DNA from: Chloroflexota bacterium
GTDB lineage: Bacteria > Chloroflexota > Anaerolineae > Promineifilales > Promineifilaceae
Direction: 5' to 3'
Assembly (NCBI GenBank): GCA_018004935.1
Contig: JAGNBF010000045.1
Span: 19,838 to 57,382, forward strand
DNA length: 37,545 nucleotides
Part shown: positions 1 through 37,545 of the stretch, piece by piece
How the letters are laid out: every line of letters begins with the position of its first letter
How positions within the stretch are numbered: the first letter of the stretch is position 1
Program-made: the position numbers and the translations under genes
The notes under the pieces: generated by a model
Seen by the model: the letters and a program-made list of their open reading frames with translations, nothing else
What the model was told of the DNA's origin: nothing
Database searches by the model: none

Positions 1-125
1 TCTGTGATAACAATAATAATCAGGAATTTGTTGTTGTTTGGTAACTATACGGCCAAAGGGTCTAATCTGACATTCTCCCGCCGTGTCGCTGTGCCGCTTT
101 ATTGCCACGTCGGGAATATTCGAGG

Positions 126-345
126 TTACCCCTAACCCCGCACCAAACCGCCCCGGTTGTTCATTAAATTTTTAATCGGGTAACGCATTCATTGACCCCA
201 TCCCCCCCCCTGCCGATTCCCGAGGGAAGGGGGAAATGCCCCTTAGAAAAGTTCCCCGCCCCTGGGGGCGGGGTTAGGGGTGGGGGGATTCCATTACCTG
301 ATTAATTTTTCAAACTACAAGTGGGGCGGTTTGGGGCGGGGTCTT
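126..345. repeat. Large nested inverted repeat, GC-rich element (family I, core-less copy)
   Basis: The arm at 136-154 pairs with 323-341 at 18 of 19 positions, and AT-rich inner arms (about 163-180 and 292-312) also pair. The inside (about 200-290) holds, in reverse orientation, the same left and right blocks seen around 33200 and 33380, but without the central hairpin present there. The whole 1-635 stretch has no convincing gene. Besides this element it holds a TGAGCTTGTCGAAG repeat at 417-444 and a short CCCGGAAACATTGAGA fragment near 478. Confidence 0.7.
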
Positions 346-416
346 CAGCCTAAACCTACCCAGGCTGTTGCTGTCAATAAAATGTCATTTTATGACCGTG
401 GTAAGTATATACACCT

Positions 417-444
417 TCTCAAGGGCTGAGCTTGTCGAAGCCCG
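417..444. repeat. Interspersed repeat family A (GGGCTGAGCTTGTCGAAGCC)
   Basis: This short repeat recurs through the spacers, singly or as inverted pairs: about 4401-4459, 8812-8872, 16262-16292, 20420-20472, 26527-26548 (partial) and 37405-37450. The paired form makes a stem. No coding function is visible. Confidence 0.75.
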
Positions 445-635
445 ATGCGGCCTTGGATAAACTCAGGCCTCGTTTACCCGGAAACATTGAGAAGATACCT
501 ATCTAATAATAAATATTGGGTGCGGTCGTTTCTGTTGTACGCGCAGTAATGGGTATAAACGATTTGGGTATGATGGTTCAATGAACGGAGCACATCCCAA
601 CCCTTAGACGTTTTGCCTTACCTTGGAGCAAGCCC

Positions 636-1772
636 GTGAAGCGACTTCGACTAGATCAACTGTTTGATGCTCTTCTGCCGTTTTTTGCCACTTTGGCCGC
701 CCTGGCCATTGGCGGAGTGATGCTTCTTTTGATGGGGGCCAATCCCCTGCAAGGATATGCCGCCTTGCTGGATGGTGCTTTTGGGAGCACCAATGCCCTT
801 GCTGATACCCTTGTGAAAGCCACACCCCTTTTGCTTGTGGGCCTGGGCATTTGTATCGCCTTCCGGGGCGGGGTTATCAACATCGGCGGTGAAGGCCAGA
901 TGATCCTTGGTGCTTTAGCGGGGACGGTCATTGGTCTGACTCTGCCCGATGCCCCGGGCCTTTTTGTGGTTCCTCTGGCGCTCCTGGCTGGTTTACTTGC
1001 CGGAGCCGTGTGGGGGGGCATTCCCGGTTATCTCAAAGCCCGCTTTAACGTCAACGAAATTCTCAGCACGATTATGATGAATGTCATTGCCGTGCAATTG
1101 ATGAATTTACTCCTGCGGGACGCCCTGATTGATACACAACAGACAGGTGCGGCCCGGATTCCCCAAACGGTACGACTCGCGGCCGCGTTCGATCTCCCTC
1201 GCCTTGTCCCGACCCGACTTCATTTAGGTACACTTATCGCCATTTTATTGGCCTTTGCTGTTTACTTCTTGCTCTGGCGTACTACTTTAGGGTATCGCAT
1301 TCGGGCAGTGGGGTTAAACCAACATGCTTCCCGTTATGCGGGCATTCAGGTCAACCGGTATATGGTCTTATCGCTCCTACTTAGTGGGGCGATGGCCGGA
1401 TTGGCGGGGGTGATTCAGGTGTATGGTGTGAATCACCGTATGGTAACAGATGGCACAGCCGCCGGTTTCACCGGTTCGGCCGGGTTTAATGGGATTGTGG
1501 CGGCGTTGTTTGGTCAGTTACACCCCATCGGTACAATTCCAGCCTCTTTCTTGTTTGGTGCTCTGCTGGTAGGGGCGAATAAATTACAGCGTGTGTCGCA
1601 GGTTCCGGCGGCCTTGATTACTGCCCTGAATGGCCTGGTGGTGGTGTTTGTGGTTAGCAGTGATTTCTGGCGACGGCGACGGGCGCACAATCGGGCACTG
1701 GCTGAGGTCGCGGCCGCGCACAAAGAGGAACTATCCACTCCTATCCAACCTGACCTGCAAGGCACTGATTAA
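636..1772 (+). CDS. ABC transporter permease, BMP/nucleoside-type (NupP/YufP-like)
   Basis: Inner-membrane permease of 378 residues, of the branched-chain/simple-sugar (BPD_transp_2) type. It is very hydrophobic with around ten predicted membrane spans. Diagnostic stretches are NIGGEGQ at 82-88 and KARFNVNEILSTIMMN at 134-149, matching the first-permease type of importers that work with a Bmp-family lipoprotein. The GTG start is set by GGAG at 625-628, seven bases upstream. A second permease, a Bmp lipoprotein and a double ATPase follow on the same strand, the same four components as the Bacillus subtilis guanosine importer NupNOPQ. The substrate is therefore probably a nucleoside or related compound, but it cannot be read from sequence. 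Confidence 0.9.
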   Translation: MKRLRLDQLFDALLPFFATLAALAIGGVMLLLMGANPLQGYAALLDGAFGSTNALADTLVKATPLLLVGLGICIAFRGGVINIGGEGQMILGALAGTVIGLTLPDAPGLFVVPLALLAGLLAGAVWGGIPGYLKARFNVNEILSTIMMNVIAVQLMNLLLRDALIDTQQTGAARIPQTVRLAAAFDLPRLVPTRLHLGTLIAILLAFAVYFLLWRTTLGYRIRAVGLNQHASRYAGIQVNRYMVLSLLLSGAMAGLAGVIQVYGVNHRMVTDGTAAGFTGSAGFNGIVAALFGQLHPIGTIPASFLFGALLVGANKLQRVSQVPAALITALNGLVVVFVVSSDFWRRRRAHNRALAEVAAAHKEELSTPIQPDLQGTD

Positions 1773-1843
1773 TTCAGACCCTAACAATTTTCTCAAGGTG
1801 TGTTTCATAACGCTCAGCCCTCGAGAGCCTTAGTAGCTACTAA

Positions 1844-1923
1844 GTAATCGTCCAAAAATAACCTGGGGGGCGCGGTCAGGAGACCGGCCACAGCAAACCG
1901 CTAAGTTAAAAACGAACGATTAC
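1844..1923. repeat. Short inverted-repeat element carrying the GGTCAGGAGACCGGCCAC module
   Basis: Ends GTAATCGTCCAAAAATAAC and GTTAAAAACGAACGATTAC are imperfect terminal inverted repeats. The interior is the GCGCGGTCAGGAGACCGGCCACAG module (family E), which recurs near 2104-2155, 9734-9760, 16436-16460, 24345-24370, 27546-27570 and 33708-33735. It lies in the 419 bp spacer between the two permease genes. Confidence 0.65.
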
Positions 1924-1948
1924 GAATTAACTGATACACACTCTGTCC

Positions 1949-2042
1949 GTAAGCGTTCAGTCCCTCGGGTGAGAAAGCCTTCCGAAGGTTTCGGGAAAGG
2001 TGTTGACCAGTGGAACAAACCTTCGGAAGGCTGAACGCTTAC
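1949..2042. repeat. MITE-like element 1 with GTAAGCGTTCAG terminal inverted repeats
   Basis: GTAAGCGTTCAG at 1949-1960 is exactly inverted as CTGAACGCTTAC at 2031-2042. Inside, a second inverted pair, AGCCTTCCGAAGGTTT and AAACCTTCGGAAGGCT, abuts the outer one, so the 94 bp could extrude as a cruciform. Four further elements with the same ends are at 7309, 9564, 13728 and 24537. Confidence 0.8.
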
Positions 2043-2077
2043 CTCTGTCCCAAACTTTTGGGAATATTCATGTATCT

Positions 2078-2169
2078 TCTCAATAACTCGGGGTGGATCG
2101 GGCCGGTCTCCTGACCGTGACCGCTGGTGGCTCGGTCAGGAGACCGGCCACAGCCCCGAAATATTGAGA
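2078..2169. repeat. Inverted-repeat element (TCTCAATAACTCGGGG ends, family J)
   Basis: The left end TCTCAATAACTCGGGG and right end CCCCGAAATATTGAGA are inverted relatives. Between them lie two copies of the GGTCAGGAGACCGGCC module in opposite orientations. A shorter relative is at about 33676-33750. It ends 22 bases before the second permease gene. Confidence 0.7.
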
Positions 2170-2191
2170 TGTTACATATTCATGAACAAAA

Positions 2192-3124
2192 ATGATAACT
2201 GACATCCTCACCACACAAGTCCTCATTGGTGTTTTAACCTCTGGTATTCGTCTGGCAACGCCCTACCTGTACGCCGCCATTGGCGAAACCTTTGGCCAGC
2301 GAAGTGGCGTCCTTAACCTGGGCGTAGATGGCATGATGCTTATGGGAGCCTTTTCTGCCTATTATGTGGTCCTCAGATCCGGCAATCTGGCCCTTGGGTT
2401 ACTCATTGCCTGTTTGGTAGGAGCCATTATGGGGTTGGCGATGGCTTTTATCAGTGTGACACTCCAGGCCGAACAGGGCATCAGTGGCATCGGGGTCTAT
2501 CTCTTTGGCCTGGGTATGAGTGATTTGCTTTTTCAGGCCTTTATCGGGACTCCTATTCCTATCACCGGTTTCCCCGAACTTCCCATCCCTTTATTGAGCC
2601 AGATTCCTGGCATCGGGGAAATCTTTTTTCGGCAAAATATCCTGGTGTATGGGGCGTACTTGCTCGTACCCATTGCCTGGTTTGTGCTGAACAAGACCAC
2701 TTTTGGCCTGCAAATACGGGCGGTAGGCGAAAACCCGGAATCGGCTGATTCGCTGGGAGTGAATGTGGCCCGAGTGCGCTATGTTACTGTTACCTTAGGG
2801 GGATTGCTTTCGGGGCTGGCGGGGGCGTCACTTTCGATTGCGATGGTCAATATTTTCCAGCAGAACCTAACCAATGGGCAGGGTTTTATCGCTGTAGCAC
2901 TGGTCTATTTTGGTGGTTGGCGACCCACTTATGTGTTGGCCGGTTCGCTCATTTTTAGCCTGGTCAATGCGTTGCAACTGTGGGTACAGGTGTTACGCAT
3001 TCCCATTTCCTCGGATGTGGCGGTGATGTTGCCCTACATCCTTACGATTGTGGTTTTAGTGTTGACGGCACAGCGGGTGCGGCCGCCAGCGGCATTAACC
3101 AAGCCCTATTCACGCGGGGGTTAA
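2192..3124 (+). CDS. ABC transporter permease, BMP/nucleoside-type (NupQ/YufQ-like)
   Basis: Second membrane subunit of the importer, 310 residues, the usual length for this subtype. The marker NLGVDGMMLMGA at 42-53 corresponds to the NIGxEGMMLxGA signature of this permease family, and about eight to nine hydrophobic spans follow. It would form a heterodimeric channel with the product of the preceding gene. The ATG at 2192 has only a weak ribosome-binding sequence. An overlapping six-codon ORF in another frame starts at 2182 (ATGAACAAAAATGATAACTGA) and could couple or compete for initiation. The 419 bp spacer upstream is filled with palindromic elements, so the two permeases need not share one uninterrupted transcript. 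Confidence 0.9.
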   Translation: MITDILTTQVLIGVLTSGIRLATPYLYAAIGETFGQRSGVLNLGVDGMMLMGAFSAYYVVLRSGNLALGLLIACLVGAIMGLAMAFISVTLQAEQGISGIGVYLFGLGMSDLLFQAFIGTPIPITGFPELPIPLLSQIPGIGEIFFRQNILVYGAYLLVPIAWFVLNKTTFGLQIRAVGENPESADSLGVNVARVRYVTVTLGGLLSGLAGASLSIAMVNIFQQNLTNGQGFIAVALVYFGGWRPTYVLAGSLIFSLVNALQLWVQVLRIPISSDVAVMLPYILTIVVLVLTAQRVRPPAALTKPYSRGG

Positions 3125-3280
3125 TGGTTTTATCGAAAGAGGATAGTTAATGGGTGTATGGGTTGAATGGGTGAATGATGAACGTCGGTACTTTTTCCGT
3201 TGTTTACTATTTAACTGTTCAACCATGCAACGATTAATTATTTAACTCACAAACGCATAGTGGAAAAGTGGAGGTTTGCC

Positions 3281-4276
3281 ATGAAGAAGAAAGGAATATT
3301 GTTTCTGATGTTGGTGTTGTTAGCAGTGATTCTGACTGCCTGTGGTAGTGGGGGGACGGCGGATGATGACGGCGTGTTTAAGGTTGCCGTGATTATGCCC
3401 AGCGCCACCAATGATCTGGCGTTTAGCCAGAGTATGTTCGATGCCCTGACGGAAATTCAAACCGAGATGGGGGCTGAGAACTTCGAGTTTGTGTTTGCGG
3501 ATAATAGTTTTGTGGTGGAAGATGCCGCGGCCGCGATTCGGGATTGGGCTGGTCAGGATTACGACCTCATTATTGCCCACGGCTCCCAGTACGGGGCCTC
3601 GTTGCAAGAAATCGCCCCCGATTTCCCTGAAGTCAGCTTTGCCTGGGGTACAGCGGGTGACACCTTTGGTCTGGACAATGTGTACGCCTATGAGGCTCAG
3701 TCGGATCAGGGTGGGTACGTTTTGGGTGTGTTAGCCGCCTCTATGTCTGAAAGCAACGTTATTGGTGTGGTTGGCCCGTTGGAAGTAGGGGATGCCAAGT
3801 TGTACGTGGATGGCTTTAAGGCCGGAGCTTCTGCCACCAACGCTGATGTGCAGGTCAACGTCAACTACATCGGCTCTTTTAGTGATGTGGCTCTGGCGAC
3901 CGAAGCGGCCAATACGCATGTGGATGCTGGCGCGGACGTGCTGACTGGTTCGGCGCAAATGGTTGTTGGTGCGGTGGGTGTGGCCAAAGACAGCGGGGCG
4001 CTCTGGTTCGGTACCCAATCCAATCAGACATCCCTGGCCCCAGAAATTGTGGTTGCCAGCCAGGTATATGACTGGAAGGTGGTGTTGGATGAGATCATCG
4101 CCAATGTAAAAGATGGCACATTGGGCGGTGAGGCGTTTATCATCACCCTGGAAAATGAAGGGCTGGTGATTGAGTATAACGATGCCTATGATGTGCCTGC
4201 TGAAGCGAAAGCGGCCGCGGACGAAGCCATAGCCGGTATTATTGATGGCTCTATCACTACTGGTGTTGGCGAGTAA
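3281..4276 (+). CDS. BMP-family substrate-binding lipoprotein
   Basis: Extracytoplasmic substrate-binding lipoprotein of the Bmp/PnrA family, 331 residues. The ATG at 3281 is preferred over an in-frame GTG at 3260, because GGAGG at 3270-3274 is correctly spaced for it. The N-terminus is a classic lipoprotein signal: KKK, a hydrophobic run, then the lipobox LTAC with Cys21 as the lipidated residue. The mature part has the periplasmic-binding-protein fold typical of the family, with stretches such as DLIIAHGSQYG, GADVLTGSAQMVVG and SQVYDWKVVLDEI. It would deliver substrate, probably nucleosides, to the neighbouring permeases. The 156 bp upstream spacer has no clear palindrome and may hold a promoter. 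Confidence 0.92.
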   Translation: MKKKGILFLMLVLLAVILTACGSGGTADDDGVFKVAVIMPSATNDLAFSQSMFDALTEIQTEMGAENFEFVFADNSFVVEDAAAAIRDWAGQDYDLIIAHGSQYGASLQEIAPDFPEVSFAWGTAGDTFGLDNVYAYEAQSDQGGYVLGVLAASMSESNVIGVVGPLEVGDAKLYVDGFKAGASATNADVQVNVNYIGSFSDVALATEAANTHVDAGADVLTGSAQMVVGAVGVAKDSGALWFGTQSNQTSLAPEIVVASQVYDWKVVLDEIIANVKDGTLGGEAFIITLENEGLVIEYNDAYDVPAEAKAAADEAIAGIIDGSITTGVGE

Positions 4277-4294
4277 GACAATTTAGAAGATGGG

Positions 4295-4382
4295 GCATGG
4301 TGCAAAAGTCGGCAAGCTGTGCTTAACATTTTGTAGGGCGATTTGGTAAATCGCCCCTTTGTAAAGCCACCTGAACCATGCC
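4295..4382. repeat. Family D element (GGGCATGGT ends, GGGCGATTT hairpin)
   Basis: Ends GGGCATGGT and ACCATGCC are inverted, and the interior holds the hairpin GGGCGATTTGGTAAATCGCCC. Relatives are at 20597-20717 and 24390-24510. A shorter copy without the hairpin is at 14950-15012. The hairpin alone recurs in the 9825-10348 array and at 32953-33018. Confidence 0.75.
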
Positions 4383-4400
4383 GAAAACGTAGTAACTACT

Positions 4401-4571
4401 AAGCCCGTTGCCTGAGCTTGTCGCAGGCAAACGGGCTGAGACAAGCTCAGCCCTGGAGAGGGTTATAGTTTTCAAGAAAAAGATTTTGGCTGTACGGGCA
4501 CAACCCTCGTGGTTGCCCTCTCGTGACAGGGCAGGCACAAGGCCAGCCCGTACCCAAAATCATTTCTTATT
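4401..4571. repeat. Family A inverted pair followed by family C repeat
   Basis: 4401-4459 is an inverted pair of the AGCTTGTC repeat. 4462-4566 is family C, recognisable by AAGAAAAAGATTTT, CTGTACGGGCA, the GGTTGCC block and GGGCAGGCACAAGGCCAGCCC. Family C recurs at about 8660-8790, 15070-15175, 17375-17440, 20717-20815 and, inverted, 27325-27425. Together with the family D element these fill the 358 bp spacer before the ATPase gene. Confidence 0.7.
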
Positions 4572-4634
4572 TCCGAACGATTACTTAGATTCTTCGCTCT
4601 CTTGGCGTCTTTGCCGTTCTCTTTCTTGATCAAG

Positions 4635-6179
4635 ATGACCACAACGAACAGACTTCTCCCCTCTGGCCGCCCTTGCATTAACCATATGGAGATGCGGGGT
4701 ATTGTGAAACGGTTCCCCGGCGTGTTAGCTAATGACCGGGTTGATTTTGATGTGCGTTCTGGTGAGGTGCATGCGTTGCTGGGGGAAAATGGGGCCGGGA
4801 AAAGTACGCTGATGCGTCAGCTTTATGGACTGTATCAGCCGAATGAGGGGTCAATTCTATTTGATGGGCATCCGGTAGCGATTAACTCGCCCGCGGCCGC
4901 AATCCGGCTGGGCGTAGGTATGATTCATCAACATTTTATGCTGGTAGACTCGCTCACCGTGGCCGAAAATGTGGCCCTGGGTTTGGCCTCATCACGCGGG
5001 ATTCTGACCGATTTGGACAAAGTATCGGCGCGGATTGTGGAGTTAGCCAGCTTATATGGGTTGCTGGTAGACCCCAAGGCGTATGTCTGGCAATTATCGG
5101 TGGGGCAACAACAGCGGGTCGAGATTATTAAGGCGTTGTACCGTGGGGCGGCTCTGCTTATTTTGGATGAACCCACCGCTGTGCTGACGCCACAGGAAGT
5201 AGACGAATTTTTCGTCACTCTCAAGCAGATGGCCAATGACGGTCACGCGCTTATTTTTATTTCCCACAAACTGCATGAGGTGATGGCTTTCACGGATAGG
5301 GTGACAGTTCTGCGTGATGGGCGTAATGTGGGTGCAATTGCCACGAAGGATACTAACAAAACCGACCTGGCCCGGATGATGGTGGGACGGGAATTAAATC
5401 TGAACCCGTATCGGCCACCCGTGGAAATCGGGGTGGCCCGGCTGACGCTGGATAAAGTGCAGGCGCAAAGTGATCGGGGGGTACCGGCTTTGCGCGGGGT
5501 ATCGTTGGAAGTGCGGGCTGGTGAAATTGTGGGGTTGGCCGGGGTGTCTGGGAATGGGCAGATGGAACTGGCGGAAGTGGTGGCCGGTTTGCGGCCGCAG
5601 ACTGGGGGCCGTTTGTTCATTGATGGACACGATGTAACAGGAGAAGTCCCTGCCCAGATGATCGCCCACGGCCTCAGTTATATTCCCGAAGAGCGCAACC
5701 GGGATGGTATGATCAAAGAGTTTACCATCGCCGAAAATTTGATTTTACGCGAGAACGACAAAGCCCCATATGCCCATCATGGTGTTCTTGATTTTAAAGC
5801 GATTGCCCGCAAAGCCTCAGAGTTGGTGCAAAATTTTGCCGTCAAGACCCCATCCCTGGAAACCCCCATCAAAAACCTCTCCGGGGGAAACGCGCAAAAG
5901 GTGATTTTGGCGCGAGAACTGGCCCGTTCACCCCGTGTACTTATCGCCGCTCAACCCACCCGGGGCCTGGATATCGGGGCCACGGAATATGTGCGTGAAC
6001 GCATCATTGCCCAGCGGGAAAAGGGTACGGCCACATTGCTCATCTCTGAGGATTTGGATGAGGTGCTGGCTCTTTCGGATCGTATTGCCGTGATGTTTCA
6101 GGGGGAGATCATGGGCATTGTGGAAGGGGCGCAGGCGACACCGGAAAAGTTGGGTTTGCTGATGGCCGGAGAGAGATGA
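4635..6179 (+). CDS. ABC transporter ATP-binding protein, two-domain (NupO/YufO-like)
   Basis: Cytoplasmic ATPase driving the importer, 514 residues with two ABC domains in tandem, as in sugar and nucleoside importers. Domain 1 has Walker A GENGAGKST at 50-58, signature LSVGQQ at 154-159 and Walker B LLILDE at 174-179. Domain 2 has the family's degenerate P-loop GVSGNGQ at 303-309, signature LSGGN at 415-419 and the Walker B position LIAAQPTRGLD, where the usual D-E pair is replaced, as is common in this subfamily. The start is uncertain: ATG 4635, ATG 4686 and ATG 4692 are all in frame, and a TTG at 4602 is possible. 4635 is the compromise; no strong ribosome-binding site decides it. Confidence 0.9.
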   Translation: MTTTNRLLPSGRPCINHMEMRGIVKRFPGVLANDRVDFDVRSGEVHALLGENGAGKSTLMRQLYGLYQPNEGSILFDGHPVAINSPAAAIRLGVGMIHQHFMLVDSLTVAENVALGLASSRGILTDLDKVSARIVELASLYGLLVDPKAYVWQLSVGQQQRVEIIKALYRGAALLILDEPTAVLTPQEVDEFFVTLKQMANDGHALIFISHKLHEVMAFTDRVTVLRDGRNVGAIATKDTNKTDLARMMVGRELNLNPYRPPVEIGVARLTLDKVQAQSDRGVPALRGVSLEVRAGEIVGLAGVSGNGQMELAEVVAGLRPQTGGRLFIDGHDVTGEVPAQMIAHGLSYIPEERNRDGMIKEFTIAENLILRENDKAPYAHHGVLDFKAIARKASELVQNFAVKTPSLETPIKNLSGGNAQKVILARELARSPRVLIAAQPTRGLDIGATEYVRERIIAQREKGTATLLISEDLDEVLALSDRIAVMFQGEIMGIVEGAQATPEKLGLLMAGER

Positions 6180-6227
6180 GTGTGACTGTAGATTTTCAGA
6201 AATTGGAAACCGCTTTAGTGTATAAGT

Positions 6228-7040
6228 TTAGGCGACAGCGGCGGCGGATCTGGGTCGCAGTTGGATAGGATTTGGGTTTTGGGGTTTGGTGATAGGCCTT
6301 CCAGGTGAGATGAAGGGGATGGGTGTAGGGGATGAAGGCCAGGGGGTGTCTGGTTCGTCTGGGTGGGGGGATGGTGGTTGATGGGTATCGTTTTGACAGT
6401 TGTTGTTCCATAGGTCATCGAGTTCATGCGCGGCCGCGTGCCCTTCCGTTACTCGAATCGCTTCCCGCACCGTTTCCACTGCTTCTACACCCCCTATCAA
6501 AGCCAGTTTGATGCCAATGTGGCGCACGATGTCGCTGGGATGACCATAAAAAGTTCCAAACCGTTGATGTAAATGACTTAATTCCTGGCTGTATTGAGTC
6601 AGGGTATCGTCGGAACGACACCAGGTATAAAGGCACCAAAATTTGAAGAGGGGATATTGATCGGGGCGGGTGTTACGTAATTGATAGAAAGAGTCCCAGG
6701 CTTCCTGATTGTTGAAGGGTAATGGGAAGAGTGTGTCGCCTTGAATGGCGTCACGCAGGTGACGCAGGGCAAAAGCCAGGCTATTGGTGACAGGGTGGGG
6801 ATGTCCGGCCCAAGTCCAGAGTGCGTGCGCGGCCGCGTGCCGTACTATTTGTGATGAATCCTGTAATAGCTCTACCATCCGTTGCATAACCGTGGGGGTG
6901 GGTAATGCCTGTTGGGTGGCTATCGCTTCGGCTCTCACTTCGGCAAAGGGATGCGCCAGGCTTTGTAGTTGATATTCAATCTCATTTTTATCTGGTTCTG
7001 CCTGGGGAAAAGAGGGGAATTCTTCCGGGTGGTCCATCAT
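6228..7040 (-). CDS. HEAT-repeat-like protein with proline-rich tail
   Basis: Protein of 270 residues, not assigned to a known function. The ATG at 7040 is chosen because AGAGG lies seven bases upstream; longer in-frame starts lack one. Residues about 19-80 look like HEAT/Armadillo helices, with alternating Leu/Ala helices such as VRAEAIATQQAL and VRHAAAHALWTW. A second helical part (about 90-200) is rich in Trp, Tyr and His, and the last 55 residues are Pro/Thr/Ser-rich and probably disordered. Such folds usually bind proteins. A sigma-70-like promoter lies about 125 bases upstream on this strand. The next gene on the other side encodes a HutC-type regulator, and a second HEAT-like gene lies beyond it. 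Confidence 0.7.
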   Translation of the reverse strand: MMDHPEEFPSFPQAEPDKNEIEYQLQSLAHPFAEVRAEAIATQQALPTPTVMQRMVELLQDSSQIVRHAAAHALWTWAGHPHPVTNSLAFALRHLRDAIQGDTLFPLPFNNQEAWDSFYQLRNTRPDQYPLFKFWCLYTWCRSDDTLTQYSQELSHLHQRFGTFYGHPSDIVRHIGIKLALIGGVEAVETVREAIRVTEGHAAAHELDDLWNNNCQNDTHQPPSPHPDEPDTPWPSSPTPIPFISPGRPITKPQNPNPIQLRPRSAAAVA

Positions 7041-7158
7041 GGTTTTCCTCTGAAAATTTATATAGACGATCTTTTGGGGCAGGGCTGGGATGTGGGCCAT
7101 GTTTGCCGGTTTCGTTGCGGAGTGTTGCGGGGGAACAAAAAATCGGCAAATGTTTAAA

Positions 7159-7168
7159 TGTATGTACA
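7159..7168. promoter_or_regulatory. Operator-like motif at the start point of the HEAT gene
   Basis: TGTATGTACA abuts the -10 box of the minus-strand promoter and would cover the transcription start. On the minus strand it reads TGTACATACA, 8 of 10 identical to TGTCTATACA at the start point of the HutC-family gene (7735-7744). TGT-N4-ACA-type sites are used by some GntR/HutC regulators. That it is a binding site is inferred. Confidence 0.35.
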
Positions 7169-7196
7169 ATAATACATATAAATCGTTACCTGTCAA
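7169..7196 (-). promoter_or_regulatory. Sigma-70-type promoter for the HEAT-like gene
   Basis: On the minus strand, TTGACA (7191-7196), a 16-base spacer and TATTAT (7169-7174). The -35 box is perfect and the -10 box matches five of six positions. Transcription would begin near 7162, giving a leader of about 120 bases to the ATG at 7040. Confidence 0.6.
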
Positions 7197-7308
7197 GAGC
7201 GTAAAGCAAAAAAAAGAGGGAACTATACAACCTCGCTGGAGAAACCGGGTTTTTGCTTAGGCCCGCTTATGCCCTACCAGAGAAAAACGCGGTTTCTGAT
7301 GTGTGTAG

Positions 7309-7467
7309 GTAACCGTTCAGCCCTCCAAAAGTTGTAACAATACAACCCCTCACCCTAACCCTCTCCCCAGGGAGAGGGAACCAACTCCCCTCTCCCGCTT
7401 TGGGAGAGGGGCTGGGGGTGAGGGTCAGTTACCAGAGAAAAGTTCAACTTCATGACTGAATGGTTAC
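7309..7467. repeat. MITE-like element 2 (GTAACCGTTCAG ends, CTCACCCTAACCC interior)
   Basis: GTAACCGTTCAG at 7309-7320 is inverted as CTGAATGGTTAC at 7456-7467. The interior is a long stem of CCTCACCCTAACCCTCTCCCC type (family G), also found at 24198-24280 without these ends. A GAAACCGGGTTTTT repeat (family H) lies just upstream at about 7240-7300. Confidence 0.75.
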
Positions 7468-7560
7468 GTGTGTAGTTACAAAAAGAGAAAAATCACCCCC
7501 TGGTTTAATTTGTGGCAAGGAGTGTTGCCTGGGTCAGGGCGGCACTTCTCCAGAGGTATT

Positions 7561-7674
7561 ACTAGTACAGTACGGCGTAAGTAGAAACCAGGTTTATATC
7601 AAGTTGGCAAGCGATTTAAAGGAGAGAAACCTGGTTTCTAAACCTGCTAGAGACTTCTGCCCAGATGTACTAGT
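7561..7674. repeat. Nested inverted repeat upstream of the regulator gene
   Basis: The outer pair is ACTAGTAC (7561-7568) and GTACTAGT (7667-7674). The inner pair is AGAAACCAGGTTT (7583-7595) and AAACCTGGTTTCT (7627-7639). An open frame running through it (7460-7717) is therefore not credible as a gene. Confidence 0.65.
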
Positions 7675-7699
7675 TTGGCGGGTTGTGGGGGTTTGGGGA

Positions 7700-7729
7700 T
7701 TGACAGAGAATTATTAAATGTGATATTGT
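7700..7729 (+). promoter_or_regulatory. Candidate promoter of the HutC-family regulator
   Basis: TTGACA at 7700-7705, an 18-base AT-rich spacer, then TATTGT at 7724-7729. Start point near 7736, about 38 bases before the ATG. The -10 box is imperfect. Confidence 0.5.
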
Positions 7730-7734
7730 TTATT

Positions 7735-7744
7735 TGTCTATACA
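7735..7744. promoter_or_regulatory. Operator-like motif TGTCTATACA at the regulator's own start point
   Basis: An imperfect palindrome covering the predicted transcription start, placed where an autorepressor would block initiation. A near copy lies at the start point of the HEAT gene (7159-7168). Regulation is inferred. Confidence 0.35.
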
Positions 7745-7773
7745 TTTACCGATAAAAAGGAGAACATCAACTT

Positions 7774-8559
7774 ATGGCGGGTAAGGGCCAGCTTGTCAAA
7801 GAACAAATTGTCCAGAAGATAGTGATGGGTGAATATCCTCTCGGCGAGCAACTGCCACCAGAACCAGATCTGGCTCATATTTATAATGTGAGCCGGGGAA
7901 CTGTGCGTAAGGTGTTAGGTGAATTAGAGGATGACGGCATTATCTCGCGTCGCACTGGGGCGGGCACTTTTGTGATGGCCCGGCCTAAAACAGACAAGGC
8001 TGTAGCTTTTACGCAACAGGTAAAGTCGGCAGGGTTAAGACCACGGACGGCAGTGTTGTCTCAGGCGAAGATTATGGCGAATGTAGCCGGGGGACGAGTA
8101 TGTGAAGGGTATATGTTAGATGCGGCCGCGGCCGCGATCACCCCTCTCTACCGTATTGATCGTCTGCGTTATGCCAACGACATCCCCCTGGCCCGGCAGA
8201 CCATTTACCTTCTGGTTAGCGATTTCAAAGACAACCTGCTAACCGTAGAAGACTTCACCAAAGGTGTTTTTGATCTGTACCACCGTTACCACCGCACGGT
8301 GGCCTGGGCCGATGAAATCATCAAAGCCCGACCAGCCACGCCGGAAGAGGTAGAGTTGTTACAGTTACCTGAATCCCAGTTTCTCTATGTACGAGAGCGC
8401 ATCTCTTATGATCAAGATAATCGCCCCCTGGAAGTGATGACATCGGTGGATCGGCGTGATTTTTTTGATGGCTATCGCTACCGTATACGCGGCGAGGGGG
8501 ATTTGTTGGTGAGTGGTTTAAAGAACCTGTCACCTGTTGGAGGAAATCGCCATGATTGA
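7774..8559 (+). CDS. GntR-family (HutC subfamily) transcriptional regulator
   Basis: DNA-binding regulator of 261 residues, standard length for HutC types. Residues about 6-67 form the GntR winged helix (GEQLPPEPDLAHIYNVSRGT, then RTGAGTFV, the wing). Residues about 85-250 form a UTRA ligand-binding domain, with characteristic YRIDRLRYANDIPLARQTIYL and YVRERISYDQDNRPLEV stretches. AAGGAG precedes the ATG by about 11 bases. The ligand is unknown; UTRA domains typically bind small effectors such as sugars or amino-acid derivatives. A run of five alanines (around 116-120) is encoded by two overlapping GCGGCCGC palindromes at 8122-8135. The gene for a 34-residue membrane peptide overlaps its end. 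Confidence 0.9.
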   Translation: MAGKGQLVKEQIVQKIVMGEYPLGEQLPPEPDLAHIYNVSRGTVRKVLGELEDDGIISRRTGAGTFVMARPKTDKAVAFTQQVKSAGLRPRTAVLSQAKIMANVAGGRVCEGYMLDAAAAAITPLYRIDRLRYANDIPLARQTIYLLVSDFKDNLLTVEDFTKGVFDLYHRYHRTVAWADEIIKARPATPEEVELLQLPESQFLYVRERISYDQDNRPLEVMTSVDRRDFFDGYRYRIRGEGDLLVSGLKNLSPVGGNRHD

Positions 8560-8656
8560 GGTAACTTTATCTACACTTGTCATCATTGCTTTGCTGGCGT
8601 TGATCGTGGGGCTTGTTATGGGTGTTTCACTTACCCGGCCGGTTAACCGATCATAA
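8552..8656 (+). CDS. Small single-pass membrane protein, 34 residues
   Basis: The ORF starts eight bases inside the end of the regulator gene, in another frame, with GGAGG at 8539-8543 eight bases upstream. The peptide begins MIEVTLSTLVIIALLALIVG and ends GVSLTRPVNRS: one hydrophobic span of about 20 residues with a basic tail, so probably N-out/C-in in the membrane. The good ribosome-binding site and the overlap suggest translational coupling to the regulator. No function is recognised. It could be a real small membrane protein or a chance hydrophobic frame; the ribosome-binding site favours the first. Confidence 0.55.
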   Translation: MIEVTLSTLVIIALLALIVGLVMGVSLTRPVNRS

Positions 8657-8872
8657 AACAGGCTCTTTGGGAATTCAGGGGGTTGACACCCTCTGTAGGG
8701 GCAACTCTTGTGGTTGCCCCGCCGGGCAGGCACAAGGCCAACGGCGACAATACCGATCTCCCCACGATATCCCAAAGACCCATAAAACATATAAAAAGGG
8801 TAACTATTAAGCCGTTGCCTGAGCTTGTCGAAGGCAACACGGGGCTTCGACAAGTTCAGCCCTTGAGAGCCT
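8657..8872. repeat. Family C repeat followed by family A inverted pair
   Basis: 8660-8790 holds the extended family C unit: TTTGGGAATTCAGGGGGTTGA, the GGTTGCCCC block and GGGCAGGCACAAGGCCAA. 8812-8872 is an inverted pair of the AGCTTGTCGAAG repeat. They fill the spacer between the small membrane peptide and the second HEAT-like gene. Confidence 0.65.
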
Positions 8873-8900
8873 TAGTAGTTACTAAAAAAGGTGACGTTCC

Positions 8901-9527
8901 ATGATAGTGCATAATCCCTTAGAAACGGAAGCCCGCCGCTGGCTGGACTTATTTATAAAGGACAGCCACAAACGGTTACGGGCCGCGACGGAATTGGGGC
9001 TGATAGGCATTCGCTCACGGCGGCATGGCCCCTGTGTAAGAGGTGATTTAACGCACGCGGCCGCGGCTGTTTTTCCTGCCCTATCCCTTAGCTCATTTCT
9101 CACCGTAGCTCTGACCGATTCCCGGGAATCCGTCCAATGCGAGGCCATCTTTGCCATTGGGGAATTGGGTGGCCCCGAGATCGCCTCCCTGTTACTCGAT
9201 GAACTTCCACGCCATACCCCAACATCCAAACTTTACAACACCATTGTGCGGGCGTTGGGCAAAATTGGCGGTGACTTGATCCGGCGGGCATTCTTGCAAC
9301 AACCCCCTGGTGAAACGGTTGTACAAAGCCTGGTAGGACTGATTTCTCAGCAGAAAGAGCAGGATGCCCAGTTTGCTCAGGCATTTCAAGCAAAATCCGA
9401 ACTCCATGGGGATGAAGTAAACTCGCCCCAACAGTCAGTTGCCAAAGAGTTACGCCACTGGTTAGAAAACGTCCACCATCAATTTCCTCATGCTTATGAG
9501 GGTTCGTTGGCCAGACAAATTTTGTGA
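8901..9527 (+). CDS. HEAT-repeat-like protein
   Basis: Protein of 208 residues. AAAAGGTGA precedes the ATG by six to seven bases. The N-terminal two thirds show HEAT/PBS-lyase-type helices: RLRAATELGLIGI, DSRESVQCEAIFAIGELGG and SKLYNTIVRALGKIGG, each ending in the Leu-Gly-x-Ile-Gly pattern of such repeats. The remaining third is charged and helical. These folds generally act as protein-binding scaffolds; no partner is evident. It is the second HEAT-like gene near the HutC regulator and could be functionally tied to the first (6228-7040), though the two sequences are not obvious copies of one another. Confidence 0.75.
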   Translation: MIVHNPLETEARRWLDLFIKDSHKRLRAATELGLIGIRSRRHGPCVRGDLTHAAAAVFPALSLSSFLTVALTDSRESVQCEAIFAIGELGGPEIASLLLDELPRHTPTSKLYNTIVRALGKIGGDLIRRAFLQQPPGETVVQSLVGLISQQKEQDAQFAQAFQAKSELHGDEVNSPQQSVAKELRHWLENVHHQFPHAYEGSLARQIL

Positions 9528-9563
9528 TCCGTTGTAATTACTCAGTAATCGTTCAGAAATAAC

Positions 9564-9720
9564 GTAAGTGTTCAGTTACCCCGCCCGGCGGTCAAACCGC
9601 CGGGCTAAACATACAAAACCCTGCGGGCTAAAAGCCCAGGCCAGCGGCCTTTGTAACCATAGCCCGGTCGTAAACGACCGGGCGGGTCTGGCCGATGAAT
9701 ATATATAACTAAACGCTTAC
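9564..9720. repeat. MITE-like element 3 (GTAAGTGTTCAG / CTAAACGCTTAC ends)
   Basis: The interior (family F) starts CCCCGCCCGGCGGTCAAACC and carries three stem-loops, including CCCGGTCGTAAACGACCGGG. Nearly the same interior is found in element 5 (24537-24694), so these two are true copies, while elements 1, 2 and 4 share only the ends. A GTAATCGTTCAGAAATAAC half-end lies just upstream at 9545 and a GGTCAGAAGACCGGTCAC module just downstream at about 9734-9760. Confidence 0.8.
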
Positions 9721-9824
9721 GAAATAACGTGGGTGGCGCGGTCAGAAGACCGGTCACAGCAAATGTTCAAGTTATTTAATCGCCAATCCTAAGCGTTCAC
9801 TCGCCACTCGCAACTTATTTTCGC

Positions 9825-10348
9825 AGGAGTTCCCCATGTGCCTTTGGTACACCAAGAGGGATGAAAATCTGTAGGACGATTTGGTAAATCGTCCGGGCGA
9901 TTTGCCAAATCGCCCTACATTTTCGCAGGAGTTCCCCATGTGCCTTTGGTACACCAAGAGGGATGAAAATCTGTAGGACGATTTGGTAAATCGTCCGGGC
10001 GATTTGCCAAATCGCCCCACATTTTCGCAGGAGTTCCCCATGGGCCTGCGGCACACCAAGAGGGATGAAAATCTGTAGGACGATTTGGTAAATCGTCCGG
10101 GCGATTTGCCAAATCGCCCTACATTTTCGCAGGAGTTCCCCATGTGCCTTTGGTACACCAAGAGGGATGAAAATCTGTAGGACGATTTGGTAAATCGTCC
10201 GGGCGATTTGCCAAATCGCCCCACATTTTCGCAGGAGTTCCCCATGGGCCTGCGGCACACCAAGAGGGATGAAAATCTGTAGGACGATTTGGTAAATCGT
10301 CCACTGGGCGATTTACAAAATCGCCCTACATTTTCGCAGGAGCGCAAT
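9825..10348 (+). repeat. Tandem array of five 102 bp units, each with a ribosome-binding site and a 12-codon ORF
   Basis: Each unit reads: AGGAG, six bases, ATG, a 12-codon ORF ending in TAG, hairpin GACGATTTGGTAAATCGTC, hairpin GGGCGATTTGCCAAATCGCCC (or CCAC-ending variant), then CATTTTCGC into the next AGGAG. ATGs are at 9836, 9938, 10040, 10142 and 10244, exactly 102 bases apart. The following gene's own AGGAG (10338-10342) and ATG (10349) have the same geometry, so it looks like a sixth unit. The last hairpin pair is a little altered. Two peptide types alternate: MCLWYTKRDENL in units 1, 2 and 4, and MGLRHTKRDENL in units 3 and 5. A 102 bp period is a multiple of three, which explains the long open frames on the opposite strand. 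Confidence 0.85.
9836..9874 (+). CDS. Repeat-borne mini-ORF, unit 1 (MCLWYTKRDENL)
   Basis: Twelve codons plus TAG with AGGAG six bases upstream. Identical ORFs occur at 9938-9976 and 10142-10180; the variant MGLRHTKRDENL occurs at 10040-10078 and 10244-10282. The stop codon lies at the foot of the first hairpin. They could be leader peptides for the large gene at 10349 or by-products of amplifying its leader. Translation is not demonstrated. Confidence 0.35.
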   Translation: MCLWYTKRDENL

Positions 10349-12430
10349 ATGGCCAACCCTTTGCAATTTGATGATCGCTTCAAAAATTTGGCCAACTACT
10401 TGCAATGGACTGATGCCAAAATCAATGATTTGGTGCTGGCTGTTGATGTCCTCAATATAAATAGTATCCAGTCCCACGTTGAAGCTCAACTTCGTGCACT
10501 AGGTTTCCCCAAAACCTTACACCAATGGATTTCGGCTAATGTCCTGCACATTCGGCAATCCCTGGATAATCTTCACAAGGCGTTATGTGCCCTTACCCTT
10601 TCAGAACTATCTTTGACGGTGGATAGGTGGCACAAACGATTATGGGAAAGTCAACAGTTAGAGTGGCGTTCTCCCTTGTTGTGTTGTGGTCCTGGGGCTG
10701 TTGAAGATTCGGTGTTATCCGCCGATGCGTTTATAAAGCGTCTGGCCCTTTTTATGGTGGTGAAACAGCATCGGGAGAAAATTGTGTCGGTGTTGGTATC
10801 AGGCGAACTCCAACCGACTGATGAGGAACACCCAGATGTGGGTTTATTGCTGAGGATGATGCGAGATAACCCGACTTATTTTGCCGCTAGCCGGGTAGCC
10901 GCAAGCCAGGATGTTATGATCCTGGCCGCTACGCTATGGTCGGAACTACATCATTCTATCCCTGTCGAACCTGGTCAGCAGATTATCGCTAGTGCCGTGC
11001 TGGCCTTACCCCAACCTGTAGAGACTGATGATGTGGAATCGGTGGTGCGCCATGAAGGGGATGTCCTGACGGCCTTGCACGCGGCCGCGATCCAACCTGG
11101 TCGTGGGCTAAAACCGTTTTTGGGCAACCCAGAACTCAGCCAGACCTTTATCGGCCTGTTTGACGATTTTGTGTCTGCCGCGTCCACAGAAATTGGGGGG
11201 GCACAGGCTTTTATGGCCTCCGGTAATAGCCATCTAGGTATCAAGGCCGATATAGCCTGGCCTTATCATCCCCGCCAATTGCTCAAATATGGAACCCTCA
11301 CACCCTGGAACCGGATCAACCGGGTAGTGATGGATGAATCATACCAACTCCATGTATTGCCCTTTTCCTCGCGGGAGGCGGGGCGGCCGCATAAACGAAG
11401 CTTTATTGTGGCCCTATCCGCTGGTCACGTTATCGCTGGTGTTGAAGCCGCCGGTAATGATCGTCTTATTTTTCGGATGCGCCGGTATAGTAGTGAAAAG
11501 GAACCGCTCCACGAATTTCACCTGATTTGTCACCAGGGACAAACCATTCACAAACCGGGGACCTGGTATCCTAACGAATGGCCTTCCCTTCCTTTGCTTG
11601 GTCAGTTGAAAGTGGGCCAGGGAAAGGCGATTTTTCAGGCGGCCAATGCGACCTTTTTGCAAAAAGTGGCCGGGCAATATCCGCGCCTTGTCTGGAGTGG
11701 CCTGCAAGCCATTGAAGACCCTGGTTATACCACTCAGGAGCGTGCCCTTCTGGTTAAGGAAATTACCTACCAGATGGAGGTTCTTTGCCAGGCCGGGGTT
11801 AAAATTTTTATTGAACTAAGTGGTGTGCCTCGTGATGTTACCCTCATCCGCGATCTGATTGCCGGGCGAGCTACCTTTGTCAGCATCAACCAGACGGAAT
11901 TGGATCATTGGACCAACTCATGGGAAGTGAAAGAGGCGCTCCACCTACAGGCCTGGCCTGTGCCAACAGGGCGGCCGGAGTCGTTGTTGGAACGGCATCA
12001 GCGGGGCGTTTATCTGGCCCAATTTCTAAATACAGACGTGTTTGTTCATGGGAATGAGTGTAGTTTTTATATTACTCGTGCCGCCGATAAAAAACGGCTC
12101 CAGTGTATCGTGTTGGCGATTTTGGCGGCCAAGTTGGCTGTGATTGCCCAACTCTTAGAACGAACCAATACCCGCCAGATTCAACGGCCAGATCTGGCCG
12201 ATAAAGGGTTTATGGCGTTATTGCAGTTTGCTTATGATTTTGCCCAATCACGGGACATGCCCGAAGCGTTGTTTGAAATAATGAATAATGGTTATTACGC
12301 GGCCGCAACTGAGAACGAATACTCGTTTGTTATTGTCCCTGTTCCCTGGCCCGAGGAAGTGCATGATGTCAATCCCACCGGCTCCGGGGACACAATTGCT
12401 GGCGTCGCGGCCGCGTTGTTACCTGATTGA
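10349..12430 (+). CDS. ADP-dependent glucokinase/phosphofructokinase-like protein with long N-terminal extension
   Basis: Protein of 693 residues. The start is ATG 10349, with AGGAG six bases upstream, not the in-frame start at 10289 inside the repeat array. From about residue 255 it resembles the ADP-dependent sugar kinase family (ribokinase fold): EIGGAQAFMAS (281-291) fits the substrate-lid/GG motif, IELSGVPRDVTLIRDLI and FVSINQTEL fit the conserved core, and NPTGSGDT (675-682) is the anion-hole motif with Asp681 as catalytic base. Residues 1-250 form a helical extension unlike typical family members (about 450 residues). Family enzymes phosphorylate glucose or fructose-6-phosphate using ADP. 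Whether this one is active is unknown. It sits directly before a CHAT gene (92 bp). Confidence 0.65.
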   Translation: MANPLQFDDRFKNLANYLQWTDAKINDLVLAVDVLNINSIQSHVEAQLRALGFPKTLHQWISANVLHIRQSLDNLHKALCALTLSELSLTVDRWHKRLWESQQLEWRSPLLCCGPGAVEDSVLSADAFIKRLALFMVVKQHREKIVSVLVSGELQPTDEEHPDVGLLLRMMRDNPTYFAASRVAASQDVMILAATLWSELHHSIPVEPGQQIIASAVLALPQPVETDDVESVVRHEGDVLTALHAAAIQPGRGLKPFLGNPELSQTFIGLFDDFVSAASTEIGGAQAFMASGNSHLGIKADIAWPYHPRQLLKYGTLTPWNRINRVVMDESYQLHVLPFSSREAGRPHKRSFIVALSAGHVIAGVEAAGNDRLIFRMRRYSSEKEPLHEFHLICHQGQTIHKPGTWYPNEWPSLPLLGQLKVGQGKAIFQAANATFLQKVAGQYPRLVWSGLQAIEDPGYTTQERALLVKEITYQMEVLCQAGVKIFIELSGVPRDVTLIRDLIAGRATFVSINQTELDHWTNSWEVKEALHLQAWPVPTGRPESLLERHQRGVYLAQFLNTDVFVHGNECSFYITRAADKKRLQCIVLAILAAKLAVIAQLLERTNTRQIQRPDLADKGFMALLQFAYDFAQSRDMPEALFEIMNNGYYAAATENEYSFVIVPVPWPEEVHDVNPTGSGDTIAGVAAALLPD

Positions 12431-12522
12431 TAACCAGAAGAGCGATTTACCCACCACTCATTACCACGGCAATTTCGTTTACCCTCGGGACGACTCAGGT
12501 TAAAGACCGCAAGGAAAAAATT

Positions 12523-13701
12523 ATGCCAACAACAATAAACATGGGGTCTATGGGACGCCATTTAAGCCGTATAGGCCCTCAACTTATTAACGTCTTGAAA
12601 GGAAATGTTGCATTGTCGGGTGATCTCCTGGCCCTGGGGAAAAAGTTATATCCTCTCTTTTTTGGGGTCGCTGGTTTGTCGCCGGACGATCCCTTTCCGA
12701 TCCAGCTTGTTTTTGATCAGAATAGAGATCGGAATATTTTTCCTTATCCTTATGAACTCATTGCCGATGACAGTGGCGCTCAGATATGTCGCCAACAAGG
12801 GGCGATGATCCGGGTGTTGGATAAGGAGATTGCTCCTCGCCTTTTAACCTTGCCCCTCCGCGTTTTGCTCATCATCGCCAGCCCCCAGACGGGGGGATAT
12901 GACCACCTTAATACCGAAATGCACCAGCAAGCCATTCGCCATGAGTGGGCCTATTTTGATAAATTGGTCTATTTTGACACCATCACCGGGCCAAATACGT
13001 TAGAGAAGTTACGCCAGAAACTAACGACAAGTAACCCATACCATATTGTGCATATCGTGGCGCATGGCAGTGATAATTTTAATGGCGGGGGCGGGGCGAT
13101 TATTTTTGCTGATGAAAATGGGGGAGCGAATCCTCTTGACGGGAACCATTTGTATGCCGAACTGACGACTCTCACCGGACAGACTCCTCATTTGGTTATT
13201 CTCAATAGCTGTCTGACCGGTGGAGGGCAGAAGGTTGAGGCCAATCAGTTTGCCGTGGTGACCTGGCAGTTATTGGTGTCGGGTATTCCGGCGGTGGTAG
13301 CGATGCAGGCAAAAGTGTTAGAGGAAAACGCGGCCGCGGCCGCGGCCCGCTTTTATCATCTACTCCTGGCTGGTCATTCCCTAGATAAAGCCGTATTGGG
13401 CATGCGAACCTCCCTGGTATACCAATGGTACGCCCCCATTCTCGCCCTTCAGAAAGGATACGATTGCCATTTCTTCACCCCTGAAACACGAACCTACTTG
13501 CATACCCTGCATGAATTCAACGAACAAGTCAAAAGCCTATACACAGAATGGCAACAAAATAAGACACCGCAACAGTATCAGGCGTTGCGTGAATGCCTCC
13601 GCCGGGACAACCCTGACATCCTGCCGCTTATCCATAACCATGATGAATTAGCCGAAGCTATTTTGTACCAGATGGCGGAGAAATTGAATGTATTAATGTA
13701 A
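12523..13701 (+). CDS. CHAT-domain (caspase-like) protein
   Basis: Protein of 392 residues from ATG 12523, which has AAGGAA at 12511-12516; a longer in-frame start at 12427 overlaps the end of the previous gene and lacks a site. It is a CHAT-type clan CD cysteine peptidase. PYELIADDSG fits the conserved N-terminal WELLYD-like motif, HIVHIVAHGS carries catalytic His181, and HLVILNSCLTG carries catalytic Cys230. SGIPAVVAMQAKV is the usual strand after the Cys. The C-terminal 60 residues form a small helical domain that could be an adaptor. CHAT proteins are often effectors in bacterial conflict or cell-death systems. The cleaved partner is not evident; candidates are the adjacent kinase-like protein or the coiled-coil protein downstream. 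Confidence 0.85.
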   Translation: MPTTINMGSMGRHLSRIGPQLINVLKGNVALSGDLLALGKKLYPLFFGVAGLSPDDPFPIQLVFDQNRDRNIFPYPYELIADDSGAQICRQQGAMIRVLDKEIAPRLLTLPLRVLLIIASPQTGGYDHLNTEMHQQAIRHEWAYFDKLVYFDTITGPNTLEKLRQKLTTSNPYHIVHIVAHGSDNFNGGGGAIIFADENGGANPLDGNHLYAELTTLTGQTPHLVILNSCLTGGGQKVEANQFAVVTWQLLVSGIPAVVAMQAKVLEENAAAAAARFYHLLLAGHSLDKAVLGMRTSLVYQWYAPILALQKGYDCHFFTPETRTYLHTLHEFNEQVKSLYTEWQQNKTPQQYQALRECLRRDNPDILPLIHNHDELAEAILYQMAEKLNVLM

Positions 13702-13727
13702 TGGAGTTTGGCGGGAAACGAACAAAA

Positions 13728-13964
13728 GTAAGCGTTCAGTCGGGTTACAGCAACGGATTAAAAAATAGTAACGATACACGTTAGAAACCGGGTTTTTCTC
13801 TTGTAGGGCATGAGTTGGCATCAGCAAAAACCCGGTTTCTCCAGTGAGGCTGTATAGTTACAAAAAATAAACGGATTTTCCAGAGATCGTCTTTAATCCG
13901 TTTCTTTCTAAATCTGTTGAAGTAGCCAAAACGGCCTAAAATCGTCTCTGAACTGAACGGTTAC
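13728..13964. repeat. MITE-like element 4 (GTAAGCGTTCAG / CTGAACGGTTAC ends)
   Basis: 237 bp with the shared ends. The interior has an AGAAACCGGGTTTTTCT and AAAACCCGGTTTCT inverted pair (family H, also near 7240-7300) and an AATCCGTTT-containing AT-rich part. It fills most of the 354 bp between the CHAT gene and the coiled-coil gene. Confidence 0.75.
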
Positions 13965-14055
13965 GAATAAAAAACCAAAACGTGTTATGGAAGGTGTGAT
14001 CTGGGGGTAAAAAAGATGACACCATCCGGCCGTTAATGCCCGATGAGGTGCCAGA

Positions 14056-14817
14056 ATGGGCGATGATTTCCCTTACAAAGAAATAATAGACGATTTACAG
14101 TTGGTGGCCAGGCTGGGAAGTAATCATCTGGCACACATGTTCAAGACACAATTAGACGCTCTAAATAAACAATGTCTCCACGATTTAGCGGATGCCCGGA
14201 ACGAAAAAAATCAATTTCAGGCTCAATTACAAAATGCGCAAGAGGACGCCAACAAACACCGTGAACTGTTGGTACAGGAGCGGGCACGGCATACCCAACT
14301 GGAACAGCGTCAGCGGCAATATCAGGGGGGGATTCTCTTCTTTGCCCTTTTGTGGCCGTTGGTCATTGGTCTGAGCCTGGTTTTGTTGCGGCCGCAACAG
14401 GACGATCTCTCTACAGTTAAAACCATCCAACAACGACTCTTCCCCGTTATGTGCCCAGATCAGGCTATTGAAGCCCTGGCCTTATTGGAAAATACCCGCC
14501 TCATCGCCATCGTCATATCCGGTGAACACGTAACAACCCACACCACCGACTTTGCCCTTGTTCCCATTGTTGATCAGGCTTTTAGCCGGAGCCATTGTGA
14601 ATTCGCCTGGACTATTTTTTATGGCACAACGGTACTCGTATGGCAGGGGCGGCAATTCATCCCCGATCAGACAATCATCATAGCCGATGGGCCAGTGAAC
14701 CCCATGGCCCAAAGCACCTGTCAACTCTTGTTAAGTGTGGCCCCCTTTGACAAACATGGTCGCACCGTTAACAACACATCCTTTAGTCTTCACATCGAAG
14801 AATGTCCTTATTCTTGA
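14056..14817 (+). CDS. Coiled-coil single-pass membrane protein, unknown function
   Basis: Protein of 253 residues; GAGG at 14045-14048 precedes the ATG by seven bases. Residues about 30-90 are charged, Gln/Glu/Arg/Ala-rich and heptad-like, so probably a coiled coil in the cytoplasm. Residues 92-111 (GILFFALLWPLVIGLSLVLL) form one membrane span. The C-terminal 140 residues form a compact domain, presumably outside, with Cys at 133, 184, 218 and 250. There is no family match that I recognise. It follows the CHAT gene on the same strand but is separated by a 237 bp palindromic element, so co-transcription is uncertain. A membrane anchor or target for the CHAT protein is one possible role, by inference only. 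Confidence 0.7.
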   Translation: MGDDFPYKEIIDDLQLVARLGSNHLAHMFKTQLDALNKQCLHDLADARNEKNQFQAQLQNAQEDANKHRELLVQERARHTQLEQRQRQYQGGILFFALLWPLVIGLSLVLLRPQQDDLSTVKTIQQRLFPVMCPDQAIEALALLENTRLIAIVISGEHVTTHTTDFALVPIVDQAFSRSHCEFAWTIFYGTTVLVWQGRQFIPDQTIIIADGPVNPMAQSTCQLLLSVAPFDKHGRTVNNTSFSLHIEECPYS

Positions 14818-14840
14818 GTGTAGGGCAATTGACCCAAAGG

Positions 14841-15175
14841 GCCTGTAAAAGATTAAGTTCCGTCAAGACCTGACAGGTTTCCGAAAACCTGTCAGGTCTA
14901 AACCGGGAAGTTATATTTTTACGAACCCAAAGGAACGTTTCCAAAAATTGGCATGGTTCAGGTTAGCCCTACAAAATGACAGGCACAGTTTCCCAACTTT
15001 TGAACCACCCCCCAAATTCATTATGCTTTCACCCTGAACACAATGAAATCACCCTTAAGCCCAATTGCTGTAGCTTTTAAGAAAAAGATTTTGACTGTAC
15101 GGGCAACCCTTGTGGTTGCCCCAGTGCAGGGCAGGCACAAGGCCAGCCCCTACTCAAAATCATTATCTTAAGGTC
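14841..15175. repeat. Spacer with family B, core-less family D and family C repeats
   Basis: 14841-14935 is family B: a 32-base near-perfect palindrome around CCTGACAGGTTTCCGAAAAC followed by CTAAACCGGGAAGTTAT. 14950-15012 has the GGCATGGTTCAGGTTAG and TTTTGAACCACC ends of family D but lacks its central hairpin. 15070-15175 is family C. No gene is seen in 14818-15198. Confidence 0.7.
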
Positions 15176-15198
15176 TATATCTAAAGAGGAGAAAAATC

Positions 15199-16152
15199 AT
15201 GGCCAGACGAACCCTTTCCCGAAACTCAGGTTTATTCCTTATATTGTGCCTTTTGGGCCTGTTTAGCCTTATAGGGTGCAAGGATAATGGAGCCAATGAG
15301 GTAGCCCAATTACCCACCAATACACCATCCCCTTTGCCTACAATGGAAGCGCCCCATGTCAGTGTAAATTTGCCGGAAACGGAAATAGAATTATTACCTG
15401 GGGAGCAATTAGCTATTCAGGCCAGTGCCTCTGGCCCAGGGAGTATCACCTATGAATGGACGATGGTAGGTGTAGGTACTCTTTCCGATGTGCGAGATGG
15501 GGCGGCAATCATTTACACGGCACCACAGACAATTACATCCGGTCAGAATACCGCCGCTATCACCGTAGAAGTAGCCAATCAAGGGGGCACAGCTACATCC
15601 GGTATCACCATCCTCATTGTCGAAGTCACCCCCACTGAAACCCCAACAGAAACACCAACCCCAGGACCTGACCCCACTCCGCCACCCACCCCAACACCTG
15701 TCCCCGAATGTATCCCCTATGGGCGTCCCCTGGTGCAAACCGCTGAATTCGATGTCGAGGTGGGTGTTACCTTTCCAGAAAATTGTGCTGAGGTAACTTA
15801 CATTAACATTTTGACCGGCACCACCTCAGAATTGCCAGAAGGAGTAGACATTTGGGTCTTTCTTTATCCCCAAAGTCGCCGCTATTACCCCCAATCTGAT
15901 AATGCCGCCGATGGGGTTCCCATTATCCCGGTGCAAGGGCAATGGTCGGTAACGGTTTATGCCGGTACACCGGAAAGTGGTGCCGAACAGTTTGATATTG
16001 TGGTGATGCTGGCGACAGCGGAAGCCAGTGATTCTCTGAGTCGAATACTTCAAGAATGGGCTGACAACGAGAGTTATCCGGGCCTCTCACAAACAGAACT
16101 CCCGGAAGGGCTGATGGAGGTGCAAACAATTACCATCATACGTGGGGAGTAA
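15199..16152 (+). CDS. Secreted lipoprotein with Ig/PKD-like domain and Pro/Thr linker
   Basis: Protein of 317 residues; AGAGGAG precedes the ATG. The N-terminus is a lipoprotein signal with lipobox LIGC (Cys27). Residues about 52-142 look like a PKD/Ig-type beta domain (GSITYEWTMVGVGTL, AAIIYTAPQ). Residues 143-170 are a Pro/Thr-rich linker. Residues about 215-295 form a domain also found in the next gene, with shared YPQS, W-x-V, G-x-P, F-D-x-V and E-W/N-W features. It would be anchored to the outer face of the membrane with the C-terminal domain displayed. The function is unknown. The spacer before it carries three repeat elements. Confidence 0.75.
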   Translation: MARRTLSRNSGLFLILCLLGLFSLIGCKDNGANEVAQLPTNTPSPLPTMEAPHVSVNLPETEIELLPGEQLAIQASASGPGSITYEWTMVGVGTLSDVRDGAAIIYTAPQTITSGQNTAAITVEVANQGGTATSGITILIVEVTPTETPTETPTPGPDPTPPPTPTPVPECIPYGRPLVQTAEFDVEVGVTFPENCAEVTYINILTGTTSELPEGVDIWVFLYPQSRRYYPQSDNAADGVPIIPVQGQWSVTVYAGTPESGAEQFDIVVMLATAEASDSLSRILQEWADNESYPGLSQTELPEGLMEVQTITIIRGE

Positions 16153-16194
16153 CGTCATTTTCAGCAATTCTCAGTTTGAACGATAAACGTTCCG

Positions 16195-16570
16195 TTAATC
16201 CGCCCGGCGGTCAACTGGGCATAGCATAGCCTTTCCCGGCTGTGCACTCTCTATACAGGCAAAGCCGGGCTTCGGCAAGCTCAGCCCTCGAGGATGTGTA
16301 TCGTTACGCCCATTTTTTGTTTGCCCGAGAGGGCGAACAGCCTGAAAGGCTGTTCTACGGGTTGGGCCATTTTTCGAGCGTGCTCCTGGAGTCCAACGGT
16401 TTTAACCGTTGGCTAAATTGAGAATTGCTGTTGCTGTGGCAGGTCTCTTGACCGCGCCACCCAACTTAATCTTGAGCGAATCCTAAGTAATCGTCCAAGA
16501 ATAAGTTCCGCGCAGGCCTGACAGGTTTCCGAAAACCTGTCAGGTCTAAACCGGGAAGTTATTTTTAGAT
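16195..16570. repeat. Repeat-rich spacer (families F fragment, A, E, B and two hairpins)
   Basis: 16199-16215 is a family F fragment and 16262-16292 is family A. 16335-16355 (GAACAGCCTGAAAGGCTGTT plus one base) and 16393-16412 (CCAACGGTTTTAACCGTTGG) are perfect hairpins. 16436-16460 is family E. 16487-16565 is a GTAATCGTCC end joined to the family B palindrome. No gene is seen in 16153-16660. Confidence 0.7.
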
Positions 16571-16660
16571 GTTCACTAAGTTCACCGGCGATGGCCTGCC
16601 GCGTTGGCTTACACTTTAAACTCAGCAGGTGTGTATCCCGGCAAAAAGGGAAGGAATATC

Positions 16661-17320
16661 ATGTGGGTTTATCGGTATGTCCGTGCCTTGTGTCGTTTGA
16701 GTGGCCCCTTTGCCCTGGCGATTGCCTGTTATATTCTGCTCTACCGCGCTTTGCCAGATGCTTCTTTGTTTTCTGTGCCGGTGGCCCGCGCTGGTAACAG
16801 TACAACGGTGATCGCAACAGGGGTACAAACGTATACTGTGGTTATGCCTCTTATGCCCAAACATTGTTTTTATGAGTCACCGCGGCCGCGATTGGTCGGT
16901 TCTGCTTTGCTCCCGGGTCAAGTAACCTTTCGCAACCCCCCGCACTGTACCACCGGCTGGCCCTCTGGTACGATGATTCCTGCCAATGGCGACTACAGCA
17001 ACATCGAGATCTACACCCTCTGGATATTGGCCTACGGAGCCGATTCGCTTTATTACCCCCAATCGCCAAATGCCTGTGTGGGTGCGCCCCCTAACCAGGA
17101 AAGCGGCGCGTGGAATGTCCCCCTTTACCTGGGTATACCCGGCGGCTCTCCTGAATGGTTTGATTTGGTGGCTATCGTGGCGGATGTCACCGCCAGCCAA
17201 TTTATAAGTAACTGGCTGGAAAATGGATGTGAGGACGAATATACAGGCATTCCCGCTATCATGTTTGCCTCTTACAACATTACCGAAAAAGCGGCTATCT
17301 CCGTACAAACGATTGATTAG
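16661..17320 (+). CDS. Secreted protein sharing the C-terminal domain of the preceding lipoprotein
   Basis: Protein of 219 residues. ATG 16661 is preferred (AAGGAA seven bases upstream) over an in-frame TTG at 16604. An N-terminal hydrophobic span (about 15-30) followed by VARAGNS suggests a signal peptide. Residues about 119-197 align with 215-295 of the lipoprotein at 15199-16152: YYPQS, W-N-V-P-L-Y-L-G, W-F-D-L-V, then N-W-L-E-N and Y-x-G. The pair is probably an old duplication in which this copy lacks the Ig-like domain and linker. Six cysteines in the mature part suggest disulfides. The function is unknown. Confidence 0.7.
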   Translation: MWVYRYVRALCRLSGPFALAIACYILLYRALPDASLFSVPVARAGNSTTVIATGVQTYTVVMPLMPKHCFYESPRPRLVGSALLPGQVTFRNPPHCTTGWPSGTMIPANGDYSNIEIYTLWILAYGADSLYYPQSPNACVGAPPNQESGAWNVPLYLGIPGGSPEWFDLVAIVADVTASQFISNWLENGCEDEYTGIPAIMFASYNITEKAAISVQTID

Positions 17321-17374
17321 AGCGTTGATGTAGGCTTATATACTACCACGGTGGGTCTTCAGGATTTCGTGGGG

Positions 17375-17665
17375 TACAGGCAACCCTTGTGGTTGCCCCA
17401 CACCGGGCAGGCACAAGGCCAACCCGTACATCGGGTGTCATCTGGTGTCTACCCCCTGAATTCCCAAAGAACTACCACGGTCATAAAGTGACGTTTTGTT
17501 GGCGGCAACAGCTTGGGTAGGTTTGGCCTAAAAACCCATCCCCTGGCCATCCCCGAGGAAAAGAGAGAAACCTATCGGCGCGGTTTGGGGGCGGATGCCT
17601 CCAAACCGCGCCGAGAAAAGTTCTCCCCCCTGGGGGCGGGGTTAGGGTGGGAGTGGTTCTGGACA
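17375..17665. repeat. Spacer with family C and a family I element carrying a 13 bp-stem hairpin
   Basis: 17375-17440 is family C. 17520-17665 is family I in reverse orientation relative to those at 33200 and 33380. Its core hairpin pairs CGGCGCGGTTTGG (17576-17588) with CCAAACCGCGCCG (17601-17613) across a 12-base loop. The core sequence differs from the other two copies while the flanks are alike. No gene is seen in 17321-17759. Confidence 0.65.
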
Positions 17666-17759
17666 AACTGATCCTGAGACGAGTCACAAAAACAAGGTTT
17701 CATTCCCGCTATGGCAGTTACAAATGATTGATCCTATCCACCTATAACTGGAAACAGAA

Positions 17760-20393
17760 ATGAACCCTTTCCCACATGCTTCCTTTGTCTGGCGTCGTCT
17801 CTTTTTCCCTGTGAGTTTAACCAGTTGTTTAGGGATTTTGCTCCTGGCCCTGGTCTTACAACCATCCGCGGCCGCGTCCTCAGCTAACGCCTGCTCTATC
17901 CCTTACCAACCGGGCAACGGCTGGGCCATCGAACTATGCCCCACTGAGCCGAGCGTCCCAATCACAGCAACCGTGGTACTAGATGGGGTGAATCAGGGCG
18001 CGGCCGCGTACCTCGTTATCTATCACGACGCGGCCAACGATCCGGGCACACCCCAGGTACTCGTTCTCTATGCCAGCGGCTACCTGCGCCTCAAACCCAA
18101 TGTCAACCCCACCCCCGCCAACCCTTTTGGCGGCTCCTTTGTCCTGGGGCCAGCTTATTGGTCAAGCGATGACATATACCACCACAACCCCCAGCTCAGC
18201 CAGATTGCCCTGGATACCACCGGTCTGCCTGAGGGGCCACTCCGCCTTACCCTTACCGGCACCAATGGCGCCTTCAATATCTACTATGACCTCCTTCTAC
18301 CACCCCCTACCGACCAACAAACGCGACTCCATGTCAACCAGATTTACACCGCCACCGCCCCTATCACCGTAGACCTGGCTCGCCATGCCCAGCATGAAGG
18401 CTTTAAACTGGCCCAGGTGTCTACGATGTATATCAACGAAGGGGGAACCTGTGATGGAGGGGAAAGTGATTGCCACGATAGTAATGCCAGCCGTTTTATC
18501 GGCGCAGACCTGGTACGCCATCAGATTGCCTTCACAGAAACGGTTGCCCCCGCCTTTCTCTTCAACCCTCCCATTCCCTTGAGTAGCCCCTGGCTGGATA
18601 TTCTGCATACCGATGACGCCAGTTGGCAGGGAAACACCCCCAACCTGCGCCTGGCCCTCGATGTCCTGCCCACATCTCATACCATTACTCCCCAGGGCTG
18701 GATAACCAATACCAGCCACCCGCATGATGATAACGTAGGGTTATGGCTTCATGAGGATGCCACCAGCAATCTGGTTTGGGCGGTGGGTGAGTCGGGCCAG
18801 GTGGGGTACTGGTTGCTGGCCCAGGATAACCCCCCAGAACCCTGGCTGGAATTGGGTTTGCGCACCGGCTTTACATTTCTCGATTTTGAAACCACATATG
18901 ATTGTTATTTTGTGCACGATGGCAACCAGCCCACAAACGGTTTTGTCCAGCCCATCCCTGGCTATAATGACACCGCTTTGCAAATGGCCTATAACTTGGG
19001 CTATGGCGATGGTCACTGGACCCAAATTCGTTGCGACTTCAGCCCCCCCCTAGATCTTTCAGACTATGATCATTTTCGGTTTGACTGGTTGGGCGATCCT
19101 GAAGCCGCGAATTCACTAGAAATTGGTTTCATCAACCCGGCGGGTAGCCAGGAGAACATCTTTGGCCGGGCCTATGGGCATGTTACCCATCATTCCTGGT
19201 GGGGACAGATGGTGGTTCCCTTCTCCTTCTTGCATCCCTGGACATCCGGCACTACGTTTAACCCTGGTCAGGTAAGCTCCATTTTTTTCTCTGTGGTCCA
19301 AACCAGTGCGGTGGGGGATGAAGGGGGGATAGGGCATCTGGCGATAGATAACCTGAATGTTTACAATGTCGCGGAGCGGCCCGTGCCCGGGAGTTTTACC
19401 CCGGTGATGAATCATCCATTGGCCGCCCAATCTGCGGCCGCGTGGCTCACCAGCCAGCAACAGGCCAATGGGTTGCTCAAATCCTGGGCCGAAGAAGGAA
19501 CCTGCTACTCATATATCTACGATCAGGCGTTGGCTCTGCTCGTTTTTACCCATGCCGGACAATGGGCCGAGGCTGAAGCCCTGGTGCAGGCTCTCAACAC
19601 CAGCCAAAACAGTGATGGCTCCTGGTATCAGCGGTATGATTGCCAGAGTGGCACACCCGCCGATCCCACCTACAAATGGGAAGGGGACATCGCCTGGGCG
19701 GTGTATGCCCTGGGGCGCTATCTCACTCTGGGGGGGACAAATGGAGAGGCCACAAACACCCGTGACAACGCGGCCGCGTGGCTTTCCCGCCGCCTGGATG
19801 AGTCAACCGGTTGCCTGGTCTTTGAACATGCCGAAGCCACGTTGGATGTGTGGTGGGCGCTACAATCAGCCGGGGTGGAATATGTCGCGGCCGCGAATGG
19901 GTTACATCATTGCCTCGTCACCGTATATTGGGATGAAACAATGGGTCGCTTCAAAGGGGGATTGGACTGGTGGCAACCGTTATTAGATAACCAGACCTGG
20001 GGTGCGGCTTTCTGGCGTGCCCTGGGGGAAGAGGAGAAAGCACTCCGTGCCCTCAGTTATGCCCGTCACATCTTCCTTTTGCCTGCCCAAAATTCACAAC
20101 TGTTCGGGTTAGACGGGCAGGCGGGTCCCTGGTCAGTCTGGAATGAGGGCACAGCACAATATATCGCCGTGGGTGGGCCAGATGCCCCTGACCTCCTGGC
20201 CGAACTGCTGGCCCAACAACAGCCGGACGGATCTATGCCCGGTTCCCCAGATGATTTTAGCGGAGGAGGTGTGTGGACAAGCCGCTGGCATGGTGTTTCG
20301 GCAACCGCCTGGCTCTACCTGGCTTTGTACCAGAACCCCTTCCAGCCCGTCCCGTACAGCCAACAATATCTTCCCTTTATGGTTCGTCCCTAA
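17760..20393 (+). CDS. Large secreted protein with CBM-like domain and alpha/alpha-toroid-like C-terminus
   Basis: Protein of 877 residues. The N-terminus has Arg-Arg, a hydrophobic span and a PSAAAS cleavage-like site near 40. Residues about 40-340 are beta-rich and unassigned. Residues about 355-550 look like a carbohydrate-binding (CBM11/CIA30-like) jelly roll (FLDFETTYDCYF, DLSDYDHFRFDW, GGIGHLAIDNLNVYN). Residues about 555-860 have helical repeats resembling (alpha/alpha)6 toroids of glycoside hydrolases or terpene cyclases (AAAWLTSQQQANGL, WEGDIAWAVYALGRYL, AAAWLSRRLDESTG, QQQPDGSMPGS). The protein ends QQYLPFMVRP, a motif shared with the protein at 24811. A surface polysaccharide role is plausible; catalytic residues cannot be assigned. 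Four GCGGCCGC sites encode Ala-Ala-Ala here, and another lies in the signal region. Confidence 0.65.
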   Translation: MNPFPHASFVWRRLFFPVSLTSCLGILLLALVLQPSAAASSANACSIPYQPGNGWAIELCPTEPSVPITATVVLDGVNQGAAAYLVIYHDAANDPGTPQVLVLYASGYLRLKPNVNPTPANPFGGSFVLGPAYWSSDDIYHHNPQLSQIALDTTGLPEGPLRLTLTGTNGAFNIYYDLLLPPPTDQQTRLHVNQIYTATAPITVDLARHAQHEGFKLAQVSTMYINEGGTCDGGESDCHDSNASRFIGADLVRHQIAFTETVAPAFLFNPPIPLSSPWLDILHTDDASWQGNTPNLRLALDVLPTSHTITPQGWITNTSHPHDDNVGLWLHEDATSNLVWAVGESGQVGYWLLAQDNPPEPWLELGLRTGFTFLDFETTYDCYFVHDGNQPTNGFVQPIPGYNDTALQMAYNLGYGDGHWTQIRCDFSPPLDLSDYDHFRFDWLGDPEAANSLEIGFINPAGSQENIFGRAYGHVTHHSWWGQMVVPFSFLHPWTSGTTFNPGQVSSIFFSVVQTSAVGDEGGIGHLAIDNLNVYNVAERPVPGSFTPVMNHPLAAQSAAAWLTSQQQANGLLKSWAEEGTCYSYIYDQALALLVFTHAGQWAEAEALVQALNTSQNSDGSWYQRYDCQSGTPADPTYKWEGDIAWAVYALGRYLTLGGTNGEATNTRDNAAAWLSRRLDESTGCLVFEHAEATLDVWWALQSAGVEYVAAANGLHHCLVTVYWDETMGRFKGGLDWWQPLLDNQTWGAAFWRALGEEEKALRALSYARHIFLLPAQNSQLFGLDGQAGPWSVWNEGTAQYIAVGGPDAPDLLAELLAQQQPDGSMPGSPDDFSGGGVWTSRWHGVSATAWLYLALYQNPFQPVPYSQQYLPFMVRP

Positions 20394-20419
20394 AATAAAT
20401 GGCTCTTGTAACGACTAAC

Positions 20420-20815
20420 CCTCTCGAGGGCTGAGCTTGTCGAAGCCCGTTTGCCTTCGACAAGCTCCGGCAGAGCCACGCCCCACCTGAATATACCCGA
20501 CGCGGCGACTAAGCGAGGGGGCGACAGGGCGAAAAAACCTCAGATTATGCCCGTTGCCAGTATAGTTACAAAATTTTGGATTCGTATAGCTTTTAAGGGC
20601 ATGGTTCAGGTTAGCTTTACAAATCTGTAGGACGATTTTGTAAATCATCTACTGGGCGATTTACAAAATCGCCCTACAAATTGTTAAGCACAGCTTGCCG
20701 ACTTTTGAACCACGCCCTTTTAAGAAAAAGATGTTGACTGTACGAGCAACCCTTGTGGTTGCCGCAGTGTAGGGCAACCACAAGGGTTGCCCGTACAGAT
20801 GGTGTCAACCCTCTG
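20420..20815. repeat. Spacer with families A, D and C in a row
   Basis: 20420-20472 is an inverted pair of AGCTTGTCGAAG. 20597-20717 is a full family D element with GGGCATGGTTCA and TGAACCACGCCC terminal inverted repeats around GGGCGATTTACAAAATCGCC. 20717-20815 is family C with a long CAACCCTTGTGGTTGC stem. No gene is seen in 20394-20876. Confidence 0.75.
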
Positions 20816-20876
20816 AAATCCTGAGACCCAATTCAACTCAGTGGAAACCTACCTATTGCCTATTTGAGAGGGGTGA

Positions 20877-23800
20877 TTGTCTTATGGTAAACTGAGTACC
20901 ATGTCATCGCCGCCCGATCCGCAACAAGAACATGAAAATTTAGAGCGAGCTATTGCCGCTCTGGAAGCCCAACGAGCCATTTTGGGGAATGCTGTGGTGG
21001 AAGCAGGGGTAGCCCCATTACGGGAACGATTGGCGGGTCTACGTGCGGCCGCGAAACCCACCACTCGTCAGCGCAAACTCATCACCGTCCTCTTCGCCGA
21101 TGTCTCCGGCTACACCGCCCTCTCCGAAACCCTCGACCCCGAAGAGATCAGCGATCTCATGAACAACCTCTGGTCCCGGCTAGACCGGGCCATTACCGAC
21201 AATGGCGGCTTCATAGATAAACACATCGGTGATGCCGTCATGGCCCTCTTTGGCACCCCCACCGCCCGCGAAGACGATCCCGAACGGGCCATCCGTGCCG
21301 CCCTGGCGATGCAAGCGGCCTTGCTTGTTTTCCGCAAAGAGATGAATGTACCCCTGGCCATGCGTATTGGTCTGAATACTGGCCCGGTTTTGCTCGACAT
21401 CGTGGGGCAAAACCAGGAATTTACGGCGATGGGGGATACCGTCAATTTAGCCAGCCGCCTGGAACACGCCGCTCCGGTGGGGGGTATCCTCATCGCCGCC
21501 GATACCTATCGCCAGGTACGCGGGCTGTTTGACATTCAGAAACTCCCCCCCATCATGGTCAAAGGCAAAAGTGAGCCGGTGCAGGTTTATCTGGTTAAAT
21601 CGGCCCAACCCTTGCCCTTTGACACCACGACACGGGGTATCGAAGGGGTACAGACCCCGCTAATTGGCCGCACGTGGGAGCTGACACGCCTGCAAGAGGC
21701 GTTTACTCAGGCCATTCGTGAAGGGGAAGGCCAGGTTGTGACCATTGTGGGGGAGGCGGGTTTGGGTAAGTCGCGCCTGTTGCGGGAGTTTCGGAGCTGG
21801 ATGAATCAGCAGGGGTTGGATGTGTGGCTGTTCCAGGGGCGTGCCACGCAAGAAACAGAACGGTTGCCCTATGCCCTGTTGCGTGCCCTGTTCGCCTTCC
21901 GTTTTGATATTCATGAGAGTGATCCGGCTGTGGTCATACGGGCCAAACTGGAAACGGGTATGGTGGCTTTTCTCGGCGATGAGGGGGTAGAGAAAGCCCA
22001 TTTTGTGGGTCATCTGCTGGGGTTTGATATGGGTGATAGCCCCTATTTACGCAGTATCCGCGAGGATGCGCGGCAGATTCATGGCCGGGCACAACATGCG
22101 ATGGGGCAATTGTGGCGGGCGATGGCCCAGCTTCAGCCGGTGGTGGTTTTTTTGGAAGATGTGCAATGGGCCGATGTGGGAACCCTCAATACGATTGAGT
22201 ATTTGCTTCCCCAGGGGCACAATCAGCCGATTTTATGGGTGGAGTTGACACGGCCCACCCTGTTGGAAACGCATCCGCATTGGTTAGAAGGGCAGGCCCA
22301 TCATCTGCTGTTGCGTTTGCAACCGCTGGCCAAAGCGGAAATGCGACGGCTGGTACAGGCTATTTTGCGGCCGCTACCCCATTTGCCCGATGACTTGCGC
22401 GATCTCCTGGTTGATGTGTCTGAAGGCAATCCGTTTTATGTGGAAGAACTGGTTAAGGTGTTGTTGGATGATGGGGTTATCCAACGGGAGGGGGAAACGT
22501 GGGGGCTGACGCTCACCGACCTGAGCCGCATCCATATTCCACCGACGCTGACCGGGGTGGTGCAGGCACGGTTAGATCGGTTATCGCCACAGGAGCGGGA
22601 AACGTTGCAGAAGGCGTCGGTGATTGGGCGTATCTTTTGGGATGAAGCGGTGAACCATCTGAGCCATACGGCGGGGGGTGATATGCTGGCGGTTCTGCGC
22701 CAAAAAGAGTTGATTTCGCGCCGCCAACTGTCGGCTTTTGCCGAGACGGCGGAGTTTATGTTTAAGACGGTGGTGTTGCGTGATGTGACTTATGAGGGGG
22801 TGTTACGGCGGCAACGGCGGGAGTATCATGCCCGGGTGGCTGATTGGTTGGAGCGGCGGGGGGGTGATGGGTTTGCCGGACTTATTGCGGAACATTATGA
22901 AAAGGCGGTGGATTTGCGTAAAGCCGCAATCTGGTTTGGCCGGGCGGGGCAACAGGCCCAGGTGAGTTACAGCCCGGTGACGGCGATTTCTTCGTACCGG
23001 CAGGCGTTGGCCCTGGCGGAGCAAGCGGGTTCGTTGGGGTTGGCTGAGGTGTTGAGCTGGCAGGAAGGGTTGGGGCAGATGTTGGAAGATCAGGCCCGGT
23101 ATGGGGAAGCGGTTCAGGCGTATGAGGGGATGCTCGCGGCCGCGAACGATCTATCTGATCCGTTGGCCCAAATCCGTGCCCGCCGTCGCCTTTCTCTGGT
23201 TTATGCCCGGCAGGGCCGTTATCCCGAAGCCCTGGCCACGGCCCAACAGGCGGAACAATTGGCCCGTTTGTCGGGTGAACCGGCTCAACTGGAACTGGCG
23301 CGGGTGTTGTTGCGTCTGGGCTGGACAGTTTATCGCCAGCAGGTGCTGGAGCAGGCCCTGGTGTATGCAGAGGAGTTGCTGACGATCAGCCGGGATATGG
23401 GGGCGTTGGCCGAAGAAGCCGGTGGTTTGTCGCTGATGGGGTCTATTTACCGGCTTATGGGGCGTTATGAAGCCTCGTCGCAGGTGCAAGACCGGGCAAT
23501 GGCCCTGTACCGTTATCTGGGTGACAAACGGAATGAGGCGGTGATGTTGGGGAATCAGGGGTTGGTGGTGGAAGCGCAAGGGGATTTGTCTGCGGCCGCG
23601 ACCTACATCCAGCAAGCCCTCATTATTGCGCGTGAAATTGGGGATCGTGGCTCTGAGATGCTCCATTTGAATAATTTGGGCGGTTTGTATGGCAAGTTGG
23701 GGCGGCATGAAGCGGCTCTGACCCATCTACAACAGCTTTTGGCGATGCCTTCGGCGGGGCAAGTGCCGTTTCTGGCTGAGGCATATGCCAATTTGTCTGA

Positions 23801-24140
23801 GGTGTTGTTGGCTCTGGGTGAGACGGAAGAGGCGTTTGCGGCCGCGAACCAATCGTTGGCTCTGGCGCAAGAACGGCAACATCCCATTTTGTTGGGGCAG
23901 GCGTGGTATGCGTTGGGGCAGGTGTTGGCCCTGGGCTTGACAGCACCGGTTACAATGGACAACATACCCGCCGTGGCTGACTGTTTTGCCCAGAGTGTGG
24001 CACAGTTTGCGGCCGCGAATCTGGAACAGGAACAGGCCGAGGTGTTGCGGGCCTGGGCCAGGTATGAAGAGGCACAAGGGGATGAGGTTCGCGGCCGCGT
24101 GCTCCTGACCGAAGCGGTGCAGTTGGAAAAAAAGGCGTAA
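20877..24140 (+). CDS. Class III adenylate/guanylate cyclase fused to a STAND-type ATPase and TPR repeats
   Basis: Cytoplasmic signalling protein of about 1087 residues. A coiled-coil lead (about 15-55) precedes a class III cyclase domain (66-245) with metal Asp75 (LFADVSG) and Asp119 (GDAVMALFG), base-selecting Lys115 and Thr183, and transition-state Asn190 and Arg194 (VNLASR). The Lys-Thr pair is the class IIIb (soluble-AC-like) form, which suggests ATP as substrate and possibly bicarbonate response. An AAA/STAND domain follows: Walker A GEAGLGKS at 292-299 and Walker B VVVFLEDVQWAD. The C-terminal third is TPR repeats. Start choice is uncertain: TTG 20877 is used, ATG 20901 is an alternative, and neither has an ideally spaced site. 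Seven GCGGCCGC palindromes fall in this gene. Confidence 0.88.
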   Translation: MSYGKLSTMSSPPDPQQEHENLERAIAALEAQRAILGNAVVEAGVAPLRERLAGLRAAAKPTTRQRKLITVLFADVSGYTALSETLDPEEISDLMNNLWSRLDRAITDNGGFIDKHIGDAVMALFGTPTAREDDPERAIRAALAMQAALLVFRKEMNVPLAMRIGLNTGPVLLDIVGQNQEFTAMGDTVNLASRLEHAAPVGGILIAADTYRQVRGLFDIQKLPPIMVKGKSEPVQVYLVKSAQPLPFDTTTRGIEGVQTPLIGRTWELTRLQEAFTQAIREGEGQVVTIVGEAGLGKSRLLREFRSWMNQQGLDVWLFQGRATQETERLPYALLRALFAFRFDIHESDPAVVIRAKLETGMVAFLGDEGVEKAHFVGHLLGFDMGDSPYLRSIREDARQIHGRAQHAMGQLWRAMAQLQPVVVFLEDVQWADVGTLNTIEYLLPQGHNQPILWVELTRPTLLETHPHWLEGQAHHLLLRLQPLAKAEMRRLVQAILRPLPHLPDDLRDLLVDVSEGNPFYVEELVKVLLDDGVIQREGETWGLTLTDLSRIHIPPTLTGVVQARLDRLSPQERETLQKASVIGRIFWDEAVNHLSHTAGGDMLAVLRQKELISRRQLSAFAETAEFMFKTVVLRDVTYEGVLRRQRREYHARVADWLERRGGDGFAGLIAEHYEKAVDLRKAAIWFGRAGQQAQVSYSPVTAISSYRQALALAEQAGSLGLAEVLSWQEGLGQMLEDQARYGEAVQAYEGMLAAANDLSDPLAQIRARRRLSLVYARQGRYPEALATAQQAEQLARLSGEPAQLELARVLLRLGWTVYRQQVLEQALVYAEELLTISRDMGALAEEAGGLSLMGSIYRLMGRYEASSQVQDRAMALYRYLGDKRNEAVMLGNQGLVVEAQGDLSAAATYIQQALIIAREIGDRGSEMLHLNNLGGLYGKLGRHEAALTHLQQLLAMPSAGQVPFLAEAYANLSEVLLALGETEEAFAAANQSLALAQERQHPILLGQAWYALGQVLALGLTAPVTMDNIPAVADCFAQSVAQFAAANLEQEQAEVLRAWARYEEAQGDEVRGRVLLTEAVQLEKKA

Positions 24141-24194
24141 CGGCCTGGTGTCGTAAGGATCAACGAATTAAATAATTTGAACCTTGTATCTATA

Positions 24195-24788
24195 CAGCCC
24201 CTCACCCTAACCCTCTCCCCAGGGAGAGGGAACTAACTCCCCTCTCCCGCTACGGGAAAGGGGTCGGGGGTGAGGGTCAGCGGTTTGACCTTCTCATTCC
24301 ACGCAAAGCGTGGAACGAGTACCTGTATAGATAGTAAACCTTGGCTGTGGCCGGTCTCCTGGCCGTGCCACCTGGCTTATTTCCAAACGGGGCATGGTTC
24401 AGGTCAGCTTTACAAATTTGTAGGACGATTTGGTAAATCGTCTCGTGGGCGATTTACCAAATCGCCCTACAAACTGTTAAGCACCATTTGCCGACTTTTG
24501 AACCACGCCCCAAACGGTTACTAAGCGTCTGTAAAAGTAAGCGTTCAGTTACCCCGCCCGGCGGTCAAACCGCCGGGCTAAACCTACGGAGCTTTGCGGG
24601 CTAACAGCCCAGGCCAGCGGCCTTTGTAAAAATAGCCCGGCCGTTTTACGACCGGGCGGGCCTGGCCGATGAATTCATTCAACTGAACGGTTACGCGTAC
24701 TGCCTATAAAAGATTAAGTTCCGCCAAGACCTGACAGGTTTTCGGAAACCTGCCAGGTCTGAACCGGGACGTTATTTTTTTACAAGCC
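24195..24788. repeat. Repeat-packed spacer (families G, E, D, MITE element 5, B)
   Basis: 24198-24280 is the family G stem (CCCTCACCCTAACCC type). About 24345-24370 is family E. 24390-24510 is family D with GGGCATGGTTCA ends. 24537-24694 is MITE-like element 5, GTAAGCGTTCAG to CTGAACGGTTAC, with the same interior as element 3. 24705-24788 is the family B palindrome. Almost every base of 24141-24810 belongs to a repeat and no gene is seen. Confidence 0.75.
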
Positions 24789-24810
24789 CTAAGCGTTTTA
24801 AGGGAGCACC

Positions 24811-26394
24811 ATGAAAAAACGACTTTTTACCTTTTCTCTTATCTGGGTGGTGGCGTTGACGGGGGCCGTCCTGTGGCTGAACATGATGAGCGGGGAGAGT
24901 GGGGTTGAGAACGCGGCCGCGGCGCCCCAAACCGTCACCCTCAATAGCCCCATCCCCTTCACCGCCACCTGGCAAACGGAAATCGTAGACAACAGCGGTT
25001 CGGTGGGTCTCAAAGCCTCATTGGCTACTGATAGCAACGGCTTTCCCCACATCAGCTACGAAGATTTTATTGGCACCCCGGCCCAACGGCTGAAATATGC
25101 CTACTGGGATGGCTCTGGCTGGATCAGCCAGACAGTCGCCATCTCCTCAAACCTGGGCACAGCCGATGTCACCTCATTGGTGATTGACGCCAATGATTAC
25201 CCCCGCATTACCTATCAGCAAGGCCCCCCCCTCTTCCGTCTGCAATACAGCAAATGGGATGGAACCCAATGGCTTCTTTTTACGCCCGTTGACAATGGGA
25301 TCAATGGAACCCACAGTTCATTGGCTCTAGATAACAACAACAATTCCCACATCAGCCATATCAACAATAATGGTCAGGGGCTTATGTACACCTACTGGAA
25401 TGGATCGGGCTGGGTAACGGAACTACCCGTTGTTGGCCCGGCTAATTACACGGCATTAGCTATGGACAGTAATAATAAGCCCCATATTGTTTATTGGCGC
25501 CCCGATGATTTTAGCCTTAACTATGTGTACTGGAATGGGGGAGCCTGGAATCAGGTTCCCCTGGCTGTGATTGGTGATAGTAATTTCACCTCGGCGTTTT
25601 CTCTGGCTATTGACTCAAATGATCATCCACATATCAGTTATGCCAATGCCACAGACAACTATCTGCATTACACCTATTTCACCGGGTCGGGGTGGAATTA
25701 TCAACAGGTTGCTCTACTCGACCCGCTTTCCTGGCATAACGATCTGGTGTTAGCCGATGATGAACCGATTATCAGCTACTACGATTCTGCCAACGGCCTG
25801 ATGGTTGCCACCTTGGCCGGTTCTGGTTGGGTGTCAACCGTCGTAGATAGTAGCCCCAATGTGGGACAATACAACAGCATCGCCCTGGACATCAATGATC
25901 GCCCTATGATTGCCTATTATGACGCCACCCATTCGGCTCTGAAATTGGCCCGTCAGGGGGTAAGTCAGGTTGTTCCCAGTGGCGGGGGTCTGTTTGAACC
26001 GCTTGAGGGGGTGACGGTGACGTTTCCCGCCGGGACCTTTGCCGAAGATGTGGTTGTTAGTTATACCGGCTTTGAACCTACCGGGACCGTGCCCCATGTG
26101 GGGGTGTTCTACGAAATGACGGCCCAATTGCGGAGTACAGGCGATCCGGCGAATCCGCTTATGCCCTATAGCCTGGAATTGGTTTATGATGAAGGGCAAT
26201 TGGCGGCTTGTGCCCCGGAGACCATGATTGGGCTGTTCCGTTGGGATGGCAAAACCGGGTTGTGGGGTGGCAAAACCGGGTTTACTGTTTTGCCGGAGGA
26301 GAACATGGGTACGGGGGTGAGTATGGAAACGGGGGTGTTTGCTCTGTTGGGGCCACCGTGTCCACTCTTTTTGCCGCTGGTTTTACGGCCATAA
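24811..26394 (+). CDS. Secreted seven-repeat beta-propeller-like protein
   Basis: Protein of 527 residues; AAGGGAG precedes the ATG. The N-terminal signal (KKR, hydrophobic span) is followed by seven related repeats, each with a D-x-N-x-x-P-H-I-S-Y core: DSNGFPHISYED, DANDYPRITYQQ, DNNNNSHISHIN, DSNNKPHIVYWR, DSNDHPHISYAN, ADDEPIISYYD and DINDRPMIAYYD. Seven such blades suggest a closed seven-bladed propeller; the Asp/Asn-rich loops may bind calcium. Residues about 390-510 form a further beta domain beginning VVPSGGGLFEPLEG. The end, LFLPLVLRP, matches the end of the protein at 17760. The function is unknown; surface binding is likely. Confidence 0.75.
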   Translation: MKKRLFTFSLIWVVALTGAVLWLNMMSGESGVENAAAAPQTVTLNSPIPFTATWQTEIVDNSGSVGLKASLATDSNGFPHISYEDFIGTPAQRLKYAYWDGSGWISQTVAISSNLGTADVTSLVIDANDYPRITYQQGPPLFRLQYSKWDGTQWLLFTPVDNGINGTHSSLALDNNNNSHISHINNNGQGLMYTYWNGSGWVTELPVVGPANYTALAMDSNNKPHIVYWRPDDFSLNYVYWNGGAWNQVPLAVIGDSNFTSAFSLAIDSNDHPHISYANATDNYLHYTYFTGSGWNYQQVALLDPLSWHNDLVLADDEPIISYYDSANGLMVATLAGSGWVSTVVDSSPNVGQYNSIALDINDRPMIAYYDATHSALKLARQGVSQVVPSGGGLFEPLEGVTVTFPAGTFAEDVVVSYTGFEPTGTVPHVGVFYEMTAQLRSTGDPANPLMPYSLELVYDEGQLAACAPETMIGLFRWDGKTGLWGGKTGFTVLPEENMGTGVSMETGVFALLGPPCPLFLPLVLRP

Positions 26395-26429
26395 ATTTAA
26401 GCCCTACGAAGGGGTAGTAATTCGTAACT

Positions 26430-26526
26430 ATTAAGGGTTCGTAAAAATATAACTTCCCGGTTTAGACCTGACAGGTTTTCGGAAACCTGTCAGGTCTTGA
26501 CGGAACTTAATCTTTTACAGGCCCTA
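26430..26526. repeat. Family B palindrome, inverted orientation
   Basis: Contains ATAACTTCCCGGTTTAGACC, then the palindrome around CCTGACAGGTTTTCGGAAAC, then GACGGAACTTAATCTTTTAC. It lies between two convergent genes, where the long stem could act as a two-way terminator, although there is no clean T-run. Other copies are at 14841, 16495 and 24705. Confidence 0.7.
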
Positions 26527-26557
26527 AGCCTCTCGGGGGCTGAGCTTAACGGCTTCA

Positions 26558-27295
26558 TTAATTTTTCCCCGATTTTTGTAATTCCCGCGGCCGCGTCCGA
26601 AAAAAGTAGTAATCTACCGACGTAAGGACAGACACTGTCCAGGCTATACCCAAACCATATCCCCCCAGAATATCGGTAATGTAGTGGGAGCTAAAGTACA
26701 GCCGAATCCAACCCGTGATAAACATCCAGGCAAGCGCGGCCGCGGCGATGAGAATGCGTAAGGTCTGGTTTTTGATATGAGAGATGTAAAGATAAAGCAA
26801 AGTGCTGGCAAAGGCGATATAAGTCATGACATGCCCACTGGGAAAGCCAGGGAGAAGAATAGAAAAGACGGTGCGGATTTCTCGCGGCCGCGTGCGTCCC
26901 AGCAAAAACGTAACCGTCAGCCACAAAAGTTCCACTCCCGCCACCGAGGTAAACAATAACCAAAAATGGCGAAACTGCCGCTTAATTAGCCAATAACTGA
27001 GCAAAATCATCGTCGCCAGAGAAAGCCCCATATTCCCCAGATTACTCGCAAACTGCACAATCGTCGTAAGCCACTCCGGTGTCCCCAGCCGGTACGTCTT
27101 AAAATAACGCAACACTGGTTCATCCCACAAAGAAAACCAGACGCGGCGACGATAACTTGCCCACATGCTCAAAAAGAGCGAAAGACCAAAACCTATGAGC
27201 ACCAGCGCCAGACCTTTGTGCCGCAGAAAAGGAGAAACAGCCGGACCATCATGCAAAGCCAATGGTTTGGGGAGTGTGGGCAAGGGTTGATTCAT
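26558..27295 (-). CDS. PAP2-family membrane phosphatase
   Basis: Integral membrane lipid phosphatase of 245 residues. The ATG at 27295 has GGAGG eight bases upstream; an in-frame ATG five codons earlier has none. There are six hydrophobic spans. The three PAP2 motifs are visible: RP at 136-137, FPSGH with the active histidine at 155, and R198-x5-H204-x3-D208. In the first motif (KX6RP) the lysine position is Thr129, an unusual substitution. Family members remove phosphate from phosphatidate, phosphatidylglycerophosphate or undecaprenyl diphosphate. It is divergent from a diacylglycerol-kinase-like gene about 700 bp away, so lipid phosphate turnover is a shared theme. Three GCGGCCGC sites lie in this short gene. 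Confidence 0.88.
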   Translation of the reverse strand: MNQPLPTLPKPLALHDGPAVSPFLRHKGLALVLIGFGLSLFLSMWASYRRRVWFSLWDEPVLRYFKTYRLGTPEWLTTIVQFASNLGNMGLSLATMILLSYWLIKRQFRHFWLLFTSVAGVELLWLTVTFLLGRTRPREIRTVFSILLPGFPSGHVMTYIAFASTLLYLYISHIKNQTLRILIAAAALAWMFITGWIRLYFSSHYITDILGGYGLGIAWTVSVLTSVDYYFFRTRPRELQKSGKN

Positions 27296-27324
27296 GAACT
27301 GTGCCTCCATATATAGAGCTTAAG

Positions 27325-27570
27325 ATAATGATTTTGGGTACGGGCTGGCCTTGTGCCTGCCCTGACACAAGAGGGCAACCACCAGGGTTGCCTGTACAGC
27401 CAAAATCTTTTTCTTGAAAACTATAGTTTCCACCAAACCTCTCAAGACGGAGAGAAGTGGTTTCAACCTAACATGAAGCACCAGCCAATCCAATATATCT
27501 GGTCACAAAATGCAGGTATACAAAGAGGTACAACTGAGTTTGCGGTAGCCGGTCTCCCGACCGTATCACC
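27325..27570. repeat. Family C (inverted) and family E repeats in the PAP2/lipid-kinase spacer
   Basis: 27325-27425 is family C in reverse orientation. 27546-27570 has GTAGCCGGTCTCCCGACCGT of family E. The rest of the spacer (27571-27993) is AT-richer, has no convincing gene, and contains no repeat that I recognise. Confidence 0.6.
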
Positions 27571-27993
27571 CGTTGTTATCCGGTAAAGCTCACCTCTCAG
27601 ACTACCCATTAAAAACGCAAAACAGAGGCAATCCCCAGTACCCGAGCGTCCCTTCTCCCTGGCCTGACAAACAAATATATCCCGATTTATATCCGTTTCT
27701 TGTACACGAGCAGATAGGAATAAAGCGGCCAATTGCTTACTATGCCAGAAAGGGGCATGACCCGGTAACGATTCAGGTGATTAGGGTTCACTCAAGATTA
27801 ATTTGACCTTTTTCAGTGGAGTCACCCATTTAATCCTCGATCTAACAGGAACAGGTCAGGATAAAGAAGAAAGAACTGCCGTTTATAGAGAAGTTCCTCA
27901 CAAACCGAGGTGTGCCGTGATAGATGCAAAGGCTATTCCCGGGAACATCATTTCCCGGTTGACCGGCTCTTTTTACAGCGGAGGAACAGTAAG

Positions 27994-28959
27994 ATGCAAG
28001 CAACCTTGATATTCAATGACAGTGCCGGAACCATTGGTAGAACCAATGTAGAGACGTTGTTAGAGGCTTTACAAGAGGCTGGTTTTCAGCCCGTCTACAC
28101 CCCCACACAAAACGAAGAGGAGTTAGATCCTATCCTGGCCGCCACTGAAGAAGCCGGGGGGCTGGTAGTCTCGGCAGGGGGTGATGGAACGGTTCGGGCC
28201 ATCATCACCCGACTCATCGGCAAAGATATTCCCCTCAGTATTTTGCCTTTAGGTACGGCCAACAATATCGCGGCCGCACTCGGCATTCAGGGAACCCCTC
28301 TGGATATCATTGCCCGCCTGCAAACACCCCGCCCCTTCAGCTTTGATGTGGGGCAATTACATTCTCCCTGGGGTACAGATTATTTTCTGGAAGGGGCCGG
28401 TTTTGGTTTCTTCGCCGATATCCTCACCACCTATGAGCCGGAAAAAGGTAAAAGCATCTGGCGTGGCTTACAGGCTTTCACTAATACCTTGCTAAACGGA
28501 TATGTCCACGAAAGTTGCCTGTACTTTAACGGCGAAGAATTGCCCGGTAATTATCTTCTGGTAGAGGTACTAAACACGCCAGCCATAGGGCCGCGTTTAC
28601 GCTTTGCCCCCAATGCTCACCCGGGTGATGGCTGGTTAGATATTGTGTGCATTGAAGCCAGCGACCGGGAAGGGTTACTGCGTTATGCCGCCAGTCTCAT
28701 CACTGAAGATCTGGAAAAGCTAGAGACGGTAACCGTGCATCAGGCCAAAGAGATGACCTTTACCTGGAATGGTTTTCCACTCCATATTGATGCCGAGTTG
28801 CGGCCGCCGCATATCCATGACCAACAGGCGACCCAGGACTCTCCCTGGGGGTCACATCCCTACCTGCCCCATGGTTCCTCGCGTACTTTGACCATCCGCG
28901 TCATTCCTCAGGCCATTAATCTGTGGTTACCTCCTCTTGAGGAAACAGCGGGTTCCTGA
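27994..28959 (+). CDS. Diacylglycerol kinase-like lipid kinase
   Basis: Lipid kinase of the DagK/YegS/sphingosine-kinase catalytic family, 321 residues. ATG 27994 has GGAGG at 27980-27984 and is preferred over an in-frame start at 27910. Nucleotide-binding motifs are GGDGT (62-66) and PLGTANN (85-91), with FNDSAG near the N-terminus. The C-terminal beta-sandwich shows LEGAGFGFFADI and the D-G-W-L-D-I motif typical of the family. Likely reaction: ATP-dependent phosphorylation of diacylglycerol or a related lipid at the inner membrane face. It is the first gene of a same-strand group with a PHP hydrolase and a glycosyltransferase. Confidence 0.88.
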   Translation: MQATLIFNDSAGTIGRTNVETLLEALQEAGFQPVYTPTQNEEELDPILAATEEAGGLVVSAGGDGTVRAIITRLIGKDIPLSILPLGTANNIAAALGIQGTPLDIIARLQTPRPFSFDVGQLHSPWGTDYFLEGAGFGFFADILTTYEPEKGKSIWRGLQAFTNTLLNGYVHESCLYFNGEELPGNYLLVEVLNTPAIGPRLRFAPNAHPGDGWLDIVCIEASDREGLLRYAASLITEDLEKLETVTVHQAKEMTFTWNGFPLHIDAELRPPHIHDQQATQDSPWGSHPYLPHGSSRTLTIRVIPQAINLWLPPLEETAGS

Positions 28960-29058
28960 AGCATCTCAACTACCAACGGCTCGCCATATGGAGAATTGCT
29001 GGGAGTTATCCATAGATTTACTACACACCCCATTTTTTGTAGGGCTTTGGTGAAGACC

Positions 29059-29847
29059 ATGAGTCAGCTAAATTCCCCTTTAGACATCAGTCGTGACGAG
29101 ATCAATGAGATCAAACGCCGGGGGGCCGTTACCGGTGAGCCAGGCGAACCCCCACCACCGCTCAAAATGAAGGTGGACTTGCACTGCCACACCGAAGCCT
29201 CACACGACTGTATAACCCCGCTTGCTGACATCCCTCAAAAATGCCAGGCAATGGACATTCATGTTCAGGCTATCACGGATCACGATCAAATCTGGGGAGC
29301 GCAGAAGCTACAGGATCTGGTCGAGGCCGATCCTGGTTTGGGCCTGACCATCATTGTGGGCGAGGAAATCTCTACGGCTGAAGGGGAAATTATCGGCTTG
29401 TTTCTATATGACCGCATCGAACCGGGACTTACGGCGGCAGAGACGATAAGCCAGATACGAGCACAAAATGGGCTGGTGCTCCTACCCCATGGTTTCGACC
29501 CGTTAAAACGATTTCGTTTACGCCCGGAAATCCGTGAACAACTAGCAGGGGAGTTTGACATTATCGAAACGTTTAATGCCCGTATTTCGCGGCCGCGGTG
29601 GAACCAGGCCGCTGTAACCTGGTGTGTTCACCATGGCACCCTGATGAGCGCTGGCTCCGACGCTCATCGGCTGGTAGATATTGGAGCCGCCTGGGTGGAG
29701 CTTGACCGCCAACCTATTCACAACCCTTCGACTTTACTCCGCGCCCTCAGGGGGGGCATTCCTACCGGTAACTGGACTCATCCCGTTCAGGCGTTTTTGC
29801 TAAAAACGTGGGAACAATTACGTACACGGCTCCGGAATTCGCTGTGA
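29059..29847 (+). CDS. PHP-domain metal-dependent hydrolase
   Basis: Protein of 262 residues. ATG 29059 has GGTGA five bases upstream and is preferred over a TTG at 28996. PHP motifs in order: DLHCHTEAS (His42, His44), ITDHDQIWG, VGEEIS, LPHGFDP and SDAHR. These supply the His/Asp/Glu set that binds two or three metal ions. The first 35 residues are an unconserved lead, and the last 40 include TGNWTHPVQAFLLKTWEQL, seen in stand-alone PHP proteins. Stand-alone PHP proteins are phosphoesterases acting on small phosphorylated metabolites or nucleotides; the substrate here is unknown. Its stop codon overlaps the glycosyltransferase start by four bases. Confidence 0.88.
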   Translation: MSQLNSPLDISRDEINEIKRRGAVTGEPGEPPPPLKMKVDLHCHTEASHDCITPLADIPQKCQAMDIHVQAITDHDQIWGAQKLQDLVEADPGLGLTIIVGEEISTAEGEIIGLFLYDRIEPGLTAAETISQIRAQNGLVLLPHGFDPLKRFRLRPEIREQLAGEFDIIETFNARISRPRWNQAAVTWCVHHGTLMSAGSDAHRLVDIGAAWVELDRQPIHNPSTLLRALRGGIPTGNWTHPVQAFLLKTWEQLRTRLRNSL

Positions 29848-30611
29848 AAAACATCTCCCCACCCTCCTCAGAACATATCACGGCCATCATCCCCGCCTAC
29901 AACGAGGGGGCGCACATTGGGGCCGTGCTCAATGTCGTCAACCAGGTCAACGAGTTAACCCGGATTTTGGTGATAGATGATGGCTCCACAGATGACACAG
30001 TTACGGCGGTGCAAACATGGCTGGAACAGGATAACCGTGTGGAACTCATCCAATTACCCCATAATAAAGGCAAAGGACACGCCTTATGGACAGCCGCGGC
30101 CGCGGCCGCAACAGATCTCCTGCTCTTTTTGGATGCCGATTTGAAGGGATTACAGCCCTGGCACATTCCACTCCTACTTAACCCGGTGCGCCAGGGAGTA
30201 GCGGCCATGAGTGTGGCCCGGTTTCGTCGCGGCCGCCTCCCCTCAGACCTGGCCCACCTGTTTCTACCTTACCTGAGCGGTCAACGGTGTCTGCGCTGGC
30301 CCTTGTTTAGCACCCTGTTCGCGGCCGCGAGCAGTGGCTGGAGCATAGAAATCGCCCTCAACCTTCATGCCTGGTACAACGGCTACCCGGTGAGCCGTAT
30401 ACCCTGGGAGGGGGTTAGCCATACCCTGCGCCCAGAAAAAAGGCAAGGCTTAAGCGGTTACTGGTCCCATATCCATATGTGGTGGGACATTGGCCGTTAT
30501 CTGGTGCGTTTTAGTCAGCATTACGGTTTGCGGCCGCGGGCCACTGCCCATCCCCTCATACACCAGCATACCCCCTCACCCACTTCCCCCCAGCAACCAA
30601 TTGGCGATTGA
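29844..30611 (+). CDS. Family 2 glycosyltransferase
   Basis: GT-A fold glycosyltransferase of 255 residues. GTG 29844 overlaps the upstream TGA in GTGA, a usual coupling arrangement; an in-frame GTG at 29808 would give 12 more residues. Motifs: AIIPAYNEG (14-22), VIDDGSTDDT (43-52) and the metal-binding DAD (97-99) in LFLDADLKG. No membrane span is evident, so it is a soluble or peripheral enzyme transferring a sugar from a nucleotide donor, probably to a lipid or polysaccharide. With the lipid kinase and PHP hydrolase in one operon, glycolipid synthesis is plausible by context. Two overlapping GCGGCCGC sites (30096-30109) encode a run of alanines at about 84-89 ahead of the DAD motif. Confidence 0.88.
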   Translation: MKNISPPSSEHITAIIPAYNEGAHIGAVLNVVNQVNELTRILVIDDGSTDDTVTAVQTWLEQDNRVELIQLPHNKGKGHALWTAAAAAATDLLLFLDADLKGLQPWHIPLLLNPVRQGVAAMSVARFRRGRLPSDLAHLFLPYLSGQRCLRWPLFSTLFAAASSGWSIEIALNLHAWYNGYPVSRIPWEGVSHTLRPEKRQGLSGYWSHIHMWWDIGRYLVRFSQHYGLRPRATAHPLIHQHTPSPTSPQQPIGD

Positions 30612-30789
30612 AACAACAAAGCCATTTGTTTTACAATATAAGCAACAGGTTTACCCGCCTGGGTGATTTGTCTCCGGGGGAGCAAAGAACCAACTCTTGT
30701 CGTTTATCCTTGCTCCTTCAACCTACGGTATCACAGGCGTGTTAACCTGCTGTATCGTAGTGGTAGAGTCTTTCTGACTAGGAGAGACA

Positions 30790-31656
30790 ATGATGAATAA
30801 ACGAGTTGTATGGGTAAGCCTCTGCTTGGGTAGCTTTTTATTACTAGTGGGGAGCATGTTTTGGGGTGTACAGGGCACCGAGGGAACGGATACGTGGCAA
30901 TATCTACCCTTGGTAGCGCGGCCGCATCCCTTCCCCATCATCCATTACTTCCAGGCCAATGTCACCATTGCTGACCCTGGCGACACCATTGAATTACAGT
31001 GGGGCACAGAAAACGCCCTACAGGTTACGCTCTATCATTTACTCCCTTCTGGTCAGTTTGGCACCTTCTGGGATGTAACGGGCACGGGTACGATGACCTA
31101 TACCATTAATACCTCCACCCGTAACTTTGAACGGTTCATGCTTTTTGCCACCAATGCTGTCACCCAAACAGCCTCGGCCATGCTCACCATCCCCCTCACC
31201 TGCCCCGATACCTGGTTCTTTTCTCCCCATCCAGACATTTGCCCGGCATATGCCGCTATTGTTTCCCCCGGCGCAGAACAAACCTTTGAACATGGCGTAA
31301 TGCTCTGGGTAGGGGGGCAAGATCGTATTTATGTCCTATTTGACGATAGCCACTACCCCAAATGGGCGTCATTTACAGATGAATGGGATGAAGGCGAACC
31401 AGAGTATGACCCAACCATTACTCCCCCGTCCGGTTATTACCAACCTACACGTGGTTTTGGCCTGCTCTGGCGGGAACAACCAGGAATGCGGGATCGGCTA
31501 GGTTGGGCTACAACCACAGAATCCGGCTATACCACCGCCATCCAGTGGACATCTTACTCCCGGTACAATGATACTTTTATCCGGGCGGCAGATGGGAATG
31601 TCTGGCGATTACTCCCTGAGTTTAGTGGTTGGGAAAAGGTGATTGTAGAACCGTAA
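30790..31656 (+). CDS. Secreted protein with N-terminal YLPLVARP motif, unknown function
   Basis: Protein of 288 residues; AGGAGA precedes the ATG. The signal sequence is residues 1-28. YLPLVARP at 38-45 follows, the same kind of motif that ends the proteins at 17760 and 24811, but here it lies just after the signal peptide instead of at the C-terminus. Residues about 50-135 resemble an Ig-like beta domain (PGDTIELQWGTENA, YTINTSTRNFERF). Residues about 150-288 are aromatic-rich (FEHGVMLWVGGQDRIYVLF, GFGLLWREQPGMRDRLGWA) and resemble repeats with LGWA/LGxP motifs found in cell-surface proteins. Its end is only 10 bases from the end of the convergent M16 peptidase gene. Confidence 0.7.
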   Translation: MMNKRVVWVSLCLGSFLLLVGSMFWGVQGTEGTDTWQYLPLVARPHPFPIIHYFQANVTIADPGDTIELQWGTENALQVTLYHLLPSGQFGTFWDVTGTGTMTYTINTSTRNFERFMLFATNAVTQTASAMLTIPLTCPDTWFFSPHPDICPAYAAIVSPGAEQTFEHGVMLWVGGQDRIYVLFDDSHYPKWASFTDEWDEGEPEYDPTITPPSGYYQPTRGFGLLWREQPGMRDRLGWATTTESGYTTAIQWTSYSRYNDTFIRAADGNVWRLLPEFSGWEKVIVEP

Positions 31657-31666
31657 CAAGGCAGTT

Positions 31667-32941
31667 CTACGCGGGCACATACCACCCGACTGTCCGGTTT
31701 TCCGGGCGCAGGTAGGTAGCACGCACCCGCTCCAGATCTGCCAGCGTAACCTGGCTCAATTTTTCCAGGGCGGTTTCAAACCAACCATAATCACCGATGA
31801 CTGCTTCCGCCATGCCCAACATTTGCGCCTGACCACTGACACTTTCTCCGGCCATAATGAAGGAGGCACGCGCCCGTTTCATTGCTTTATCTAGTTCTGC
31901 CTGGGTAATTGGCTCAGTAGCCAGGCGTTCAATTTCGGCATCCAGAGCGGCTTCAACCTCAGCCAGAGTGCGGCCAGGGCGAGCCACGGCCCCAATGGTG
32001 TACAGGTAGGGGTCAATGGTAGGGCCTAACCCCCCAAACGCGGCCGCGGCCACTCCCGTCAACACCAGCGCCTTATACAAGCGGGAACTTTTGTTCCCCC
32101 CACCCCCACCAAACAATCCCAGGCTACTGCCACCAGAAAACCCGGCATTAAGCAAGGCCATCGGGTAAAAATCAGGGTGATTGGCCGCAGGTGCCCGGTA
32201 GGCCACCGCAATGTAGTGGGTATCACCTGGCCCTTTCACCGTAACACGCCGCTCCCCCCGCTGAGGTGGCTCATGGCGCGTCATGGGTGGCAACGGATCA
32301 CTGGCCGCCAGATGACCAAAATATTCCTGGATTTTAGCCAGCATCTCCGCCTGTTGGAAATCACCCGTCACCACCACCGTGGCATTGTTAGGGGCATACG
32401 CCTGCCGGTAATGGTGGTACAAATCATCCCGCGTCATCACTTCCAGGTCCACTTCATCCCCAATAATTTCGTGATGATAGGGATGAACCCGAAACGCGGC
32501 CGCTTGCAACTCCTCACTTAACACAAAGAACGGCTGATTCTCATACATATGCCGCTCCGAAATAATCACCGTGCGCTCTGATTCCACTTCCTCAGGATCA
32601 AACAAAGCCCCCGTCATCCGGTCAGACTCAATTTGCAAGGCCAATTCCGCCCGATCAGAAGGGAGTGTTTCAAAATAAGCCGTAAAATCAATCCAGGTGA
32701 AGGCATTAAACCGCCCCCCCTCGCGGGAAACCACTCGATCCAACACACCCGCCGGAAAACGGTTTGCTCCCTTGAACATCATATGTTCGACCCAATGGGA
32801 GATACCTGTTAAACCAGGTCTTTCATTACGGCTACCCACCCGGTACCAAACCCAAAAACTGGTTACCGGGGCATGGCGCATCTCTTTTAAGACCACCGTC
32901 AGACCATTCTCAAGCTGTGTTTTATAAACGGGTAAGGACAT
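31667..32941 (-). CDS. M16-family zinc peptidase
   Basis: Peptidase of 424 residues, the single M16 unit size. The ATG at 32941 has AGGAG seven bases upstream on this strand. The inverted zinc motif HWVEH at 49-53 gives His49, catalytic Glu52 and His53, and Glu129 (ISERH), 76 residues on, is the expected third ligand. The rest shows the two-lobed M16 layout, with PNNATVVVTGDF closing the first half. There is no signal peptide, so it is probably cytoplasmic. A glycine-rich stretch (LGLFGGGGGNKSSRLY) fits the flexible part seen before the second lobe in this family. Members degrade short peptides or process precursors. A long leader with a family D hairpin lies upstream. Confidence 0.9.
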   Translation of the reverse strand: MSLPVYKTQLENGLTVVLKEMRHAPVTSFWVWYRVGSRNERPGLTGISHWVEHMMFKGANRFPAGVLDRVVSREGGRFNAFTWIDFTAYFETLPSDRAELALQIESDRMTGALFDPEEVESERTVIISERHMYENQPFFVLSEELQAAAFRVHPYHHEIIGDEVDLEVMTRDDLYHHYRQAYAPNNATVVVTGDFQQAEMLAKIQEYFGHLAASDPLPPMTRHEPPQRGERRVTVKGPGDTHYIAVAYRAPAANHPDFYPMALLNAGFSGGSSLGLFGGGGGNKSSRLYKALVLTGVAAAAFGGLGPTIDPYLYTIGAVARPGRTLAEVEAALDAEIERLATEPITQAELDKAMKRARASFIMAGESVSGQAQMLGMAEAVIGDYGWFETALEKLSQVTLADLERVRATYLRPENRTVGWYVPA

Positions 32942-32952
32942 GGGTGAACTCC

Positions 32953-33018
32953 TGCAAAAATGTAGGGCGATTTTGTAAATCGCTATGTGGACGATTTACA
33001 AAATCGTCCTACAAATTT
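32953..33018. repeat. Family D hairpins in the M16 leader
   Basis: GTAGGGCGATTTTGTAAATC and GACGATTTACAAAATCGTC form adjacent stems between the predicted promoter and the ribosome-binding site of the M16 gene. They are the same stem types as in the 9825-10348 array. Confidence 0.6.
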
Positions 33019-33135
33019 TCATTCCTCTGGATGCGCCAAAGAGCCAGAGGGAACTTCTTCAAAACCACTTGTGAGATTTGTCATACCTGATAGTCAAATA
33101 GCGGCAGGCAAAGGCAGTTTATGCTTCTATTGTTC

Positions 33136-33164
33136 ATTATAGCCCGAATCAGGAATGAGGACAG
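33136..33164 (-). promoter_or_regulatory. Weak candidate promoter of the M16 peptidase gene
   Basis: On the minus strand, a perfect TATAAT (33136-33141) is preceded, 17 bases off, by CTGTCC (33159-33164), a poor -35 box. The start would be near 33128. Confidence 0.35.
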
Positions 33165-33189
33165 GCTCTAGCAGGGGAAACCAGGGCGA

Positions 33190-33356
33190 TTGCATATTCG
33201 GATTTCCCCCACCCCTAACCCCGCCCCCAGGGGCGGGGAACTTTCTAATGTGCCTGTTTTCGAGCGCGGCCGCGCTCGAAAACAGGCAGTTCTGGTATTT
33301 CCCCCTTCCCTTGGGCAGGGGGGCAGGGGGGATGGGTCTTCAACCTGATACCACCA
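33190..33356. repeat. Family I element with a perfect 38 bp palindromic core
   Basis: The left flank has CCCCTAACCCCGCCCCCAGG and the right flank ends GGGTCTTCAACCTGATACC. The core, 33251-33288, is a perfect palindrome with no loop; its left half is TGCCTGTTTTCGAGCGCGG and its centre is GCGGCCGC (33266-33273). The next element (33376-33533) has the same flanks with another core. Confidence 0.85.
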
Positions 33357-33375
33357 CCGCCAGAACAGTCTAACC

Positions 33376-33533
33376 CTAACACCCCCACCCCTAACTCCGC
33401 CCCCCAGGGGCGGGGAGCTTTTTTAGGCGCGGTTTTTCGGGGCCTTCGCCCCGAAAAACCGCACCGTTAAGTTCCCCCCCCCCTTGGGAAGGGGGGCAGG
33501 GGGGTGGGTCTTCAACCTGATACCCTACCGTTG
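33376..33533. repeat. Family I element with a 15 bp-stem hairpin core
   Basis: Same flanks as the element just upstream, in the same orientation. The core pairs GCGGTTTTTCGGGGC (33429-33443) with GCCCCGAAAAACCGC (33448-33462) across a four-base loop. Confidence 0.8.
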
Positions 33534-33573
33534 CCGCAGTGGTTAACCCCAGTGGGATACCCTTAAACACAAC

Positions 33574-33609
33574 AGGCTGTACCCGGTAAAACTTCACCGG
33601 GTACAGCCT
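33574..33609. terminator. Strong hairpin downstream of the K+ transport operon
   Basis: AGGCTGTACCCGGT (33574-33587) pairs perfectly with ACCGGGTACAGCCT (33596-33609) around an eight-base loop. It lies about 145 bases past the last gene of the minus-strand operon. There is no strong T-run directly after it on the minus strand, so termination is possible, not certain. A family J/E element lies between, at 33676-33750. Confidence 0.4.
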
Positions 33610-33754
33610 ATATCAGTAAAAAAGGAATGTTGAATAATAAACAGGCCAGACAACTTGTATCTGCCGTTTTGTATCCTCTCAATAACTTGGGATGGATCAC
33701 CCTGGTGGCCTGGTCAGGAGACCAGCCAAAGCCCCGAAATATTGATAATTCTTG

Positions 33755-34420
33755 TTATGCCGCCGAGAGCAGGGTCGCCAATTTATCCGCCCCGGTGCGG
33801 TCAGTCACGGCCAACACTTCATCTTCCACTTCAAAAGTAGTGACGCCACGAGGCATAATCACTTTACCCTCTCGAATAATGGCGGCAATAACACAATTTT
33901 CTGGCAATTTAAGATCTTTGATTGCCACCCCAATGGCCCGGGAACGGGAAGCTATTTTCTCATCTACCAGGGAATAGGCTCCTCGTTTGAGCTTCATCAG
34001 GGTCATCATATCCCCCATCGCCATTTCTTGTTCAATCATACTGGCAAAGATTTCTGGTTGATTGAGAGCGACATCTACATGAAACAGGTCAGTATAAAGC
34101 CAGTCAGTGCGGGGATTATTAATACGGCCAATAATACGCGGTACTTTGTAGATATGCCGGGCCATATAACAAATAGCCAGGTTATCCGCATCCTCATCGG
34201 TGCAGGCAACAAAAACATCTGCCGAACGAATTTCGGCGAGTTCCAGTTTTTGGGGGTCAAGGGCGCGACCTTCGTAAATAATCTCGGTAGGAAGTTCCCG
34301 ATGTAGGCGTTTTAATACGTCAGGGCGGTGCTCTAAGACACGAATATCATGATTTTGCTGTAGAAGTAAAAGGGCGAGTTGGGTGCCGGTGCGGCCGCCA
34401 CCCGCAATAAATACGAGCAT
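33755..34420 (-). CDS. TrkA/RCK-type potassium channel regulatory protein
   Basis: Cytoplasmic K+ transport regulator of 221 residues. The N-terminal Rossmann (TrkA_N) domain has IAGGGRTGTQLA (GxGxxG-like, Gly7-Gly12) and an acidic residue ending strand 2 in VLEHRPD, which favours NAD(H) or a nucleotide ligand. The C-terminal domain (about 140-221) is TrkA_C-like (GVAIKDLKLPENCVIAAIIREG, EVEDEVLAVTDRTGADKL). The length is half that of E. coli TrkA, as in KtrA/KtrC-like proteins. It is the last gene of a minus-strand group with a second TrkA protein and a KimA-like permease. No TrkH/KtrB channel gene is in the window, so the partner may be the permease or a channel elsewhere. Confidence 0.9.
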   Translation of the reverse strand: MLVFIAGGGRTGTQLALLLLQQNHDIRVLEHRPDVLKRLHRELPTEIIYEGRALDPQKLELAEIRSADVFVACTDEDADNLAICYMARHIYKVPRIIGRINNPRTDWLYTDLFHVDVALNQPEIFASMIEQEMAMGDMMTLMKLKRGAYSLVDEKIASRSRAIGVAIKDLKLPENCVIAAIIREGKVIMPRGVTTFEVEDEVLAVTDRTGADKLATLLSAA

Positions 34421-34512
34421 GGGTTAAACCTCATCTAGCCTGAAAAGTGAACAATAAGCCCACTAAAAAGTTGGTTATCATGGCGTCATTTATGGGAGGC
34501 TATTTGATCTTT

Positions 34513-35157
34513 TTAGCCTATTTTTTGTCGTAATGCTTTGGCTCCTTCCAGCGTGGCACTCACCTGAAGCACATCCCCTGTCTCTAGCCGTGTTTCTGGG
34601 TTAGGCAGAATGGCGCGTCCGGCCCGGCTGAGAGCCACCGGAATGGCTTGCTGTAAGGGACACACTTCCTTAAGGGAACATCCCTGCCAGTTGGGGGGGA
34701 CAGACAGCTCATAAATTTCTACCTCGCCATTTCCGGCAGAGAAAATGGTACGCAGATCCGCATGGTAGAGCAATTCTTCCAGCCGTTGTGCGCCCCATTC
34801 AACAGAGCTAATGACCTGGAGACCAAAGGCATCATAAATGGCCCGGTAACGGGGTTCGTAATCGCGCACGACAACGCGGGGCGTTTTGTATAAGGTACGA
34901 GCGGTATGGGCAATAACGGCATTAGTGGCATCGGAACTGGTAACAGAGGCCAACCCATCGGCAGATTCGATACCGGCACGCTCTAACATACCTTTGTTGA
35001 GGGCATCACCGGGTAACGTGCGGCCGCGAAAAGCCGCCGGTAAATTGGCAAATGCCTCATCATTCTGATCCATCACCACCAGATGATGTCCCTGTTGAAA
35101 TAACCGATACGCTAACTCCGCCCCTAAGCGGCCGCAACCAACAATGATAAAGTTCAT
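34513..35157 (-). CDS. TrkA/RCK-type potassium channel regulatory protein
   Basis: Second RCK protein, 214 residues. TrkA_N has IVGCGRLGAELA (Gly7, Gly9, Gly12) and Asp30 in VMDQND, typical of NAD(H)/ATP binding. TrkA_C occupies about 130-214 (GCSLKEVCPLQQAIPVALSRAG, LETGDVLQVSATLEG). It is 92 bases from the other TrkA gene and 48 bases after the permease gene, all on one strand. The pair may form a hetero-octamer or act on different channels. Sequence similarity to its neighbour is general-family only. Confidence 0.9.
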   Translation of the reverse strand: MNFIIVGCGRLGAELAYRLFQQGHHLVVMDQNDEAFANLPAAFRGRTLPGDALNKGMLERAGIESADGLASVTSSDATNAVIAHTARTLYKTPRVVVRDYEPRYRAIYDAFGLQVISSVEWGAQRLEELLYHADLRTIFSAGNGEVEIYELSVPPNWQGCSLKEVCPLQQAIPVALSRAGRAILPNPETRLETGDVLQVSATLEGAKALRQKIG

Positions 35158-35205
35158 AAAACTACCTCTTCACTAAATTACCAGTTACTGTCCCCTGTCC
35201 ACGAC

Positions 35206-37149
35206 TCATCTTACCTGGTACGGCACATCCGTAATCACAATGCCTTGTTTAAAAATCAAGGCCAGGCGCAACAAGAAAGCCGTCTGCGTATGGAGCAAAT
35301 TATGATACCAACGCCCTGGCACAAATTGGGGCACCACAATCGTAATAATCTCATCCGGTTGACGGCGACGTTCTATCTCTTCAATGTACTCCAAGAGCGG
35401 CTCAACCAACAGACGATAGGGTGATTCCAGAATAACCAGCCGCACATCCTGCCCCCAGTTTTCCCATTTTTGCTTCACCTTCAGCGCATCTTCATCGTTG
35501 ATAGAGACGTGCACAGCAGTTACATCATTAGAGAGCAAACGGGCATAATTCAAGGCCGCCAATGTGCCGCGATGGACATTACCTACCGCCAGAATCACCC
35601 GATGGCGACGGGCCTGTGGGGGTTCACCATGTTTGTCCAGGGAAAGGCTTTTAGCCAGACTACGATAATGCCGATGAATGCCAAAGAACGCCACAACAAG
35701 GGAAGGAATGAGAATCAAAATGAGCCAGGCACCATCGGCAAATTTGGTGACGGCAAAAATGACCATCACAATGGCGGTGCAAATAGCCCCAAACCCATTC
35801 ACCAACATTTTAACAAACCAGCGCGTATCATGATGCAATACGGAGCCAGTCTCGCGCACCTCTTGCCCAGGTGAAAGTTTGCCAATTTTTTGCCAGCGGC
35901 GAGCCATGCCAATCTGCGATAGGCTGAAGGAGAGAAATACACCAATCGCATATAAGGGAATCAGCAAGGTAACGCGAGCATTAAAGAGGGTGATAAGGAG
36001 CGAGGCCACCAGGGCCAAGACAATAATGCCATAGGAGTACACCAGGCGACTGCCTCTGTAGGCCAATTGCCGGGGCAAAAAACCATCAGCCGCCACCAAG
36101 GCACTGAGGCGGGGGAAATCGGCAAAGGCAGTGTTGGCGGCCATGACAAGAATGACTGTCGTAGCCAGGATAGTTGCCAGGTAAAAACCGTTACGGCCAT
36201 CATATACGGTACGTACCAGTTGAGAAATGATCGTTTCCTCTTCAGAAGGAATGGCCCCAATACGTCCGGCCAGAAAGCTAATCCCCAAGAAGAGGGTGCT
36301 TAAAATGCCTGCCATCCAGATAAGGGTAATGCCCGCGTTACGGCTACGTGGCTCTTTAAAGGCAGTAATGCCGTTAGAGATAGCCTCAATACCGGTAAGG
36401 GCGGCCGTACCACTTGAAAACGCATGCAATATCAAGAATGCGGTCACGGGAGCCAATACGGTGGTTACGTGCATATGCGGCGGATCAATAACCAGGCCCA
36501 AACTACCTGTCAAATAACGCACGATGCCAATAATAACCGTGACAAACATCATCACCACAAAAAAGTAGGTGGGTATGGCAAAGGTGACGCCAGATTCTTT
36601 GACGCCCCGCAGGTTAATGAGCATGATAAACATGACCAGGGCAATGGCCAGGGGAACGCGGTAAGGCGCCAGTGCGGTGAAGGCAGAGGCAATCTGGTCT
36701 ACACCAGAGGAAATGGAGACGGCCACCGTCAGGATGTAATCTGTGAGGAGGGCCGCCGCGGCAATCTGGGCCGGTGTCTCACCCAGGTTATCTCGAGAGA
36801 CAATGTAAGCGCCACCCCCACCCGGATAGGCGTGAATAGTTTGTTCGTAAGAAATAGCGACGACAATGAGCAAGCCCACAATGGCCAAAGCGATAGGGAA
36901 AGCATAACCAAAAGCCACCGTGCCCGCGGCCGCGAGGATGACCAATATTTCCTGAGTTGCATACGCCGTAGAAGACAACGCATCCGAAGCAAAAACCGCC
37001 AGACCAATCGCCTTACCAATCGTTTGGTGTGGAGCATCCGCCGTCGCCAAAGGGCGACCAATTAACCAGGTGCGCCAGGATCGCGGCGGCTCATACTCCG
37101 GCGTACTATGAAAAATCGTCGTGTTACCATCTTCAGGGGTTTTCAACAT
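35206..37149 (-). CDS. KimA-like APC-superfamily potassium/amino-acid permease
   Basis: Membrane transporter of 647 residues. The ATG at 37149 has GGAAG six bases upstream; a GTG at 37176 is in frame but lies inside the terminator stem. About twelve spans occupy residues 45-480. ASDALSSTAYATQEIL (54-69) and YPGGGGAYIVSRDNLG are the marks of the KimA/YdaO branch of the APC superfamily, whose Bacillus member is a proton-coupled K+ importer. The C-terminal 130 residues (RHRVILAVGNVHRGTLAALNYA) form a cytoplasmic UspA-like domain, as in KimA. Two TrkA genes directly downstream support K+ over amino acids as substrate. Annotation as a plain amino-acid permease is the alternative. Confidence 0.88.
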   Translation of the reverse strand: MLKTPEDGNTTIFHSTPEYEPPRSWRTWLIGRPLATADAPHQTIGKAIGLAVFASDALSSTAYATQEILVILAAAGTVAFGYAFPIALAIVGLLIVVAISYEQTIHAYPGGGGAYIVSRDNLGETPAQIAAAALLTDYILTVAVSISSGVDQIASAFTALAPYRVPLAIALVMFIMLINLRGVKESGVTFAIPTYFFVVMMFVTVIIGIVRYLTGSLGLVIDPPHMHVTTVLAPVTAFLILHAFSSGTAALTGIEAISNGITAFKEPRSRNAGITLIWMAGILSTLFLGISFLAGRIGAIPSEEETIISQLVRTVYDGRNGFYLATILATTVILVMAANTAFADFPRLSALVAADGFLPRQLAYRGSRLVYSYGIIVLALVASLLITLFNARVTLLIPLYAIGVFLSFSLSQIGMARRWQKIGKLSPGQEVRETGSVLHHDTRWFVKMLVNGFGAICTAIVMVIFAVTKFADGAWLILILIPSLVVAFFGIHRHYRSLAKSLSLDKHGEPPQARRHRVILAVGNVHRGTLAALNYARLLSNDVTAVHVSINDEDALKVKQKWENWGQDVRLVILESPYRLLVEPLLEYIEEIERRRQPDEIITIVVPQFVPGRWYHNLLHTQTAFLLRLALIFKQGIVITDVPYQVR

Positions 37150-37164
37150 ATCAAACTTCCAGAC

Positions 37165-37193
37165 AAAAAAAAGCACCAGGCGTGCCCGGTGCT
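37165..37193 (-). terminator. Intrinsic terminator in the leader just before the KimA-like gene
   Basis: On the minus strand AGCACCGGGC pairs with GCCTGGTGCT (one G-U pair; the two innermost pairs may open to give a four-base loop), followed by eight T (37165-37172). It ends about 16 bases before the permease ATG, between the promoter at 37288-37316 and the gene. This is the layout of an attenuator or riboswitch platform. No antiterminator partner was found by eye. Confidence 0.8.
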
Positions 37194-37281
37194 AAACAGG
37201 ATCGAGTCGCGTCTCCGCAAAGTTGTCAGTCTAAGGTGAAATTATGGCTATGCTCAACATAGAAATTGCCTATTATGACAC
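37194..37281 (-). promoter_or_regulatory. Leader RNA region of the K+ operon, possible riboswitch or attenuator
   Basis: About 90 transcribed bases between the predicted start and the terminator. It includes a small TATG-loop-CATA hairpin near 37248-37260 and the stretch TTTGCGGAGACGCGACTCG. KimA genes in Firmicutes are controlled by a c-di-AMP (ydaO) riboswitch, but the conserved blocks of that class are not recognisable here, so any ligand is unknown. Confidence 0.4.
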
Positions 37282-37287
37282 GGCGGC

Positions 37288-37316
37288 ATTTTAGACCCGT
37301 TTATAACCAATGTCAA
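37288..37316 (-). promoter_or_regulatory. Sigma-70-type promoter of the K+ transport operon
   Basis: On the minus strand, TTGACA (37311-37316), a spacer of exactly 17, and TAAAAT (37288-37293, five of six matches). Transcription would start near 37281, giving a leader of about 130 bases to the permease ATG at 37149. Confidence 0.7.
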
Positions 37317-37404
37317 GATGAGACAGTAGTCGTAGTGACTCAGTACCTGGTTCGTCTCCGTTTTTTACTTACCACGTATTTTCCCAATGTTTCGGGGGAA
37401 ACGT

Positions 37405-37450
37405 GGCCTGAGCTTGTCGAAGGCCGCTGGTTGCGACAAGCTCAACCAAC
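37405..37450. repeat. Family A inverted pair at the window end
   Basis: GCCTGAGCTTGTCGAAGGCC and a downstream GCGACAAGCTCAACC form an imperfect stem. The remaining bases to 37545 show no gene and no start of one. Confidence 0.6.
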
Positions 37451-37545
37451 GTTACCGCACTTTACGGAGAAGATGCCTTACCACTCTCTGTGTATCTCTG
37501 TGCCTTCTCTATGACCCTCTGTGTTTCTTCTTTTGTAACTATTCA

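What the first reader, a model, noticed from the sequence alone, without database searches (positions are those of the whole stretch)
9825..10348. Five tandem copies of a ribosome-binding-site plus mini-ORF plus double-hairpin unit, upstream of a large gene
Units of exactly 102 bp each carry AGGAG, a six-base gap, ATG and a 12-codon ORF stopping at the foot of a hairpin. The downstream gene starts with the same AGGAG-to-ATG spacing, so the array looks like repeated duplication of its translation start. Two peptide variants alternate (MCLWYTKRDENL and MGLRHTKRDENL) with an unchanged TKRDENL end. It could be a multi-leader control region, a source of small peptides, or a phase-variable leader whose copy number tunes expression.
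Basis: partly seen in the sequence, partly recalled or inferred. Interest (0 to 1): 0.78.

Follow-up and report, generated by a model that had tools for sequence, protein, structure and literature searches.

The report
Mobile repeat inserted at ribosome-binding sites
The five-unit array is one of hundreds of copies of a short mobile-looking DNA repeat that sits at the ribosome-binding sites of unrelated genes and is flanked by two copies of that site, so each gene keeps a working translation signal; this landing strategy was not found described in the papers searched.

Summary
The array is real (9825-10342; four units of 102 bp, one of 105 bp) and is not private to this gene. The unit belongs to a dispersed repeat family: 518 near-exact hits of its left end in this 8.0-Mb Anaerolineae genome, against 2 for the reversed pattern. 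Every copy has the frame AGGAG|TTCCCCATG-hairpin-CACC..GAAAAT-[palindromic module]-ATTTTCNN|AGGAG. In an 820-kb sample, 22 of 35 arrays end exactly where the terminal AGGAG is the Shine-Dalgarno (SD) sequence of an unrelated gene (20% for other intergenic AGGAG sites; p=5e-7). The same frame with other modules occurs in at least five further genomes, all Anaerolineae/Chloroflexi. Two alignable empty sites in a sister species show one AGGAG and no element where the relative has element plus two AGGAGs. Best reading: a non-autonomous mobile repeat that inserts at SD sequences and leaves AGGAG on both sides; arrays then grow by tandem (here dimer) duplication. The mini-ORF peptide shows no sign of selection (pN/pS 0.74-0.86; ATG no more conserved than its neighbours and part of a covarying stem). 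The mobilising enzyme was not found. Regulatory effects are possible but untested.

The parts
9791..9816 (+). right half of another palindromic module (AAGCGTTCACTCGCCACTCGCAACTT) without its own left end, abutting the array
   Evidence: sequence; same CACTCGC..AACTTATTTTC module occurs inside other copies; listed as an orphan right end
9817..9829 (+). right-end sequence ATTTTCGC + AGGAG of that preceding module; its AGGAG is the left flank of unit 1
   Evidence: sequence; orphan right end
9825..9926 (+). unit 1 (102 bp)
9836..9874 (+). mini-ORF of unit 1, MCLWYTKRDENL + TAG (repeated at +102, +204, +306, +408)
   Evidence: sequence; no sign of peptide selection
9837..9851 (+). left-end hairpin stem/loop of unit 1 (TGTGCC-TTT-GGTACA); TG of the ATG forms its base
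   Evidence: covariation over 36 distinct cores
9871..9918 (+). module A of unit 1: GTAG-tagged double palindrome GTAGGACGATTTGGTAAATCGTCC / GGGCGATTTGCCAAATCGCCCTAC
   Evidence: sequence; fold; 118 of 148 such hairpins in 820 kb lie near a core
9927..10028 (+). unit 2 (102 bp)
10029..10130 (+). unit 3 (102 bp, MGLRHTKRDENL variant)
10131..10232 (+). unit 4 (102 bp, identical to unit 2)
10233..10337 (+). unit 5 (105 bp; identical to unit 3 over its first 70 bp, then a 3-bp longer hairpin junction)
10338..10342 (+). terminal AGGAG: right flanking copy and Shine-Dalgarno of the downstream gene (6 nt before ATG 10349)
10349..12430 (+). downstream gene, 693 aa, no Pfam match, followed by a CHAT-domain gene; passive recipient in this reading
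32949..33059 (-). second, diverged copy of the same element in the window, directly before the 424-aa ORF 32941..31667 (peptidase-like by its residues, not run against Pfam)

Best explanation
The array is a stack of copies of a short (~82-115 bp) non-autonomous mobile repeat whose insertion site is the Shine-Dalgarno sequence AGGAG. The element proper starts TTCCCCATG and ends ATTTTCNN. It carries a small covarying hairpin at its left end and a swappable palindromic module held between GAAAAT and ATTTTC (here a GTAG-tagged double REP-like palindrome). Insertion leaves AGGAG on both sides: the left copy now lies 6 nt before the element's own ATG, and the right copy stays at a normal distance from the host gene's start codon, so the gene remains translatable. 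SHOWN: dispersal, flanking AGGAG repeats, SD-position enrichment, empty alleles in a sister species, hairpin covariation. INFERRED: transposition as the process, duplication (rather than reuse) of the target, near-neutrality to the host gene, growth of arrays by tandem duplication plus re-insertion, and action of an unidentified enzyme in trans on the hairpins. The mini-ORF is most likely a by-product of the SD-like target and the hairpin.
For: 518 hits of AGGAGTTCCCCATG (<=1 mismatch) in the own genome vs 2 for the reversed control; at least 168 unit matches in about 38 arrays, 97-98% identical between some unlinked contigs. 22/35 arrays end 3-9 nt before the ATG of an ORF >=60 aa, vs 50/250 other intergenic AGGAG and 89/1128 of all (p=5e-7, 2.5e-15). 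Downstream genes are unrelated: pyruvate-dehydrogenase-like, FeoA-like, GTPase, enoyl-CoA-hydratase-like, SDRs (names by eye). The G008 genome has near-identical 82-bp copies at unrelated sites; flank information is 2.0 bits over AGGAG on both sides and about 0-0.5 bit just beyond it on the right. Empty sites G017 vs G032: L105/L193 share terminator and promoter (left-flank score 74 vs 18+-7 shuffled) and L204/L210 share TATAAT; G032 has one AGGAG and no element. Stem covariation: 83% paired, 21 double-change cells vs 11 shuffled, 0/500 shuffles as high in covariation score.
Against: No transposase found: the own genome has one Y1_Tnp match, a fusion-type protein, and G008 only weak ones; no Y1 locus fetched is flanked by the element's ends. 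About a third of arrays do not abut a recognised gene start. The flanking 5-mer may be part of a longer preferred target: left flanks carry a weak ATTTNCNN before AGGAG, so some insertions went into pre-existing palindrome+AGGAG units. No empty site was available for this window's array. The background ORF calls are crude (greedy, longest-start).
Confidence: 0.77

Rival explanations
1. Domesticated multi-leader control region: the units are kept because they regulate the downstream genes (translation of stacked mini-ORFs, hairpins near the SD, copy number tuning expression).
For: Good SD-ATG spacing, short ORF with early stop, strong hairpins just before the gene's SD; leader peptides have been proposed to raise downstream translation by reinitiation (PMC4833913).
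Against: Hundreds of copies before functionally unrelated genes, modules swapped freely, mini-ORF frame and length not kept between genera, ATG not better conserved than neighbours and CTG in 11 of 155 copies. In module A the mini-ORF stop lies about 70 nt upstream of the next start, far beyond the 10-16 bp peak in that paper.
Confidence: 0.1
2. The enzyme recognises AGGAG anywhere; SD positions are over-represented only because insertions elsewhere are purged, so the SD link is a by-product of selection. (A narrower version of the best explanation, not exclusive with mobility.)
For: A third of arrays are not at gene starts; intergenic AGGAG sites are already 20% SD.
Against: 63% vs 20% among intergenic sites (p=5e-7), though non-SD insertions could also be lost faster by deletion.
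Confidence: 0.35
3. Portable ribosome-binding site: the element inserts upstream of genes without specificity and its own terminal AGGAG becomes the gene's SD.
For: The right-end ATTTTCNN-AGGAG is nearly invariant.
Against: Sister-species alleles without the element already have AGGAG at the corresponding place (L193, L208, L210), and left flanks nearly always carry AGGAG too.
Confidence: 0.06
4. Source of small peptides (TKRDENL-type).
For: Conserved TKRDEN letters in this genome.
Against: pN/pS 0.74-0.86; frameshifts and 8- to 45-codon readings; relatives read MGAAHHDK, MSGAHHDE etc..
Confidence: 0.03

Closest known systems
REP/BIME/REPIN palindromes (GTAG-tagged families, PMC3733652; RAYT, PMC2817692)
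   Same: Module A is a GTAG-tagged palindrome pair in inverted orientation, high copy, intergenic; GTAG REPs are reported in Chloroflexi.
   Different: Here the palindrome is cargo inside a larger conserved frame with AGGAG flanks; other copies carry unrelated palindromes; no typical RAYT found in the own genome.
BOX, RUP and SPRITE repeats of pneumococcus (PMC3049150)
   Same: Composite modular repeats with variable number of internal modules, hairpin-forming, intergenic, non-autonomous.
   Different: BOX and RUP have terminal inverted repeats and target-site duplications; no SD-position rule is described in the passages read.
MITEs
   Same: Short, non-coding, dispersed, flanked by short direct repeats.
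   Different: No terminal inverted repeats between TTCCCCATG.. and ..ATTTTCNN, and no partner transposase with shared ends found.
IS200/IS605-type non-autonomous elements (general knowledge; abstract of PMC6006769)
   Same: No terminal inverted repeats, subterminal hairpins, sequence-specific target.
   Different: No Y1 transposase with matching ends; AGGAG present at both ends.
Leader peptides / uORFs
   Same: SD, ATG, short ORF, stop before a gene.
   Different: No conserved peptide across genera, present before unrelated genes.

Membership tests
MITE | terminal inverted repeats | tested here: not met
   ends TTCCCCATG and ATTTTCNN are not inverted repeats of each other; the GAAAAT/ATTTTC repeat is internal on the left side
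MITE | target-site duplication | tested here: inconclusive
   AGGAG on both sides in nearly all copies and single in the empty alleles; duplication vs reuse of an element-borne AGGAG not separable
MITE | related autonomous element in the genome | tested here: inconclusive
   none within the 820 kb read; the rest of the genome was searched only by pattern and the Y1 family
REPIN/BIME (REP-RAYT) | GTAG-tagged palindrome pair in inverted orientation | tested here: met
   module A only (sequence); modules B and others lack it
REPIN/BIME (REP-RAYT) | RAYT (Y1) transposase in the genome | tested here: not met
   one PF01797 match, a 388-aa fusion-type protein with only a C-terminal match; assembly is 96.6% complete, so absence is not proven
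IS200/IS605-like non-autonomous element | subterminal hairpins | tested here: met
   left hairpin with covariation, right palindromic module
IS200/IS605-like non-autonomous element | Y1 transposase acting on the same ends | tested here: not met
   the 20 fetched Y1 loci of 12 family genomes carry no such ends
Leader peptide / attenuator | selected peptide or codon content | tested here: not met
   pN/pS 0.74-0.86; frames not conserved
Leader peptide / attenuator | translated and affecting the downstream gene | not testable with these tools
   needs ribosome profiling or reporters
Known structured RNA | Rfam match above gathering score | tested here: not met
   none; only microRNA-family matches far below their gathering scores

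The most novel reading that the evidence does not exclude
A class of bacterial mobile elements whose target is the Shine-Dalgarno sequence itself: by leaving the SD on both sides, it has a genome-wide 'safe harbour' at gene starts, accumulates in hundreds of copies and stacks into arrays, moved by an enzyme not of the usual DDE or RAYT kind.
Probability: 0.45. Interest if true: 0.8.

Novelty: new variant of a known kind. Interest (0 to 1): 0.63.

Why it matters
Targeting the ribosome-binding site and restoring it on insertion would be a new way for a parasite repeat to avoid harming its host, comparable in logic to elements that target tRNA genes or attTn7. It would also mean that 5' leaders of many genes in these bacteria are built of mobile DNA, which affects how start sites, small ORFs and leader regulation are annotated: each copy mimics a perfect SD-ATG-short-ORF signal.

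Tried and rejected
Local duplication of the gene's own start: rejected, the unit is genome-wide. Peptide coding: disfavoured on pN/pS and frame. RAYT as mobiliser in this genome: not found. Autonomous long copies: none among left and right ends in 820 kb. RNAalifold on the core alone gave no useful helix; a hand-specified stem was tested instead. Homologues of the downstream gene by genome-contig scan: none. Rfam: none. Paper searches for SD-targeting repeats gave nothing matching; most subscription papers are not in that library.

Full report
CHECK. The array exists as described, with small corrections. TRF places it at 9817-10342, period 102, 5.1 copies. Units 1-4 are 102 bp, unit 5 is 105 bp, and units 2+3 and 4+5 are a duplicated dimer. 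This explains the two 'alternating' peptides without any special mechanism.

NOT A LOCAL DUPLICATION. A BLAST search of the own genome (8.0 Mb, 229 contigs) with one unit gave 168 matches in about 38 arrays on some 33 contigs. The left end AGGAGTTCCCCATG occurs 518 times with at most one mismatch, against 2 for the reversed pattern. Reading 39 of these places shows a constant frame: AGGAG | TTCCCCATG + 11 variable, often palindromic nt + CACCAAGAGGGATGAAAAT + module + ATTTTCG(T/C) | AGGAG. Modules are of several unrelated kinds: the GTAG-tagged double palindrome (115 of 155 cores), an AACGCCAC...GTGGCT palindrome (about 32), and GCGAGT-type repeats. Different modules are mixed within one array. 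Cores are more alike within arrays (3.9 differences) than between arrays (6.2), so arrays also grow by local duplication.

POSITION. In an 820-kb sample of seven contigs and the window, 88 left ends form 35 arrays. The sampled contigs were chosen because they held at least one array, so densities are not genome averages. In 22 arrays the terminal AGGAG lies 3-9 nt before the ATG of an ORF of at least 60 aa. The share is 50/250 for other intergenic AGGAG sites and 89/1128 for all others (Fisher p 5e-7 and 2.5e-15). Two more arrays with a variant right end also abut an ATG. The recipient genes are unrelated; by eye they include a pyruvate-dehydrogenase-like subunit, a FeoA-like protein, a GTPase, an enoyl-CoA-hydratase-like protein and SDRs (these names were not run against Pfam). 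Many first copies of arrays have unrelated left flanks apart from AGGAG; others are preceded by a further module.

OTHER GENOMES. Five relatives in the same family have 11-27 hits of the left end, against 0-7 in the rest. Not every hit in these relatives is an element; some are plain SD-ATG gene starts. A scan of one genome for each of 84,980 species with a stricter pattern hit 29 places, all in about six Anaerolineae/Chloroflexi MAGs. In the genome G008 (SLGK01, MAG CSSed162cmB_92) there are 18 left ends, most of them nearly identical 82-bp elements at unrelated places. Information content of the flanks is 2.0 bits over AGGAG on both sides and near zero to the right of it; on the left there is a weak ATTTNCNN. 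Modules differ from genome to genome while the frame stays.

EMPTY SITES. G017 and G032 share a genus. At L105/L193 (a gene with a permease-like sequence) the upstream terminator and promoter region align (left-flank score 74 against 18+-7 for shuffles). G032 has one AGGAG and no element; G017 has an 85-bp element between two AGGAGs. L204/L210 (an SCP2-like gene) shows the same, with a conserved TATAAT. L208 also has AGGAG and no element, but its upstream flank does not align. L207 has a palindrome + ATTTTCG-AGGAG without a left end. L192 and L209 lack the element and have other SDs. The two species are only about 70-77% identical in coding DNA, so these are orthologous empty alleles and not strain-level empty sites.

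MINI-ORF. Over 59 distinct in-frame copies pN/pS is 0.74 (distinct variants) or 0.86 (pairwise). The A of the ATG is slightly less conserved than the Cs before it. 11 of 155 copies read CTG instead of ATG. The stem TGnGCC/GGCnCA, whose base is the TG of the ATG, is paired in 83% of cells against 75% in shuffles, with 21 double changes against 11, and falls to 19-47% when slid. Conservation of the ATG can therefore be explained at the nucleic-acid level. In relatives the frame ends after 8 codons, here after 12 or at variable places. Translation of these ORFs is neither shown nor excluded.

MECHANISM. Shown: dispersal, flanking AGGAG, SD enrichment, empty alleles, hairpins. Inferred: transposition by an enzyme acting in trans, perhaps on single-stranded hairpins, since the ends have no inverted repeats. 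The obvious candidate class (Y1/RAYT) was looked for and is not present in typical form in the own genome or G008, and no fetched Y1 locus carries the ends. Whether the enzyme prefers SD sites or only AGGAG, with purging elsewhere, is open.

KNOWN KINDS. Module A is a REP-type palindrome pair of the GTAG sort (PMC3733652 lists Chloroflexi). The composite nature resembles pneumococcal BOX elements (PMC3049150). Neither is described, in what could be read, as sitting at the SD and leaving it on both sides. I therefore call it a new variant of a known kind (short non-autonomous interspersed repeat) with an unusual target rule. The paper library lacks most subscription journals, so prior description cannot be excluded.

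LIMITS. The window's own array has no comparable relative, because its downstream gene is nearly an orphan. Arrays contain assembly gaps, so copy numbers are approximate. Gene calls in the position test were simple ORFs.

Noticed in passing
window 1-37545 and 820 kb of the own genome: GCGGCCGC occurs 1187 times in 820 kb (17 expected from base composition), 95% inside ORF calls; loci of several relatives instead show ACGGCCGT often. It looks like a HIP1-type highly iterated palindrome with lineage-specific letters; cyanobacterial HIP1 GCGATCGC is absent (0 hits).
   Followed up: partly
window 32949-33059 (-): A second, diverged copy of the element directly before the 424-aa ORF on the minus strand.
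   Followed up: yes
L207; C190:40361 (+); window 9791-9829: Palindromic modules ending ATTTTCG..AGGAG without a left end also sit at gene starts or before arrays; they may be truncated copies or an independent palindrome+SD unit that serves as a preferred target.
   Followed up: partly
C74 minus strand 79318 (sample coordinate): Module-less core GATGAAAATTTGTAGGAG-AAACT-ATG directly before a gene that looks like pyrF: possibly the minimal ancestral form.
   Followed up: no
L062 646-1812: A 388-aa protein whose C-terminal part matches Y1_Tnp (PF01797) fused to a longer N-terminal part; similar ~380-450 aa open frames with Y1 matches occur in relatives: possibly a domesticated Y1 domain.
   Followed up: no
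L130, L132, L134 (G026): Left ends with an extra hairpin TTCGGCTGAGCTCACGCCGAAG inserted after CACCG: nested palindromes inside the element.
   Followed up: no
window 10349-13701: An orphan 693-aa gene without Pfam match overlaps by 4 nt a CHAT-domain gene.
   Followed up: no
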